A stretch of 64,000 nt of DNA from Rhodocytophaga aerolata. GTDB lineage: Bacteria > Bacteroidota > Bacteroidia > Cytophagales > 172606-1. How positions within the stretch are numbered: the stretch's first letter is position 1; each line of letters begins with the position of its first letter. A program made the position numbers and the translations under genes. Shown here piece by piece: positions 1 through 64,000 of this stretch. The notes below the pieces were generated by a model that was not told the DNA's origin, ran no database searches, and saw only the letters and a program-made list of their open reading frames with translations. The stretch covers positions 62,001 to 126,000 of the forward strand of contig NZ_JAUKPO010000018.1 in NCBI RefSeq assembly GCF_030503435.1. The letters run 5' to 3'.

Positions 1-471
1 ATTCTGGAGGAAACCATTGTGGAGGTACGGCGTATTTCACACAACCTTATGCCCAGCGTGCTGCAGGATTTTGGATTAGAGGCAGCCTTGAAATCTTTAT
101 GCACCCGCACCGCCCAAGCTTCTAGACTGAAGGTGAATTTTAGTTTTGATACCCATCCTGATTCACCCCCCCTTTCCCAGGAAGTCAGTATTAGCCTCTA
201 CCGGATTACCCAGGAAAGTATTCATAATGCAGTAAAATATGCCCAGGCCACCCAACTTGATATTATCGTAGATTGCGAACCGGATCAGGTACAATTGCGG
301 ATTCGCGACAACGGAATTGGCTTTGACTGGGAAGCCTATCAACAACGCACGACACATGAAACACACGGAATCGGAAATATGCGTGAACGCACCTATTTGC
401 TGGGAGGTACTTTTGGGTTAAACACCCGAGCAGGCGCTGGAACAACCATTACCGTATCAGTACCGCAGTAG
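1..471 (+). CDS. Sensor histidine kinase, NarL/DesK type (3' part only)
   Basis: The reading frame is open to the left edge, so this is the C-terminal ~156 residues of a longer kinase. The visible part begins just after the phospho-acceptor region (RRISHNLMPSVLQDFGLEAA is typical of the HisKA_3 dimerisation helix) and continues into an HATPase_c domain: N-box ESIHNAVKYA, G1 box DNGIGFD and G2 box GIGNMRER. This arrangement belongs to kinases that pair with LuxR-type response regulators, and such a regulator follows 64 bp downstream on the same strand. The kinase would autophosphorylate on the missing histidine and pass the phosphate to that partner. The input domain and any membrane segments lie outside the window, so the signal cannot be inferred. 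Confidence 0.93.
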   Translation: MLEETIVEVRRISHNLMPSVLQDFGLEAALKSLCTRTAQASRLKVNFSFDTHPDSPPLSQEVSISLYRITQESIHNAVKYAQATQLDIIVDCEPDQVQLRIRDNGIGFDWEAYQQRTTHETHGIGNMRERTYLLGGTFGLNTRAGAGTTITVSVPQ

Positions 472-535
472 CAATACCAATTACTTTGATTATAGGTTTA
501 TAACTCACTATTTATTACTACTTAGTCCTCCACCT

Positions 536-1174
536 ATGACAGAAAACCCGATACGTATCATTATCGCCGATGACCATCCGCTGGTGAGAGATGGCCTGAA
601 AACAGTACTCCATAAAATACCAGACTTTCAGGTAATAGCCGAAGCAGAAGACGGCCTGCAATTAATGAAGCTCATCGATCAACTTCACCCAACCCTGGCG
701 CTTGTAGATATTTCTATGCCGCATCTCAATGGATTAGAGGCATTGAAAAAGCTTAGCGGGTTGTATCCCAACCTTAAATTAATTGTGCTGACCATGCACG
801 AAGAGCCTGAATACATTTTAAAGAGTATGAACAGCGGAGCCCATGCTTATTTATTAAAAAATGTGGAGCCTCAGGAATTACAAAAAGCCATTATGACAGT
901 GGTAAATGGAGGCAAATACTATACGCAAACCGTAGCGGGAATTATCATGGACAGCCTTTCTAAAACCGAGCCTGAGCAAGAAGCCCTCACTCCCCGGGAA
1001 CTGGAAGTGCTCAAGCTGATATGCCACGGCATGAGCAACAATCAGATTGCCAGTGAACTGTTCATCAGCATCCGCACTGTGGAAAAGCACCGGGTGAATG
1101 TGCTCAAGAAAATGCAGGCCGTCAATACAGCCGATCTGGTTAGGAAAGCGATAGATAAGGGACTACTAGAGTAG
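536..1174 (+). CDS. NarL/FixJ-family response regulator
   Basis: A 212-residue protein with a receiver domain (about 5-120) and a LuxR-type helix-turn-helix (about 148-208). Acidic pocket D12/D13, phospho-acceptor D58 in LVDISMPH, switch T86-region (LTMHEE) and the conserved lysine in LLKNVEP are all present. The C-terminal part shows LTPRELEVLKLICHGMSNNQ and the recognition helix SIRTVEKHRVNVLKKM. It is full length for the family. It follows the sensor kinase gene and is almost certainly its partner; the 64-bp spacer has no obvious terminator, so the two are probably cotranscribed. The regulated genes are not evident from the neighbourhood. Confidence 0.95.
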   Translation: MTENPIRIIIADDHPLVRDGLKTVLHKIPDFQVIAEAEDGLQLMKLIDQLHPTLALVDISMPHLNGLEALKKLSGLYPNLKLIVLTMHEEPEYILKSMNSGAHAYLLKNVEPQELQKAIMTVVNGGKYYTQTVAGIIMDSLSKTEPEQEALTPRELEVLKLICHGMSNNQIASELFISIRTVEKHRVNVLKKMQAVNTADLVRKAIDKGLLE

Positions 1175-1268
1175 GCATATATAGGTAGAAATACCCATAG
1201 ACGTATACGTAGAAACCTCCATAAAAAAATACAAAAATATCGGTATTTACATTGGTATTTAGAGTAAG

Positions 1269-1276
1269 TATCTTTG
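1269..1276 (+). promoter_or_regulatory. Candidate -7 promoter element (TATCTTTG)
   Basis: An exact match to the Bacteroidota -7 consensus TAnnTTTG, 37 bp before the ATG of the small secreted protein at 1314. The -33 region is only weakly matched (TTGG at 1252-1255, at a shorter spacing than usual). No other candidate is closer to the gene. Confidence 0.4.
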
Positions 1277-1313
1277 CATAGTTCAATTATGTAAAATACA
1301 AACCCGATATATC

Positions 1314-1664
1314 ATGAAACTTCAAGCATTTATAGTAGTACTTTTTTTGGTTTTTACCGCTCATACCATGCAGGCTCAGTCACCGGTGGTTTTTAAATAT
1401 AAGTATGATCCAAGTTATTCGGTTCACAATTATAAGCACCCGAATAAGGCAGCAATAGCCAAAAAGCATCAACTGGACCAACTGATTACTATTGAATACA
1501 TCAGGCCAATGCCGGCAATAGACAAAGTACAAAGAAACTATAAAATCCAGGGAGCCCCTATACAAAGGCAACCATCAGGTGCAGTAATACCAGTTACTCC
1601 CTACAAAGAGAAATTCAACAATATGAACTCACCTGCTAATTATAAGCATCCTTTTAGGCGGTAA
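1314..1664 (+). CDS. Small secreted protein of unknown function
   Basis: A 116-residue protein with a clear Sec signal peptide: basic start MKLQ, hydrophobic core IVVLFLVFTA and a likely cleavage after MQAQ near residue 22. The mature part is short, basic, and rich in Lys, Tyr, His and Pro, with two related stretches, NYKHPNKAA near residue 40 and NYKHPFRR at the very C-terminus. I do not recognise a family. It has its own candidate promoter (TATCTTTG at 1269) and its own terminator (1683-1719), so it appears to be a monocistronic gene. The product would be periplasmic or extracellular. Confidence 0.7.
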   Translation: MKLQAFIVVLFLVFTAHTMQAQSPVVFKYKYDPSYSVHNYKHPNKAAIAKKHQLDQLITIEYIRPMPAIDKVQRNYKIQGAPIQRQPSGAVIPVTPYKEKFNNMNSPANYKHPFRR

Positions 1665-1682
1665 GTTGCGCTTTTACCTTTC

Positions 1683-1719
1683 AACCACTGGAATAGCATC
1701 ACATTCCAGTGGTTTTTTT
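1683..1719 (+). terminator. Rho-independent terminator after the small secreted protein
   Basis: A 12-bp stem AACCACTGGAAT / ATTCCAGTGGTT with an 8-nt loop, whose 3' arm runs into a run of seven T. It begins 19 bp after the stop codon at 1664. The T-run is on the plus strand only, so it serves the plus-strand gene and not the convergent desaturase. Confidence 0.85.
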
Positions 1720-1874
1720 ATGCTAGAAACAGTCCGAACTAGAATCTTTTGTTTATCGCCAGGTTAGAAACACGCCAAAAATCAAAACTGCCACAATCAT
1801 TTGTTAGCTATTTTGAGGGTTCAAGGATATCGGCAAAAGGCAAAACATATGCGTATCCAGACTTTAAACCCGGA

Positions 1875-2606
1875 TCACTTTTGTGTCCTTAATTTGATAA
1901 TCTTCAATTGATTCAACAATTTCATCGCCAGATATCCGGCATCCACCTCAAACCACTTAACCGAGTTATTAGGGCGCGAAGGAAATTTATGGTGGTTATT
2001 ATGATAGGCTTCCCCCCAGAATATAAAGTCAAGCGGAATAAGGTTTTTAGAGGTGTTATTTACCTTAAAATTAACATAGCCTACCACATGAGCTAACCAG
2101 TTAACAACAGCTCCCTGGATAGCACCCATTCCAAAATGAAGCGGCAACAACAAGTAGTACCACCCCGATGGAGCAAGCAAATAATATAAAAATACATAAA
2201 AGCCGCACCAGGCAACTCTGGAAATAGGACTATGTGCAATTTTATCAAATGCATCCCAGCGGGGTAAGCCGGTTTTGTACTTTTCTTCTACGTTTGTTTT
2301 GCCAGAATAAATATTAAAATAGTTGTTACGGGTTTGCCACATCATGGTAAACACATTGCTTGAGTTGCCCGGAGAGTGAGGATCATCTTTGGTATCGGTA
2401 TGTGCATGATGCAAGCGGTGTAGAATGGCATACGCATAAGCACTTATGTAAGAGGAGCCTTGAGTTAAATAGCAGCCGATGTAAAAGGCTTTCTCCCACC
2501 CTTTTGTCATAGAAAACATGGCATGGGCAGCATAGCGGTGGTGAAAAACAGACTGAAAAAAAAGAGAACTGTACCAGTGAATAATTAATAAAAAGATGAT
2601 AGCCAT
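1875..2606 (-). CDS. Acyl-lipid / acyl-CoA fatty-acid desaturase
   Basis: A 243-residue membrane protein carrying the three histidine boxes of the integral-membrane di-iron desaturases: HHRYAAH (22-28), HRLHHAHTD (63-71) and HNNHH near residue 205. These bind the two irons that use oxygen to introduce a cis double bond, usually at delta-9, in a membrane fatty acyl chain. Hydrophobic stretches at the N-terminus, at about 130-165 and between the boxes fit a four-helix topology. The length matches the short bacterial stearoyl-CoA-desaturase-like proteins. The gene stands alone, convergent with the upstream secreted-protein gene; an imperfect inverted repeat at 2632-2669 lies just before its start. 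The exact substrate and regiospecificity cannot be read from the sequence. Confidence 0.92.
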   Translation of the reverse strand: MAIIFLLIIHWYSSLFFQSVFHHRYAAHAMFSMTKGWEKAFYIGCYLTQGSSYISAYAYAILHRLHHAHTDTKDDPHSPGNSSNVFTMMWQTRNNYFNIYSGKTNVEEKYKTGLPRWDAFDKIAHSPISRVAWCGFYVFLYYLLAPSGWYYLLLPLHFGMGAIQGAVVNWLAHVVGYVNFKVNNTSKNLIPLDFIFWGEAYHNNHHKFPSRPNNSVKWFEVDAGYLAMKLLNQLKIIKLRTQK

Positions 2607-2631
2607 AAAAATATGTAAATAAAACAGTATA

Positions 2632-2669
2632 CCCCTTATGCTTTGTCAATTCATAGTTCATAAGAGGGG
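2632..2669 (-). promoter_or_regulatory. Imperfect inverted repeat upstream of the desaturase gene
   Basis: CCCCTTATG (2632-2640) and CATAAGAGGGG (2659-2669) are inverted copies apart from a 2-nt bulge, separated by 18 nt. The element lies 26-63 bp before the desaturase ATG, in the expected promoter or leader. It could be an operator or an mRNA leader hairpin; nothing shows which. Confidence 0.35.
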
Positions 2670-2670
2670 C

Positions 2671-3870
2671 ATGTACTTTACATGTTTCCGATGGTTATAT
2701 ATTAATGGCGGCAACGTGGATTTATTAGTAACTATTGGTGCGTGTGTACTGACTTTCTGGCGTCTACTTCCTTTTTTAACGAAGAATCATGAGGCGGTAT
2801 AAGGTGTAAATCACTAACGCTTTTAAATTTAATGCTAGTTTACGTATAAATACTGATAATATGAAGATGAGTATTGATACAAACCGATTTCTCTCTTTTA
2901 CGTAATTAACGCATAGATTTGTTGCCAGCACCAGCTAGTAAAGTTCGTTTGACCTGCTTGCCTTAGAATTAATCTATAACTATTTTGCTTTTTACTGCTA
3001 TTGGCTACCGGATTAGAAATCAATAGTTTCTTGTCTTTTTATAGGTTTACCTGAAATGTAGCTGTGAGGAGCTTTTACTGTATTACCCGATAGGAATGGG
3101 CAATTTTATAAAATTGCTTACTTCTGTCATACCTTTTAATTTAGGGTTGGTTTGTACGTATAGCTCTAAAGGTATACCCTGCCTAATTCATGTGTTACGG
3201 CTTTGCGCTGCAGGGGGCGTGAGGAGTGGCCAACTGTAGTAATTGCCCGGTAGTAGTGTCCAGATATTAATAAATTAGTGGATTTTGCCTAACCAACCCA
3301 AGTATTTTTACAAAGCAGGTTTATTTACTTGTTTCATTTTATAGAGAACCTAATCAACGTGTTTGAATTTAATATCCTTATCTGATATAAGATCGATCAA
3401 CTGAATTTTGGAGTGTATAGAAAAGGGTAAATTTTGCAATCCCTTTTTGGTTCAAGGCCGGCACAAAAGGAGATCTAGGGAACTGAATTTTAACTCTCCT
3501 TCTAGTAATTATTTCGTCCACTACAGTTGTGCTATTTGCTCAAAGTTTTAAAATTTCACTGTAGTATCGTAAGTAGCTTACAACGTAAGCAAGTGGTGTA
3601 AATTTTCTAACTTACAGAAAGAATATTGCCTTAAAGAAAGAGAAATTCAACCGTATTAGCCAGGAAGCCTAACCATATTGTTTACAGGCCGGTTTGTAAA
3701 GAAGACAGTCCCCTCTGTTCAGAACAGGTTAGAAGGTGAAAATGCGAAAGAAAACGGTAAATCTTACTAGAGGAAAAAGCTCGTATAGGTTTACTTTTAG
3801 GCTATTACTTTACAGTCGCTATATTTACTTTATATCTCAACTGCTGCAGCAGATAAAAGGTAGCCAACAA
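2671..3870. other. Gene-free stretch of about 1.2 kb
   Basis: No reading frame with coding character was found on either strand; short frames are broken by frequent stops. The base composition is AT-rich and irregular, with no long direct repeat, transposase remnant or CRISPR-like array that I can see. A 62-codon frame at 3736-3924 runs into the structured RNA and has a composition (MKMRKKTVNLTRGKSSYRF start, no recognisable family) that does not persuade me. The stretch may be the long upstream region of the RNA at 3875 or a decayed insertion. Confidence 0.5.
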
Positions 3871-3874
3871 ACAA

Positions 3875-4190
3875 GTAAGTGTGGCGGAAAGGGAAGACGC
3901 AACGAGGAGATAGTAGAGCCATAGACAAAGCTAGTCGGGGCGCGACCAACAAACAAAGTCTATGTCAACGTTATCTCTGATAGTGATCAAAGCGCCGGTA
4001 TCTTTAGCCGGAAGAGCTTAACGCAAAGCGTATCGTACAGGTTCGACTCCTGTCACTTACAGTGCGTGACATAATAGGGAAAACCAGCAAAGTACAAGCA
4101 GGTAACTACCTATAGTAGGGATAAATACGCTAGCCTATTTAACACCCTCCAGACAATAGCCCCTATCTTTTACAAGTAGGGGCTTTTTCT
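3875..4190 (+). ncRNA. Candidate structured RNA with tRNA-like closure
   Basis: Positions 3875-4061 close like a tRNA. The 7-bp acceptor is GTAAGTG (3875-3881) with CACTTAC (4054-4060). TG and a D-arm GCG / CGC (3884-3900) resemble tRNA-Leu, the loop holding GG and a closing A. The T-arm is ACAGG-TTCGACT-CCTGT (4037-4053). Instead of a 17-nt anticodon arm there are about 130 nt, framed by ACGA (3902-3905) / TCGT (4033-4036) directly beside the T-arm. Inside are nested helices GAGATA / TATCTC (3907-3912, 3972-3977), CATAGAC / GTCTATG (3920-3926, 3958-3964), GTCG / CGAC (3934-3946), plus hairpins with CCGG stems (about 3995-4011) and ACGC-AAA-GCGT (4021-4031). The strand then reaches a strong terminator at 4158-4190. 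The topology recalls tmRNA, but I find no tag reading frame and the length is too short. An interrupted or decayed tRNA-Leu is the main alternative. Confidence 0.5.
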
Positions 4191-4193
4191 TTC
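4158..4193 (+). terminator. Rho-independent terminator
   Basis: Stem AGCCCCTA (4158-4165) with TAGGGGCT (4177-4184), extended by an inner CTT / AAG pairing and a 4-nt apical loop, followed by a T-rich tract. No protein gene precedes it within 1.5 kb, which is the best evidence that the structured RNA upstream is transcribed. Confidence 0.8.
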
Positions 4194-4212
4194 TGCTCCC
4201 ACACATCTAAAT

Positions 4213-4220
4213 TATCTTTG
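4213..4220 (+). promoter_or_regulatory. Candidate -7 promoter element (TATCTTTG)
   Basis: An exact TAnnTTTG match, just after the terminator at 4158-4193 and 290 bp before the sigma-factor gene. If used, it would give that gene a leader of about 280 nt. The -33 element is weak. Confidence 0.35.
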
Positions 4221-4509
4221 GTAAATCCGGTCAATAGTAATGGTGCCAATAATAATTCATGATTATAGGCTCAGGTAATTGAAAAGGAAAGTTAATGCAA
4301 CCATTATTTGGTTTGATTTAAACAATGTATTACCTGTATAACTGATTTCTCTCCGGCCTACAAATAGAAAGAGTTGTTCCACTGAAAAGAATTGAAGCAT
4401 AAAATATATAAACTTATAAATATTTTCTTTACTTATATAAGGAGAAAAGTTTATTTTTACCATTTCAACTAAGTGTAGGTAACCTGTTTCCCTGAGCATT
4501 TACAAAGAT

Positions 4510-5199
4510 ATGAGCCTTAAGGTGGACCGCTATTCAGATCGTATGCTTGATTCTTCCGATGAAAAAACACCTGTGAATGCTGATCCGGCAAATGGACAGA
4601 AGCAGATGACTACTGGTCAAGTGGAAGACGTGAAGTTATGGCAGGCCTTTAAAAAGCATGACAAACATGCTTTTAGACTTTTGTATGAAAAGTATGCCAA
4701 GGTGTTGTATAACTATGGCCGCCACATTTCCGGAGATGATAACTTAACCAAAGACTGCTTGCAAGACCTGTTTACTGAGTTATGGAACAGCCGCCAGCGC
4801 CTGAGTGATATTGATTCGGTAAAACACTATTTATTTAAAGCCTTCCGGCGGAAGATTCTGGAAGCTATTAAGCAACAACGTAAATTTGCCTGGACTGCCG
4901 ATGAACACATCCCTGTTGATTTTGAAATAGAACTTTCCTTAGAGAGCCAGCTTATTTCCTCTCAAATGAAGGCCGAGCAGCAGGAGAAAATTCAACAAGC
5001 ACTTAATCAACTCACCAAGCGGCAAAAAGAAGTAATATTTTTAAAATTTTACCAGAATCTTTCCTATACAGACATTGCCTCTACTTTGTCACTGACCGTC
5101 AATGCCGTCTATAATCTTATATCTAAAGCCTTTCATGTCTTAAAAGAAGCCCTGAAAGGTCAAGCTTTTTTAGGCCTGCTGCTTCTGGCATGTTCCTGA
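4510..5199 (+). CDS. ECF RNA polymerase sigma factor (FecI type)
   Basis: A 229-residue sigma-70 family protein. Region 2 covers about 48-115 (LLYEKYAKVLYNYGRHI and CLQDLFTELW, the -10 binding helices). Region 4 covers about 163-215 (LTKRQKEVIFLKFYQNLSY, then the helix-turn-helix DIASTLSLTVNAVYNLISKA). The N-terminus is about 40 residues longer than usual; a later start at 4543 or 4606 is possible, but ATG 4510 gives a continuous frame. A FecR anti-sigma factor and a SusC receptor with an STN domain follow on the same strand. This is the classical trans-envelope arrangement, in which ligand binding at the receptor releases the sigma factor to transcribe the receptor operon. Confidence 0.92.
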   Translation: MSLKVDRYSDRMLDSSDEKTPVNADPANGQKQMTTGQVEDVKLWQAFKKHDKHAFRLLYEKYAKVLYNYGRHISGDDNLTKDCLQDLFTELWNSRQRLSDIDSVKHYLFKAFRRKILEAIKQQRKFAWTADEHIPVDFEIELSLESQLISSQMKAEQQEKIQQALNQLTKRQKEVIFLKFYQNLSYTDIASTLSLTVNAVYNLISKAFHVLKEALKGQAFLGLLLLACS

Positions 5200-5676
5200 A
5201 AGAAGGGTATGGCAGTTGTTTGACATTCTACTTCTCTCCAATTTCTTCCGCCTCTTCCTTATTTTATCAAACATGGCCGGATAATTACTTTCTCTTTTTT
5301 ACCCATGTTGGTAATACGAACCATTGTTTACCCTCAGAGCAGATAATAATAAAAGTAGGCTAACAAAGTGCTACAGGATATGGGTAAAAGAAAAAAAGTG
5401 AATCTAATTTTATTAGGAAAATCTTATATAACAAACCGTATCGGTGTATATATTCTTGCTAATTTGTGTCTGACGATGAGACTTTTACAAGCTAAGTAAT
5501 ATTTGTGTTTGTAAAGCTGAATTATATCTTTCCTTCTAGTTCCTATAAAATATAGTGTTATCCCTGAAAAAAAACTTTAAAAAAAGTGGTGAGTTTTTTC
5601 CTGTCCCTCACTCTTTAACATTAGTTATTAATCAACAATCAGCTTCTACCCATCAGCATCAACCCGGTTTATTCCC
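5200..5676. other. Spacer between sigma factor and anti-sigma genes
   Basis: About 480 bp without a convincing gene. It holds only a short inverted repeat TTTACAA / TTGTAAA (5484-5490, 5509-5515). The length suggests that the FecR gene has its own promoter here, perhaps one read by the sigma factor, but I could not identify it. Confidence 0.4.
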
Positions 5677-6705
5677 ATGCACTACCAGTACAAACACTTT
5701 TCGGCAGAAGATTTTGCAGCAGATGAACACTTTCAGCAGTGGGTTCTGCAGCCAGACGACGCCCTAGACCAGTATTGGGAAGAATATCTGATGCTGCATC
5801 CTATGCAAAAACAAGCCATCACGGAAGCACGCCAGATTATCCGCTCGGTGAAGTTTGCTAGCTATGAACTGCCAGAAGAAGATTTTCAGCAGATCTGGCA
5901 TGCTATAGACCAGAATACGGTACAGACGGCAAGGAAGAGGCAACCGGATTCAAGTGAAAAAGTACGAACCTTTTATAACTGGCGAAGCTGGCAAAAGATG
6001 GCTGCCGTACTTACCTTGTTGATCGTAGCTACCCTCGTCTTTTTTGTAATCAACGCCTACCGGAAAGTGGAGCACCAGACGGCGTATGGAGAAATTAAAA
6101 CGGTGCAACTGCCCGATGGCTCTACGGCTATACTCAATGCCAACTCTACCCTCAGGATGTCTCCCAACTGGTCAACAGATGAGAGCCGCGAAGTATGGAT
6201 TACCGGAGAAGCTTATTTTTCGGTCGTACATACAGCTAATCACCAGAAGTTTTTGGTACATGTGGATGAATCGAGTACAGTAGAAGTGCTGGGTACGGAG
6301 TTTGATGTGGCGAAACGCCGGGGTAAAACCAAGGTAATGCTTGCTTCCGGTAAAGTAAAATTAAATCTGAAAAATGAGGCTTCTCTGGTAATGAAGCCAG
6401 GGGAACTGGTAGAAGTGGTAACTACTTCAAACAAATACACCAAAAAGACAGTAGATCCGGCTACGTACGCTTCCTGGAAGGAGCATAAACTTATATTTGA
6501 TGGTACGCCACTTTCAGAAGTGATTATACTGATGGAAGAAATCTATGGGGTACAGGTGGAAATAAGGGAACCCTCCTTAGTAACGCATAAAATGTGGGGA
6601 TCTATGCCCACACGGGATATACATGATTTTCTGTCAGGGATTTCCCAGTCGCTTGATGTAAGTGTCACCAAAACCGGAAACCGGGTGGTTATAAAAAACA
6701 AGTAA
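5677..6705 (+). CDS. FecR-family anti-sigma factor
   Basis: A 342-residue protein with an N-terminal cytoplasmic part (about 1-105) that would hold the sigma factor, one transmembrane helix at about 108-128 (MAAVLTLLIVATLVFFVINAY), a periplasmic FecR domain (about 135-235, with VQLPDGSTAILNANSTL) and a C-terminal DUF4974-like domain (about 270-340, HKLIFDGTPLSEVIILME and a closing VVIKNK). This is the standard Bacteroidota layout and length. The inner-membrane protein transmits the state of the SusC receptor encoded next (6838) to the sigma factor at 4510. The start was chosen at ATG 5677, which gives a conventional cytoplasmic start MHYQYKHFSAEDF. Confidence 0.93.
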   Translation: MHYQYKHFSAEDFAADEHFQQWVLQPDDALDQYWEEYLMLHPMQKQAITEARQIIRSVKFASYELPEEDFQQIWHAIDQNTVQTARKRQPDSSEKVRTFYNWRSWQKMAAVLTLLIVATLVFFVINAYRKVEHQTAYGEIKTVQLPDGSTAILNANSTLRMSPNWSTDESREVWITGEAYFSVVHTANHQKFLVHVDESSTVEVLGTEFDVAKRRGKTKVMLASGKVKLNLKNEASLVMKPGELVEVVTTSNKYTKKTVDPATYASWKEHKLIFDGTPLSEVIILMEEIYGVQVEIREPSLVTHKMWGSMPTRDIHDFLSGISQSLDVSVTKTGNRVVIKNK

Positions 6706-6837
6706 AACAACCGTAGTATACGCAGTTGTATCGCATACTACCCTGATTATACATTAATTCCATACGCTTCCTGTAAAATCGAAGAGCTGCTGTAAACGGC
6801 TCCCAGGCTTGTATTGTCTTTTTTAATCCATACATCT

Positions 6838-9800
6838 ATGAAGAAACACATTACCTATTTTCTGGCTCAAAGCATAGGCCTGTTGCTGCTGGGGCTGCCG
6901 CCAGGGTATGCCTTTGCCCAGAGTCAGTCCATGGCCCTCCACACACCGGAAACAGCTACTCACCTGCAAAATCTACAGCAAGCAGGCCAGTCGCTGAAAC
7001 GTGCCCTTTCCCAGCTGGAGCAAAAATATAAGATATCTATTATCGCCCGTGACCAGCTGTTGCATGGCAAGACGGCGGGGCAAGTCAGTACTTATACTTC
7101 CGTGGAAGAAGCCTTAACCGACGTACTCAAAGGAAGTAAACTAACGTTCAAAAAAATTAAGGAAGGCTTCTATGTGGTACGGCCGGTAGAGGAGAATATG
7201 CCTGGCAGAGACAAAACGGATTCCCTCTCTTCCCGCAATACAGCTGCTCCATCTTTAAAAGCCCAGCGGAATGCCCGTACCATAACAGGCAGGGTAATTG
7301 ACGAACAAAAGCAAGGCATTCCCGGCGTAAGCATCGTACTAAAAGGCACTACCACCGGAACGGCTACTGATGCGGAGGGGAATTACAGCCTGAATATCCC
7401 GGAAGAAAATGGCACGCTTATCTTTTCTTATATAGGCTATCTTTCGCAAGAAGTAGCCATTGGCAACCAGAATGAGATTAATATTACCTTAAGTCCGGAT
7501 ATTAAATCCCTGGAAGAAGTAGTGGTAGTCGGGTATGGTACATCCCGGAAAATAGACCTGACCGGATCGGTGGCCTCTGTAAAAATGGAAAATGTAGCCA
7601 TGCAGCCCAACGTAAATCTAGTGCAATCGTTACGCGGCTCCCTGGCCGGGGTTCAGGTTACCGATAATGGCCGGGCTGGTGCCGATGGCAGCATTGTGAT
7701 CCGTGGTTTTTCTTCCATCAGTGGCAGCAATGCCCCGCTGATCGTATTGGATGGCATTCCCTATTATGGAGGTTTGTCCGACATTAATTCGAATGACATT
7801 GAATCTATTGATATACTCAAAGATGGAAGTTCTGCCGCCATCTACGGTTCCCGGGCATCAAATGGCGTGATTATGATCACCACCAAAAAGGGCAAAGGCG
7901 ACCGCCCCAAACTCACCTATAGTGCCTATTACGGCATGTCGGATTTTGCCAGTGTTCCGAAAATGATGGGGCCGGAGCGGTATTTGCAATTGAAACAGGA
8001 TGCCAGCGCCTTTACCGGCAGGGACCTTACCCAACTCAACCCCCTGGAACAGGCAAACTATGATGCCGGACGTACCATAGATGTATGGGATGCCATTAAA
8101 CAGGATGCCCCGGTTCAAAGCCACGAACTGAGTATATCCGGTAAAACCAACCGGGTTACCTATTATTTGTCGGGCTCCTATGTAGATCAGAAATCTCCAC
8201 TCTATGGGGATGAGTTCAGCCGCTTGTCCAGCCGCCTAAACCTGGATGTAAACATTACCGACTGGCTAACTGTAGGAACTAATACCGGCTTTTCTGTAAA
8301 AGATTACTCTGGTATTGCCGCTGAATATGGGTATGCAAATCTGCTCAGCCCTTTTAGTGATTTGTATTTTGAGGATGGCTCTCCCAGGCGCTTGCCCATG
8401 AACGACGGCTTAGGTGTAAATCCGCTATTCAACACCCTGCATAACGATAACCGCGATGTGCGCTATAACCTGTTCAGCAATATTTACGCAGATGTAAAAC
8501 TTCCACTAAAAGGCTTAACCTACCGGATACGCAATGGAAATACGCTGTTGCAGAGTGAAGTATTCAACTATGCGCCTTCCTATAATAAAGAAGGCTTTAA
8601 TACCTTAGGCTCAGGTTCCAAATCGCATGGCAAAACCTATAATTTTTTACTCGAGAACATTCTACGCTACGACAAAGAAATCGGCTCTGGCCACAACATA
8701 GACCTTACCTTATTGTATGGCGTGGAGAGTTCAACCGTGAACGGCTCCTCCCTGTCAGCCAACAATATTTTCAATGATGCCTTATCTTACAACGGCCTGG
8801 GGATTGGCGAAAATCAAACCATTACTACTACAGCTACCGAATCAAAAGCAGTTTCAAGCATGGCCAGACTGGGCTACCGCTACCGCGAAAAATATATGCT
8901 TAACTTTACCGTGCGCCGCGATGGTTTCTCTGCCTTTGGCGATGGCAAAAAATATGGCGTATTTCCTTCCATGGGTGCCAGCTGGGTACTCTCCAACGAA
9001 AACTTTTTAGCACCTGTTACCTGGCTCGACCTGCTGAAACTGCGCTTTTCCTATGGAAAAAATGGCAACCGGGGCGTAGACCCTTACGCTACCTTAAGCA
9101 ATGTAAGTCCGGTATACTATGTATTCGGAGATGGTGGTGTACCGGCTACCGGGCTGAATCCTACTTCATTTCCCAATCCTCTGCTTGGCTGGGAAACTAC
9201 CCTGTCTTCCAACCTGGGCCTGGATTTTGGTTTCTTCAAAGGCCGCATTAATGGTTCTGTTGACGTATATACCCGCAACACCTCCGATTTGCTCCTGCAA
9301 CTTACCATTCCGAATGTAAACGGCTACAACCAGTTTTTTGCCAATGTTGGTAAAATGAATAACAAGGGTATTGAACTGACTTTGAATACTGCTAACCTGG
9401 ATACAAAAGGATTTCAATGGGCAAGTTCAGTGGTTTATACCTTAAACCGCAATGAGATTCTTGAACTCAACGGAAAAGAAGATGACATTGCCAGCCGCAG
9501 GTTTATCGGGGAGCCGCTCTTTTCGCACTACGACTATGTGTATGACGGCATCTGGCAGGAAGGCGAAGATTTCTCTATAGATCCTGCCGCAAAGCCAGGC
9601 TACCTTAAATTTAAAGACCTGAACGGGGATGGAAAAATAACCCCTGACGACCGGCAGGTGGTGGGCACCAGCCAGCCTGATTTTACGGTAGGGCTAACAA
9701 ATAATTTTACTTACAAAGGATTTACGCTGTCCTTTCTTTTCAACGGACGCGTAGGCGGCATCACCCCTAACCCGGTTACCAATCCGGGAACCAATTTCTA

Positions 9801-10152
9801 CGACCGGGTAAATGTACTGGACCTACCCTACTGGACACCAGAAAACCCGCTCACTGACAGGCCGAGTGTAGGATATCCTAATCCATTGGGATACGGCTTT
9901 TACGAGAAAAGAGATTATGTACGCTTGCAGGACGTAACCCTGGCCTATTCGCTTCCTGCCAATCTTATCAATAAAATCAGACTCGACAATGTGCGGGTAT
10001 ATATCAGCGGAAAAAACCTGAAAACCTGGACTGACTGGAATAACTATGACCCAGAAAATGGTGAAAACAGAATTTACAGACCTGCCTCAGGGGAAGAATT
10101 ATCAGGGCCTTTGATTAGATCCTGGGTACTTGGAATCAATATCGGACTATAA
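6838..10152 (+). CDS. SusC/RagA TonB-dependent receptor with signalling (STN) domain
   Basis: A receptor of about 1104 residues. I start it at ATG 6838 (MKKHITYFLAQSIG, signal peptide ending near YAFAQ); the frame extends 24 bases upstream only through a TTG. In order: STN domain (about 50-112), the periplasmic module that contacts FecR; carboxypeptidase-regulatory-like domain from about 147 (GRVIDEQKQGIPGVSIVLKG); SusC motif EEVVVVGYGT near 226; plug with the SusC signature GSSAAIYGSRASNGVIMITTK; 22-strand barrel ending in the aromatic-poor WVLGINIGL. It imports an oligosaccharide or similar ligand through the outer membrane with TonB energy, together with the SusD lipoprotein encoded 15 bp downstream. 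The STN domain ties it to the upstream FecI/FecR pair. Confidence 0.95.
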   Translation: MKKHITYFLAQSIGLLLLGLPPGYAFAQSQSMALHTPETATHLQNLQQAGQSLKRALSQLEQKYKISIIARDQLLHGKTAGQVSTYTSVEEALTDVLKGSKLTFKKIKEGFYVVRPVEENMPGRDKTDSLSSRNTAAPSLKAQRNARTITGRVIDEQKQGIPGVSIVLKGTTTGTATDAEGNYSLNIPEENGTLIFSYIGYLSQEVAIGNQNEINITLSPDIKSLEEVVVVGYGTSRKIDLTGSVASVKMENVAMQPNVNLVQSLRGSLAGVQVTDNGRAGADGSIVIRGFSSISGSNAPLIVLDGIPYYGGLSDINSNDIESIDILKDGSSAAIYGSRASNGVIMITTKKGKGDRPKLTYSAYYGMSDFASVPKMMGPERYLQLKQDASAFTGRDLTQLNPLEQANYDAGRTIDVWDAIKQDAPVQSHELSISGKTNRVTYYLSGSYVDQKSPLYGDEFSRLSSRLNLDVNITDWLTVGTNTGFSVKDYSGIAAEYGYANLLSPFSDLYFEDGSPRRLPMNDGLGVNPLFNTLHNDNRDVRYNLFSNIYADVKLPLKGLTYRIRNGNTLLQSEVFNYAPSYNKEGFNTLGSGSKSHGKTYNFLLENILRYDKEIGSGHNIDLTLLYGVESSTVNGSSLSANNIFNDALSYNGLGIGENQTITTTATESKAVSSMARLGYRYREKYMLNFTVRRDGFSAFGDGKKYGVFPSMGASWVLSNENFLAPVTWLDLLKLRFSYGKNGNRGVDPYATLSNVSPVYYVFGDGGVPATGLNPTSFPNPLLGWETTLSSNLGLDFGFFKGRINGSVDVYTRNTSDLLLQLTIPNVNGYNQFFANVGKMNNKGIELTLNTANLDTKGFQWASSVVYTLNRNEILELNGKEDDIASRRFIGEPLFSHYDYVYDGIWQEGEDFSIDPAAKPGYLKFKDLNGDGKITPDDRQVVGTSQPDFTVGLTNNFTYKGFTLSFLFNGRVGGITPNPVTNPGTNFYDRVNVLDLPYWTPENPLTDRPSVGYPNPLGYGFYEKRDYVRLQDVTLAYSLPANLINKIRLDNVRVYISGKNLKTWTDWNNYDPENGENRIYRPASGEELSGPLIRSWVLGINIGL

Positions 10153-10167
10153 TCTAACGGAACCCCT

Positions 10168-11841
10168 ATGAAAAATATACGAACATATATCAGCCTGTGC
10201 CTGGGTATGATGCTACTTTGTGTAGCCTGCGGTGAAGATTACCTCAAAGAACAAGCCCTGGACCGGTTCAGCCCGGAGAATTCCCTGGTCAATAAGTCAG
10301 GATTTGATGCTTACTTAGTTACCCTGCACCGTTTTGCCCGCGAAGAAAACTTTGAAGACCGCCCCGACCCAATGGGTAATGGAACGGATGTAGCTACCAG
10401 TGGCGTGGCAGACGGACGTTTTTTTACCGATTACACCCAGCTGAATTCGCAGACCGATGTAGTAGTCAGTTACTGGAACTGGGCCTATGCCAAAATGCTA
10501 AAGGTAGCCAATCTGGTGATTACCCGGGCAGAAAACCCCAACGTAAACTGGACAGAAGAAGAAAAAAATGCCGTACTGGCTGAGGCCAAATTCTTCCGGG
10601 CATATACCTACAATACGTTGGTAAATTTATACGGAGGCGTACCCATCATTGACCGGGAACAGTCTATACCTCGTTTTGATTTTGAGCGTGCCACAAGGCA
10701 GGAAGTATTACAGTTTGCCATGGAAGACCTGGAGTTTGCCGTACAACACCTGCCGTTGGTAAAAAGCGGATTAACGTCCGATGGACGGATTTTAAGGGCA
10801 GCCGGCCTTCACTTACTCACCGAAGTCTACATCAGCATGGGCCGGGTAACCAACGATGCCAGTTACTACGACAAAGCCATAGAAGCCGCCACCAAGGTAA
10901 TTGATAAAAGTGCCGGCGACTACCAGCTGATGACCGAGCGATTCGGGGATCTGCAACGGCCAGGCGATGTGTTCTCCGATTTATTCTGGACTGGCCAGCA
11001 AAACCGATCTTCCGGAAACCTGGAAACCATATGGGTAAGCCAGTACGAATTTGGTACACTTGGCGGGGGCGAGCAGGAAAACGTAACGGTGCGCTGGTGG
11101 GGACCCAAATTTGAAGATGCCAGAGCTGCCGATAACCGCAATGCCTTGCTGGTGAGCGATAGTCTGGGTAGATCTCAGGGCGGCAACCGGGGCACTGATT
11201 ATTTTCATTACACCATATGGAGTGATAAAAATGATATCCGCAACTCCCCCTATAATATCCGCCGGAAATGGTATAATAACAATAAAGCCTCCGCTTTTTT
11301 CGGGCAGGAATACAAAACGGCTAAAGGGCCTGATGGAAAGTTGTATGCCCTCAATGCAGATGGCTCTCTTAGCAATGTGGTGATAGACACCCTGCGGACA
11401 TTGTATCCCATGATCCGGAAAGTAGAAGGCAAGTATTTTTTCGGTGCTAACACTGGCAGAACATCCAATGATAAAATTAAAATGCGCCTGGCTGAAACCT
11501 ATCTACTCCGGGCCGAAGCATACCTGCTGAAAGGAGATCCCGCATCCGCCGCAGCAGATATTAATGTAGTACGGGCAAGGGCCAAAGCAGCCCCCATTAC
11601 AGCCGCTGATGTAAGCATTGATTATATACTCGACGAACGTGCCCGCGAGTTAATTATTGAAGAACCTAGGAGAAGAACCCTGGTACGAATGGGCCTGCTA
11701 TATGAACGCACCAAACTGTATAATTTCAGGTCAAAAACCACTATTCAGCCTTTTAATGAATTGTGGCCGATTCCGCAAAGCTTTATTGATGCCAACAAGG
11801 AGGCTACCATTGAGCAGAACCCTGGGTATCCTGGTGCCTGA
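10168..11841 (+). CDS. SusD/RagB outer-membrane lipoprotein
   Basis: A 557-residue surface lipoprotein. The lipobox LCVAC places the acylated cysteine at residue 21. The helical TPR-like scaffold of the SusD family is visible: AEAKFFRAYTYNTLVNLYGGVPII (about 137-160) and the C-terminal RLAETYLLRAEAYLLKGD / INVVRARA / DERARELIIEEPRRR region. It ends with the usual LWPIPQSFIDANKEA and NPGYPGA. It caps the SusC barrel encoded 15 bp upstream and binds the glycan ligand. The ligand cannot be read from the sequence. Confidence 0.95.
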   Translation: MKNIRTYISLCLGMMLLCVACGEDYLKEQALDRFSPENSLVNKSGFDAYLVTLHRFAREENFEDRPDPMGNGTDVATSGVADGRFFTDYTQLNSQTDVVVSYWNWAYAKMLKVANLVITRAENPNVNWTEEEKNAVLAEAKFFRAYTYNTLVNLYGGVPIIDREQSIPRFDFERATRQEVLQFAMEDLEFAVQHLPLVKSGLTSDGRILRAAGLHLLTEVYISMGRVTNDASYYDKAIEAATKVIDKSAGDYQLMTERFGDLQRPGDVFSDLFWTGQQNRSSGNLETIWVSQYEFGTLGGGEQENVTVRWWGPKFEDARAADNRNALLVSDSLGRSQGGNRGTDYFHYTIWSDKNDIRNSPYNIRRKWYNNNKASAFFGQEYKTAKGPDGKLYALNADGSLSNVVIDTLRTLYPMIRKVEGKYFFGANTGRTSNDKIKMRLAETYLLRAEAYLLKGDPASAAADINVVRARAKAAPITAADVSIDYILDERARELIIEEPRRRTLVRMGLLYERTKLYNFRSKTTIQPFNELWPIPQSFIDANKEATIEQNPGYPGA

Positions 11842-11910
11842 CTGTTTTAGCAACTCAGTATTACATACTTTCTCTTTTACTTTTACGAAATTCTTGGTAA
11901 GTTATATACA

Positions 11911-13176
11911 ATGAAAAGAAGACAATTTATTCAAAGCCTGGGTGCCTTCACTGCTTCTGGTATCCTCTCGCTTCATCCGGCTGCTCAGGCGATGGCCAAA
12001 GCCAAAAGAATTCTGCTGGTATCTGGCTGGCAGGATGTAAATATTGGCGATATTACCCATACGCCGGGGCTTTTACATATTCTGGAAACCTACCTGCCCG
12101 ATGTGCAGATTACCCTCTGGAAGCGAAGCAACGGAGCAAATGTAAAGGCCATGCTCAACCGGGATTTTCCTAAAGTAAATATTATCTATGGCAAAGTAGA
12201 TGAGGCGCGCAACGTAGATAATCCGGAGGTGCTGGAGGCATTTAAAAACAATGATTTTATGCTGCATGGCTCCGGGCCAAGCATTGTGGGGCAGGAAAAT
12301 CTGGAAGCCTGGGTAAAAGCAACCGGTAAACCATTTGGTATTTTCGGAACTACTATTCAGCAGATCAATCCGACACTCAAAGCTTTGCTCGAAAGGGCAA
12401 GCTTCATCTATACCAGGGAAACGGCTTCTATTAAGGTGCTAAAGGAAAATGGACTCTCAGGCGATCATATCGGATTTGCCCCGGATGCTACATTTTTTGT
12501 TAATCTGAAAGACGAAGCGAAAGCAAAAGCCTTTTTAGAAGAAAATAAGCTGGAGTCGAAAAAATTTATATGCGCCATCCCCCGCTTACGGTATACGCCT
12601 TACTACAAATGGGCCCCAGGCCCCAGCTGGACCCAGGAGCGGATTAAGCACATTGAAGAAACCAATGAAAAGCACAAAGAAGCCGACCATGCCAAACTCC
12701 GCGAAGCGATGATTGCCTGGGTAAGGCGAACCGGAAACAAAGTACTGGTATGCCCGGAAATGAGTTACCAGGTAGAAATTATGGATGAGTTGCTGATTAA
12801 CCCTTTGCCAGAAGATGTAAAGCCGATGGTGATCAAACGGGGGTACTGGCTTCCCGATGAAGCGGCCTCTGTGTATGCGCAGGCATTTTCTGTGCTAAGC
12901 TTTGAATGCCACTCGCCCATCATTGCAGCCGCCAACCGTACTCCGTTCTTTTATCTGCGCCAACCGGAAGACACCATCAAAGGGCAGATGTACTATGACC
13001 TGGGCTTCAACGACTGGGTATTTGAAATTGAGCAATCTACAGGCAAGCAAATCACTGAGCGCTTGATGGCCATGTGGAAGAATTATGGGGCGGCTAAGGA
13101 AAAACTGGCAACTGGTATGGGAAAGGTGGATGCCATCTACAAAAAGGCCACCCAGCGGGTAGCAAAAGTGGTTTAA
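11911..13176 (+). CDS. TAT-exported polysaccharide pyruvyl transferase-like protein
   Basis: A 421-residue protein starting MKRRQFIQSLGAFTASG, a twin-arginine signal (RRQFIQ) with a moderately hydrophobic core and an AQAMA cleavage region near residue 30. The mature part resembles the polysaccharide pyruvyl transferase / WcaK fold: an opening Rossmann strand ILLVSGWQDVNIGD, the glycine-rich LHGSGPSIVG segment, FGIFGTTIQQI, the IYTRETASIKVLKENGL element that in the family reads exposed-to-glycan, and a second Rossmann half with FECHSPIIAAA near 330. Family members are normally cytoplasmic and use phosphoenolpyruvate, so export is unusual. It lies 69 bp after susD and probably belongs to the same transcript. 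It could act on a periplasmic glycan, or may have lost the transferase activity. Confidence 0.72.
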   Translation: MKRRQFIQSLGAFTASGILSLHPAAQAMAKAKRILLVSGWQDVNIGDITHTPGLLHILETYLPDVQITLWKRSNGANVKAMLNRDFPKVNIIYGKVDEARNVDNPEVLEAFKNNDFMLHGSGPSIVGQENLEAWVKATGKPFGIFGTTIQQINPTLKALLERASFIYTRETASIKVLKENGLSGDHIGFAPDATFFVNLKDEAKAKAFLEENKLESKKFICAIPRLRYTPYYKWAPGPSWTQERIKHIEETNEKHKEADHAKLREAMIAWVRRTGNKVLVCPEMSYQVEIMDELLINPLPEDVKPMVIKRGYWLPDEAASVYAQAFSVLSFECHSPIIAAANRTPFFYLRQPEDTIKGQMYYDLGFNDWVFEIEQSTGKQITERLMAMWKNYGAAKEKLATGMGKVDAIYKKATQRVAKVV

Positions 13177-13974
13177 TCTTCTGGCCAATAAATCAGCCGC
13201 CATTCATACATATACTATTCTATCGGATTTATACCTGATAAAAAACAAAAAAATACAGCAGTTTGAAGGATGACATAACAAATTTTCCTTGTTATGCTTT
13301 TTAATTCAGACATGAACCACTTTACTAAGGAAGGCAGAAAGAGAGAAGATATAGCATCATAACTTTTGGGCTATTCTCAAAGAGGGAGGTACATGTGACT
13401 TCCCTCTTTGGGGTAGCCATATGCGTTAAAGTCTTAAAAGCTTACGATTTACTTTTGTAACCCCACCAACAAACAGGTACCCGGCTACTTACACCTTTCA
13501 AAAAAGCTGCGGATTCTTCTATGGATTTTTATGCCAGCTTTTATTAATCAAACGGATGTTGGTTTTGCCCAATAAATTGGCCTGTACACCCTGCTGTACA
13601 GCTGTAGTTTTTCAACTTTCCTACCAGAATTTTGTAAGGTGACTAGCCTTGGTGCTATGTATAGTACTGTATGGAATTTGTCACAGCCGATTATTCCCTT
13701 CCATATTTTCCCTACATATTACTTTTCTTACAGGAGGGTTTTCTTCTTACAAAGAAGATGAGCATATATTGTAGTATTTTGTTTTTATTGTTCTGTTACT
13801 GCTATAGACCGGTGCTTTACAGATACAGATCAAGGGAAGCAACTGTAGTGCAACAGCCAGCCCTGTATTCTTAAGAGTTTATACATCCACCTATTGACCG
13901 TTCACTTGTTAAACAGATATCAAAAACCATCTCCTACCCCAATCAGATTCACTTACCTCAATTTGTAGTTACTT
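13177..13974. other. Intergenic region of 800 bp
   Basis: Contains a perfect 10-bp inverted repeat CAAAGAGGGA / TCCCTCTTTG (13378-13387, 13401-13410) with a 13-nt loop, not followed by a T-run, so a poor intrinsic terminator. A 67-codon frame at 13671-13874 is hydrophobic (LFLLFCYCYRPVLYRY) but has no ribosome-binding site or family resemblance that I can see, and I do not call it a gene. Confidence 0.4.
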
Positions 13975-15825
13975 ATGAAACTCTGGGTGATACCTTTTCT
14001 TATACTACTAATAAGTTGCGCAAAAAGAATAGATACTGTACGTAGTGGAAGTTATGAATATAGCTTTACCCAACAGACGTTGACACCGGCAAATTCTTGG
14101 AGCCTGTTAATTACACCCCTCAAAAAAGATAGCGTTTCTCATCCCCCTATTAAATATTATCCTTCCGATTATTACAAAATTTTAAGTGTCGGACAAATTA
14201 GTGACAAACACTATGCCTGTATTCCTGTCAAAGACGGGCTTCTGGAAATCTCCGGAAGGGATTCGATCCGCTTTTTGAACAGGTATAACTCCTCACTGGC
14301 CAGCCTCGGTCCCATTCATCAGATGGTTGAGCAGGATAAATCTATATGGATAAATACCAGTTATCAACTCTACCGCCTCTATCAGAACGATACAATTGTT
14401 TACCAGCTGGGTCCACAGGGTACTTACCCCATACGTTCGATTAGCCCTGCTTCCTCCGGCATTTGGGCACAGGTTTCCGGAGATCTTTTTCTTATCCGTG
14501 AGAAAGCAGCAATTAAAATTGAATTGCCGGAAAATATATTACGCTGGGTGGCTTTATCTAACAGTCAAATGCAGGGTTACTCTGCTACCGGGGTATATAC
14601 GGTATCTGAACAAGCCGTTAGTTTTAAGAAGAAAGCCATTAGCCCATGGTTTCCTAAAACTTTACAGGAAACCAAAGGTAACTGGACCATCTCTTCTTTT
14701 TCCTATCAGAATGAACTGTATCTGATAGATCCCATAAATAAAAAAATCTATCTATTCACCGAGCAAGCAGATTATCAGGCTGATTTTAATGCTGCTCAAT
14801 ATAAAGGAATATCACCGGATAATGCGTTATGGACCATTGGTTACAACCATAAGGCCTACTGGCTACAGGTTTCGGCACCTGGCTGGCAAAATCGCATTAA
14901 GAATAATACTTTGCAAGCTCAACCCAAAGCAGTTCTTCCAGGGTACAATGAATTTACAGGTAGTAGCTTTTTAAGAAATAATGGAGAGCCTGTTGTGGTA
15001 AGTGCGCAGGACGGTACATTTTTTTACCGGCAAGGAAAGTTACATACAGCGAAGGAGGCGAACCTGACTACTATGAACTCCTTTCTTGAGCTGGAATCCC
15101 TTCCGCAGGAGGTGTATCTGAAAAAAGTCCCACCCACCTTATGGTCGCCTTATCTGCTCAACAAACCTATAGTAGCTGACAATGGCATACAATTTAATTT
15201 CTACTCTACCCAGGTGGACAGTAAAGGGGTAAGCTGGCTGGTTGACAATGGCAAGTTAACTTCCGGTTCGCCACTCTATCAGACGTACACCATAGCAGAG
15301 GAACTTGCAAAGCGGGGCTTAATCCTAGCAGAGCCACTGGAAAGCTTTTCTTTGCTGATTTCCTACCGGGTTTATATCAACAAGCAGGATATCATTCATA
15401 TTTTCGGAAAACATACCCTTATACTTTTTAATCCCGGAAAAAACGATTGGAAGGTTTATCCGATTCCGGCAAGCTCATCTGCTGAGATACACTATGGACG
15501 CATCTTCGAAGATACACAGGGATGGCTATGGTTCGAGGTATCGGAAAAAGGTATCTACTGCTTTGATGGGAAAACACTGCAACTCATGGTTCCATTAAGT
15601 AAAGTGGATTTTTGGCAAATAGATTCCGGCCGTCAACTGACAATGATCAAAGATAAGCTGATTGTGCTAATGGATCTGAGTGATGCCATTGCTGAGTTCT
15701 CTCCGGTGTTAGCCACCTTCCCCATCCAGGAAAGAGTATATGGGCTGGGTTCAGTTTCCGGGGTGGTTTGGAGAGGAAAAAAACCAGTACTAATCAACCA
15801 TGATGGATTTTACTTTTATCAGTAG
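13975..15825 (+). CDS. Propeller-type lipoprotein of unknown function
   Basis: A 616-residue lipoprotein: MKLWVIPFLILLISC puts the lipobox cysteine at residue 15. The mature protein is beta-rich with repeated short blocks. One block near residue 505, GRIFEDTQGWLWFEVSEKGI, closely resembles the two-component-regulator propeller repeat (IxEDxxGxLWFGTxxGI) found in periplasmic sensor domains of hybrid histidine kinases. Other blocks (DKSIWINTSYQLYRL near 125, SPASSGIWAQVSGDLFLI near 165) fit the same pattern. There is no kinase or DNA-binding domain, so it is a free-standing membrane-anchored propeller. It has its own position between two long spacers; no partner is apparent. Confidence 0.7.
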   Translation: MKLWVIPFLILLISCAKRIDTVRSGSYEYSFTQQTLTPANSWSLLITPLKKDSVSHPPIKYYPSDYYKILSVGQISDKHYACIPVKDGLLEISGRDSIRFLNRYNSSLASLGPIHQMVEQDKSIWINTSYQLYRLYQNDTIVYQLGPQGTYPIRSISPASSGIWAQVSGDLFLIREKAAIKIELPENILRWVALSNSQMQGYSATGVYTVSEQAVSFKKKAISPWFPKTLQETKGNWTISSFSYQNELYLIDPINKKIYLFTEQADYQADFNAAQYKGISPDNALWTIGYNHKAYWLQVSAPGWQNRIKNNTLQAQPKAVLPGYNEFTGSSFLRNNGEPVVVSAQDGTFFYRQGKLHTAKEANLTTMNSFLELESLPQEVYLKKVPPTLWSPYLLNKPIVADNGIQFNFYSTQVDSKGVSWLVDNGKLTSGSPLYQTYTIAEELAKRGLILAEPLESFSLLISYRVYINKQDIIHIFGKHTLILFNPGKNDWKVYPIPASSSAEIHYGRIFEDTQGWLWFEVSEKGIYCFDGKTLQLMVPLSKVDFWQIDSGRQLTMIKDKLIVLMDLSDAIAEFSPVLATFPIQERVYGLGSVSGVVWRGKKPVLINHDGFYFYQ

Positions 15826-16216
15826 ATTATACCTCACCTGGGAGCACCTATCAGGTAATAGGTTGCCCGGAATCGTCCGTTCATGTAATGACTACTATAT
15901 TCATTCTTAGAAATTAACCTCACTTACAAAGAGGCCTATGCCTCTGGTAAGGTACAATTTTTAAACCCCATCCCAATAGAGTTACCTTAACAGGCTGATC
16001 ACTAATGCTTGTTCCTTATGGCCATACCTTTCATCTATACCAGATTGCAGGAATCTGCACTTTCTCCCTATCTTCAGGAAGAAATACAATACACGCAGCA
16101 TTCATAATTGTTAGCTATTGAGAGGGCTTAAAGGCTCCTATGCGCAATTGATTAGCATCTTATGCTGCTAAAACTCTACATTCCAGGTTTGTACTAAACT
16201 TTTCAAGAATCCAGTC
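15826..16216. other. Intergenic region of 390 bp
   Basis: Holds a small hairpin AGAGGC-CTAT-GCCTCT (15930-15945) without a T-run, and a 12-bp sequence TTGTTAGCTATT (16108-16119) that also occurs at 1801-1812. No gene seen. Confidence 0.4.
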
Positions 16217-16768
16217 ATGAATGCAAAGCAATTTTTTAAGATCAGGCTATATATTACTGCCTTATTAGCCATAAGTATCTGGACACTTTTGGCGTGGAAT
16301 CATTTTCATGGGGGCATACCATCTCACCATATACTGGCCGATGAAGAATTACCTGCTTTTTCTAACGGATGGGGTGCTCTTTTACTTCCGATGCTAACCT
16401 GGTTCCTGTTGTATCGCATCCATAAAAGTGTTTTTGGCAGCAAGCCTGGTGCTTCTCAACCTCCAAAGATATTGTTGAATAAGCTCTATGGGTTTACGGC
16501 TTCCTTGGTATTCGGAATTTTACTCTCTGTTTTCTTTACTTTAGCATATACTCAACTATGCGGGTATATGCTGCTGGGGCTACTTCCCCTTGGCATTTTC
16601 TTTCCAATTTATCGACCCGAGTACCTATTGGGCTTTGTCTTGGGCATGACCTTTACCTTCGGTGCCGTGCTGCCAACAGGAATCGGAATTATCATAGGGA
16701 TGTTAGCATTTGGGCTATTTGTATCCTTGCGGTACATTATACATTTTCTAAGGTTGAAATCTGCTTAA
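16217..16768 (+). CDS. Small integral membrane protein, unknown
   Basis: A 183-residue protein with about five hydrophobic helices: 12-28, 55-70, 92-113, 117-131 and 137-170. The N-terminus MNAKQFFKIRLYI is basic and the loop after the second helix carries the positive charges (RIHKSVFGSK), consistent with the inside-positive rule. The C-terminus RYIIHFLRLKSA is basic as well. No motif links it to a transporter or enzyme family I recognise. It stands between long spacers and may be a single-gene unit. Confidence 0.65.
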   Translation: MNAKQFFKIRLYITALLAISIWTLLAWNHFHGGIPSHHILADEELPAFSNGWGALLLPMLTWFLLYRIHKSVFGSKPGASQPPKILLNKLYGFTASLVFGILLSVFFTLAYTQLCGYMLLGLLPLGIFFPIYRPEYLLGFVLGMTFTFGAVLPTGIGIIIGMLAFGLFVSLRYIIHFLRLKSA

Positions 16769-17073
16769 CTTCTTTTCTGAGCGGGCTTACCTATATACCC
16801 TTCAATTAACTACTTTTCTGGTGTCCGGATGAGTACCTACTCTACTTCTGTATTTTCATGGAGTTTGCCCAAATTAAGAATAAATGAATAGCTTTCTTTC
16901 GGGTTATTAGTCTATAGGAAGGTAAACATTATGAGTTCAATATTGGTGGCATTGCTTGGAAGAGTATGAGAACCTGGGCAATGGTGTAGAAAAACCAAAC
17001 TATTCTTATGGAAAGTAGAGAGCCTATGCATCATTAGATAAAAATTTATCTAGGCACATTAAACCAAATAACG
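16769..17073. other. Intergenic region of 305 bp
   Basis: No gene, repeat or convincing promoter seen before the exbD-like gene. Confidence 0.4.
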
Positions 17074-17631
17074 ATGGCTAAAAGTACAAACAGAGTTATG
17101 CCCGAAATCAATGCAGGCTCGATGGCTGACATTGCCTTTCTATTGTTGATTTTCTTTCTGGTAACTACTACTATCGGGGCTGACAAAGGGCTCCAAATGC
17201 TTCTTCCCCCAGAAAAAACACAAACTACTCCTCCATCGAATGTACACGACAGAAATTTGTTTAAGGTAATTATCAATTCCAAAAATGAGTTACTGGTAGA
17301 AGATATGCCTATGGATATTACTAGTCTAAAGAAAGAAGCAAAGAAATTCCTTGCTAATAATGGGGCTGATCCTTCGTTATCTGATAACCCCCAAACAGCC
17401 GTTGTATCTGTGAAAACCGACAGAGGTACAGACTATGAGACTTATCTGATGGTGTTAGATGAATTAATGGCAGCCTATAATGAACTTCGGGCAGAAAAAC
17501 TGGGAATTTCAGTAGACCGTTATCTTCAATTAGACGAGAAGAATGTAAAGGAAAATCAAATGCTGAAATATGCCCAGAAAGTATATCCCAGACGTTTGTC
17601 TGAAGCAGAAGCCACACGTATAGAGCAGTAA
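17074..17631 (+). CDS. ExbD/TolR-family biopolymer transport protein
   Basis: A 185-residue protein with the ExbD layout: short cytoplasmic N-terminus (MAKSTNRVMPEINAGSMADI), a single transmembrane helix at about 18-36 whose aspartate (MADIAFLLLIFFLV, D19) is the conserved proton-coupling residue, and a periplasmic domain. ExbD works with ExbB to energise TonB from the proton motive force, which SusC receptors need. No exbB or tonB is near; the partners must be elsewhere. Bacteroidota commonly carry such ExbD paralogues with extended C-termini, and this one is about 40 residues longer than E. coli ExbD. Start ATG 17074 gives the natural N-terminus. Confidence 0.9.
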   Translation: MAKSTNRVMPEINAGSMADIAFLLLIFFLVTTTIGADKGLQMLLPPEKTQTTPPSNVHDRNLFKVIINSKNELLVEDMPMDITSLKKEAKKFLANNGADPSLSDNPQTAVVSVKTDRGTDYETYLMVLDELMAAYNELRAEKLGISVDRYLQLDEKNVKENQMLKYAQKVYPRRLSEAEATRIEQ

Positions 17632-17791
17632 GGAGATATGTAAAATGAACATCCGGATAATTTTATATAGGACCGTTTGATTGGCTGCTAGAGAAAAGGG
17701 CAGTCAATCACATGGTTTCACCGGGTAGTAAAGCCTGCACTAGTATTACTTGGTATAGAACTAAGTAGAAAAAAATCTGAATAGAGATAAG

Positions 17792-17820
17792 AGCCTTCCT
17801 CTTGGGAAGGCTTTTTCTTT
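17792..17820 (+). terminator. Rho-independent terminator
   Basis: Stem AGCCTTCC (17792-17799) / GGAAGGCT (17805-17812), 5-nt loop, then a T-rich tail. It lies 160 bp after the exbD stop, so it ends either that transcript or an unannotated short RNA. Confidence 0.8.
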
Positions 17821-17870
17821 GGAAGTAAAAAGCACTTATGAATTTCCAGCATAAGTACTTGATTCTCACG

Positions 17871-17911
17871 TAGTCCAGCCTGGGCTTGAACCAGGGACCT
17901 CCTGATTACGC
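17871..17911 (-). other. 3' half of a tRNA-Thr (CGT): probable attachment-site remnant
   Basis: Read on the minus strand, this stretch matches the 3' half of a tRNA from the anticodon onward: anticodon CGT with AA, anticodon stem 3' arm TCAGG, variable AGGTC, T-arm CCTGG-TTCAAGC-CCAGG, acceptor 3' arm CTGGACT and discriminator A. The 5' half is absent: the bases before the anticodon (CCTATTG on the minus strand) do not pair with TCAGG as CCTGA would. A break exactly in the anticodon loop is the usual crossover point of tyrosine recombinases that integrate into tRNA genes. No integrase is present in the window, so this is a leftover or distal end of an element. Confidence 0.65.
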
Positions 17912-18228
17912 AATAGGTACAACATGCATATAATCAATTATTTACAATCAATAAGTCTGACATAGGTCTCAAAAAATAATTTTTAATTTAATTTTTTTCT
18001 CTTTTCGCTATGAAAAATGATCAACCAAACATGACTTATGCAGCTGTATACATAAGCAGTATCCGTTAAAAAATATTTCTCTTCTCTCCTACCTTTTTCC
18101 TCCAGTCAAAAGTAGAATGTTCATATTTACAGGATAAAAATGATTGTATACCCTTCTTTTAAATGAATATCTGCCTCGGGTTTAACTTAAAAATTATTCT
18201 ACTGTAACATATAATACTATATTATAAA

Positions 18229-19350
18229 TCATTCGATTACAGAATTAGTCTTAAACTGGGTGTCAAGTGGCCCTGAAACAGCCATCAAACCGGTAAAAGC
18301 CTCTTTTCCCCTTAACTGCACCTGGTCAAGCCTACAGAAAGACAGATAGTGAGGCAGAACCAAACTACCAGCAAGCGTGTCAGAGACTAATAGTTTATTG
18401 CTATACACGTTACATAATTCCTGTATGCGGGCTGCAGTATTGAGCACATCGCCATGATAAACTATTTCACTTTTTATATCTCCAACCTGCGTGGTTACTA
18501 CTCTGCCACCATGAACTCCTGCTTTAAAGCCGGGCACCAGCCCATATTGCTCCCTATAGTATTTCTCCCTCTTTTTAACCATTTCCTCTATTTTGAAAAA
18601 GCAAAGAATACAATAAGCCTGTCGGATACCTTCTTTTAATTTCCAGGTGATCACCACTTCATCTCCCACATATTGATAGATTTCACCTTTGCTTTCCAGC
18701 ACCGACTTACCCAGATCATAAAAGAAATCCCGGAGCAAGTTACTGTAGCGGACATTGCCTAATTTTTCGGCTATGGTTGTAGAGGATTTGATATCTAAAA
18801 ACATAAAAATACGTTCCTCTTCGGTTGGCTGGTGGTACTTCCCCTGCAGTAAGCGCAGCAATGTATTCTTACCAAGCATACGGCTCATCTGGTTAAAAAA
18901 TACAAGGGTAAAGCAACCAACCAGATTTATGAATAGGAGTTTAATAAAAACAGGTGCATTTTGCTTTAACAGATGAATCCCTAACAGATTGGGGTGGATA
19001 CCCATTTTGACAATAAACGGATGATTGCGCAAAATCTCACTCTTTGAGTAAAGCAACGGAAGTACATTGGTTAACAGCAAAAAGGTGGTGAGTACTACAG
19101 TCAGATACAGGAATGTCTTTATGGCGACAATAGCGGGAAAATTCCACTTTCTGAGCTTACCGGAAAACAGATGCAACTCCAGCAAGGCCACTGTTGTACC
19201 GATAATAAGGCTGTCAATAAAGGCATTCATTAGTACAATGATATTTATTCCTTCCAGTATAATGACTTGTAACCCCATGAATAAGAAGAAGCCTAAGGTC
19301 ATCTTGCCAATTTTCTCCAGTTGATAGGCTCGTAAGGCGGTCAGTCTCAT
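18229..19350 (-). CDS. Membrane-bound class III adenylate/guanylate cyclase
   Basis: A 373-residue protein with an N-terminal membrane region (hydrophobic helices at about 15-35, 40-58, 72-92 and 130-150) and a class III nucleotide cyclase domain at about 178-350. Both metal-binding aspartates are present: D186 in FLDIKSSTT and D230 in YVGDEVV. The transition-state motif is seen in VLNTAARIQ. It would make cAMP or cGMP from the triphosphate on the inner face of the membrane; I cannot decide which nucleotide is used. The gene begins 62 bp after the last efflux permease on the same strand, so it may be the distal gene of that operon. Confidence 0.9.
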   Translation of the reverse strand: MRLTALRAYQLEKIGKMTLGFFLFMGLQVIILEGINIIVLMNAFIDSLIIGTTVALLELHLFSGKLRKWNFPAIVAIKTFLYLTVVLTTFLLLTNVLPLLYSKSEILRNHPFIVKMGIHPNLLGIHLLKQNAPVFIKLLFINLVGCFTLVFFNQMSRMLGKNTLLRLLQGKYHQPTEEERIFMFLDIKSSTTIAEKLGNVRYSNLLRDFFYDLGKSVLESKGEIYQYVGDEVVITWKLKEGIRQAYCILCFFKIEEMVKKREKYYREQYGLVPGFKAGVHGGRVVTTQVGDIKSEIVYHGDVLNTAARIQELCNVYSNKLLVSDTLAGSLVLPHYLSFCRLDQVQLRGKEAFTGLMAVSGPLDTQFKTNSVIE

Positions 19351-19412
19351 ATCGGTAAAAAGTTTTTTATTGCAGCAAACGTGTAGTACAAATGCCTATC
19401 AACACTATTGAG

Positions 19413-20528
19413 TTATACCGTTTTGCGGTAACGCCACATGGCTAAAGATAAAATAAGCACGGTGAGCAGCGATAGGGCAAAAAACTGTGACTGTACCTCA
19501 TAAAAGCTGCTGCCCTTAAGCATGACATTGCGGCCAACTTCAATGATGTATTTCAATGGGTTCAGGTAGTTCAGATACTGCGCCCACAGGGGCATATTTT
19601 CGGTAGAAGCAAACAAGCCACTTAATAAAATAAATAAAACCAGACAGAAAAAGGCTGCAAACATGGCCTGCTGCATGGTTTGGGAAATGTTGGAAATAAA
19701 CAAACCTAACCCTACACATAAGAGCAAAAAAAGCAGGGCAAACATGTACATTAAGAGTATACTTCCTTCCAGGGGGATACCAAACAAAAACACTCCCACC
19801 AGAAGACCTGCGGTAAACTGCACAAGCCCAATAATAACAAAGGGCGTAAGTTTGCCAATGATGAACTGGTACTTTTTAATAGGCGTTACATTCAGCTGCT
19901 CCATCGTGCCCACTTCTTTCTCCCGCACAATGTTTAAGGAAGCAATCAATCCGCCAATCAGGAGTAAGAGCTCAAACAGAATACCAGGCACCATAAAGGT
20001 TTTGTATTCCAGTTGTGGATTGTACCAGTACTGGTTTGCAATCATCACCTGCCCGTTCTGTAGAGGTGGAGCCGGAAAATTTTCTGTCAGTATTTCAGCA
20101 TTAAAATCCCGGATAATACTTGCCGCATAGCCACTGGCAATACCCGCCTTGGAGCCATCAATGGCATTTACCATCAATTGCACCTCTGCCCTATTATTAC
20201 GGTACAAATCTCTTTCAAAATGTGGCGGAATTACCAGCACAATGTCGGAGCTGTTTTTTAGTAATTGAAGCGATGCCTGCTTGTAAGAAGGCTCATAGGT
20301 AGAAATATGGAAGTTTTCTATGTGGCTGAATTTACTTACCAGCCGCCTTGAATAGGTAGAATGGTCGCTGTCTACGATCGTTATTTGCAAGTCTTTTACC
20401 TCAAAATTAGCGGCATAAGAGAGTAAGATCAATTGCAAGATTGGGGTGATGAGCATCATGCGCAGCAGCACCCGGTTGCGTAGTATCTGCTTGAATTCTT
20501 TTTCCACCAGAAATAAAATGCGTCTCAT
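19413..20528 (-). CDS. ABC-2 type permease of an efflux system (YbhR-like)
   Basis: A 371-residue permease with a short cytoplasmic start (MRRILFLVEKEFKQILRN), one helix at about 22-42, a large periplasmic domain (about 45-170) and five closely spaced helices in the C-terminal half (about 178-370). REKEVGTMEQLNVTPIKKYQFIIGK near 205 is the conserved coupling segment that docks on the ATPase. It overlaps the preceding permease gene by 4 bp (ATGA), so translation is coupled. The pair forms the membrane part of an exporter for drugs or other hydrophobic compounds. The nearest known relative is the E. coli YbhS/YbhR pair. Confidence 0.92.
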   Translation of the reverse strand: MRRILFLVEKEFKQILRNRVLLRMMLITPILQLILLSYAANFEVKDLQITIVDSDHSTYSRRLVSKFSHIENFHISTYEPSYKQASLQLLKNSSDIVLVIPPHFERDLYRNNRAEVQLMVNAIDGSKAGIASGYAASIIRDFNAEILTENFPAPPLQNGQVMIANQYWYNPQLEYKTFMVPGILFELLLLIGGLIASLNIVREKEVGTMEQLNVTPIKKYQFIIGKLTPFVIIGLVQFTAGLLVGVFLFGIPLEGSILLMYMFALLFLLLCVGLGLFISNISQTMQQAMFAAFFCLVLFILLSGLFASTENMPLWAQYLNYLNPLKYIIEVGRNVMLKGSSFYEVQSQFFALSLLTVLILSLAMWRYRKTV

Positions 20529-21637
20529 AGGCTTCGGGTTTTTAATTTTCTCAAACTCATGAAAATGAACAGGCCTGCCATAGCTAAAAGAATCAGTGTC
20601 TCTTTCAGCAGATAGCCAATGCCCACGCCTTTGATCATGATGCCTTTTACAATGGCAATAAAATATTTAGCAGGTATAATGTTGGATACAACCTGTAAGG
20701 GTTTGGGCATACTTTCAATAGGAAAAATAAAGCCTGAGAGAAAAATAGTGGGCATCAATAAGATCACTAGTGAAGCAAACATGGCTACTAGTTGAGAGTC
20801 TGTCAGGGTAGAAATAAATATGCCGATAGAGAGCGAAAGAAAGATAAAAAGCAAGGTTTCTGTGAGTAGCAGCAGCAGGTTTCCGTTCATGGGCATATCC
20901 AGCACCCATACCCCCAGGGCAATAATGAGGCAGCCATTGATAAAGGATAGCAAAAGGTAAGGCAGCACTTTTCCGAATATAATTTGCGACTGGGTAAGCG
21001 GAGAAACAGAGAGTACTTCCATGGTGCCCATCTCTTTCTCCCGGGCAATGGTAACTGAAGTCATCATGGCGGAAACCAGTAACAACACCATGGCCATTAC
21101 TCCCGGCACAAATACAAAAGCCCCTTTCAGCTCCGGATTAAATACCATTCTTGAACGCACATCGATCATCATGGGAGAGGAAGCCACCGGATTCTGCGCT
21201 GCGCTATAATCGCCTATAATAGCCGATGCATAGTTTACCAGGCTGATAGCCGTATTCTGCTCTGAAGCATCCGCAAGCAATTGAATGTGTGCCCCTTTGC
21301 TACGCTCGTATTCACTGTCGAAGTCTTGTGGAAATACGACTACCATTTTGATTTTACCCTTCCGGAACGCTTTTTCTATATCTGCATAAGTAGTCAGATT
21401 TTCCTCCAGCCTGAAATACCCTGATGAAAGAAGCCGATGGGTTATCTTTCTGGAATGCATGCCTTTGTCATTATCCAGAATGGCTATTTTAGCATAGCTG
21501 ATCTCATTGGTGAGTGCAAATCCAAACAGCAGCACCTGCACGAAGGGCAGCCCGAACAGAATCAGTAAGGTGCGTTTATCGCGGAAAATATGCAGGAACT
21601 CTTTGTGTACAAAAGAAAAAAAGCGTTTCATAGACAA
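20525..21637 (-). CDS. ABC-2 type permease of an efflux system (YbhS-like)
   Basis: A 370-residue permease of the same design as its downstream neighbour: N-terminal helix after MSMKRFFSFVHKEFLHIFRDKR, periplasmic domain to about residue 170, then five or six helices. The coupling motif REKEMGTMEVLSVSPLTQSQIIFGK is near 210. A start at the second ATG (21631) is equally possible. The two permeases are paralogues and probably heterodimerise. The gene lies 15 bp after the second ATPase gene. Confidence 0.92.
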   Translation of the reverse strand: MSMKRFFSFVHKEFLHIFRDKRTLLILFGLPFVQVLLFGFALTNEISYAKIAILDNDKGMHSRKITHRLLSSGYFRLEENLTTYADIEKAFRKGKIKMVVVFPQDFDSEYERSKGAHIQLLADASEQNTAISLVNYASAIIGDYSAAQNPVASSPMMIDVRSRMVFNPELKGAFVFVPGVMAMVLLLVSAMMTSVTIAREKEMGTMEVLSVSPLTQSQIIFGKVLPYLLLSFINGCLIIALGVWVLDMPMNGNLLLLLTETLLFIFLSLSIGIFISTLTDSQLVAMFASLVILLMPTIFLSGFIFPIESMPKPLQVVSNIIPAKYFIAIVKGIMIKGVGIGYLLKETLILLAMAGLFIFMSLRKLKTRSL

Positions 21638-21652
21638 TGCATGTTTGATGGA

Positions 21653-22387
21653 TTATTTGGTGGAAGTGCCGCGGGCTAAAATCTGAAATACGCCATCCAT
21701 AGATTCTACTCCGTATTGCTCCCGCAAACGTCTGGGCGTATCCAGTGCCTGAATGCGGCCATCCACCATAATGGAGACCCGGTTACAATACTCCGCTTCG
21801 TCCATATAATGGGTGGTAATAAAAATGGTGGTTCCATTACTTGCTGCCTCATAAAGCATGTCCCAGAACTGCCTGCGGGTAATGGGGTCTACGCCACCGG
21901 TAGGTTCATCCAAAAACACCACCGGCGGTTCATGCAGCATGGCAATAGAGAAAGCCAGCCGCTGTTTCCAGCCCAAAGGCAAAGAGGCTACAAGGGTATC
22001 TGCTACTTCTCCAAGGGATAATTTCTCTAGTATATACTCTGTTTTTGATTTAATGGCCGGTAAGCGGAGCCCGTAAATGCCTCCATAGAATTTTATATTT
22101 TCCCTCACTGTAAGATCTTCGTAGAGAGAAAACTTCTGACTCATATAGCCGATTCTCTCTTTGATTTTTTCAGTTTGCGTATAAACATCAAACCCGGCTA
22201 CTTTTGCATCCCCGGAAGAAGGCTTTAACAGTCCGCACAGCATACGCATAGCTGTAGTTTTGCCGGCACCATTGGCTCCCAGAAAGCCAAAGATTTCGCC
22301 TTTGTCTACGGCAAATGTTATCTCGTTGGTAGCTATAAAATTTCCGAACTTCTTTGTTAACTTATCTGCGATTACTACTTTTTCCAT
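21653..22387 (-). CDS. ABC transporter ATPase (YbhF C-half type)
   Basis: A 244-residue ABC nucleotide-binding protein. Walker A is GANGAGKTT (about 36-44), Q-loop MSQKFSLYEDLT near 90, Walker B VVFLDEPTGG near 165 and the H-loop ITTHYMDE near 195. The signature is SLPLGWKQRL instead of LSGGQ, as is normal for this branch of multidrug ABC ATPases. It is one half of what E. coli carries as the fused double ATPase YbhF; the other half is encoded just upstream (22436-23341). It drives the two ABC-2 permeases encoded downstream. Confidence 0.93.
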   Translation of the reverse strand: MEKVVIADKLTKKFGNFIATNEITFAVDKGEIFGFLGANGAGKTTAMRMLCGLLKPSSGDAKVAGFDVYTQTEKIKERIGYMSQKFSLYEDLTVRENIKFYGGIYGLRLPAIKSKTEYILEKLSLGEVADTLVASLPLGWKQRLAFSIAMLHEPPVVFLDEPTGGVDPITRRQFWDMLYEAASNGTTIFITTHYMDEAEYCNRVSIMVDGRIQALDTPRRLREQYGVESMDGVFQILARGTSTK

Positions 22388-22435
22388 GGTAAGGAGGGTT
22401 GAGAAGAAGATAAAACTTTGATAAGAAGCCTCACA

Positions 22436-23341
22436 TTACTGCCTATCCATTAATGACATAAAAGTATCCTCAACAGTAGGTGATATGGGGTGCATCTCTA
22501 TTTGCCTGTGTTGCTTTTGCTGCAAGAAAGCTTCAATATATGTTCTATCTACTGATTCACTTTTCAGTGTCAAATGCAGGTACTCACCAAAAGCGTAACA
22601 AGTATGGGTAAACGGAGCGGTGCGCAGATCCTTGATCAGCCGGTATGTGTCTGCTCCCCGGATAGCCAGTAGTGGTTTAGTAAAGTGGGTAGTAATACCT
22701 TCCGGTGTGTCAATAGCGAGAATAGTTCCATTCTGTATCAGGGCTATCCTGTCGCATAAAACGGCTTCATCCATATAGGGCGTAGAAACCAGAATAGTCA
22801 GGCCCCTGTTTTTTAACCTGCCAAGCATCTCCCAGAATTCTTTGCGGGAAACGGCATCCACTCCGGTAGTAGGTTCATCCAAAAAGAGCACTTCCGGCTT
22901 ATGGATGAGGGCGCAGCAAAGGGCCAGTTTCTGCTTCATACCGCCAGACAAATTCCCGGCACGCCTGTTTTTGAAAGGCTCCAGCTGCGTGTAAATATCG
23001 GCAATCAACGCGTAATTAGCCTCGATACTGGTGCCAAATACTGAGGCAAAAAACTGCAGATTCTCCCCTACCGTTAAATCCTGGTAAAGCGAAAAGCGGC
23101 CTGGCATATAGCCGGTAATGGTGCGAAGCATTTTATAGTCTTTTACCACATCAAACCCGGCAACCGTGGCTTTTCCGGCATCAGGCAACAGAAGCGTTAC
23201 CAGAATTTTAAACAAGGTAGTTTTACCGGCTCCATCCGGACCAATCAGCCCAAAAAGCTCCCCCTTCTGCACCTCAAAGGAGACCTGCTGCAGGGCTCTG
23301 GCAGATGCGTATGTTTTAGATATGACTTCTATGGCAATCAT
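22436..23341 (-). CDS. ABC transporter ATPase (YbhF N-half type)
   Basis: A 301-residue ABC ATPase: Walker A GPDGAGKTT near 35-43, Q-loop region MPGRFSLYQDLT, signature NLSGGMKQKLA near 137, Walker B VLFLDEPTTG near 160 and H-loop STPYMDE, where the usual histidine is replaced by proline-tyrosine context. The absence of a clear H-loop histidine, paired with the canonical TTHYMDE in the neighbouring ATPase, suggests an asymmetric pair with one weaker site. A C-terminal extension of about 75 residues follows the core. It is cotranscribed with the HlyD gene upstream (11 bp). Confidence 0.92.
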   Translation of the reverse strand: MIAIEVISKTYASARALQQVSFEVQKGELFGLIGPDGAGKTTLFKILVTLLLPDAGKATVAGFDVVKDYKMLRTITGYMPGRFSLYQDLTVGENLQFFASVFGTSIEANYALIADIYTQLEPFKNRRAGNLSGGMKQKLALCCALIHKPEVLFLDEPTTGVDAVSRKEFWEMLGRLKNRGLTILVSTPYMDEAVLCDRIALIQNGTILAIDTPEGITTHFTKPLLAIRGADTYRLIKDLRTAPFTHTCYAFGEYLHLTLKSESVDRTYIEAFLQQKQHRQIEMHPISPTVEDTFMSLMDRQ

Positions 23342-23352
23342 CGCTTTTTTGT

Positions 23353-24288
23353 TTAATTGAATACTACTTCACCAGGCATACCTATTTTTAAGCTGCCGTT
23401 ATTCTTCACCAGTATCTTCATGGCATATACCAGATTGACACGCTCTTCCTTGGTCTGGATTACTTTAGGGGTAAATTCTGCCTTACTGGCAATCCACTGC
23501 ACATTGCCTTCATATTCCTGGAAAGTATCATTCGGCGCATCCACGAGTACTTTCACCTGCTGACCCACCTTGACTCTTACCAGCTGGTCGCCGCTTATAT
23601 AAGCACGGAGCACAAGCTTGTTTAAATCAGCTATTTTATAGAGTGCTTTGCCATAACTTACCACTTCTTTAGGCTCTGCCAGACGCATGGTAACTGTACC
23701 GCTTACCGGATTTACTATGGTTGATTTTTCAATCTGGTCACTGAGCCGCTCAATCTGTTTTTGAAGTGGTAAAGTTTCTGACTGAATGCCTGTTTTCTGT
23801 GTGGTGAGAGCAGAAGCTTGGGCTGAGCGTTGGCCTTTGATGAGGGCAATTTGTTTCTCAATCATACTTATCTGCGTATTGATATCATCCAGCTGCTTTC
23901 CCGGCACCGACTCTGCGGCCAACAGGTTCTCTGTACGCTTTTTTTCACGTTGAAGTGCTTTGAGTTGCTCTTCCTGCAGGGCAATTTGCTGCTCATAGAA
24001 TGAGGTTTGTGTAGCAATATTGGGCGTACGGGAAGAAACTGTTAGCAGGCTGGCTTTCAGTTGCTCTTTTTGCAGCGCCAGTTGCAGGGTATCTATAAGA
24101 CCTACCTTTATGCCGGCATCCAGTGTTTGTCCTTCTTCAACCGCAAACGATTCCAACACACCAGTTGCTTGTGCAGACACAATGGTTTCAACAGCTTCAA
24201 AATTGCCATAGGCATCTGTCTGGTTGCCTTTGCGGTTACAGCCCCAAAGAGAAATAGCCCCAATAAAAAGGAAAGTGAGAGTTTTCAT
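23353..24288 (-). CDS. HlyD-family periplasmic adaptor lipoprotein
   Basis: A 311-residue membrane-fusion protein starting MKTLTFLFIGAISLWGC, with the lipobox cysteine at residue 17. In order: biotinyl-lipoyl half-motif (about 30-65, VSAQATGVLESFAVEEGQTL), a coiled-coil hairpin (about 70-190, heptads rich in Gln, Leu and Lys), the second lipoyl half (STIVNPVSGTVTMRLAEPKEVV near 195) and a beta-barrel end domain. It bridges the ABC permeases and the TolC channel encoded just upstream. It corresponds to E. coli YbhG. Confidence 0.93.
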   Translation of the reverse strand: MKTLTFLFIGAISLWGCNRKGNQTDAYGNFEAVETIVSAQATGVLESFAVEEGQTLDAGIKVGLIDTLQLALQKEQLKASLLTVSSRTPNIATQTSFYEQQIALQEEQLKALQREKKRTENLLAAESVPGKQLDDINTQISMIEKQIALIKGQRSAQASALTTQKTGIQSETLPLQKQIERLSDQIEKSTIVNPVSGTVTMRLAEPKEVVSYGKALYKIADLNKLVLRAYISGDQLVRVKVGQQVKVLVDAPNDTFQEYEGNVQWIASKAEFTPKVIQTKEERVNLVYAMKILVKNNGSLKIGMPGEVVFN

Positions 24289-24363
24289 ATAGAAATATCA
24301 ATTATGTATGAATAGAATATGTGTGAGTTGGAAGTGATATGTCTGCTGGTAACAAATGCCGGA

Positions 24364-25632
24364 TTAGTTACCTGTTAAAGTCAGGTACTGCAGTTTGGCC
24401 ATTTGCCACTGCACACGGTGAGTGTTTAAGTTGAGCCGGGCCTGGTTTTCAGCATTTAACTCACTGATATAATCGCGTGCAGCAATAGCGCCATTTTCCA
24501 GTTGGCTGGCAGCACGCTGCCGTAACTTGCTCCGCAAGGCCACTATCTCCGTATCTTGTTCAAGCAGGTATTGATAGCGTTCAATTTCTGATTGCTGCTG
24601 GCGTAGCTCAAGCGAGAGGTTTTTCTCAAAAGTCGCCTGCTGATTGTTCACCATTTGCTCTTTAAGAGAAAGAATGGTGCGTTCTCTTTTTAAGGTATAT
24701 CCATTGGAAAGTGTCCAGCTCAGGCGGACACCTCCTAGAAAAAAGCTACGAAAGTCGTTATTGAGAAGATTGAGTGCCGGACGGCCTGCGCCTGTTTGAG
24801 CGAAAGCACTTACACGCGGCTGTATTCTGCTACTGACAAGTCCTTGCTGAACAGCAAGTTGTGAACGCTGCAAGCCGTATAACTTCATCTCTGGCCTTTG
24901 ATTGGGCAGATTCTGAATACTTATTTCCTCCTGCTCTATCCCTAGTGTGGTGTTTTCATCTATAGATAGCCCGGTAAGTATCGCCAGCATCTCTTTGAAG
25001 CCATTGCGTAATGCCTTAAATTCGGATAGTTTTTGCTCCAGCTGCAAGTATTCAGCCTGCAAGGCATCTACCGTGGTTTGTGGTGCCGTACCATAAGTCA
25101 CATTTGCCGAAAGCTTGTCTATCTGGTTTTTTACATGTGTTTGTTGCATTGCCATTAGCTTGCTGTTTTCTTCTGCCAGGAGCGCATTGAGAAAGTACAG
25201 GTTCACTTGGCTTTTTACTCTGTTTAGTTCTACTTCTATCCCTTGCACTTCCCGCGCTGTACTTGTTTTCTGCAGTTCCCTTTCAAATCTGTTTACTCCT
25301 CCGTCATAGAGCGTGTACCCTGCGTCCAGGGTGATTTTATATTGATCTTTGCTCAACTCCGGCACCTGAACACCAGGTACTTCTATCGGAAGTCTGGTTA
25401 CTTCTGACTGCCAGCTTGCCTGCCCATTAACGGACATTTGCGGTAGCCAGCGGTTCGCCTTCAGGTTACTAATGGCTGCTTCACCGGTTTGAGTATACAG
25501 CCCTTTTTGCCTGGCTAGCGGATAATTTGCCAGAGCTGCTTTCTGGCACTGTGCCAGCGTGATGGTATCTTGTGCCTGCAACAGGGGTACACAGAAGAGC
25601 AAACAAGCAATACATAACAGATACTTTTTCAT
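24364..25632 (-). CDS. TolC-family outer-membrane efflux channel
   Basis: A 422-residue protein. I start it at ATG 25632 (MKKYLLCIACLLFCVPLLQA, a clean signal peptide); the frame extends 36 bases further to another ATG, which would put a poor tail before the signal. The rest is the long alpha-helical coiled-coil pattern of TolC proteins, with two internal repeats (QDTITLAQCQKAALANYP at the first, RQKLRQRAASQLENGAIAARDY in the second). It forms the outer-membrane exit of the tripartite pump. It is the first gene of the operon; a 25-bp palindrome (25661-25685) that is also found before tetR lies 28 bp upstream. Confidence 0.93.
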   Translation of the reverse strand: MKKYLLCIACLLFCVPLLQAQDTITLAQCQKAALANYPLARQKGLYTQTGEAAISNLKANRWLPQMSVNGQASWQSEVTRLPIEVPGVQVPELSKDQYKITLDAGYTLYDGGVNRFERELQKTSTAREVQGIEVELNRVKSQVNLYFLNALLAEENSKLMAMQQTHVKNQIDKLSANVTYGTAPQTTVDALQAEYLQLEQKLSEFKALRNGFKEMLAILTGLSIDENTTLGIEQEEISIQNLPNQRPEMKLYGLQRSQLAVQQGLVSSRIQPRVSAFAQTGAGRPALNLLNNDFRSFFLGGVRLSWTLSNGYTLKRERTILSLKEQMVNNQQATFEKNLSLELRQQQSEIERYQYLLEQDTEIVALRSKLRQRAASQLENGAIAARDYISELNAENQARLNLNTHRVQWQMAKLQYLTLTGN

Positions 25633-25660
25633 ATAAACAGTGTTTATTTTTGTCATTATT

Positions 25661-25685
25661 AAATACATGTTTTAAACATTTGTTT
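25661..25685. promoter_or_regulatory. TetR operator copy 1, upstream of the efflux operon
   Basis: AAATACATGTTT-T-AAACATTTGTTT. The right half-site is identical to that of copy 2 and the left half matches its inverted form at 10 of 12 positions. It sits between the stop of tetR and the start of tolC. Confidence 0.7.
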
Positions 25686-25705
25686 AATATAAGGGCAAAA
25701 AAAAT

Positions 25706-26314
25706 TTACCTTACTTTCAGATAGGCCATCAGCATTTCTGGGACTATTTTTTTACGTTCTTCCATAAATTTGCGAAAGCCTTCTTCATCCATATCTCCGA
25801 TATAGGAAATAATAGGACGTGCCAGAAAAGGGAAAACCACATTGCCCATAATAGAAAATATCACATGCAGAGGGGCAACTTCCCGGATATTACCTTTGGC
25901 AATTTCCTCCTTCAGCTGCTTGGTGAAATAAGCTGTATGGATTACCTCTTTTACATGCATTTCCTTGAAAAGCAGGCTTCCCTCCTCTCTGTTTTCAGAT
26001 AACACAAATAGGGGCATAAGTGGGTTTTCCATAATAAGATCCGTATAGCGGTCTACTATCTTCCATATCTTTACCTCAAAAGGAGTCTCTTCGTTAAGTA
26101 GTAAAATCATTTTTCCAAAAAAAGCACGGAAAGATTCCATATAGATACTTTTAAAAAGCTGCTCTTTGCTTCTGAAATAATAATTGACCAAAGCCACATT
26201 GACATCTGCCTCTTGAGCTATCTGGCGAATCTTTGTTCCCTCATAGCCATACTTTAAGAACACCCGTTTAGCTGCTTCCTTAATACGTGTTTCCGTATCT
26301 AATTCTTTTTCCAT
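25706..26314 (-). CDS. TetR-family transcriptional regulator of the efflux operon
   Basis: A 202-residue regulator: helix-turn-helix at about 25-45 (TKIRQIAQEADVNVALVNYYFRSKEQLF, the YYF motif being typical of TetR proteins) and an all-helical ligand-binding domain behind it. The gene lies directly upstream of the TolC-HlyD-ABC operon and on the same strand. Matching palindromes before its own start and before tolC indicate autoregulation plus repression of the pump, released when a pump substrate binds. Gene order recalls E. coli CecR (YbiH) with YbhGFSR. Confidence 0.93.
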   Translation of the reverse strand: MEKELDTETRIKEAAKRVFLKYGYEGTKIRQIAQEADVNVALVNYYFRSKEQLFKSIYMESFRAFFGKMILLLNEETPFEVKIWKIVDRYTDLIMENPLMPLFVLSENREEGSLLFKEMHVKEVIHTAYFTKQLKEEIAKGNIREVAPLHVIFSIMGNVVFPFLARPIISYIGDMDEEGFRKFMEERKKIVPEMLMAYLKVR

Positions 26315-26353
26315 GTGTGTAAGTTAGGCAAAGATATACACAAGATAAATATA

Positions 26354-26378
26354 AAACAAGTGTTTTAAACATTTGTTT
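26354..26378. promoter_or_regulatory. TetR operator copy 2, upstream of tetR
   Basis: AAACAAGTGTTT-T-AAACATTTGTTT, a palindrome with 11 of 12 half-site positions matching, 40 bp before the tetR start. The shared core TGTTTTAAACATTTGTTTAA occurs in both copies. Confidence 0.75.
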
Positions 26379-27037
26379 AAATATTAATTTACAGTTCAAC
26401 ACATTTACTTGTAAGTTTTAAATAACTACTTCCGATACATTTCTTTTTGAAAGTACTCCTACACTTGATTATGTACAGGTCTCTACCTTATAATCTAGGT
26501 GAGTAAAACAAGTCCATTTACCGATCCTTTTGTACGAGTCCTGCACCAAAGCTCTCTAACTATTCCTGAACGAAGCAGATATTTATTGCCATACAAGGTT
26601 CATTTGAACTGCCGCCTCATTTGTCAAAACTCCAAACTACTTGCTGTTTTATTCTTTACCAGTTAACTAAATGAATCGTTTGCTATGCCCGGAAGAATCA
26701 ATTCCTACAGTTCTTTTATTCAGCAAGCAGGTGGCCTTTTTGCTACAAGAGTTTTGCTTTTATAAAGCCAATTTCCGCTGATGTGTGTATTTACTCTGGA
26801 AAAATACACGTCTGCAGCGGGCATAAAAAATAGGTATGTTTCCTGGTACTTTCATTGCATTGTAGTAGATATTGATCCGGAGATTTCATAAATAGGAGAG
26901 AAAGTTTAGTCCCTTAAAGATACTCGCAGACTAAACATACACACTAAAATTACCTTTTTTGTCCAGGTCAAGGGTATCTTTGTCCAGTTTAAGTGCTTAT
27001 ATGCTTCCGGAAGAAATTTGACGTGTAACTTGACTAC
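26379..27037. other. Intergenic region between tetR and the LytS-type gene
   Basis: About 660 bp between divergently read genes. Apart from the operator at 26354-26378 I see no gene, long repeat or clear promoter box. Confidence 0.4.
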
Positions 27038-28009
27038 GTGAAAAGAGGGTTGATACATAAGGCCTCGATTACGGCACCCATTATTGCTATGTATGGGTTG
27101 GCCCCTGTCTACCTGTTTAGTTCAATGGGCTGGTTACAGTTTTTAGTAAGCTATACGACACTCACCCTGGGTATCTTATTTTTCTGGTTTTTCAATATCT
27201 ATCTGACAGAAAAAAACATCCGAACGGGCACCAGGTATATAATCAGTTATTTATCCACTTTCCTGCTTCACTCTGGTACTGTATTCATCGCAACCGTATC
27301 CGAGGGACAAATAAACCCAGGTAGTTTGATTATCTATTCAGTGGTAGGCACATTGGCCGTTAATACTATTATTCTCATTATCATCCATTCCGATTTGCTC
27401 AAGCACAAAAAAGACCTGGCTGAGTTAGAAATTGGGAAGCTAAAAGTAGTAAATCTGGAAGCGCAGAAAAAGGTACTTTTACAGCAATTGCAGCCCCACT
27501 TCCTGTTCAATGCTATGAGCACCTTAAAGTCCTTGATAAGCGAAAACCCGCAAACGGCTGCTGATTATACCGTGAAGTTGTCGGAGTTTTTGCGCTACTC
27601 TGTCCAGTACCAGAACCATGAGCTGGTTTCTTTGAAAGAGGAACTGCAGTTTACTAGCGATTATATAGAACTTCAGCAGGTCAGGTTTGGAAATGCCTTG
27701 CATGTTCAAATTAGTATTCCCCAAGCGGCTTTAGCTATGAAATTGCCCGTTTTTGCCTTGCAGTCAATGGTTGAAAATGCCATCAAGCACAATGGGTTTA
27801 CGGAGAAAAAGCCTCTTACCATTGACATAACATTTGAGCATACCAGCCTGCGGATTGCCAATAATAAGTCGCCCAGGGCTGTGGGAAAAACCTCGGGTAC
27901 CGGGCTCAAAAACCTGAGCGAACGGTATCAGATAATTTCAGGGAAAACACCGGAAATCGCAGAGACCCACACCGGATTTATAGTATTCTTACCCTTACTT
28001 GAACCATGA
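27038..28009 (+). CDS. LytS/YehU-type sensor histidine kinase
   Basis: A 323-residue kinase with four hydrophobic helices in the first 115 residues, then a short linker and the His_kinase domain. The phospho-acceptor is H154 in QLQPHFLFNAMSTLKSLI, followed by the N-box SMVENAIKHN and the glycine box GKTSGTGLKNLSERY. There is no periplasmic sensor domain, so the signal is probably sensed in or near the membrane. The start is GTG 27038; an ATG at 27089 would remove 17 residues and is possible. The gene overlaps the LytTR regulator by 4 bp, so they form one unit. Confidence 0.92.
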   Translation: MKRGLIHKASITAPIIAMYGLAPVYLFSSMGWLQFLVSYTTLTLGILFFWFFNIYLTEKNIRTGTRYIISYLSTFLLHSGTVFIATVSEGQINPGSLIIYSVVGTLAVNTIILIIIHSDLLKHKKDLAELEIGKLKVVNLEAQKKVLLQQLQPHFLFNAMSTLKSLISENPQTAADYTVKLSEFLRYSVQYQNHELVSLKEELQFTSDYIELQQVRFGNALHVQISIPQAALAMKLPVFALQSMVENAIKHNGFTEKKPLTIDITFEHTSLRIANNKSPRAVGKTSGTGLKNLSERYQIISGKTPEIAETHTGFIVFLPLLEP

Positions 28010-28764
28010 AAATAGTCATCATCGAAGATGAAAAACTGACGGCAAAAGACCTGGCCGCTACCATACGCGGCGTAGAGCCGGATGCAGAAATATTGCCTTT
28101 TTTGTATTCTGTGGAAGAGGCCGTCCGGTTTTTTGAGCAGCAGCCGGAGGTGGATTTGATATTTTCAGATATCGAACTGGGCGACGGATTAAGTTTTGAT
28201 ATTTTTGAGCAGGTAAATACACAGACACCCATCATTTTTTGCACCGCCTATCAGCAATATGCGCTGGAAGCTTTTCAGACATTGGGCATCGATTATGTAC
28301 TCAAACCCTTCAATAAGCAAGCCATTGAGAAAACCCTGCAAAAGTTCAAGCAGCTAAAAGACAAGCTTGCCAAAAAAAACGATAATCTGGATAGCCTGAT
28401 TGGTTCCTTAAAAAATAGCCTGCTTCACAATATTCCTTCCGTAATCGTATATCAAGGCGAAAAAATCATCCCTATCAGCGGCAGTGATATCGCTTTTTTT
28501 TTCATCGAAAATGAGGGCACATTTGCCTATACGTTTGCCCAGAAAAAGTATCCTGTCAGCCAGAAATTAGACAAACTCGAGCAGACATTTCCTTCTTTTT
28601 TCAGAGCCAACCGGCAGTTTCTGATTAACCGCAAAGCCGTAAAAGACGCCTCGCAGTACTTTAACCGTAAAATGCTTATCAACCTGCTGTTCCCCTACAA
28701 AGAGCCCATAGTAGTGGGAAAACTCAAAACCACCGAGTTTATCCACTGGCTTTCTCAACAATAA
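28006..28764 (+). CDS. LytTR-family response regulator
   Basis: A 252-residue regulator: receiver domain (about 1-118, phospho-acceptor D55 in FSDIELGDG, acidic pair E7/D8, conserved K in DYVLKPF) and a C-terminal LytTR DNA-binding domain (about 145-250, with FFRANRQFLINRKAV). It is full length for the AlgR/LytR class. ATG overlaps the kinase stop. It stands just before the DUF2147 protein and the TolC-HlyD-ABC export genes, and most likely controls them. Confidence 0.95.
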   Translation: MKIVIIEDEKLTAKDLAATIRGVEPDAEILPFLYSVEEAVRFFEQQPEVDLIFSDIELGDGLSFDIFEQVNTQTPIIFCTAYQQYALEAFQTLGIDYVLKPFNKQAIEKTLQKFKQLKDKLAKKNDNLDSLIGSLKNSLLHNIPSVIVYQGEKIIPISGSDIAFFFIENEGTFAYTFAQKKYPVSQKLDKLEQTFPSFFRANRQFLINRKAVKDASQYFNRKMLINLLFPYKEPIVVGKLKTTEFIHWLSQQ

Positions 28765-28873
28765 GCCTTCCCATTTCCCTGTCCATTTGGGAGAAAGTTT
28801 TGTCCGGTTCGCCTGCATAGCCATTGTGCAGTTTTTTTTGTGTCTACACTTTTGTATCAAACATAAGTAGCTG

Positions 28874-29263
28874 ATGCCCATGAAACGCCTGATTCTCTTC
28901 GGTTTATTGACTCTACTAACCTGTGTGTTTACCGGCCATAGTGCCGCAGCCCAGGGGGCTGATACTATTTTGGGAAAGTGGCAGGATGCCGCCCACCCCG
29001 AAAAGCAAGTGGAGTTTCATAAAAAAGATAGCCAATATACCGGCAAAGTGATCAATGACCCGAAAAATCCATCCAGAAACAATGCCATCCTGTTCAGAGA
29101 ACTGGTATGGAACAACACAAACAAGACTTATCAGGGAACACTTATCAACCCAGATAATAAGGATGAATACAAAGTGGAAATAAGTCTTCCCGATAACAAC
29201 ACCTTTCAGTTTAAAGCGGGCAAGTTCATATTCTCCAGAACCTTCATTTTTAAACGGATTTAA
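28874..29263 (+). CDS. DUF2147-like secreted protein
   Basis: A 129-residue protein. The start is ATG at 28874 or 28880 (MKRLILFGLLTLLTCVF), giving a signal peptide cleaved near SAAAQG. The mature part has the compact beta-sheet pattern of DUF2147: GKWQDAAHPEKQVEFHKKDSQY, then YTGKVIN and the C-terminal FSRTFIFKRI. The function of this family is not established; members are often found with envelope stress or transport genes. Two bases separate it from the TolC gene that follows. Confidence 0.8.
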   Translation: MPMKRLILFGLLTLLTCVFTGHSAAAQGADTILGKWQDAAHPEKQVEFHKKDSQYTGKVINDPKNPSRNNAILFRELVWNNTNKTYQGTLINPDNKDEYKVEISLPDNNTFQFKAGKFIFSRTFIFKRI

Positions 29264-29265
29264 TC

Positions 29266-30585
29266 ATGACGAAAGCTTCTTTCTGTATGATGTGTTGCTT
29301 CTGGATAACGCTTTTTACCCACACACGTGCCCAGACAGTGATTAGCAGTTTTGATGAACTCTTGCAGCTGACAGGGGCAAAAAGCCTGACGCTAAAAAAC
29401 ACAGACATCACTATTACCCAAGCCAAAAAAGCCCGGTTGGCTTCACTTATGGGCATTGTTGACCCTACGGGCAGTGTTTCCGGTTCGTACACCAACAACA
29501 CGCAGTTGCCGGTCAGTCTGTTTCCGGCTGAAATATTAGGCGGACAACCCGGCACTTTTCAGGAGGTACCTCTGGGTGTGCAATACCAGACCAATTTCAA
29601 TGCCTACATTGATATAAAACTATTGAACCCGCAAGGCTGGTCAAACCTGAGGCTGGCGAAAATCAATATAGACTTGTCGGAAACAGAGCAGAAGCTGACA
29701 CGCAAACAATTGTATGAAGACATAGCCGCCGTTTATTTTAATATCCTTACCCTGCAAGAGCAACTAACTGCCACCGGACAAAATGTAGCGGCAGCCGATA
29801 CCTTAGCCCAAACGGTTGCCGAAAAATACAGACAAGGCTTAGCCAATGGGCAGGAACTGAACGATAGCCAGGCAACGCTGCTGTCTACACAGGAATCGTA
29901 CCGGCAGATACAGTACTTGGTTGAGCAGCAGATTTTGTCGCTGAAAGTGCTGTGCGATATTCCGGAAACAGAGCAAATTCAGTTCACGCAGCCAGTACAG
30001 GGCAATGTTGATTTGTATACAGTAAACATTTCGGAAAATACCCTGCAGGCTACCAATGCCATGCTCCAGGAGAAGTATGCACAGGTGAATTATTATAAAA
30101 TGGTCAATAGCAACTTGCCCACCTTATCGATAATCGGCTCCAGTACACGCCAGCAGTTTAATACCGTACCCCGGCTTTTCGACAACCGGGTAAACTGGAT
30201 TCCGAGCAGCTATATCGGCTTGCAGATTAGTATGCCCATACCGGGAACCAACTCCATCGCAGGCTTTTACAAAGCCAGGTTCGATTATGAAAGAGCCAGG
30301 AACGGGGCCATACAGGCCAGAGCAAATGCCCAATCGGCGGCAAAGCAGCTACAGGTTGAGTACAACAAGTCCTTTTCGCAATACAAAAACAATCAGCAAG
30401 TGTATGAGCTTCACCGCGATTCGTACCAGAAAAATGCCTTGAACTACCAGGCCGGTATCCTCACCCTCGACCAGACCATTAATAGTTTTAATACCATGGT
30501 TAACAGCCAGTACCAGGCTATTTCGTCCGCCATTCAAGTGCTGCTGACAGAGGCGAAAATCAACATTCATAACAAAATTCAATAA
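29266..30585 (+). CDS. TolC-family outer-membrane protein of the second export system
   Basis: A 439-residue protein with a signal peptide (MTKASFCMMCCFWITLFTHTRAQ) and two helical repeats typical of OEP channels (residues about 30-215 and 235-435), with the conserved long Gln/Asn/Ala-rich coiled coils (NAQSAAKQLQVEYNKSFSQY). It is not closely similar to the TolC at 24364. It is translationally close to the DUF2147 gene (2 bp) and the HlyD gene (4 bp), so the export operon is tight. Confidence 0.92.
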   Translation: MTKASFCMMCCFWITLFTHTRAQTVISSFDELLQLTGAKSLTLKNTDITITQAKKARLASLMGIVDPTGSVSGSYTNNTQLPVSLFPAEILGGQPGTFQEVPLGVQYQTNFNAYIDIKLLNPQGWSNLRLAKINIDLSETEQKLTRKQLYEDIAAVYFNILTLQEQLTATGQNVAAADTLAQTVAEKYRQGLANGQELNDSQATLLSTQESYRQIQYLVEQQILSLKVLCDIPETEQIQFTQPVQGNVDLYTVNISENTLQATNAMLQEKYAQVNYYKMVNSNLPTLSIIGSSTRQQFNTVPRLFDNRVNWIPSSYIGLQISMPIPGTNSIAGFYKARFDYERARNGAIQARANAQSAAKQLQVEYNKSFSQYKNNQQVYELHRDSYQKNALNYQAGILTLDQTINSFNTMVNSQYQAISSAIQVLLTEAKINIHNKIQ

Positions 30586-30589
30586 ACTC

Positions 30590-31687
30590 ATGAAATCAAT
30601 CCTAATTATGGTGATTGTGGCCATTTTCGGGCTTATTTCCTGCGGCAGGCAGACAGAAGAAACCAGGCCTATCCGGAAAGATGTCACCGAAACGGTGTTT
30701 GCCTCCGGCACTTTAGAAGCCGAAGGCACCTATAGTCTGACGGCGAGGGCCGAGGGGTATATCTCCGACCTGTCGTTCCAGGAAAACGACCTGATTCAAA
30801 AAGGCCAGACCTTAGCCGTGATTGATAACCAGCAGAACCTGATTAATGCCAGAAGCGGACGCGTACTGTATGACATTGCCCAGGCCAATACCTCACCGGA
30901 TGCACCGCAACTGGTGCAGGCAAAAAATGCCATGGAGCAGGCAAAGAAGCAAATGGAGTATAATTTAACGCAGGTTGACCGGTATAAAAAACTCCTGGAA
31001 GCCAATAGTATTTCACGGGCTGATTACGAAAAAACAGAACTGCAGTACCAGTCTGCCAGAACAGAGTACGAAAATGCCCGGCAGAATTATGCGCAGCTGA
31101 AACGGCAAGCCGAGCAGCAGCTGGTAATTAACCGTTCGCAGAAAGACATCAATGCCACCTTATCAGGTTACAACCAGATTCGTGCCGTGAAAGCGGGGCG
31201 TGTGTTGAAAAAACTCAAGCAGGCAGGGGATTTTGTAGCTCAGGGAGAAGTAATTGCCCTGATTGGCGAAGCCCGGTCTATGTATGCCAGAGTCAATGTA
31301 GATGAGGGGAGCATTGGTAAAATTAAGGTGGGGCAGCCGGCTGTTATCGGGTTAAACATCAATAAACAAAAAACCTACCGGGGCGAAGTGGCCGAAATAC
31401 TTCCCACCTTTGAGGAAGCCACACAGTCGTTTGTCTGCAAAATCTATTTCAAAGACAGCCTGGATTTCAATATTGCCGGTACGCAGTTGCAGGTAAATAT
31501 CATCGTAGACACCACCAAAAATGCCCTGCTCATTCCCAGAAAGTACCTGGGCTACGATAATGAAGTTCGTATTAAAGGCGAAGATAAACCCCGGAAAATA
31601 GAAACCAAACTAGTGAGCAGTGAGTGGGTGCAGGTGCTGTCGGGCATGGATGAAAATGCGGTTTTAATCACCGAAAACGGACAATAA
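30590..31687 (+). CDS. HlyD/MacA-type periplasmic adaptor lipoprotein
   Basis: A 365-residue adaptor: lipobox LISC with cysteine near residue 19, lipoyl half (about 50-85, TARAEGYISDLSFQENDLI), coiled-coil hairpin (about 95-190, with ARTEYENARQNYAQLKRQAEQQ), second lipoyl half (IRAVKAGRVLKKLKQAGDFV near 200), beta-barrel and membrane-proximal domains. It resembles MacA more than RND adaptors, which fits the FtsX-type permease encoded next. It links that permease to the TolC protein. Confidence 0.92.
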   Translation: MKSILIMVIVAIFGLISCGRQTEETRPIRKDVTETVFASGTLEAEGTYSLTARAEGYISDLSFQENDLIQKGQTLAVIDNQQNLINARSGRVLYDIAQANTSPDAPQLVQAKNAMEQAKKQMEYNLTQVDRYKKLLEANSISRADYEKTELQYQSARTEYENARQNYAQLKRQAEQQLVINRSQKDINATLSGYNQIRAVKAGRVLKKLKQAGDFVAQGEVIALIGEARSMYARVNVDEGSIGKIKVGQPAVIGLNINKQKTYRGEVAEILPTFEEATQSFVCKIYFKDSLDFNIAGTQLQVNIIVDTTKNALLIPRKYLGYDNEVRIKGEDKPRKIETKLVSSEWVQVLSGMDENAVLITENGQ

Positions 31688-31688
31688 T

Positions 31689-32921
31689 ATGAGGCTGAAA
31701 GTAAACTACGACATTGCGTTCACGCATATCCTCACCCGCAAAAAGCAAACCCTGGTTGCGGCTATGGGGGTTACAGTGGGTATTGCTTTGTACATTTTTT
31801 CTAACTCCATTGTATCTGGGGTAAGCAGTTATACCAAATTGAATATGTTTAAAACCATACCACATATCCGCATACATAAGGAAGATGAAATTAGTAAATC
31901 ACTTATTGCAACCGACAGCACTACTTTCAACCTGATAAGCAACCCCAAAATTACCACTACCAGTAAGACAATTATCAACCCATATGGACTTATTGACCAG
32001 TTGAAAAAGCAACCCTATGTATTGAATGCGGCTCCGCAGGTAAATGTAGATTTGTTTTACAGCAGCGGCAAATCACAGCTCAAAGGCATGGCCAGTGGTA
32101 TAGACGTACAAGCAGCCGATGCCATGTTCAACATCACCAGCACCATGCTGGCAGGCAATCTGGAAAACCTTTCATCGGACTTAAACGGGATTGTGATTGG
32201 GCGAGGAATTGCCGAAAAACTGAACTTGCGGATGGGCGATAACCTGAGCATCATTTCGTCTTTGGGGGTGAGTAAGGTGCTGAAAGTAATTGGTGTGTTT
32301 GCCACCGATAACCGGGCAACTGACGATAGCAAATCCTATATACACCTGGCCACCGCCCAGCAACTCATCGGGGGAAACCCCACTTCCGTAACCGACATTT
32401 ATGTAAAGCTGAGTAATCCGGATTCTTCCGGTGTGTATGCCCCCCGGCTGCAGCAACTCACCCAATACAAAGTAGAAGACTGGCAGATAGAAAATGCCGA
32501 CCAGCTGGCACAAAGCAAACTGACTGGTACCATGACTCCCCTGATTTCCTTCTCTATTATGCTGGTAGCCTCTTTTGGCATTTACAACATCATCAACATG
32601 ACTATTACCCAGAAAATGAACGACATTGCCATTCTGAAAGCCAATGGATTCAAAGGGAAAGATATCATCAAGATATTCCTGACTGAAGCCTTTATCATGG
32701 GCGCTTTCGGAACGCTGCTGGGGGTAAGTATCGGGGCCATACTGGTGTATATAGCCAAAGGAATTTATGTGGGCCCGCCGGTGGGGTATTTCCCAGTCCG
32801 GTTTGATGCATCCATTTTTATTTCCGGCATCTTCTTCGGCCTGTTTGTATCCCTGGGAGCAGGGTATTTTCCGGCCAGAAAAGCTGCAAAAATTGACCCG
32901 GTTGACATCTTCAGAAAGTAA
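31689..32921 (+). CDS. MacB/FtsX-type ABC transporter permease
   Basis: A 410-residue permease with the four-helix MacB/FtsX plan: helix 1 at about 19-39, periplasmic domain (about 45-275), then helices at about 280-302, 335-358 and 370-392. The C-terminus GYFPARKAAKIDPVDIFRK is the family hallmark. The N-terminal ATPase of true MacB is absent; a separate LolD-like ATPase is encoded at 33140. Such mechanotransmission complexes expel substrates from the periplasm through TolC and do not transport them across the inner membrane. Confidence 0.93.
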   Translation: MRLKVNYDIAFTHILTRKKQTLVAAMGVTVGIALYIFSNSIVSGVSSYTKLNMFKTIPHIRIHKEDEISKSLIATDSTTFNLISNPKITTTSKTIINPYGLIDQLKKQPYVLNAAPQVNVDLFYSSGKSQLKGMASGIDVQAADAMFNITSTMLAGNLENLSSDLNGIVIGRGIAEKLNLRMGDNLSIISSLGVSKVLKVIGVFATDNRATDDSKSYIHLATAQQLIGGNPTSVTDIYVKLSNPDSSGVYAPRLQQLTQYKVEDWQIENADQLAQSKLTGTMTPLISFSIMLVASFGIYNIINMTITQKMNDIAILKANGFKGKDIIKIFLTEAFIMGAFGTLLGVSIGAILVYIAKGIYVGPPVGYFPVRFDASIFISGIFFGLFVSLGAGYFPARKAAKIDPVDIFRK

Positions 32922-32941
32922 TACCAGAATAATCTCTTTAA

Positions 32942-33131
32942 CAAACGATAACAGCCTTTGCAAAAGACGCCTTAGACCCTTACAGGGCAACTCTTGGCAT
33001 TATCAGTGGGTTTGTGCGGATTCTATACAGCGGTGTTGCAAAGGTGAGCCCCACCCGGCCTTGAGGGCAAAGCTTACGAAAAGGTGTACGAGCAAGGCTT
33101 ACTACGCAAGGTCGATTTTATAATTGTATAA
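32942..33131 (+). pseudogene. Possible frameshifted gene remnant inside the export operon
   Basis: The 218-bp gap between permease and ATPase is unusual for this tight operon. It holds two coding-like pieces in different frames: 32942-33064, ending GVAKVSPTRP, and 33057-33131, GLEGKAYEKVYEQGLLRKVDF and so on. They join with a single-base shift near 33058. I do not recognise the family. This may be the residue of a lost gene, or a chance reading. Confidence 0.25.
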
Positions 33132-33139
33132 ACTATACT

Positions 33140-33838
33140 ATGAAAAAAGAAGTCATTTTAGCTACCAAAGGCCTGAGCAAATACTTTCTTGAGCCGGTAA
33201 AGTTCAAAGTACTGGATGATGTAAGTTTTGAGGTGATGAAAGGCGAGTTTCTGACTATTGTAGGCAAAAGCGGTTCAGGGAAATCCACCTTGTTGTATTG
33301 CCTGAGCACTATGGATACAGATTATGAAGGAGAACTGCTGATCAGTAACCAGCGGATAACCGGGCAAAAAGCCGATACCCTGGCCTCTATCCGGAATGAA
33401 AAAATCGGATTTGTGTTTCAATTCCATTACCTGCTGCCTGAGTTTAGCTGCCTCAAAAATGTAATGATTCCTGCGCTAAAGCTGGGTGAACACAGCTATG
33501 AAGAAATTGAAGAAAAAGCTTACGAAAAATTAAACATACTGGGCCTGGCCGACCAGGCTTTAAAAGATGCCTCAAAGTTAAGCGGCGGGCAACAACAACG
33601 GGTAGCCATTGCCCGGGCATTAATTAACGAACCAGACATTATCATGGGCGACGAACCCACAGGCAACCTGGATAGTAAAAACACAGCCATTGTATTTGAC
33701 ATCTTCCAGCAGATTGCACAGGACTACGGCCAGACCATTATTGCCGTAACCCACGACAACGACTTTGCCAAAGCCAGCCACCGGACGATTGAGATGGCAG
33801 ATGGAAAAATTATTAGTCACCAGAAAATTTTTGAATAG
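33140..33838 (+). CDS. LolD-type ABC transporter ATPase
   Basis: A 232-residue ATPase of the MacB/LolD class: Walker [10 protein letters not shown] near 43-51, Q-loop [13 protein letters not shown], signature [16 protein letters not shown] near 144-159, Walker [14 protein letters not shown] and H-loop AVTHDNDFA. It supplies the energy for the FtsX-type permease at 31689. It starts after an unusual 218-bp gap that may contain a remnant gene, and the following broken DoxX-like gene begins directly after its stop. Confidence 0.95.
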
Positions 33839-34159
33839 ATGAAAGATCTCAGAAATTACTTCTATTTCCTACCTGCTTTTCTCTTAAGCCTGATTGCCTT
33901 GATTAAAATATTGATCTATTTTCAGAATCCAAGCCGGCTTCCTCTACCCCAGCTTGCCATGTTGGAGTTGTGTTGCCTGCTGCTTTTTGTAAGCCCGAGA
34001 ACGGTAACTATAGGCTTCTTTCTACTATGCAGTTAGCTGGGTGGTGCCATTGCCGTAAACCTGATTACCGGCCTCAGCAGCCTGGTAGCTCCAGCCCTCA
34101 CACTTACTCTGTTCAGGATTAGTATGTTTGTGAAAAACAGGCTACTCTTCCTTCGCTAG
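33839..34159 (+). pseudogene. DoxX-like membrane protein broken by an in-frame TAG
   Basis: An ATG directly after the ATPase stop opens a 65-codon frame that ends at TAG 34034-34036. The same frame then continues uninterrupted for another 40 codons to TAG 34157-34159. Read through, it gives about 107 residues with four hydrophobic segments. The stop replaces one residue in the context FFLLCS-stop-LGGAIAVNLI, where DoxX-like proteins typically have a tyrosine (SYLGGAIA). A single point change (TAT or TAC to TAG) therefore explains it. Either a recent nonsense mutation or a sequencing error is likely; readthrough is less likely. Confidence 0.65.
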
Positions 34160-34172
34160 ACGATAGGTATTT

Positions 34173-34373
34173 ATGGATACCTATTCAATATTTTTGCTCT
34201 ACCTGTTAGGCGCTTTTCAGGTCTTGTTTGCAGTTTCTGCCCTTTGGATAGGTTATTTTACCTATCAGACAAATAAAATATGCCAATGTCTGACAAATCC
34301 TATTTATGTTTCACATTTGGCAAGTTCACATTCTGTGAATTCCTTCGATAAGAATTCTGATCCATCTTTTTAA
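34173..34373 (+). CDS. Doubtful small membrane ORF
   Basis: A 66-codon frame with one hydrophobic stretch (IFLLYLLGAFQVLFAVSALWIGYF). It starts 13 bp after the DoxX-like pseudogene. The C-terminal half is polar, with no recognisable motif. It could be a real small protein, or a fragment of neighbouring decay. Confidence 0.25.
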   Translation: MDTYSIFLLYLLGAFQVLFAVSALWIGYFTYQTNKICQCLTNPIYVSHLASSHSVNSFDKNSDPSF

Positions 34374-34446
34374 TAAGCAGTATTCAACTTTACATCACAG
34401 CAGACAAATTAAGCTCCTTGCCATATTTTCTTCTTAAAGTAAAAGC

Positions 34447-34890
34447 TTACTTTTTGTAAGTAATAATGAGCGTTAAATCTTCTTTGCCACTTTGGGCTAG
34501 TCCATGTGAGCTTCCCGTGCGTGTAAGAATAGCATCTCCTGCTTTTACGTGCATTTGCTGACCATTGATCATCATTACTCCTGTGCCTGACAGAATATAA
34601 TAGACCTCATCTTCGGCTTGTGTATGATATCCAATGGTAGCACCTGCATGAAGCACCCGCTTGCGGAATGCAAACTCATAACCCGCTGCTTGTTCAAAAA
34701 AAGAATAGCCTGTTGAACTGCCTTTCCCATTATGTGGACTTGCTCCTTTTTTCTCAACCTCACTATCCCGCTCAAAAATGTATCCTTGATCTGGAATAAA
34801 TTTGGCTAGTTTATAGGAAGCCAAACCGATCATGGAAATAACTAGCACGAAGATCAAAAGTGGTTTCATAGGAGAAATATTTTCTTTCAT
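34447..34890 (-). CDS. Membrane-anchored cupin-domain protein
   Basis: A 147-residue protein with an N-terminal hydrophobic anchor (PLLIFVLVISMIGLASYKLA) and a single cupin barrel. The metal-binding cupin motifs are visible: HTQAEDEVYYILSG (motif 1, H and E) and a second with GSSHGLAQ (motif 2, H). A start at the second methionine (34869, MKPLLIF) would give a more normal signal. Single-domain cupins bind a metal and small molecule; this one would face the periplasm. Its stop is convergent with the plus-strand genes, and it seems to be a single-gene unit. Confidence 0.8.
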   Translation of the reverse strand: MKENISPMKPLLIFVLVISMIGLASYKLAKFIPDQGYIFERDSEVEKKGASPHNGKGSSTGYSFFEQAAGYEFAFRKRVLHAGATIGYHTQAEDEVYYILSGTGVMMINGQQMHVKAGDAILTRTGSSHGLAQSGKEDLTLIITYKK

Positions 34891-35184
34891 AAGTTACCTA
34901 TTTACTGAGACTCCAATCAGGGAATTCTTGGTTTTTACAAGCTCTATTTTGTTAGCAGAACTGGTAACAATAAGCCCATAGCTTCAAAGATAGAACTACT
35001 ACTTAATAGACTATTTGGCTTTCTAATGGGTAGAATTTTCTCACCTAATACTACTGCATTGCTTCCAATTTTTCTATAGCATTAACTTTACAACATATCT
35101 TCTGCAGGTAAATGGATGAACCTATTTACTATACTCTTTTTTCTAGAAATTCAGGTGACTCACGCTTCCGTAACCTTCAATGGA

Positions 35185-36303
35185 TTAATACATATAAATT
35201 ACTTCATCACCAAAACCATCCCGCTTATGAAAACGGCTGTATGCGCTAACCACACTATCTTCGCCACTTGCTTTTATACTGGAATGGCGGATAATGATCT
35301 CAGTAGTTAACCGTTCTGTACGGAACCGCTTGTTTTTGCCAGCCTGCTCTATTTCCTGTATACATAACTGAGCCGCTGTACTCCCCATCTCATAGCCTTT
35401 CGGATGCAGGCCAGTTATTGCCGGGTGCAGCAGGGCATGTACCGGATCGCTGCCAAAAGCAACCAATCCCAGATGGTGAGGAATTTCCAGGTCTATGCGC
35501 CGGGCTTCTACCACCACAGCCGTAGCAATCTGGTCACTTGCGGCAAAGATGGCATCGGGCCGGTTTTCCAGCTTCATCAATCTAGTAAATCCAATCCGGC
35601 CATCCTGATAGCCGAACCCTGTATGAATTACCAGATCCTGGTCAAATGGTAAATTGTACCTTTCCAGGGCTTTCTGATAGCCAGACAAACGTTCCTGGCA
35701 TACAGCCAGCTGTTCAGGACCCGAAAGATAGGCTATACGTGTAAAGCCGGACCTGATCAGGTTTTCGGTAAGGGCAAAACTGCCGGCTTCATTATCAAAC
35801 AGCACGCGGTGAGCGGCTAAACGTTCTGGCGCACGGTCGAAAAATACCAGGGGTAATCCCTGATTCTTTAACTGCCGGAAATGATCTATTTTATGGGTAT
35901 GCTGAGAAAGACAGGCAATTACGCCGTCTACCTGGTTAGACAAGGCGTACGTTTGCATCAGTTCCCGTTCGTAGCTTTCCCCGGATTTGCTCACCAGCAC
36001 CTGGTAGCCTTTGCGGAAGGCTACTTCCTCAATGCCATTCAATACCGATCCATATAAGTGCTGTTGTATTTCCGGAACGATCACGCCCAATAGTTTGGTA
36101 CGTCTTTCCCGCAGGCTCTGGGCAATGGTGTTTGGCTGGTAGTTAAGCTTTTTAGCCATATCCTTCACCGCTTCCACAGTTTCGGGCCGGATATCCGGAT
36201 GGTTACGTAAAGCACGGGAAACGGTGGAAGCTGAGATACTTAACTTCTTAGCTATATCATAAATGGTAACCGTGGTACGGCGGCTGGGGTCTAATCTGGG
36301 CAT
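35185..36303 (-). CDS. LacI-family transcriptional regulator
   Basis: A 372-residue repressor or activator: N-terminal helix-turn-helix and hinge (TVTIYDIAKKLSISASTVSRALRNH, then the hinge NYQPNTIAQSLRERR) and a periplasmic-binding-protein-like ligand domain (about 70-345; LLGVIVPEIQQHLYGSVLNGIE, DQIATAVVVEAR). The family binds a sugar or sugar acid. It is divergent from the SusC gene at 36463, with tandem cre-like boxes (36352-36383) in between. It should control the following SusCD and sugar-catabolism genes. A second LacI of similar design (52221) serves the next locus. Confidence 0.94.
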   Translation of the reverse strand: MPRLDPSRRTTVTIYDIAKKLSISASTVSRALRNHPDIRPETVEAVKDMAKKLNYQPNTIAQSLRERRTKLLGVIVPEIQQHLYGSVLNGIEEVAFRKGYQVLVSKSGESYERELMQTYALSNQVDGVIACLSQHTHKIDHFRQLKNQGLPLVFFDRAPERLAAHRVLFDNEAGSFALTENLIRSGFTRIAYLSGPEQLAVCQERLSGYQKALERYNLPFDQDLVIHTGFGYQDGRIGFTRLMKLENRPDAIFAASDQIATAVVVEARRIDLEIPHHLGLVAFGSDPVHALLHPAITGLHPKGYEMGSTAAQLCIQEIEQAGKNKRFRTERLTTEIIIRHSSIKASGEDSVVSAYSRFHKRDGFGDEVIYMY

Positions 36304-36351
36304 GGGAATAACTCTTCTGTAGTAAAATCTAACCTACTAAAAAAATATTTT

Positions 36352-36383
36352 TTATGCAACCGATGTCGCAATCGCTTGCATAA
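36352..36383. promoter_or_regulatory. Tandem LacI-type (cre-like) operators
   Basis: TTATGCAACCGAT (36352-36364) and ATCGCTTGCATAA (36371-36383) are inverted copies with one mismatch. Within them two overlapping boxes each fit TGNAANCGNTNNCA at 13 of 14 positions: TGCAACCGATGTCG (36355-36368) and CGCAATCGCTTGCA (36367-36380), 12 bp apart. The site lies between the divergent LacI and susC genes. Confidence 0.65.
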
Positions 36384-36415
36384 AAAAGTCTATTTTTTTA
36401 TTAAAAATGTTATAT

Positions 36416-36423
36416 TATACTTG
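36416..36423 (+). promoter_or_regulatory. Candidate -7 box of the susC promoter (TATACTTG)
   Basis: Seven of eight positions fit TAnnTTTG, 33 bp downstream of the tandem LacI operators and 39 bp before the susC ATG. Confidence 0.3.
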
Positions 36424-36462
36424 TCTCCACACAAAGTTTTTACCACTTTAACATATACTTAT

Positions 36463-39400
36463 ATGGAGGCACGCCCACTACTTAAACCACTGCGACTGGT
36501 CTTCCTGTTGCAATTCCTCTGCATGATTCACCTCTCGCTGGCTCAATCAGCCGTAGAGGTTCGGTTGACAGGCGTCATTACGTCTGAAATGGATGGTAGC
36601 CCACTGCCTGGGGCTAATGTTATTGTTCAATCCACTTCCAAAGGTACCACAACCGATGCCAATGGCCAGTTCCAACTTACGGTGCCTGCTAATGCTACTT
36701 TAGTAATAAGTTATATAGGCTACCAGAGCCGCACAATTGCCGTAGGAAACCAGACACAAATCAAGGTTGCCCTGACTCCGGATGTAAGCAGCCTGGATGA
36801 GGTAGTGGTAGTCGGGTACGGTACAGTGAAGAAATCGGACTTGTCTGGCTCAGTGGCTACCGTAGCCGCAGAAGAGATCAAATCATTGCCTATTGCTTCT
36901 CTGGAACAAGGTATTCAGGGCAGGGTAGCAGGGGTACAGGTAATGCAGGGAAACTCAGCGCCTGGAGGAGCACCGCAAGTACGTATCCGGGGAGCAAATA
37001 CCGTATTGGGAGGCAGTGAGCCTTTATATGTGATTGATGGGGTACCGGTTTATAATGCCGGTCTGATTAATGAAGATGGCCTCAACATAGGCACACAACC
37101 TTCCAATGCCCTGGCCTCCATCAATCCCAATGACATTGAATCGATGGAAATATTGAAAGACGCCTCGGCTACGGCGATTTATGGAGCCAGGGGTGCCAAT
37201 GGGGTGGTAATTATTACCACCAAACGCGGTAAAGCCGGAGAACGGGGCCAACTTTCCTTTGAATCGTATTATGGCATGCAACAGGTAAGCAATAAACTTG
37301 ATCTGATGAATGCACAGGATTTCATCCGGATCATGAATGAACGGGCACGTAATTTAGGCCAGGCAGAACCTTATGCCAACCCGGCCCAGTATACCACCAG
37401 CACCGACTGGCAGGATTTATTATTCCGTACCGCACCTATTCAAAACTACTCCCTGTCGTATTCGGGAGGATCGAAACAGAACCAGTATAATGTGTCGGGC
37501 AATTGGTTTGACCAGCAAGGAATTGTTATTAACTCCGGTTTTAAACGGGGTTCCGTTCGAATTAATCTGGATAACAAAATCAATGACCAGCTTAAATTTG
37601 TTACCAGCCTTACCGCCAGCCGTTCTATTAATAACCGGGCATCGAATAACTGGCTGAGCAATGCTTTTAGTGCCTTTCCTACAGTCAACCCATACAATAG
37701 TAATGGCGGATACAATGACTTTTCCGATTCGGAAGCCGCCGCCGACCCTACCAATCCGCTGGAAGTAGTTGAAAAATCCCTTAATAAGCTGACCGTAGAC
37801 CGGATATTAGGCAGTGTGATGGGTGAATATACATTACTGGAGGGCCTAACCTTTAGTATCCGTATGGGTCTGGATAACCAGAATCAGCTCAATGATATTT
37901 TTGTCCGCAGAGGAAATTTCACCTATCCCTTTCCGGGAGCTACCGTCAAGCAGGATTACAACACCAATGTACTGAATGAAAATATTCTTTCTTTTAACAG
38001 GGAATTGAACGGAAAACACAAAATAAATGCCATTACTGGGTTTACCTGGCAACAGAACACTTCCCGTTATTTTCAGCAAGGTGGTACTGGTTTCCAGTTT
38101 GAGGCATTTGAAACAAATAATTTAGGCGCTGCTTCCATCACCGAACCGAATGTTTCCTCCAAGGGTCAGTCTACCATTTTGTCATGGCTGGGCCGGGTAA
38201 ATTATGTGTTTGATGATAAATACATCGTTACATTTACCTCCAGAGCAGATGGCTCTTCCCGGTTCGGAGAAAACAACAAATGGGCATTTTTTCCATCAGG
38301 TGCTCTGGCCTGGCGGGTTTCCCGGGAAAACTTCATGAGGAATATCCCCTTTATCAGTGATCTTAAAGTAAGAACGAGCTATGGGGTAACCGGTAACCAG
38401 GAGATTGGCCTGTATAACTCTATTTCCAGGATGAGTTCGGTCGTAAACGTAATGGGCGCATCACAAAATGCAGCGATCGGCTATGTGCCCACTTCCCTGG
38501 CAAATAAAGACCTGAAATGGGAAATTAACAAACAATTTGATGCAGGTATTGACCTGAGTGTATGGCAGGGACGTGTATCGCTGACGGCCGATTACTACAT
38601 CAAGCGCACCGACGACCTGCTGGCTAACTTACCCATTCCAGGATCTTCCGGTTTTTCTACCATCCTGATCAACTCCGGTTCTATAGAAAACAAAGGCTTT
38701 GAACTAGGGGCTACGGCACATCTGATCGATAAGGCATTTACCTGGAGTATCAATGCGAATATTTCCAGAAATAATACCAAAGTCCTTGACCTGGCCGTTG
38801 AAACCGCTGAATTCTTTGCTGCTTCCATCCCTTCTCCCATCGACAGGCCGGTTAACATCATCCGGGAAGGCGAAGTACTGTCTGCTTTTTATGGATTTGT
38901 GGAAGATGGACTGAATGAAACCGGTGATATCCGCTACAAAGACCTGAATGGGGATGGCGTAATCAATGATAATGACCAGACCATACTGGGCAGTCCGTAT
39001 CCTGATATTATTTACGGTTTCACCTCTAATATGGCGTTCAAAAACTTCTATTTGAGCATCTTTTTCCAGGGGGTGGAAGGGGTATCTGTTTTTAACAGCA
39101 ACGAATTCCTGACAGGTAATTCACTAGCCAGGATCGGCAATCAGCTTACCGCTGTAAATGACCGCTGGACTACTGATAATTTTAATCCGAATGCAAAATA
39201 CCCAAGGGCAAGCAACATTGCCAACCGAGTTTCAGACCGTTACATACAGGATGCTTCCTATCTGCGTCTGAAGAATATTGTATTGGGCTATAATCTGCCG
39301 GCAGGTAAACTGGGAATCAGCTGGTTACAGGCTGCAAGAATCTATGTAAGCGGGCAAAATCTGTTGACTTTCACCAAGTACAATGGCTACGACCCGGAAG

Positions 39401-39498
39401 TGAGCCAGACCGGAACCAATTCATTGGTAAAAGGCTTAGACCGGGGCTCCTACCCCTCTGCTAAAGTGTACAACATCGGATTGAATGTAACTTTTTAA
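36463..39498 (+). CDS. SusC/RagA TonB-dependent receptor (locus 2)
   Basis: A receptor of 1011 residues. I choose ATG 36463 (MEARPLLKPLRLVFLLQFL, signal peptide ending near LSLAQ); an upstream TTG would add a poor tail. No STN domain is present, in contrast to the SusC at 6838, so regulation is through LacI. The order is: regulatory-like domain from residue about 30 (LTGVITSEMDGSPLPGANV), DEVVVVGYGTVKKSD near 112, plug with the SusC signature DASATAIYGARGANGVV, and a barrel ending YNIGLNVTF. It imports the glycan recognised by the SusD encoded 12 bp downstream. Confidence 0.95.
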   Translation: MEARPLLKPLRLVFLLQFLCMIHLSLAQSAVEVRLTGVITSEMDGSPLPGANVIVQSTSKGTTTDANGQFQLTVPANATLVISYIGYQSRTIAVGNQTQIKVALTPDVSSLDEVVVVGYGTVKKSDLSGSVATVAAEEIKSLPIASLEQGIQGRVAGVQVMQGNSAPGGAPQVRIRGANTVLGGSEPLYVIDGVPVYNAGLINEDGLNIGTQPSNALASINPNDIESMEILKDASATAIYGARGANGVVIITTKRGKAGERGQLSFESYYGMQQVSNKLDLMNAQDFIRIMNERARNLGQAEPYANPAQYTTSTDWQDLLFRTAPIQNYSLSYSGGSKQNQYNVSGNWFDQQGIVINSGFKRGSVRINLDNKINDQLKFVTSLTASRSINNRASNNWLSNAFSAFPTVNPYNSNGGYNDFSDSEAAADPTNPLEVVEKSLNKLTVDRILGSVMGEYTLLEGLTFSIRMGLDNQNQLNDIFVRRGNFTYPFPGATVKQDYNTNVLNENILSFNRELNGKHKINAITGFTWQQNTSRYFQQGGTGFQFEAFETNNLGAASITEPNVSSKGQSTILSWLGRVNYVFDDKYIVTFTSRADGSSRFGENNKWAFFPSGALAWRVSRENFMRNIPFISDLKVRTSYGVTGNQEIGLYNSISRMSSVVNVMGASQNAAIGYVPTSLANKDLKWEINKQFDAGIDLSVWQGRVSLTADYYIKRTDDLLANLPIPGSSGFSTILINSGSIENKGFELGATAHLIDKAFTWSINANISRNNTKVLDLAVETAEFFAASIPSPIDRPVNIIREGEVLSAFYGFVEDGLNETGDIRYKDLNGDGVINDNDQTILGSPYPDIIYGFTSNMAFKNFYLSIFFQGVEGVSVFNSNEFLTGNSLARIGNQLTAVNDRWTTDNFNPNAKYPRASNIANRVSDRYIQDASYLRLKNIVLGYNLPAGKLGISWLQAARIYVSGQNLLTFTKYNGYDPEVSQTGTNSLVKGLDRGSYPSAKVYNIGLNVTF

Positions 39499-39510
39499 CC
39501 CCTATCCAAC

Positions 39511-40968
39511 ATGAAAACCATCAGATACTTTACATATTCATTTCTGCTGTTAGCTGCAGGTCTCCTGCATTCCTGCAAGGATGCCTTGAAAGAGGAAGTA
39601 TTTTCCTTTGTTGCTACCGAAAATTACTGGAAAACAGAAGCAGATGCAGAAGCAGGCATCATAGGTACTTACGAATCTTTCTTAAGCAGTAATTATTACG
39701 GACGCTTTTATTTTGAGCTCACCGAATTACCTGCTGACTTTGTCACCATTAACCGCAATGATACCTATCAGACCCTTGACCGCTGGGACCTGATTGCCAA
39801 CCATCCTTTTGTGCTGCAGGTTTGGAACACCATGTACCAGCAGATCAGCCGGGCCAATGGTGTTATTCAGTATGTACCTGCCATCGCTATGGATGAGCAA
39901 AAAAAGCAGGCTATTGTCGGGGAAGCAAAATTCATACGGGCTTTCAACTATTTCAATATTGTACGCTTGTGGGGAGATTCGCCTATGCCTCTTGCAGTAA
40001 TCGATAACCTGGCCAATACTTCGTTACCTAGAACCTCCAAAACACAGATTTATGCCCAGATTGAACAAGATCTTCAGGAAGCAGAAGCTGTATTGCCTGA
40101 AACACGCACCGGTGCAGCCGTAGGACGGGCTACATCCGGTGCAGCTAAAACCTTATTAGCCTGGGTATATTTGACGCAGGAGAAATGGCAGGAAGCTGCT
40201 TCTAAATCCAACGAGGTGATCGGAAAATACCAACTATTGCCTAAATTCGGAGATGTGTTCAGCGGAACGAATGAAAATAATGCAGAGATCATTTTTTCAG
40301 TGCAGTTTGATGGCACGAATCGCGGTCATTCCCTAACCTCATTTGCCCATGCCGGAGGTACACAAAATCCTAACTGTACAAATGGGGTGAGGGTATATTC
40401 TGTCGACAATAAGTCTGATATCTGGACCAGGTGGGACACGACAGAAGCCCGCCGGAATTTTAGTGTATACCGCTATTTTACCGGAAGAAATGGAACCCGG
40501 CAAGATGTAGGGAATGATTATCCGGCTTTCGGTAAATACAATGCACCTTCCGAAACAGGCATCAATAACAGTTATATAAATCCCATTGTATTGAGATATC
40601 CGGATGTTTTATTAATTTTTGCTGAAGCAGAAAGCCAGGCCAAAGGTGGCCCTACTGCCGAGGCTTATGAGGCGATTAATAAAATCCGCAGAAGAGCCTA
40701 TAACCTACCGGTTGATCAGCCTTCGGCCACTGTTGATCTGACCGGACTTAGCCAGCAAGCGTTCCGGGATGCAGTAATCCAGGAAAGAGGCTTTGAGTTT
40801 GTCATGGAGTGCAAAAGGTTGTATGATCTTTTGCGCACAGGCACCTTTAAATCAAAAATTCAATCCCTTGGCAAAGCCGCAACTGCCGGAGATTTACTGC
40901 CAATTCCTCAGTCAGAAATTGATGCCAACGCTGAGATGGCGTCAGCGGATCAGAATCCTGGGTATTGA
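39511..40968 (+). CDS. SusD/RagB outer-membrane lipoprotein (locus 2)
   Basis: A 485-residue lipoprotein (lipobox LLHSC, cysteine at residue 22). SusD hallmarks: IVGEAKFIRAFNYFNIVRLWGDSPM (about 132-156), PDVLLIFAEAESQA and INKIRRRAYN, and QERGFEFVMECKRLYDLLRTG near the end. It ends LLPIPQSEIDANAEM and QNPGY. It is the glycan-binding lid of the SusC barrel encoded just upstream. Confidence 0.95.
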   Translation: MKTIRYFTYSFLLLAAGLLHSCKDALKEEVFSFVATENYWKTEADAEAGIIGTYESFLSSNYYGRFYFELTELPADFVTINRNDTYQTLDRWDLIANHPFVLQVWNTMYQQISRANGVIQYVPAIAMDEQKKQAIVGEAKFIRAFNYFNIVRLWGDSPMPLAVIDNLANTSLPRTSKTQIYAQIEQDLQEAEAVLPETRTGAAVGRATSGAAKTLLAWVYLTQEKWQEAASKSNEVIGKYQLLPKFGDVFSGTNENNAEIIFSVQFDGTNRGHSLTSFAHAGGTQNPNCTNGVRVYSVDNKSDIWTRWDTTEARRNFSVYRYFTGRNGTRQDVGNDYPAFGKYNAPSETGINNSYINPIVLRYPDVLLIFAEAESQAKGGPTAEAYEAINKIRRRAYNLPVDQPSATVDLTGLSQQAFRDAVIQERGFEFVMECKRLYDLLRTGTFKSKIQSLGKAATAGDLLPIPQSEIDANAEMASADQNPGY

Positions 40969-41178
40969 GTAGGCTCATAAAAGAACAAATAACATATGCT
41001 GATTCTCTTTTTGGTTTACCTGATAATGTATGAAACAGAAAACTATTTTTAGCATGCGTCTTTATTTGTATAACTCTTTTCAAAGAAATGGACTCTTGTC
41101 TTCTATGATGGTAATATGATTGCACCCTTTTGACTAAACAAAATACATCAATTGTTCAATATTTAATTTTCACACTGA

Positions 41179-41937
41179 ATGAATTTACCATTAGAAGGAA
41201 AGGTAGCTCTGGTGACAGGTGCCGCCCGGGGTATTGGCAAAGGCATAGCGCTTGTACTAGCCGAACAAGGTGCCGACATTGTAATCAACGACAAAAAGAT
41301 GAATTACGAGGGTGAAGTAATAGCCAGCAAAATCGAGGAAATGGGTCGGCGGGTAAAATTAGTGGAGGCAGATGTAAGTATAGAAACCCAGGTGAAGACC
41401 ATGTTTCAGAGCATCCGTACTGAGTTCGGAAAGCTGGATATTCTGATTAACAATGCCGGTATGTCCAAAACCCAGACCATCTTCGAAGCCTCTTTTGAAG
41501 ACTGGAATTATGTGCTCAATACTAACCTGGCCAGTTGTTTTCTCTGTTCTAAAGCAGCCATGGAACTGATGGCCACTCAGCGGTACGGACGCATTATCAA
41601 TATCAGTTCGATGGTAGGCGAGCAAGGCGCTTTGTTTGGGCATGTGCATTATGCAGCTACGAAAAGCGGCATGCTGGGCTTTACCAAAACCCTTGCCCGC
41701 ACCGGAGCACCGCTGGGTATTACCGTGAATGCCATAGCTCCGGGAATTATCGAAACCGAACTGTTATTTAAAACCCACGGGGTAGATGGAGCCGAAAAAC
41801 TCAGTGCGATGGTGCCGATGGGTAGCCTCGGCAAACCCCGGCATATTGGCCTGGCAGTAGCTTTTCTGTGTGGCGAAGGTGGCGACTATATCACTGGTTG
41901 TACACTCGATATTAATGGAGGAATGTACATGCGTTAG
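41179..41937 (+). CDS. Short-chain dehydrogenase/reductase
   Basis: A 252-residue classical SDR. Cofactor motif TGAARGIG (13-20), NNAG near 90, catalytic Ser in NISSM near 145, Tyr158 and Lys162 in YAATKSG. Loop DKK after the second strand suits NAD. It should oxidise a sugar hydroxyl or reduce a keto group. It is the first of a run of tightly spaced genes (MFS 3 bp later, MBL-fold, dehydratase), which points to a sugar or aldose dehydrogenase in that pathway. The exact substrate is not readable. Confidence 0.92.
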   Translation: MNLPLEGKVALVTGAARGIGKGIALVLAEQGADIVINDKKMNYEGEVIASKIEEMGRRVKLVEADVSIETQVKTMFQSIRTEFGKLDILINNAGMSKTQTIFEASFEDWNYVLNTNLASCFLCSKAAMELMATQRYGRIINISSMVGEQGALFGHVHYAATKSGMLGFTKTLARTGAPLGITVNAIAPGIIETELLFKTHGVDGAEKLSAMVPMGSLGKPRHIGLAVAFLCGEGGDYITGCTLDINGGMYMR

Positions 41938-41940
41938 CCC

Positions 41941-43182
41941 ATGAAAGAGAAAAATGAATATAAGTGGGAATTGCTGCTCTGGCTGTGGCTGGCTTTTTTC
42001 TTCAATCAGGCTGACCGGCAGATTTTCAACGTAGTTTTGCCCCTAATCAAGGATGATTTAAGTCTTTCAGATGCACAGTTGGGTCTGGTAGGTTCCCTGT
42101 TTGTATTAACCCTTGGCTTGCTGATACCCTTTGCCGGCGTAACAGGCGATTTGTTTAACCGCAAAAAAATTATTGGCTTTAGCCTGCTGTTCTGGAGTGC
42201 GTCCACCTTGCTTACTGGGTTGAGCCATTCCCTGTTGCATTTAATTATTCTGCGGAGCCTAGCAGTGGGTGGCGGTGAGGCTTTTTATGCCCCGGCAGCT
42301 AATGGACTCATCAGCCAGTATCACCAGAAAACCCGTGCCCTAGCCATGTCCATTCACCAGACATCGTTGTATGTGGGTGTGGTGGTAAGCGGTGCCCTGG
42401 GAGGTTATATAGCCGAGTTGTACGGCTGGAAAAATACCTTTTTCTTGTTTGGCGGTGCCGGAATGGTTCTATCAGTTATCCTGTTTTTCAGACTCCGCCC
42501 TACCGCAACAGCTATTGCTACTGTTTCTATATCAGCCCAAAGAACATTTATGAAAGAGGCTACTCTGGCCCTGCTGCGAAAACCGACTGCGGTATTTTTG
42601 TGTGGTGCATTTCTGGCAATGGTATTTGTCAATGTTGGCTACACCACCTGGACTCCTACTTTCCTACATGAGAAATTCGGACTTTCCATAGCCGAAGCCG
42701 GGTTCAGTTCCATGTTCTACCATCACCTGTTTGCATTTATGGGTGTTATAAGTGGTGGATGGCTTTCAGATAAAATCGCCTTGCAGGCCACTAAATACCG
42801 GCTTATGGTCCAGAGTGCCGGATTATTTCTGGCTGTGCCTTTCATTGTAGGCATGGGACAAGCCTCTACCCCTGGTCTAACCTATGTCTGCCTGGCTGGC
42901 TTTGGTTTTTTCCGGGGGGTGTATGATGCAAATATTTATGCTACCCTTTTTGAAGTGATCGAACCACAATACCGCTCTACTTCAGTGGGCTTGTCGGCTA
43001 TGTTTGCCTATGTTGTAGCAGCATTAGCGCCGTTTCTGCTGGGATACTTAAAACCAACTTTGGGCTTATCAATTGGGCTTTCGGCTTTAAGTATGGTGTA
43101 TATGCTTGGCGGTATTTGTATTTGGGCAGCATTGCAAGGGTATATGAAAAATAACCAGATTCCACAAGCGATAGATGTATGA
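41941..43182 (+). CDS. MFS transporter (sugar acid / sugar type)
   Basis: A 413-residue major facilitator with twelve hydrophobic helices. The loop 2-3 signature is seen as GVTGDLFNRKKIIG (about 62-75) and the second-half equivalent as GGWLSDKIALQATKYR. The N-terminal NQADRQIFNVVLPLI resembles the anion/cation symporter group that carries hexuronates and aldonates. It lies between SDR and MBL genes, with stop/start overlaps, so it probably imports a monosaccharide or sugar acid released by the locus. Confidence 0.9.
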   Translation: MKEKNEYKWELLLWLWLAFFFNQADRQIFNVVLPLIKDDLSLSDAQLGLVGSLFVLTLGLLIPFAGVTGDLFNRKKIIGFSLLFWSASTLLTGLSHSLLHLIILRSLAVGGGEAFYAPAANGLISQYHQKTRALAMSIHQTSLYVGVVVSGALGGYIAELYGWKNTFFLFGGAGMVLSVILFFRLRPTATAIATVSISAQRTFMKEATLALLRKPTAVFLCGAFLAMVFVNVGYTTWTPTFLHEKFGLSIAEAGFSSMFYHHLFAFMGVISGGWLSDKIALQATKYRLMVQSAGLFLAVPFIVGMGQASTPGLTYVCLAGFGFFRGVYDANIYATLFEVIEPQYRSTSVGLSAMFAYVVAALAPFLLGYLKPTLGLSIGLSALSMVYMLGGICIWAALQGYMKNNQIPQAIDV

Positions 43183-43889
43183 AGATAACCTGGCTAGGAC
43201 AAAGTGGATTTCTGATTGAAAGTGCAGGCCACCGACTGCTGATAGACCCTTTTATGAGTGATATTGTAGAACAGAAACAAGGCTTGAAACGCTTGAGGGC
43301 TTTTCCTTTATCCATCGCAGAACTACGGCCAAATACAGTCTTTATCACCCATAATCACCTGGATCATTTTGATCCCATTGCCTTACTGCACATTCATCAG
43401 ATGTATCCGGAAGCACGCATTGCCGGGCCGGAAAGTGTCATGCAAAAAGCAAGGGAAATGAATTTTAACGAAGCAGTATTAGTGTCTATGCCGAAAGGTA
43501 GGCTAAGTAAACTAGGTCCTTTTACGCTGCGATCAACACCTGCTTATCACAGCGATCCCTATGCGGTAGGTTGTGTGCTGGAAGCAGAGGGCAAAATAAT
43601 TTATATGAGTGGAGATACCCTGCTTACCGATACCCTTGTTGAGGAGGTTACTAGGCTTTGTCCGCAACCGGTAGATGTGGCTTTCATTGTCATTAATGGC
43701 CGGCTGGGTAATATGAATAGTACTGAAGCTCTACACGTAGTAAGTCAGCTAAAACCGGCTTTATCTATACCTATGCACTATGGCATGTTTGCTGAAAATA
43801 CGGCTGACCCCTATGTATTTGCAAAGGCTTGTGATGAAATCGGGTTAGCAAATAAAGTACTGACCTTAGGCGAAGCTTATGTTGTATAA
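43179..43889 (+). CDS. Metallo-beta-lactamase-fold hydrolase (UlaG-like)
   Basis: A 236-residue protein of the metallo-hydrolase fold. It has the metal motif HNHLDH (58-63), YMSGDT near 150 with its bridging aspartate, and a C-terminal HYGMF. It resembles UlaG, the L-ascorbate-6-phosphate lactonase, and the related YtkL/UPF0173 proteins. Between a dehydrogenase and a dehydratase, a sugar-lactonase role is natural, though it is inference. It overlaps the MFS gene by 4 bp. Confidence 0.85.
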   Translation: MKITWLGQSGFLIESAGHRLLIDPFMSDIVEQKQGLKRLRAFPLSIAELRPNTVFITHNHLDHFDPIALLHIHQMYPEARIAGPESVMQKAREMNFNEAVLVSMPKGRLSKLGPFTLRSTPAYHSDPYAVGCVLEAEGKIIYMSGDTLLTDTLVEEVTRLCPQPVDVAFIVINGRLGNMNSTEALHVVSQLKPALSIPMHYGMFAENTADPYVFAKACDEIGLANKVLTLGEAYVV

Positions 43890-43911
43890 AATCCCTGATT
43901 TCCCTTCAATT

Positions 43912-45078
43912 ATGAAAATAACTGCTATTGAAACGTATATCTGCCACGCTTACCGGACCAACTGGGTATTTGTAAAAGTACTCACCGATACAGACGGGCT
44001 GCATGGTGTAGGAGAAGCTACCCTGGAATACAAAGAATTAACCGTAGCCCAGGCTTGTAAAGAGCTGGAAAGCATAGTCGTGGGCAAAGATCCGCACCGC
44101 ATAGAAGACATCTGGCATACAGTCTACAGGGATGCGTACTGGCGTGGCGGCCCGGTGCTGATGAGTGCACTTTCTGCCATTGAAATGGCCTTATGGGATA
44201 TCAAAGGTAAAGATCTGGGTGTGCCAGTATATCAGTTGCTGGGCGGTAAAGTACGGGATAGTGTGCCCTGTTATGCCAATGGCTGGTTTGCTCCTGCTAA
44301 AACCCCGGATGAATTTGCAGAAAAAGCGCTGCAGGCTGTAGCCCAAGGTTTCAAAGCCCTGAAGTGGGACCCGTTTGGTTCTGCTTATCTGCAGATTTCC
44401 AGAGGGCAACTCAATGATGCTTTAGCTTGTGTAGGTACCGTATACGAGGCCATTAAAGATAAAGCAGACCTGATAATTGAAGGGCATGGCAGGTTTGATA
44501 TTCCTACGGCTGTCAGAATCGGGCATGCCCTGGCAGATTTTGATATTCTCTGGTTTGAAGAACCTATTCCTCCACAAAATCTGGAAGGCTTAGCTGATGT
44601 AAAACGGCGGGTACAGGTGCCCATTTCAGCCGGAGAAAGGCTGTATAACCGCTGGGATTTCCGCACGCTGTTTGAGCAAAAAGCAGCTGATTTTATACAA
44701 CCCGATGTGAGCCATGCCGGAGGAATTATGGAACTGAAGAAAATTGCGGCGATGGCCGAAGCCTATCATATTCCTGTTTGTCCGCATAACCCCAGTGGGC
44801 CGGTGGCCAATGCAGCCACCCTGCAACTGGCAGCCTGTATTCCCAACTTTTATTTGCTGGAAACCATGAGTTCCGATGTGCCCTGGCGGCAGGAGATTAC
44901 GAACGAAACCGTGCTGTTTACGGAGGGGCATATGCACATTCCCGATAAGCCGGGTCTGGGAATAGAACTCAATGAAGAGGCTATGAAAAAGTATCCATAC
45001 TCACCCAAAGAACTCCGGCATTATAAAGGCACGCTCACCGATATCAGGCCGGACAATGCCAAAAGCTACTTCAGCTAA
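43912..45078 (+). CDS. Enolase-superfamily sugar-acid dehydratase (DgoD-like)
   Basis: A 388-residue member of the mandelate racemase subgroup. I start it at ATG 43912 (MKITAIETYI); an upstream start at 43879 would overlap the MBL gene. Metal ligands E190 (IIEGHG), E216 (WFEEPIPP) and E242 (AGERLY), and the catalytic H292 (CPHNPSGP), are in place. The ligand set and the C-terminus resemble D-galactonate dehydratase and relatives, which dehydrate an aldonate to a 2-keto-3-deoxy acid. The gene follows the SDR, MFS and MBL genes, so a sugar to lactone to aldonate to keto-deoxy-acid route is suggested. The aldolase or kinase that would finish the route is not in the window. Confidence 0.9.
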   Translation: MKITAIETYICHAYRTNWVFVKVLTDTDGLHGVGEATLEYKELTVAQACKELESIVVGKDPHRIEDIWHTVYRDAYWRGGPVLMSALSAIEMALWDIKGKDLGVPVYQLLGGKVRDSVPCYANGWFAPAKTPDEFAEKALQAVAQGFKALKWDPFGSAYLQISRGQLNDALACVGTVYEAIKDKADLIIEGHGRFDIPTAVRIGHALADFDILWFEEPIPPQNLEGLADVKRRVQVPISAGERLYNRWDFRTLFEQKAADFIQPDVSHAGGIMELKKIAAMAEAYHIPVCPHNPSGPVANAATLQLAACIPNFYLLETMSSDVPWRQEITNETVLFTEGHMHIPDKPGLGIELNEEAMKKYPYSPKELRHYKGTLTDIRPDNAKSYFS

Positions 45079-45135
45079 CCTATTCGTGCACGTTAAGTAA
45101 ATCATTCATTTAATACGTTTCAACTCCTGCCGCCT

Positions 45136-47298
45136 ATGTGGATTAACAAAATTTTACTTTCAAGCTTATTATTCTTTGTCTGTTTTCCCCAGATAAATGC
45201 CCAGTCAACCTTCACCATTAAAAATGAAAATATTGAGGTGTCTATTGATAACCAGGGAAATCTACAAAGCCTGAAAAACCTAAAAACCGGATACAACTAT
45301 GCCTCAGGGAAACCTATATGGCGCTTGTACTACGACCGCCCCGACTGGAAAGACAATGAAGTCATAGCTGCCAATAACCAGCCCCAGGTGAAGCAGCAGG
45401 CAAATCAGTTACTCATCAGCTATACCGGATTGAAAGGCCGCCGGGAAAAGGTAAATATCAACCTGCAACTCACTATTCTGCTGGAAAACGACCAGGTGCG
45501 GTTTGCTGCCGAACTTCAGAATAAAGAAGAACACAGCATTGTGCGGGAATTACAGTATCCATTGGTGGGCAATTGCCAGCTGCCAGAGGATCATCAGTTG
45601 CTTACCACTGAGTATGGCGGCCAGTTGTTTCCGGATGTAATAAGCCTGGTGAAAGGAGCCAATGCCGCCTGGCCACCTTACTATCCGCCTGCCCAGGATT
45701 TTCTGCAACGGGATGTAAAATACCCCCGCGGTCCTTCCGCTAATTGCTATGCGTTTGTAGGCAAAACAGGCGGCTTATACTTCGGCAGCCACGACCCCAG
45801 CTTTGAAGATACCGGACATGGCTTGCGCCTGTATCCGAGTAAAAAATTTGTATTCGACCAGCTGGAAGCAGGTATGTATAAATACCCCAACTGTGTGAGC
45901 GGGCAAACCTGGACAAGTAATGTGAATGTTGTATCACCTTACCAGGGCACCTGGCACGAAACATCCAGGCTGTATAGAACCTGGGCAAACACCTGGTGGA
46001 AACACCGGGAGCCTCCGCAATGGGTAAAGGAAATGAAAGGCTGGCAGCGAATTATTATGAAGCACCAGTACGGCGAAATTTTGTTTCCTTACACAGATTT
46101 AAGTACGAGAGTGAAAAAAGTTGGGGAGAGTGTAGGCATCAATACCGTATTTGCCCACGGCTGGCACAAAGAGGGCCACGACAACGATTACCCCAATTAT
46201 ATAGCAGACCCAACACAGGGAGGGGAAGCGGTGCTTAAAAAGCAGATTGCCGAGTTTCAGAAAGATGGCGGAGCGGTAATATGGTATTACAGCGGCCGCT
46301 TAATTGACAAAACCTCCCAGTATTACCGCAGCGGCATGGGCAAAAAAATAGCTATTAAAGATAACACAGGTTCTAAAGTCAATGATGCTTACCGTTTCAG
46401 AGGACCGGGAACCTTTACCGGTTCTTACGATGCCAGAACCTTTACCGTGGCTGATTTCCGGACACCTCAATGGAAGGAAGAACTCAAAAAAATGGCCGAC
46501 CAGACCATTGCCTATGGCGCTAAATCTGTGTTTTATGACCAGATGGGCATGGGTGATAATCCGGACTGGGATTTAACAGGGGAGTTTGCCATGCCTAACC
46601 TGCGTACGGTTGCAGACAAAGCCGAAGTAATGGGGTTGATGCATGATTACCTGGATTCGAAAGACAAAGAAATTGCTTTGGGTATAGAAGTACTCACCGA
46701 TGTTACGTCCATGCAATCGGATTATATCCACTGGTACGGTCCTCCAGCCTGCAAAGCCATACTCAATCCTGGCTGGGAGCAGAAAGGCGAAAAGCCCCGC
46801 ACGGTGTTCTTTATGGAATGGTTCCGCTATACCTTTCCGGAAATCATTGTCTCTGACCGGGATATCCGGGATGATACCGATATTGAACGGCGGGTGAACC
46901 ATACCGTACTGCGAGGTTTGCGGAACGATGTGGAGATTTACCGCTGCCGGGCCTTGATTGACGAAACGCCCCATTACCAGGCGTACCTGGCAAAAGTTAA
47001 CCAATTAAAAGACCGCTTCAAACACCTGCTTTTGGTAGGAAAATATACGGATGCCATCGGGTTTTCTCATGCGAACCCCGAAGTAGATGCCAGCCGTTTT
47101 GAAAAGGACAACCAGGCAGCCATCGTGTTTACACAGCATCATCTCTCCTCCGCCAACACCGTTCTTACCATTCCGCAGGGCTACAGCTACGAAACCTATG
47201 GTGCGGTGGGCACAGCAGAATTAAAAGCAGGAAAAGAGACGGTGAACATAACGATGGGTAAACATGCTCTGGTAGTAGTTGTGGTTAAGAAAAAGTAA
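45136..47298 (+). CDS. Secreted DUF6259-like protein, probable glycoside hydrolase
   Basis: A 720-residue protein with a signal peptide (MWINKILLSSLLFFVCFPQINA). The N-terminal third is a beta-sandwich (about 25-280), followed by a TIM-barrel core (about 300-600) and a C-terminal beta domain. In the barrel, strands end in acidic residues: FYDQMGMGDNPDWD near 475 and IHWYGP near 530. The arrangement resembles the DUF6259 / GH36-GH-D-like TIM barrels, with a possible nucleophile Asp in FYDQ. It would act on the glycan at the surface or in the periplasm. Family placement is by eye, so substrate and catalysis are uncertain. Confidence 0.7.
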   Translation: MWINKILLSSLLFFVCFPQINAQSTFTIKNENIEVSIDNQGNLQSLKNLKTGYNYASGKPIWRLYYDRPDWKDNEVIAANNQPQVKQQANQLLISYTGLKGRREKVNINLQLTILLENDQVRFAAELQNKEEHSIVRELQYPLVGNCQLPEDHQLLTTEYGGQLFPDVISLVKGANAAWPPYYPPAQDFLQRDVKYPRGPSANCYAFVGKTGGLYFGSHDPSFEDTGHGLRLYPSKKFVFDQLEAGMYKYPNCVSGQTWTSNVNVVSPYQGTWHETSRLYRTWANTWWKHREPPQWVKEMKGWQRIIMKHQYGEILFPYTDLSTRVKKVGESVGINTVFAHGWHKEGHDNDYPNYIADPTQGGEAVLKKQIAEFQKDGGAVIWYYSGRLIDKTSQYYRSGMGKKIAIKDNTGSKVNDAYRFRGPGTFTGSYDARTFTVADFRTPQWKEELKKMADQTIAYGAKSVFYDQMGMGDNPDWDLTGEFAMPNLRTVADKAEVMGLMHDYLDSKDKEIALGIEVLTDVTSMQSDYIHWYGPPACKAILNPGWEQKGEKPRTVFFMEWFRYTFPEIIVSDRDIRDDTDIERRVNHTVLRGLRNDVEIYRCRALIDETPHYQAYLAKVNQLKDRFKHLLLVGKYTDAIGFSHANPEVDASRFEKDNQAAIVFTQHHLSSANTVLTIPQGYSYETYGAVGTAELKAGKETVNITMGKHALVVVVVKKK

Positions 47299-47309
47299 AA
47301 ACACAACTA

Positions 47310-47378
47310 ATGAAAATACCCAGGCAGAACTTTATACTGGCTACAGCCGCAACAAGCCTAACTGAAGGCAGAAGATAA
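47310..47378 (+). pseudogene. Truncated signal-peptide remnant
   Basis: A 22-codon frame reading MKIPRQNFILATAATSLTEG, then RR and stop. It has a TAT-like start (a basic pair, F/I-L-A-T-A-A core) but nothing follows. It is likely the 5' end of a lost exported enzyme, for example a Gfo/Idh/MocA or sugar-isomerase type; that type is a guess. Confidence 0.25.
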
Positions 47379-47487
47379 TCTTCATGTCTGAATACTTATG
47401 TAACATATTACTTTCATTGAAAAGCCTATTATTTAAAAAACTACTTCTAAAAGCCAGACTTTAACAGAAGAATATACCTTCGAGCAT

Positions 47488-49641
47488 ATGAGCCTATCTG
47501 CAAAATCCATTGTTATTACCCTCTGTATACTAGCAGGAATTGGGTTAAGCGCCTACTTATTTTCTGACATAGTAAAAGTTTTGAGACCTGAAAGTGGTCA
47601 ATGGACTCATTATGGGTATGATGCATCAAACAGTAAATTTTCGCCCCTGGACAAAATTAACGCTGGCAACGTCAACCAACTCAAACAGGTATGGCATCTT
47701 GAGGACAGTACAGCGGGCGGTTCGGGTATTTTCTTTAACCCGTTGATAGTTGGGGGAAAAATGATTGTGTTTATGCCTTCCAAAGTACTCAAAGCCTTAG
47801 ACGCAGCCACCGGCCGGGTTATCTGGTCATTTAAACCCGACAGCACTGAGATCAATAACTGGACAAAGGGTGCTACCTATGTACCGGGAACAAACGGAAG
47901 GCAGGATGCCATCTTGTTTGTGTTTGGCTCTACCCTATACTCTGTCAATGCAGAGAATGGAACATTGATGGAAGCATTCGGAGAAGGAGGAAAAGTTGAT
48001 TTCTATACTGGTCTCTCCGTAGATCCTGCCATGCGCAAGCGTGTGCATGTGACTAGCAATGCACCGGGCGTTATCTATAAAGATCTCTTCATTGTGGGCT
48101 GCAAAGTGCCCGACGAACTGCCTTCCACTTCGGGAGATATCCGTGCATTTAATGTACACACAGGTAAGCTGGAATGGATATTTCACACCATCCCTAAAGA
48201 GGGAGAATATGGCTATGATACCTGGCCTGCTACCGCACGCAAAAAAAATGGAGGAGCCAATTGCTGGGGAGGTATGGCGCTGGATGAAGACCGGGGAATT
48301 GTGTATGTACCCACGGCTTCCCCCTCCTTTGACTTTTATGGCGCCGACCGGGAAGGGCAAAATCTGTTTGCCAATTGCCTGCTTGCCCTGGATGCGGGAA
48401 CCGGCAAGCGCCTCTGGCATTTTCAGACTACCCACCATGACCTATGGGATAGGGACAATGGCTCTCCGCCTAACCTGGTTACCATTCAACATGCGGGCAA
48501 AATGACAGATGCGGTAGCTCTGGTTACTAAAATGGGTTATGTATTTGTCTTTGACCGGCAAACCGGACAGCCCTTGTTTCCTATAGAGGAAGTGCCTGTG
48601 CCTACAGCAAGTGAGATGCCCGGAGAGAAACCCTGGCCTACCCAACCTATTCCTACAAAACCTGCCCCCTTCACCAGGCAGAGTTATAAAGAAGAATACT
48701 ATAAAGGGCTCAGTCCGGAGTCCAAGCAATACATAAAACAACGGCTGGAGGCTGGTAAGTTTACCACCGGGGTATATGTGCCTCCCAGCCTGAATGGATC
48801 GGTGGTGGTTCCGGCAGCCCATGGAGGCGCTAACTGGGGAGGGGCTTCTTTCAACCCCAACACAGGTATTTTATTTGTGAATGCAACGGAACTGCCCTGG
48901 TTTCTGAAATTACATAAAATCAGTGAGTTGTCTGCCAATAATGCGCTGAGTGGCCAACATTTATTTAAGATCAATTGCAGCAATTGCCATGGTGCCGATA
49001 AAAAAGGCACCAGTTATGGTCCGGATATAGCTGAGAAAACAAAAACCTATCCGGCAAAACAACTGGAAAGTATCATTAAAAAAGGGGCTGAGCCTATGCC
49101 TTCTTTCCAACACTTGCCTCAACTTCAGATTGATGCCATCATTGCCTACCTGAAAGATGGGCGGTCAGATGTAAAAGTAGTTTCCTCCGGTGAGGATGCC
49201 ATATCAACTAGCAGGGAGCCCTATGGATTTTCAGGATATAATTTTTTTGTGGACGATAACAAAGTTCCCCTCATTGACCCTCCCTTCGGTACACTCACTG
49301 CCATTGACCTCAACAAAGGAGAAATACTCTGGCAGGTGCCACTGGGAGAAGATGAAAAGCTGGCTGCAAAGGGAATTAAAAATTCGGGAATGTACAACCG
49401 GGGAGGTGGTATTGCTACAGCAGGCGGACTAGTATTCATAGCAGCCACCGGAGACAAGAAGTTCCGGGCTTTTGAGCAGGCAACAGGCAAAATGGTGTGG
49501 GAGAAAGAATTACCCGGCAATGCCTATTCAATTCCTTCTTCCTACCTGGTAAATAAGGCACAGTGTATCACAATCGCTGTAAGCCCCAATCCTTCTACCG
49601 GTTATAAGGGTGGGTATATCACATTTAGCCTGGACAAATGA
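47488..49641 (+). CDS. Quinoprotein dehydrogenase with inserted cytochrome c domain
   Basis: A 717-residue membrane-anchored protein: one N-terminal helix (about 9-29), then an eight-bladed beta-propeller of the PQQ-dependent glucose/alcohol dehydrogenase family (repeat cores such as ALDAATGRVIWSF, AFNVHTGKLEWIF, ALDAGTGKRLWHF). A cytochrome c module is inserted at about 480-560 with the haem site CSNCH (497-501) and an axial Met in PMPSFQ. The propeller resumes with AIDLNKGEILWQV and FEQATGKMVWEK. It would oxidise a sugar or alcohol in the periplasm and pass electrons to a cytochrome or oxidase. Ligands for PQQ and calcium are not verified here. It is preceded by a TAACCTTCG-like box (47473-47482). 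Confidence 0.88.
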   Translation: MSLSAKSIVITLCILAGIGLSAYLFSDIVKVLRPESGQWTHYGYDASNSKFSPLDKINAGNVNQLKQVWHLEDSTAGGSGIFFNPLIVGGKMIVFMPSKVLKALDAATGRVIWSFKPDSTEINNWTKGATYVPGTNGRQDAILFVFGSTLYSVNAENGTLMEAFGEGGKVDFYTGLSVDPAMRKRVHVTSNAPGVIYKDLFIVGCKVPDELPSTSGDIRAFNVHTGKLEWIFHTIPKEGEYGYDTWPATARKKNGGANCWGGMALDEDRGIVYVPTASPSFDFYGADREGQNLFANCLLALDAGTGKRLWHFQTTHHDLWDRDNGSPPNLVTIQHAGKMTDAVALVTKMGYVFVFDRQTGQPLFPIEEVPVPTASEMPGEKPWPTQPIPTKPAPFTRQSYKEEYYKGLSPESKQYIKQRLEAGKFTTGVYVPPSLNGSVVVPAAHGGANWGGASFNPNTGILFVNATELPWFLKLHKISELSANNALSGQHLFKINCSNCHGADKKGTSYGPDIAEKTKTYPAKQLESIIKKGAEPMPSFQHLPQLQIDAIIAYLKDGRSDVKVVSSGEDAISTSREPYGFSGYNFFVDDNKVPLIDPPFGTLTAIDLNKGEILWQVPLGEDEKLAAKGIKNSGMYNRGGGIATAGGLVFIAATGDKKFRAFEQATGKMVWEKELPGNAYSIPSSYLVNKAQCITIAVSPNPSTGYKGGYITFSLDK

Positions 49642-49886
49642 CGTGGATATGTACTTTACAACATACATTGATATGAGTTATTAATTTTGGGCCGGGTACC
49701 TAAAACTTGAAATGCAGGAGGATTGCTATCCGGTTAACTCGCAGGTTATAGGCACAAAGGTCGTACTACCCAGAACAATAGTCAGGTAACGTAAAGGCAG
49801 GCATACATGAAAAAGTAACTAAGAAATAAATAAAGATACTGACCTGTAATCTGCAGGGGAATTGTCTCTATATAACTAAATCTTAT

Positions 49887-50798
49887 ATGAGTTTACGTCT
49901 GATCTTAGCTAGTAGCTTGCTAGTTTTTACCTTGAGCCAGACAGTTATGGCACAACAAAAGCACATAAGCAGTCCCTTTTTTGTATTTAACAATGGTATT
50001 AGTGATACGGCAGTTTACAAAACACATCAGAAACAAGCGCAGCTGGCGGCACAAATGGGTTTTAATGGCGTAGAGAAAAACCGTCTGGATAACTTTGATA
50101 CCTTTTATGAGGTTTTATTAACTAATAACCTCAAACTCTACACGATATATGTAGAAGTAAACCTGGATGAGGAAAAAGCTCCCTACGACCGCCGGCTGGA
50201 AGATGTGTTCAAAAAAATCCAGGGAACCCAAGCCATGCCATGGCTATATGTGACCAGCAAAAAACACAAACCTTCTTCTGCAGAACAGGATGCCATAGCG
50301 GTGCCTATTTTGCAGGAAATTGCGGATTTGGCTAAAAAGTATGGGCTAAAAGTTGCCCTGTATCCGCATACCTGGTTCTGGCTGGAAACGGTAGAAGATG
50401 CCATTCGGGTGGCCGAAAAGGTAAACCGGCCTAATTTTGGTATGGCTTTCAACTTACCCCATTTCCTGGCTACACAGTACTATGGTGGAGAAAACCCCGA
50501 TAAGAATTTGCAGATATGGGCACAGAAAGCCAGACCCTATGTATTTGCCTTAAGTATAAATGGAGCCGACTATCCGCCAGCCTCCTCTGACCGGGGTAAA
50601 GTATGGGAAAGCCTGATTAAGCCATTGGGAGAAGGAAATTATGATACGTATGCTTTCCTGAAAACCTTCTGGGATATGGGATTCACAGGTCCGGTAGGCC
50701 TGCAATGTTATAATATCAAACAGGAAAAATCCATACACCTCGAAAAATCGGTACATACCTGGCAAGCCTATAAAAAAAGGTATGCAGCCGGAAAATAA
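49887..50798 (+). CDS. Secreted sugar phosphate isomerase/epimerase-like TIM barrel
   Basis: A 303-residue protein with a signal peptide (LILASSLLVFTLSQTVMAQ). The mature part is an AP-endonuclease-2/xylose-isomerase-like TIM barrel: AAQMGFNGVEKNR, KLYTIYVEVNL, GLKVALYPHTWFWLETVEDAIR and FGMAFNLPHFL. Family members usually bind a divalent metal with Glu/His/Asp residues, several of which are present (E71-region, H164-region). Export is common in Bacteroidota relatives. It stands as the last gene of the second utilisation locus, 245 bp after the quinoprotein gene. Its reaction is not known. Confidence 0.8.
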   Translation: MSLRLILASSLLVFTLSQTVMAQQKHISSPFFVFNNGISDTAVYKTHQKQAQLAAQMGFNGVEKNRLDNFDTFYEVLLTNNLKLYTIYVEVNLDEEKAPYDRRLEDVFKKIQGTQAMPWLYVTSKKHKPSSAEQDAIAVPILQEIADLAKKYGLKVALYPHTWFWLETVEDAIRVAEKVNRPNFGMAFNLPHFLATQYYGGENPDKNLQIWAQKARPYVFALSINGADYPPASSDRGKVWESLIKPLGEGNYDTYAFLKTFWDMGFTGPVGLQCYNIKQEKSIHLEKSVHTWQAYKKRYAAGK

Positions 50799-51218
50799 TC
50801 ATGTACTTCCCTGAAAAGTAGACCGTCTAAAAAAGGTATTGTATAATTGTGTTAGTAAATAGATGTTACCTGCGATAATCTATGCAGTTACAAATTATAT
50901 CCCCTTCCGGGTAACTAATCTACGAACAATCAATCCTGAAAGAATGGTATTCGAGATGTCAATAAACTTGCTGAAGCCTCATAAATTTATATAATGAAGC
51001 TGTTTAGTAAGCTTCAAAATTCATCATCATAAGATAGTCAGTGTAGAGAAGGCAAAAAATACACCCTCTAGTTGGCAAAGTAGCTTCCTTTAAAAGCAGC
51101 TTTGTACGTCTTGCTGGTAACTTACCTGTAGAATCTGCGTAGGCAATAGCTAGAAGAGCTTGCCAACTGGCAGCTTTCGAGAAATAAGAAATTGATAGCA
51201 GATGAAAGGTGGAAATTT
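50799..51218. other. Intergenic region of 420 bp
   Basis: No gene, terminator or repeat that I can support. Confidence 0.4.
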
Positions 51219-52073
51219 ATGGAACTGACTAAAACCAAATTAAAAATAGTAACAGGCATCCTAGCTTCTTTACTAGTATTGTCGGCAGCAGGCAATGTGT
51301 ATTTTTGGAACCGAACAAATACGCCTACAACAGCAGATGATCAGGATAGGGAGGATGACTTCACAACCTCCTTACTTACACCAACAGGAGATATAGACCG
51401 CCTGAACAAAAAGCTAGCAGAAATAGAGCAGCAAAATGGGCGATTACAAGCGCAAGTAGGAGACCTGAATGGCCTACTCCAGCAGGCAAACAATCAGGTA
51501 TGGGAACTGCGGACCAGAAAAAGCAGCCCGGTAACCGATCTATCTCCGGCACAAGTGGGCAGAAATAGGCAAGCAAGTGATCAACAGGCCATGCTCAGCC
51601 GGAATGAGCAGTTGACTGCCCAAATAGCCAGCTTACAAGACAGCCTCAAGCGGCTGGCCAATCAAAAGCTTGCAGCAGACAACTTCCGGATGGTAGCCTT
51701 TAAACGCAATAGCAAGGAGACGGCTAAGGCGAAAAAAGTAAACAGGCTCACTATTTCACTCACTATGCCGGCAGCTGAGGGAAAGCCAAAGGGTGAAACA
51801 GTGTTTCTGAGCCTGCTGGACCCGGAAGGCAAGGGCATTTCTTCTCCCCTAGAGACACTTACGCTGCCAGGTCCGGAAGGAAAAGCAAAGGTTCCGGTTC
51901 ATGCTAAAAAAGAGGTGGATTTGGGCAGCCGCGCTAGTTGGCAGCAAGTTACCTTCACTATTCAAGAAACGGACGACATTAAGCCAGGTACCTATCAGGC
52001 TTACCTATACACCCAAAACAAATATCTGGGCTCAGTGCAAGTGCAGTTCCGCGATAGTTTCTGGTTTTTCTAG
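51219..52073 (+). CDS. Single-pass membrane protein with coiled coil, unknown
   Basis: A 284-residue protein. I start it at ATG 51219 (MELTKTKLKIVTGILASLL); the upstream frame begins only with TTG. A transmembrane helix at about 8-26 is followed by a coiled coil (about 50-160, with DRLNKKLAEIEQQNGRLQAQ and NEQLTAQIASLQDSLKRL). A C-terminal beta domain (about 165-284) has the pattern LTISLTMPAAEGKPKGETVFLSL. I do not recognise the family. The architecture suggests a periplasmic scaffold or anchored sensor. It is convergent with the LacI gene at 52221. Confidence 0.7.
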   Translation: MELTKTKLKIVTGILASLLVLSAAGNVYFWNRTNTPTTADDQDREDDFTTSLLTPTGDIDRLNKKLAEIEQQNGRLQAQVGDLNGLLQQANNQVWELRTRKSSPVTDLSPAQVGRNRQASDQQAMLSRNEQLTAQIASLQDSLKRLANQKLAADNFRMVAFKRNSKETAKAKKVNRLTISLTMPAAEGKPKGETVFLSLLDPEGKGISSPLETLTLPGPEGKAKVPVHAKKEVDLGSRASWQQVTFTIQETDDIKPGTYQAYLYTQNKYLGSVQVQFRDSFWFF

Positions 52074-52220
52074 ACCATTTTCCTGGCACTCACCTGTGGG
52101 AGCAATAGATCCGCAACCCCCTTGGCCTTGCATCGGCAAAAGGTAAGCATATCTGCTCTATATAGCAGGTAAACTAGAAACACAGTTATCTGAAAAGGGG
52201 CAGTTTGATTAACTCCGATC

Positions 52221-53249
52221 TTACACTGCATGAGGTATGGATGATCCTCTGACAATCAGTTTAGTTTGTAAGACTTTAGTCTGTGGTTTATATTCTTCCA
52301 GATCTATATCTACTTGTTCTAAAAACAAATAGGCTGCTTCTCTGCCTATATCAAACACGGGTTGAGCTACTGTGGTTAACCCAGGTTCAATTAAGGCCGA
52401 AGCTGGGTCGTTGCTGAATCCTACAACGGCTATATCCTGCGGAATCCGCAGGCCCTTATCCTTGATCACTAACATGGCGGCTATGGCAGTAGGGTCATTA
52501 ATGGCAAACAAGGCATCTGGCGGATTTGGCAGGTCTAGCAGGTGCTTTACATAAATGGTGGCTTTTTCAGGAGTCAGGTCATACTGGATGATTAGGTCCT
52601 CTTCTACTGGTAAGATATGTTTTTGCAAAGCATCTATATACCCTTTGAGGCGGCGACGGCTGATGATCAGCGAATCTGGCCCAGCCAGATGGGCAATTCT
52701 CTTTCGGCCGGTTGTAATCAGATGTTCTACAGCCATAAAAGCACCTTCGTAATCATCCACAATTACTTTTGAAACTTCCAGTTCTTCACATACCCTGTTA
52801 AAGAATACAACCGGGATTCCTTTGCGGTGCAAGGCTTGAAAATGATCAAAGTTTCTGGTTTCGCGGGTAACAGAAGCTAGTATACCATCTACTCTACTGG
52901 CCAGTAACGCTTTTGTATTGGCTACCTCCATCTCATACGACTCGTTCGACTGGCAGATCATAACATTGTACCCGGCTTTGCTCATCACCTCCTGTGCTCC
53001 CATAATTACGGATGGAAAAAAAGGAGTAAGAAACTCCGGTACTACCATGCCCACTGTATAACTCTTGCTCATTACCAGGCTTGTTGCCAGTAAATTTGGC
53101 TGATAATCCAGTCTGCTGGCCAGCTCCAGTACCTTTTTCTTTGTCTGTTCATTAATATCCTGGTGCCCGTGCAAGGCTCTGGAAACGGTAGATTTAGATA
53201 TGTTAAGTTCTTTGGCAATATCAATAATGGTGACCTGGTGCCTTTTCAT
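52221..53249 (-). CDS. LacI-family transcriptional regulator (locus 3)
   Basis: A 342-residue regulator. The helix-turn-helix is VTIIDIAKELNISKSTVSRALHGHQ, with the hinge YQPNLLATSLVMSKS; a sugar-binding domain follows (GMVVPEFLTPFFPSVIMGAQ, PDALFAINDPTAIAAML). It is divergent from the SusC gene at 53721. A 44-bp perfect palindrome at 53462-53505 in the shared spacer is the obvious operator. It probably controls the SusCD and glycosidase genes downstream. Confidence 0.94.
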   Translation of the reverse strand: MKRHQVTIIDIAKELNISKSTVSRALHGHQDINEQTKKKVLELASRLDYQPNLLATSLVMSKSYTVGMVVPEFLTPFFPSVIMGAQEVMSKAGYNVMICQSNESYEMEVANTKALLASRVDGILASVTRETRNFDHFQALHRKGIPVVFFNRVCEELEVSKVIVDDYEGAFMAVEHLITTGRKRIAHLAGPDSLIISRRRLKGYIDALQKHILPVEEDLIIQYDLTPEKATIYVKHLLDLPNPPDALFAINDPTAIAAMLVIKDKGLRIPQDIAVVGFSNDPASALIEPGLTTVAQPVFDIGREAAYLFLEQVDIDLEEYKPQTKVLQTKLIVRGSSIPHAV

Positions 53250-53720
53250 AGGAGTTTATTTGGTGTGCTGTTGGTAGAATTAGTTTGTAAATCAGACTTC
53301 CTGTTAGACACTACTTTATAACTAACCAGGCCTGCTCAGAATTTCGTTATACCGGCGCTTATCAAAAGGTAAAATATAACTATTTATATATCTTCATAAA
53401 ATACCTAATTGTATTTATTATCTGACCATTTTACAAATAATAATTTATAAAATACAAATATATATTTTTCCGGGAACATTCCCGGGAATGTTCCCGGAAA
53501 AATATCTTGAAAAAAGTTAGAATTTTGCTTGCTTATCAACATTCAGCATTTATCATTGTTTTATTATCCGTTTTATACCTAGCAGAAGAGAAGGAATAGC
53601 TATCCTTTTTTAAAGCAGACAATCATAATAAAATTGAATTATTTAAATACGCATTCTATCTAAGGATTTTGCCAATACTGCAATGCACTGATCTATTTCC
53701 CTATTATAACCTATATACCT
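53250..53720. other. Divergent spacer between LacI and susC (locus 3)
   Basis: 470 AT-rich bases holding the 44-bp palindrome at 53462-53505. No other gene or repeat is seen. Confidence 0.5.
53462..53505. promoter_or_regulatory. Perfect 44-bp palindrome, probable LacI operator
   Basis: ATATTTTTCCGGGAACATTC and its exact inverse, centred between 53483 and 53484. The inner part is two abutting 12-bp near-palindromes, GGGAACATTCCC and GGGAATGTTCCC. It lies 213 bp before the LacI start and 216 bp before the susC start, equidistant from both. Confidence 0.75.
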
Positions 53721-56700
53721 ATGTCCTACTCTTTACCTAATTTTTGCAAGATGCTATTCCTAACAGCTATGCTTACTTGCATCTTCTTACAGGCACATGC
53801 CCAGGAAATTACCATCCGGGGTAATGTAACAGAAGAAGGTACTCCTTTGCCTGGAGTGAATGTGATTCTTAAAGGTACTTCCAATGGTACAGTTACAGAT
53901 GCCAATGGTGCTTATACGCTTTCAGTGCCTTCCAATGGCACTTTATCATTCTCCTACATAGGGTATGTGACCGAAGATGTAGCCATCAATGGCCGTACAA
54001 TCATTGATATAAGCCTGGCGCCGGATATTAAATCATTAAATGAAGTAGTGGTAGTAGGCTATGGCACCCAACGGAAAATAGAAACAACTGGGGCTATTGC
54101 TTCTGTAAAAGCTGCCGAAATTACCCAAACACCTGTTGTAAACGTAGCACAAGGCTTACAGGCACGGGCAGCTGGTGTACAAATCACGCAAAATTCTGCT
54201 GCTCCTGGTGGGAATATCAGTGTTCGAATCCGGGGCACAAACTCCATTAATGGAACCTCTGAACCACTCTATGTAATCGACGGAATACAAATTTCCAATG
54301 GCGGGGGAGTAAATGAGGTAAGTCCGCTTTCCAGCATCAATCCCAATGATATCGAATCGGTGGAAGTCCTGAAAGATGCATCCGCTACAGCTATCTATGG
54401 AGCCCGGGGAGCCAATGGTGTTATTCTGATTACCACCAAACGCGGCAAAGCAGGAGCCTCCAGAGTAACGTATGAAGGCTATTACGGCATTCAGCAGGCA
54501 AGCAAACAATTGGATGTATTAAATGCTACCCAATATGCCCAATTGGAAAATGAAATTTATGCAAACAACCCACCCTATACAAATCCTGCCTCTTTAGGCG
54601 AGGGTACCAACTGGCAGGATTTAATTATGCGCGATGCTTCCATACAGAACCATCAGCTGTCGGTTACCGGGGGCAGTGATAAAACACAGCTAGCTCTGTC
54701 TGCCAATTACTTCAACCAGGATGGAATTATTATTAACTCGAATTTCAAACGGTATTCTATCCGCCTGAACCTGGATCATCAGATCAATAACCGCATTAAA
54801 ATAGGCACCAGTATCGTAGGCAGTTATAACGGTAGTGACCGTATACCTACAGGTTCTGAAAGTATAGATGGGCCTGCCGTTACCGGAAGTATTGTAGGAG
54901 CAGCGCTAGGGGCCCCACCTGTATTGGTTCCTTACCGGGAAGATGGTTCTATTTTTCCTTTTGGCGAACAAGCAGGCGGTACCTACCGGGAATTAGCCAA
55001 TCCGCTTGGCTTAGCAGCGATTTTAAATAAAACGACTTATAAACGGACTCTGGCAAATATTTACAGTGACTTTTCTCTCTTGGAAGGGCTTACCTACCGG
55101 GCATCTTTCAACATTGATATCGAAAACCGCCTGTTCGACTCTTATTCGCCCAGGTCTATCTTAAGCCAGGTAGATTTAGCTTCCGGAGGAGGCAGTGCCG
55201 AAAAAACCAACAGCAATTATCTAAACCTGCTACACGAAAGCATTTTGACCTATTCCAAAACTTTTGCAGCCGTACATTCTCTGAAGTTTACCGGATTGTT
55301 TGCTACCCAGGCTAACCAATTTAACCGCAACACAATTCAGGCATCAAAATTTCCGAATGATGTTACGGGAAACGAAGCAGTACAACTAGCTATTGACCGC
55401 ACCATTAGCAGCGACCGAAGCAAAGACCGCCTGGATTCCTACATGGGCCGTATTAACTATGGTTTCCGGGATAAATATTTCTTAGACCTCACGGCCCGCT
55501 ACGACGGAGCCAGCAAGTTTGGCAAAAATCATAAATATGGCTTTTTTCCGGCTGTATCAGCTGCCTGGCGGGTGATTGAAGAAGGGTTTATGCAGAATAT
55601 CACGCTGATCAGCGACCTAAAACTACGGGCCAGTTACGGAATAACCGGAAATGCGGGAGCTATCGGGCCTTATCAGTCTCTAGCTACGGTAGCATCCAGC
55701 AGTGGCTATAGCTTGAACCACATCTATGCCAATGGTCTTAGCCCTAACCGGATACCCAATCCTGATTTGCGCTGGGAAAAATCTATTCAGACAGATATTG
55801 GATTAGACATTAGTCTGCTGAAAAACCGGCTCAGTTTTATTGTGGACGTGTACAATAAGAAAACTAATGACTTACTGTTTGTAAAAAGCCTGCCCTTATC
55901 TTCGGGCTATGGAACCATTACAGGTAACTTTGCCGAAATTCAAAACCGGGGGATAGAACTATCTGCAGATGCCCGCATTCTGGATGGAGCATTTAAATGG
56001 AGTGTAAATGGCAACTTTACGGTTAACCGTAATAAATTATTAGCTCTGGAAGGTGGTTTACAGGAATTTGTAGTAAATAATTATACAGTATTACAGGTAG
56101 GGCAACCCATCGGTATTTTCAAAACCTATGTAAATAATGGTATCTATCAGACAGATGAACCGATTCTGCCAGGTTCTGGTAGCCGTACCGGAGGTGCCAA
56201 AGTAGCCGACCTAAATGGCGATGGGCAAATTACCGCTGATGATCAGACCATTACTGGCAATGCCAACCCAGATTTTATTTTTGGCTTGTCTACTAACATG
56301 GCCTATAAGAATTTTGATCTGAATGCTTTCTTCTCCGGCGTTCAAGGCAATGAAATTTATAACTTGGCCCGTTACACATTTGAAAATCCCTTAGGGCAAC
56401 GGAATATGTTTGCCGGAGCCGCCAACCGCTGGTCGCCTACCAACCCTACCAACGATTTTGTAAGTGGATTCCAGGGAGGTCGCTTGCCTATTTCCGACCG
56501 CTTTATGGAAGATGGTTCGTATATCCGTTTAAAGAATATTACCCTTGGTTATACGCTTCCTAAAATCAAGTTTGTTTATAATGCCCGTATTTATGTGAGT
56601 GCCAATAACTTATTCACCATTACTAACTACACTGGTTTTGATCCGGAAGTAAATACTTTTGGCAATACCAATACCCGAATTGGGGTGGACAATGGCGTGT

Positions 56701-56747
56701 ATCCGCTGGCTAAATCGTATATAGGTGGTGTTCAACTTACCTTCTAA
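53721..56747 (+). CDS. SusC/RagA TonB-dependent receptor (locus 3)
   Basis: A 1008-residue receptor with a signal peptide (ending near QAHAQ), regulatory-like domain from about residue 29 (RGNVTEEGTPLPGVNVILKG), NEVVVVGYGTQRK near 106, plug signature DASATAIYGARGANGVI and a C-terminal barrel ending YIGGVQLTF. There is no STN domain. It is closer in the plug region to the SusC at 36463 than to the STN-bearing SusC at 6838. It pairs with the SusD encoded 17 bp downstream. Confidence 0.95.
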   Translation: MSYSLPNFCKMLFLTAMLTCIFLQAHAQEITIRGNVTEEGTPLPGVNVILKGTSNGTVTDANGAYTLSVPSNGTLSFSYIGYVTEDVAINGRTIIDISLAPDIKSLNEVVVVGYGTQRKIETTGAIASVKAAEITQTPVVNVAQGLQARAAGVQITQNSAAPGGNISVRIRGTNSINGTSEPLYVIDGIQISNGGGVNEVSPLSSINPNDIESVEVLKDASATAIYGARGANGVILITTKRGKAGASRVTYEGYYGIQQASKQLDVLNATQYAQLENEIYANNPPYTNPASLGEGTNWQDLIMRDASIQNHQLSVTGGSDKTQLALSANYFNQDGIIINSNFKRYSIRLNLDHQINNRIKIGTSIVGSYNGSDRIPTGSESIDGPAVTGSIVGAALGAPPVLVPYREDGSIFPFGEQAGGTYRELANPLGLAAILNKTTYKRTLANIYSDFSLLEGLTYRASFNIDIENRLFDSYSPRSILSQVDLASGGGSAEKTNSNYLNLLHESILTYSKTFAAVHSLKFTGLFATQANQFNRNTIQASKFPNDVTGNEAVQLAIDRTISSDRSKDRLDSYMGRINYGFRDKYFLDLTARYDGASKFGKNHKYGFFPAVSAAWRVIEEGFMQNITLISDLKLRASYGITGNAGAIGPYQSLATVASSSGYSLNHIYANGLSPNRIPNPDLRWEKSIQTDIGLDISLLKNRLSFIVDVYNKKTNDLLFVKSLPLSSGYGTITGNFAEIQNRGIELSADARILDGAFKWSVNGNFTVNRNKLLALEGGLQEFVVNNYTVLQVGQPIGIFKTYVNNGIYQTDEPILPGSGSRTGGAKVADLNGDGQITADDQTITGNANPDFIFGLSTNMAYKNFDLNAFFSGVQGNEIYNLARYTFENPLGQRNMFAGAANRWSPTNPTNDFVSGFQGGRLPISDRFMEDGSYIRLKNITLGYTLPKIKFVYNARIYVSANNLFTITNYTGFDPEVNTFGNTNTRIGVDNGVYPLAKSYIGGVQLTF

Positions 56748-56764
56748 CCTTCAGACATACTACT

Positions 56765-58252
56765 ATGAAAACATATATAAAATACCTATTTGCTGCCGGT
56801 GTACTAGCTTGCCTTAACGCCTGCGAACTGCAAGAAACACCTTATTCTTCCATTTATACTAATCAGTTTTACAAAACCTCTCAAGATGCCGAATCTGCCT
56901 TGCTGGCAGTATATGGTGTGGTTGGCGATTTATATGCAGGTCCGGCTCCGCTGATGATTTCTGACTTCAGTGCCGACCAGGTGTACCCCCGCCCGGTAGT
57001 AGGCCGCGACACTTATACTTTATTCTCCTACGACCCTAACTATACAGCGGTTAAAAGTTTTGGCAGGGCAAATGAGTCGCCGTATCAGATCTGGACTTCC
57101 TGTTATTCTGGTATTGAAAAAGCCAATTGGGTAATAGCCAGGGTACCAGATGTACAGATGGATGCCAACCGCAAAACCCAGATTCTGGGCGAAGCCTATT
57201 TCCTCCGGGCATTCTACTTCTGGATGCTGACCAAAAACTTTGGTGATATTGTGGTAAAAACCACCCCCAGTACATCTCAACAGGAAGCCATTGCCGAGAA
57301 AAGCACAAGAGTTCAAGCCTACCAGCAAATTTATAGTGATCTGGAACAAGCGGCTGCCAGCCTGCCTTCCTACACGCCCAGCCTGGAAAAAGGTCGTCCT
57401 TCCAAAGAAGTGGTTCTCGCCTTACATGCCAAAGCTGCTCTGTATAACGAAGATTGGTCTGTAGCTCAGCAAAAAGCACAAGAGGTAATTAGCTCTGGTA
57501 AATATGCTTTGATGCCAGATGTACTGGATGTATACAATGTAGCCAAGGAAGACGTAGCCAGGCAGGAAAATATGTGGGCATTTGAAGCAGAAAGCACTAA
57601 TCCTGGCAGAACATCCCAGATCATGGGCTTATATGGTCCCCCCAATAGCAACAGTCCTGCCTATGGCAAAACTACGTTTGGTTCCATATTCGTGTATCCT
57701 TCCTTTTATGCCTCCTTCGACCCAAAAGATAAACGTCTGCAATTGATGGATACCAATTATGTAAATGCCAAAGGAGAAATTGTGAAGCAAAAGGATGTAA
57801 CGCCTATTACGCCCAAAGGTATATTAGTTAAAAAATACCAGGACCCCAACTCTGTAGGTTCTAGTCATGCTAATAACATACCCATATTACGGTTAGCAGA
57901 TGTGTATCTGATAGCTGCCGAAGCAGAAGCCAGGCAAAGCGGACCAAGCGGCAATGCTTATACGAATATTAATACTGTTCGGCAGAGAGCAGGTCTGGAT
58001 AATTTGCCAGAAGGATTAGGTAAAGAAGAGTTTATAGAAGCTGTATTGCAGGAACGTTCCTGGGAATTGTTCAGTGAAGGCGACCGCTGGTATGACTTAA
58101 CCCGGACAAATAAATACCTGACTGTGGTACCTGCTGCAGTAAATGATGTATTTAAAACGCGGAGCCCTCAACCCAGGCACAAGTATTTCCCGATACCACA
58201 AGACGAAATCAATGCCAATCCTAAACTTACGCAAAATACAGAATGGCAGTAA
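56765..58252 (+). CDS. SusD/RagB outer-membrane lipoprotein (locus 3)
   Basis: A 495-residue lipoprotein with lipobox LNAC (cysteine at residue 20). SusD features: ILGEAYFLRAFYFWMLTKNFGD (about 139-160), RLADVYLIAAEAEARQ and INTVRQRAG, QERSWELFSEGDRWYDLTRT and the closing FPIPQDEINANPKL. It binds the ligand at the surface for the SusC encoded upstream. It is followed by a REP-like hairpin and the glycosidase-like gene. Confidence 0.95.
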   Translation: MKTYIKYLFAAGVLACLNACELQETPYSSIYTNQFYKTSQDAESALLAVYGVVGDLYAGPAPLMISDFSADQVYPRPVVGRDTYTLFSYDPNYTAVKSFGRANESPYQIWTSCYSGIEKANWVIARVPDVQMDANRKTQILGEAYFLRAFYFWMLTKNFGDIVVKTTPSTSQQEAIAEKSTRVQAYQQIYSDLEQAAASLPSYTPSLEKGRPSKEVVLALHAKAALYNEDWSVAQQKAQEVISSGKYALMPDVLDVYNVAKEDVARQENMWAFEAESTNPGRTSQIMGLYGPPNSNSPAYGKTTFGSIFVYPSFYASFDPKDKRLQLMDTNYVNAKGEIVKQKDVTPITPKGILVKKYQDPNSVGSSHANNIPILRLADVYLIAAEAEARQSGPSGNAYTNINTVRQRAGLDNLPEGLGKEEFIEAVLQERSWELFSEGDRWYDLTRTNKYLTVVPAAVNDVFKTRSPQPRHKYFPIPQDEINANPKLTQNTEWQ

Positions 58253-58267
58253 TGAATAATGGCTCTT

Positions 58268-58292
58268 GTGTCATTCTGAGGAAAGAAGAATG
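58268..58292. repeat. REP-like hairpin between susD and the glycosidase gene
   Basis: GTGTCATTCTGAGGAAAGAAGAATG contains the inverted pair CATTCT / AGAATG. The opening TGTCATTCTGAGGAA resembles a repeat I recall as common between genes of many Bacteroidota. Only one copy is visible in this window. Confidence 0.35.
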
Positions 58293-58449
58293 TTTTCATT
58301 TACTGAATAATTCACCTTCTAACATAGAAGCAATTTCTCAAAGCAAGCTTGCATCCTTCACACCCATGGGCTTGATTGTGTTGATTTTACGTACCGAAAA
58401 AGGCATTTTATTAATTCTCTTAGCGCTACTTCTTCTTATGCATATACGC

Positions 58450-61101
58450 ATGACAACCCAACTCTTCAACCAGTTGAAGCATAGAAAACAAAGGAATCAA
58501 AATCGGCTGTCAAAATATTTTCTGGCAGGTTTTATACTCGTACTGCCCCTATTCAGCCATGCCCAAAAAAAGATTACTCTGGTAAATTCATCACTTCAGC
58601 TGGAGTGGCAAAAAACAGCTGAGGGATATACACTCAATAAAGTGCAGGTACAACAGAACAATAAGAATGTTCCGCTACCTATGCCTACCGGGGAGTATAC
58701 CTTTCTATACTCCCCGGATAAACCAGATTCATTGCCTCTGTTTAACCAGGTGGATGATCATGCCAGAAATTTTCCGGAGCCTATTTACAAATACATTGTC
58801 AATACCTGGCATTCGAACCTGAAACCTGTTGCTATGAATACGGCAGGCACTGCGCACCATTTTTTTCCGTCACAAGCAAAACAGGTGGGTCATTCAGAAG
58901 TTCGGTTTATGCAAGATTCTAAAGAAGCCACTGTAGAAGCCAGTTGGGCCTTGCACCCCATGTATAAAAATGATATCCTGGTAGAAATCAACCTTACAGC
59001 CAAACAAGCGGGTTATTTTTCACTGGCCTCTCCTACCCTGGCTACTATTTCAGAAAAAGATCTCACCTGGGGAATTATTCCGGGGCATTTTCAGGGAAAA
59101 GCCTTACAAAATGATCTGGTATTAAGTTATGCTTATGGACAAGGAATTCCCAGAAAACCCATTGTAGTGCGGGAACGAACCGCCAGCACTTTAGCTCCCT
59201 TAATTAGCCAGAAGAATGGGTTTACCCTTGCCCTTATCCCGGAGCCTGGCACTGGCCGCGATCCCTGGGAGAAGGATAAAAACACCCATAACGACTGGCA
59301 ACTGGGCCTATCACTGATGAACCGCAAAGCTGAACTTACTCCTACTGCCTACTATCCGGTGCTGGGAGAAAAAAATTCGTATTTGAACGCTGGAGAAAGC
59401 CGTACGTTTAAGTTCCGCTACACTTTGCAACTGTCCGACTGGTATCTGGTATACAAGCATGCCATCAACGATGTATACCGCTTTCCAGATGTACTAGCTC
59501 TAAAACAAACCAGGCATTCTTTAACGAACCGGGTGCTGGCTATGCTGGCATATGTAAATAACGATACCACTTCCCTGTGGCGGCTGGAAAAATTCAATGG
59601 GCAGCAGATCGGAGCACAGGCCTACTTAGGGGGTGTTGTTGGTTCTGACAAAGATGCCATGAAAAATTCCGACTATGGAGCTATGTGGATGCTGGCCACG
59701 ATTTCTGGCGATTCGGTATTGCGGAAAAGCCGTTTGCCGTACGCACGAAACTTCAAGTTAGCCCAGCAGCAAAAAGAAGCCGGCTTCTTTCAGGGAGCAG
59801 CCGTTGGCCAGTATTATTTATCGAAAAGCCAGAAGTTTACTGAAGAATGGGGACCGTATGTAGAACCCATAGGCCTCACTTACTACACCATGCTGGACAT
59901 TGGGAATGTACTGCTCTTTGACCCCAATGACACTCAACTGAAAGAACGTTTAAGCTTAGGTGCGGATCGCCTGTTAAGCTGGCAGCACCCAGATGGCCAT
60001 TGGGAAGTAGCCTATGACCGAGAAACCCAAAAACCCCGCTTTACGGAACTGAAAGATGTACGTCCCACTTTTTATGGCTTACTCGTAGCTTACCGGATAC
60101 TGGGCGATAAAAAATACCTGGATGCTGCCCGCAAAGGTGCCGACTGGTTTGTAGAGAATGCTGTCCATAAAGGCCATTTTTTGGGTGTCTGTGGTGACCT
60201 GCGGTTTGTACCAGATTTTGCCACTGGCCAGAGTGTACAAGCCTTACTGGATCTGTTTGACCTCACCGGCGAAAAACGCTACAAAGAGGCTGCGCTAACA
60301 ACCGGAAGAATGTATACTGCCTCTATCTATACACATCCCATTCCTACCAGGGAAAAAAAGCTGGTAAACGGCATCGCCCGGGAAGACTGGGAGATCAGCC
60401 AGGCTGGGCTGAGCTTTGAACATGGCGGAAGTGTAGGATCAGCTAATATTCATGGACCCATCCAACTGGCAAGCCACGCTGGGATGTTTGTTCGCTTGTT
60501 TGGACTCACCAACGATTCTTTATACCTGAATATGGCAAGGGTGGGTGTTCTGGGTAGAGATGCCTTTGTGCATGAACCTACCAGTGTAGCCTCATATTAC
60601 TGGCGGGCAATGAATGCCGGAGCTGGCCCCTATCCCCATCATGCCTGGTGGCAAATCGGTTGGATCACCGATTATTTGCTATCAGAAATTTCCTTACGGT
60701 CTGGTGGCCAGGTAGAGTTTCCCAGAGGCTTTGTTACCCCGAAAGTGGGGCCTCACCAGACCTATGGTTTTGCTCCAGGAAAGGTCTTTGGCAACGAAGC
60801 TCAGCTACATCTGCCTGCTAACATGGTGCAAGTAAGTAACCCACTTGTAGATTACATGGGGGCTACTTCTACAAAGGCAGGCAAAGTATACGTGCTGCTA
60901 TTGAATAATGATAATGACATGCGGACCACCACTATTGGGTTTAATGCTCAACACTTACTCTTCCATAAGAAGGCAACGATTCAGAAAGCAAACCTCTTGA
61001 ATAACCTTGGACAGCCCGAATCAGACCTGGATACAAATGGAAACTGGACTATTCAATTGCCTCCTTATGGCTTGAAAGTAATAGAGATAGCCTACCAGTA
61101 A
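58450..61101 (+). CDS. Secreted six-hairpin-type glycosidase-like protein
   Basis: About 883 residues from ATG 58450 (an ATG at 58438 adds four). The frame extends upstream to 58243 through a hydrophobic, non-signal-like stretch and the REP-like hairpin, so I do not use it. The signal peptide is long, ending LVLPLFSHAQ. A beta-sandwich N-terminus (about 40-330) is followed by a helical toroid (about 350-760) with the pattern DVRPTFYGLLVAYRILGDKKYLDAARKGADWF, then EISQAGLSFEHGGSVGSANIHGPIQ, and a YPHHAWWQIGWITDYL helix. This fits the six-hairpin glycosidase superfamily. I cannot name the GH family. It lies directly between susD and a GH2 gene. Confidence 0.7.
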   Translation: MTTQLFNQLKHRKQRNQNRLSKYFLAGFILVLPLFSHAQKKITLVNSSLQLEWQKTAEGYTLNKVQVQQNNKNVPLPMPTGEYTFLYSPDKPDSLPLFNQVDDHARNFPEPIYKYIVNTWHSNLKPVAMNTAGTAHHFFPSQAKQVGHSEVRFMQDSKEATVEASWALHPMYKNDILVEINLTAKQAGYFSLASPTLATISEKDLTWGIIPGHFQGKALQNDLVLSYAYGQGIPRKPIVVRERTASTLAPLISQKNGFTLALIPEPGTGRDPWEKDKNTHNDWQLGLSLMNRKAELTPTAYYPVLGEKNSYLNAGESRTFKFRYTLQLSDWYLVYKHAINDVYRFPDVLALKQTRHSLTNRVLAMLAYVNNDTTSLWRLEKFNGQQIGAQAYLGGVVGSDKDAMKNSDYGAMWMLATISGDSVLRKSRLPYARNFKLAQQQKEAGFFQGAAVGQYYLSKSQKFTEEWGPYVEPIGLTYYTMLDIGNVLLFDPNDTQLKERLSLGADRLLSWQHPDGHWEVAYDRETQKPRFTELKDVRPTFYGLLVAYRILGDKKYLDAARKGADWFVENAVHKGHFLGVCGDLRFVPDFATGQSVQALLDLFDLTGEKRYKEAALTTGRMYTASIYTHPIPTREKKLVNGIAREDWEISQAGLSFEHGGSVGSANIHGPIQLASHAGMFVRLFGLTNDSLYLNMARVGVLGRDAFVHEPTSVASYYWRAMNAGAGPYPHHAWWQIGWITDYLLSEISLRSGGQVEFPRGFVTPKVGPHQTYGFAPGKVFGNEAQLHLPANMVQVSNPLVDYMGATSTKAGKVYVLLLNNDNDMRTTTIGFNAQHLLFHKKATIQKANLLNNLGQPESDLDTNGNWTIQLPPYGLKVIEIAYQ

Positions 61102-61130
61102 ATAAGTTATTAACAGTTAGAAAACTCCAC

Positions 61131-64000
61131 ATGCAATCGTTAAAACATACGTATATTTTACTTTTCCTGACCTGCTTTCTGCATTTATCCTCCAGCTTAG
61201 CACACATACAAACGGATGCTACTTTTGAAAATGCAGAAAACACAGGTGAAATAGCTTTTTCATTAAACGGAAACTGGCAGTTCAAAACAGATCCGAATAC
61301 CATAGGTGAAGAGCAACAATGGTTCGGACCAAATTTTCCAGCCAATGGTTGGGAAAACATGACGGTTCCTGGCAATTGGGATGTAAAGAATGAATATGCC
61401 CACTTCTCCGGCAAAGGATGGTACCGCAAAACCTTTGAAGTACCTGCCCAATGGCAAGGAAAAACGATGCGGTTGCATTTTGAAGCAGTATACCACGATG
61501 CCAAAGTCTGGCTCAACGGACAGCTACTAGTAGAAAGCCACAGCGGTTTTTTTCCTTTCGAATTTGATGTTAGCAAAGTTATTAAACCTGGAACAATAAA
61601 CACCGTGGTAGTTTGTGCAGACAACACCTTTCGGCGGGGAGCTATCTGGAACTGGGGTGGCATACGCCGTCCGGTGAAATTACTAGTAAATAACGCCTTG
61701 CGTATTGAACAGGCACAGGTGGTGGCTACCCCGGACTTAGCCAAAGGAACTGCAGAAGTAACCGTAAAAGTATTGCTGCGCAATGATTCGGATCAACCTA
61801 AATCTGTAAACAGCCTAGCAGTCATCAAGAATAACAATAGCATTGGTAAATCAGCAAATCCTGATAAAAAGCTGACTGCTTCGCTGACTATCCCTGCGAA
61901 TAGTTCTAAAGAATATACGGTAAAAACCACACTCCCCAAATCTCAAACACATCTCTGGCATTTCGACGATCCGCATCTGTACAAACTGGAAGTAACCCTA
62001 AATGAGAATGGTAAGCTAATGCACCAAATACAAGACCGCTTTGGTATCCGCAAAGTAGAAATAGAGGGTTTGCAGCTAAAATTAAACGGAGAACCAGTAC
62101 GCCTGCTTGGCTACAACTGGGTACCCGACGACCGTACTACCGGAAATACATTACCAGCATGGCGCTACAAACAAGACATAGACCTGATGAAAAAAGCAGG
62201 AGCCAACATGGCACGGCTTTCCCACTTGCCTCTCCCAAAAGAAGTCCTGGATTATATAGATGAAAAAGGGATGCTGATCTATAGTGAAATTCCACTCTGG
62301 GGACAAGATGCCTTGGTAGATCTAGATAATCCGTTGCCAAAAGAATGGCTTAAAACCCTTGTTACTACGCAGTTCAACCATCCTTCTATTATTGGCTGGT
62401 GTGTGGGCAATGAGATAGGCTTTATCCATCAGAATCCGAAGGTAATGGAGTATGTCCAATCAGCCATTAATTATGTAAACCAGGAGCTGGACAACTCCAG
62501 AATGGCTGTGTATGTAAGCCACTCCGCGGATGTACAAGTAAAAGACCTAACTGCACCACAGGCCGCAGGCGCCACTAAAAGCAAACAGGCAGCTTCCACT
62601 GCTCCTCATCCAGATGCCATGGACCCGGCTCAATACTCAACTATGGTGCTGTTTAACAAATATGGCAATCTCGGAAAGAATGCAGATAAGGTACATCAGC
62701 TACATCCTGGCAAACCTGTTTTTTACTCCGAATACGGCTATAACTTAACCAGCGAAAACCTGAACCTGGGCGTAATAGATGCCAAAAAGATGCTGAATGA
62801 CATTCGTGGACGAGACTATTTGATGGGGGCTTCTCTGTGGACATTTAACGATTACCGTAGCCTCTGGCAGGCACACGCAGCCTGGAATACCGCTCCTACA
62901 GGCAACCGCAGCTGGGGGATAGTAAATGTATTCCGCCAGCCCAAGCGTGCATATGAAGAATTCCGCCGTGAATATGCACCTATACGATCGTTGTCAGTAG
63001 GAGGAATGAAGGAAGTAAAACCTGGTGAAAAACAAACCTCTACTCTCACGATTCATCCGAGAGCAACACTGGATCTGCCGGCTTATACTTTGCGGAACTA
63101 CCAGCTGGTATGGGAAGTAAAAGACGGGCAAGATAATACGGTAGAGAGCAACTTTGTCCAACTACCTACTATCCAGCCAGGAGACCAACCACTTACTCAG
63201 ACTATCAACTGGACTGTTCCTTCTTCAAATCCAAGTCATATTAAGTTTTCTTTGCTCTCTCCGGTAAACTACCATGTGTATGACACCATCATTTATCTGC
63301 AAAAGCCAGCAGCACCTGTGGTGAAAAAAGTAATTGCGGGAGAAAATGGCGTACGGATTGTGTTCGAGAAAAATGTAACTGCTCCTTATTACACAGTAAA
63401 ATACGGAATAAACGGCTTCACCCGGCAAAGTGACACAACCATCAATCATTATATTGATATTAAAAAACTGGATAAGGATCAACCTTACCAGTTTCAGGTG
63501 ATTGGGATTAATCATTTAGGCGAAGGCACTCCTTCTCAGACAATAACCGCTACTCCTACCACCCAGTTACTTCCTCCGGTAATCTGGCAGGCTGAAGCAG
63601 CTGACAGCAGCTTTTTTATTGGGTATGGGTATGAGAATTATGATTATCTCTACGAAATCAGGTATGGCCTGGAGCAAGATACCACAAAATGGAAAACCTT
63701 GAAAGTAACAACAAAAGGCGTATGCCGGATTCCTAATCTGCAAAACGGCAACACCTATCAATTTCAGATGCGGCGGATTGTACAGCAGTATGTCACCAGC
63801 GGCTGGTCGGAAGTATACGAAGTTACACCTGATGGAAATAGGCCTCCCCGGTCGCCACGGATTACCAGCATTGCCCGCAAAGGCAGTGAAGCAGTAATAG
63901 CTTTTAAGCCAGTAGAGAAAGCTACCGGTTACCTGGTAAGCTATGAAGAAGGTGGCAATGAGAAGCAGTACACACTATCTGGAATGGCTTTAGACTACAT
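61131..64000 (+). CDS. GH2-family glycoside hydrolase with FN3 modules (3' end beyond window)
   Basis: The frame from ATG 61131 (MQSLKHTYILLFLTCFLHLSSSLA, signal peptide) runs open past the right edge, 956 codons so far. Domains in order: sugar-binding jelly-roll (about 35-195, with NWDVKNEYAHFSGKGWYRKTF), immunoglobulin-like domain (about 200-310), and the GH2 TIM barrel (about 315-620). The acid/base is E428 in VGNEIGF and the nucleophile E534 in FYSEYGYN, a spacing of 106 that is normal for the family. FN3-like modules follow from about residue 726 (three partly seen). It should be a retaining beta-galactosidase, -mannosidase, -glucuronidase or similar. It starts 29 bp after the preceding gene. 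Confidence 0.92.
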   Translation, partial: MQSLKHTYILLFLTCFLHLSSSLAHIQTDATFENAENTGEIAFSLNGNWQFKTDPNTIGEEQQWFGPNFPANGWENMTVPGNWDVKNEYAHFSGKGWYRKTFEVPAQWQGKTMRLHFEAVYHDAKVWLNGQLLVESHSGFFPFEFDVSKVIKPGTINTVVVCADNTFRRGAIWNWGGIRRPVKLLVNNALRIEQAQVVATPDLAKGTAEVTVKVLLRNDSDQPKSVNSLAVIKNNNSIGKSANPDKKLTASLTIPANSSKEYTVKTTLPKSQTHLWHFDDPHLYKLEVTLNENGKLMHQIQDRFGIRKVEIEGLQLKLNGEPVRLLGYNWVPDDRTTGNTLPAWRYKQDIDLMKKAGANMARLSHLPLPKEVLDYIDEKGMLIYSEIPLWGQDALVDLDNPLPKEWLKTLVTTQFNHPSIIGWCVGNEIGFIHQNPKVMEYVQSAINYVNQELDNSRMAVYVSHSADVQVKDLTAPQAAGATKSKQAASTAPHPDAMDPAQYSTMVLFNKYGNLGKNADKVHQLHPGKPVFYSEYGYNLTSENLNLGVIDAKKMLNDIRGRDYLMGASLWTFNDYRSLWQAHAAWNTAPTGNRSWGIVNVFRQPKRAYEEFRREYAPIRSLSVGGMKEVKPGEKQTSTLTIHPRATLDLPAYTLRNYQLVWEVKDGQDNTVESNFVQLPTIQPGDQPLTQTINWTVPSSNPSHIKFSLLSPVNYHVYDTIIYLQKPAAPVVKKVIAGENGVRIVFEKNVTAPYYTVKYGINGFTRQSDTTINHYIDIKKLDKDQPYQFQVIGINHLGEGTPSQTITATPTTQLLPPVIWQAEAADSSFFIGYGYENYDYLYEIRYGLEQDTTKWKTLKVTTKGVCRIPNLQNGNTYQFQMRRIVQQYVTSGWSEVYEVTPDGNRPPRSPRITSIARKGSEAVIAFKPVEKATGYLVSYEEGGNEKQYTLSGMALDY

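Follow-up and report, generated by a model that had tools for sequence, protein, structure and literature searches.

To our knowledge, few bacterial tRNA mimics have been described so far, namely tmRNA, YrlA, a pseudo-tRNA and the rnaC and rnaD RNAs of phage T4. The two T4 RNAs are stable RNAs without an assigned role (PMC9697503; PMC3014915), and YrlA has also been described as mimicking tRNA (PMC8394870). For Bacillus cereus, tRNA-Other is described as a non-translational pseudo-tRNA which acts within a larger regulatory RNA (PMC3399842). Within the window, the 64,000-nt stretch of Rhodocytophaga aerolata DNA analyzed here, an element of related design was found at 3875–4061 (+). It probably belongs to a set of three dispersed genes for a small RNA which stands alone, does not decode, derives from tRNA-Leu and is modular in the manner of tmRNA and YrlA. 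Judged from its sequence, it most likely represents an undescribed tRNA-mimicking regulatory RNA.

Read from the sequence, the element is tRNA-like and closed, spans 187 nt and has the following features:

3870–3881 (+), leader AACAA (3870–3874), common to all three copies, followed by the 5′ strand of the acceptor stem, GTAAGTG (3875–3881), which pairs over 7 bp with CACTTAC at 4054–4060
3882–3900 (+), U8, G9 and a D-arm of the tRNA-Leu type, with a GCG/CGC stem and a loop carrying A14 and GG, by exact pattern match
3902–3905 (+), 5′ strand of helix P2, ACGA, with its partner at 4033–4036; weak in the paralogs
3906–3978 (+), P3, a long irregular hairpin in the place of the anticodon arm, from the fold and paralog comparison; outer helix GGAGATAG/TTATCTCT, inner helices CATAGAC 3920–3926/GTCTATG 3958–3964 and GTCG 3934–3937/CGAC 3943–3946
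3979–3989 (+), linker, conserved as GATAGTGATCA here and as ACAGTRTTCC in the two paralogs
3990–4019 (+), P4, bulged hairpin AAGC-N-YCGG-loop-CCGR-ARGA-GCTT, the best-conserved part outside the tRNA body
4021–4031 (+), P5, mini-hairpin ACGC-AAA-GCGT (ACGC-NNN-GCGT over the copies), where a class II variable arm would sit
4033–4036 (+), 3′ strand of P2, TCGT, directly abutting the T-arm
4037–4053 (+), T-arm ACAGG-TTCGACT-CCTGT
4054–4061 (+), 3′ strand of the acceptor, CACTTAC, and discriminator A4061 (A73); CCA is not encoded
4158–4190 (+), intrinsic terminator, read from the sequence: 8-bp stem (AGCCCCTA 4158–4165 with TAGGGGCT 4177–4184), loop of 11 nt and T-rich tail

The D-arm fits the tRNA-Leu pattern GTGGNGNAANNGGNAGACNC exactly. 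This pattern occurs eight times in the 9.07-Mb genome, in six tRNA-Leu genes, the window copy and one paralog (copy B), with the other paralog (copy C) showing one mismatch to it. With U8/A14, G18G19 and a canonical T-loop all present, the window copy carries the acceptor, D-arm, T-arm and elbow bases of a tRNA-Leu, and a folded domain of approximately 150 nt replaces its anticodon arm. The terminator was called by reading because its loop exceeds the limit of the terminator scan. A first-pass annotation of this DNA had already described the 187-nt layout closed by a 7-bp acceptor, the tRNA-Leu-like D-arm, the T-arm with its TTCGACT loop and the terminator, and all of these were recovered at the positions given above. 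The nested interior helices which it proposed (CATAGAC/GTCTATG, GAGATA/TATCTC and GTCG/CGAC) were present, together with ACGA/TCGT, in the unconstrained MFE fold of the window copy with its flanks, which gave the closed form. Its reading of ACGA/TCGT as a tmRNA-like P2 held in part: the helix folds and abuts the T-arm, but it is weak, with 4 bp in the window copy against 3 bp in its paralogs. The bulged hairpin at 3990–4019, the mini-hairpin at 4021–4031 and the two paralogs are additional to that annotation.

Both paralogs were detected by BLASTN with the window element and lie on another contig, copy B with 70% identity over 191 nt (E 1e-15) and copy C through its 3′ part (47 nt, E 3e-9). 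The full architecture, with the same order of parts, is found in all three copies, which measure 193, 196 and 195 nt when their common AACAA leader is counted. The tRNA module, comprising acceptor helix, D-arm, T-arm and the D/T elbow bases, is conserved in all three. Identity among the copies is 83–94% in the acceptor and D-arm and 70–77% in the part that begins with the 3′ strand of P3 and runs to the end, with just 28–50% in the central hairpin. In copies B and C the 7-bp acceptor is followed by U instead of A and its pairing extends outward, and the acceptor of copy C pairs only with a bulge. Each copy is intergenic, lies between protein genes and has its own terminator on the 3′ side; the neighboring genes differ from copy to copy. 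No recognizable promoter was common to the copies, copy B having TATATTTG and the window copy (copy A) merely a near-match. An anticodon arm with a 7-nt loop and a Leu anticodon was absent from the window element, both by ARAGORN and by three-copy comparison, and no consistent anticodon was found across the copies. The missing arm excludes decoding. The ordinary tRNA-Leu set (CAA, GAG, TAG, TAA twice and CAG) is complete elsewhere in the genome, and leucine decoding is therefore independent of the window element.

The case for a conserved structure is comparative, since the fold of the window sequence alone is unremarkable, with a stability not above that of shuffles (z = 0.13). RNAalifold on the three-copy alignment gave an energy of −34.1 against −17.8 ± 3.7 in 300 column shuffles (z = −4.4), and none of the 300 shuffles reached so low a value. 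In the hand-set structure 95.7% of cells pair, compared with 26–38% when the partners are slid by 1–3 positions, a control which is weakened because the three sequences are related, all come from one genome and were themselves used to set both alignment and structure by hand. Five pairs show two-sided changes among the three copies against 1.7 in shuffles, which remove relatedness only partly; three of these five pairs fall in P3, and P2, P4 and P5 hardly vary.

Searches of known RNA families gave no assignment. Rfam returned no match at the window element at the gathering threshold and, at E ≤ 10, only a partial tRNA match (16–18 bits) and terminator-like noise for the three copies; ARAGORN called no gene at the window element. 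The three copies combine a conserved tRNA-like module with a conserved non-tRNA domain, the composition of a tRNA-mimicking small RNA in general. The suggestion of a novel tRNA-mimicking RNA made in the first-pass annotation is supported by the lack of an Rfam family or ARAGORN gene, by a separate tmRNA and by three structurally conserved paralogs. The annotation had also held that a tmRNA or intron match, or a lack of conservation in relatives, would speak against such an RNA; the former was absent, but relatives outside this genome were likewise absent at the sensitivity used.

It was also considered whether the element might be a pseudogene, a duplicated tRNA-Leu in decay whose anticodon arm has received random DNA. 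This is unlikely, although the scaffold is clearly derived from tRNA-Leu, the best R1 matches in relatives are ordinary tRNA-Leu genes and the element is known from one genome only. Decay is at odds with the conserved scaffold, near-constant length and compensatory changes, and with the linker/P4/P5 segment and elbow bases retained in all three copies. The earlier notion of a tRNA-Leu relic accordingly stands for the origin of the element and not for its present state. A non-decoding, leucine-chargeable tRNA, serving as a ligand of LeuRS or as a leucine donor outside decoding, is improbable. LeuRS of E. coli needs A73 and the D/T tertiary core and not the anticodon, the anticodon arm being dispensable for charging (PMC9976931). 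The window copy has A73, U8/A14, G18G19 and a canonical T-loop, and its leucylation may be possible in principle; however, copies B and C have U with outward pairing in place of A73, which makes charging unlikely as the common function of the family.

A tRNA-closed Y RNA serving a Ro60 protein has little probability, although the genome does encode a protein of the Ro60/TROVE type with a YrlA array beside its gene. This gene is unlinked to the window element, the Ro-stem strands of the array (GGTGYCGTA..TACTTCG and GTTRCCC) are intact in none of the three copies, YrlA gave no match to them even at E ≤ 10, and closure is by the acceptor and not by a basal Ro stem. The array itself (C125:107.9–109.2 kb; L017 5950–7200, −) lies between the TROVE/Ro60 gene and the next genes and has a tRNA-Lys embedded in it. 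An intron-bearing tRNA-Leu, from which the insert is spliced out, would account for the layout of D half, insert and T half, but is very improbable: the flanks do not rejoin into an anticodon stem, and ARAGORN with introns allowed left copies A and C without a call and made of copy B an absurd tRNA-Asn. The first-pass annotation had noted that a group I intron would be longer; the element is indeed far shorter than such introns and has no Rfam intron match. Equally hard to credit is a divergent second tmRNA, for which a P2 abutting the T-arm and several helices between D- and T-arm could be cited. The true tmRNA of the genome lies elsewhere (79 bits), the window locus has no score with the tmRNA covariance model, and there is a real D-stem with a GG loop. 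As the first-pass annotation had stated, there is no tag frame, since no reading frame is common to the three copies.

For the preferred reading, a tRNA-mimicking small RNA, the conserved elbow and acceptor suggest tRNA-like maturation and protection. RNase P and the tRNA 3′-end enzymes would trim the transcript at the acceptor, and the tRNA-like elbow may help to process and stabilize the RNA and possibly allow a tRNA-binding protein to dock. The conserved segment of linker, P4 and P5 is likely to be a common effector site, with P3 as the presumed copy-specific part.

To examine the distribution of the family, an interior-only covariance model (R2) was used, which scored the three copies of this genome at 63–71 bits. 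The 394 other genomes of the class gave no match, and neither did the 25 relative loci and 80 phage loci tested. A pattern search for P4 over 85k species gave five scattered matches, about the number estimated for chance; R1 scored one of these at the hairpin itself only and one at another place. The RNA was not found in the phage and plasmid collections. A synteny comparison in the family gave no homologs either, as the neighbors are not conserved. Since R2 found this genome only and the P4 pattern was at chance level, the family appears to be lineage-restricted at the sensitivity used, where searches over more than 40 genomes had stricter filters and some collections may omit this genome or its nearest relatives. 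R1 matches of 110–162 nt in relatives were rejected as homologs, as they turned out to be YrlA arrays in which the match ran across unit boundaries, arrays next to a protein of the RING_SCO0854 type (absent from this genome) or giant-variable-arm RNAs.

Several RNAs of comparable architecture were seen in other bacteria. Two genomes of a sister genus in the same family carry a single-copy, tRNA-Leu-closed RNA of 125 nt with an insert (L091 about 3045–3175, −; L092 about 3432–3565, −), with a promoter-like box TAACTTTG directly upstream, a terminator directly downstream and a conserved neighborhood. Their Rfam tRNA scores of 28.4 and 27.9 bits are just below the cut-off of 29. The giant-variable-arm tRNA-Leu-like RNAs (L050 5327–6435, +; L051 5740–6853, −; three in L053; two in L054; L057–L062; L065) occur in tandem arrays with up to six copies in one genus. 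They have anticodon-like loops such as CTGTCTC, CGGTCTC and CCGTCCC, without a constant U33, and share GATAAA and GCTAA-type segments which are conserved; a regulator gene which by eye resembles the Lrp/AsnC type adjoins L057 and L061. There were also arrays of tRNA-closed RNAs with inserts and a repeated GGTCAA-N-TTACTTC motif (L056 5292–5898, +; L063 625–1588, +; L064 4255–5157, +), upstream of a protein of approximately 750–800 aa similar to the MXAN_6230/SCO0854 RING family, below the NCBIfam cut-off. These arrays look like a Ro60-independent Y-RNA-like system. At L052 (5955–6892, −), a single genome has three tRNA-Leu-like genes of odd form, and ARAGORN calls one of them a tRNA with an unusual anticodon loop (4-letter ‘cgag’).

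Among phages, a scan of fetched loci from IMG/VR contigs revealed at least 142 distinct long tRNA-Leu-closed sequences in at least 122 contigs (e.g., L217 6702–8344, +; L130 369–1317, +; L297; L334), a set gathered with tRNA-Leu patterns and so covering the tRNA-Leu type only and not its true frequency. They measure about 100–200 nt, with one of 306 nt. A73 is present in 119 of the 142 listed. The acceptor AGTCAGG and a near-constant tRNA-Leu scaffold are common to 88 of the 142, whose inserts are rarely alike and fall into 75 sequence clusters. A strong helix ending 0–5 nt, mostly 2 nt, before the T-arm was found in 72 of the 142 listed, the mean helix score at this place being 13.0 against 10.8 with shuffled inserts; this helix appears to be an enlarged variable arm. 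None of the 142 listed was called as a plain tRNA by ARAGORN. An intron reading of these RNAs was rejected, as intron calls were made for 125 of 142 against 363 of 426 shuffled sequences, with Leu in 15 of 125 and 40 of 363, respectively. The L217 example had no match among INPHARED phages at E 1e-3. The phage RNAs often sit between small ORFs, and among the matches listed 60 of 123 are followed by an open frame whose start lies no more than 60 nt downstream. Promoter-like boxes upstream of them were no commoner than in a control stretch. Because about half have a near downstream frame and there is no excess of promoter boxes, these RNAs may serve as processing sites within operons. It should also be noted that two long phage tRNA-Leu-like RNAs (L219 and L122) seemingly have a second tRNA-like half or a minimal tRNA nested in the insert.

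The phage RNAs and the window RNA appear to share layout only. Tentatively, the window RNA might be a bacterial member of a broad, undescribed class of anticodon-less tRNA-Leu scaffolds, also common in phages, whose near-constant acceptor/D/T part presents a hypervariable or paralog-specific insert. If true, this would be a natural version of the laboratory ‘tRNA scaffold’. A chromosomal family of three copies, in which the tRNA elbow is intact and the anticodon arm missing, and more than 100 similar phage RNAs, which ARAGORN does not call as plain tRNAs, suggest that tRNA gene finders overlook a population of non-decoding tRNA-scaffold RNAs. A testable question raised is which tRNA-binding protein (RNase P, LeuRS, EF-Tu, PNPase or TruB) is engaged and to what end.

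Overall, the window RNA would be a modular tRNA mimic, a tRNA-like module joined to an effector module in the design of tmRNA and YrlA, yet neither of these. With tmRNA (RF00023) it shares the tRNA-like closure, extra helices in the place of the anticodon arm and a helix right before the T-arm, but it lacks a tag frame, has a real D-stem, is half as long and receives no score from the tmRNA model. YrlA (RF02553) is likewise modular, an ncRNA in which a tRNA-like acceptor/D/T module and the effector stem are separate; however, this bacterial Y RNA is permuted and closed by a Ro-binding basal stem, whereas the window RNA is closed by the tRNA acceptor and lacks Ro motifs. As described, tRNA-Other is also tRNA-like and outside translation, and it differs from the window RNA, in which a domain of approximately 150 nt stands in place of the anticodon arm. 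The tandem giant-variable-arm RNAs of other families of the order (L050, L051, L053, L057–L062) have a tRNA-Leu-like body and are non-decoding and multicopy, but keep an anticodon-like hairpin, expand the variable arm instead and have an interior dissimilar to that of the window RNA. In contrast to the window RNA, rnaC and rnaD of phage T4 (species 1 and 2 RNA) are phage-borne; the acceptor of rnaC is imperfect, rnaD has no T-arm match and no sequence similarity was seen. They are nonetheless the nearest described precedents: both are small and stable, they measure 139 and 119 nt and come from a tRNA cluster, and in rnaC a large helix immediately precedes the T-arm.
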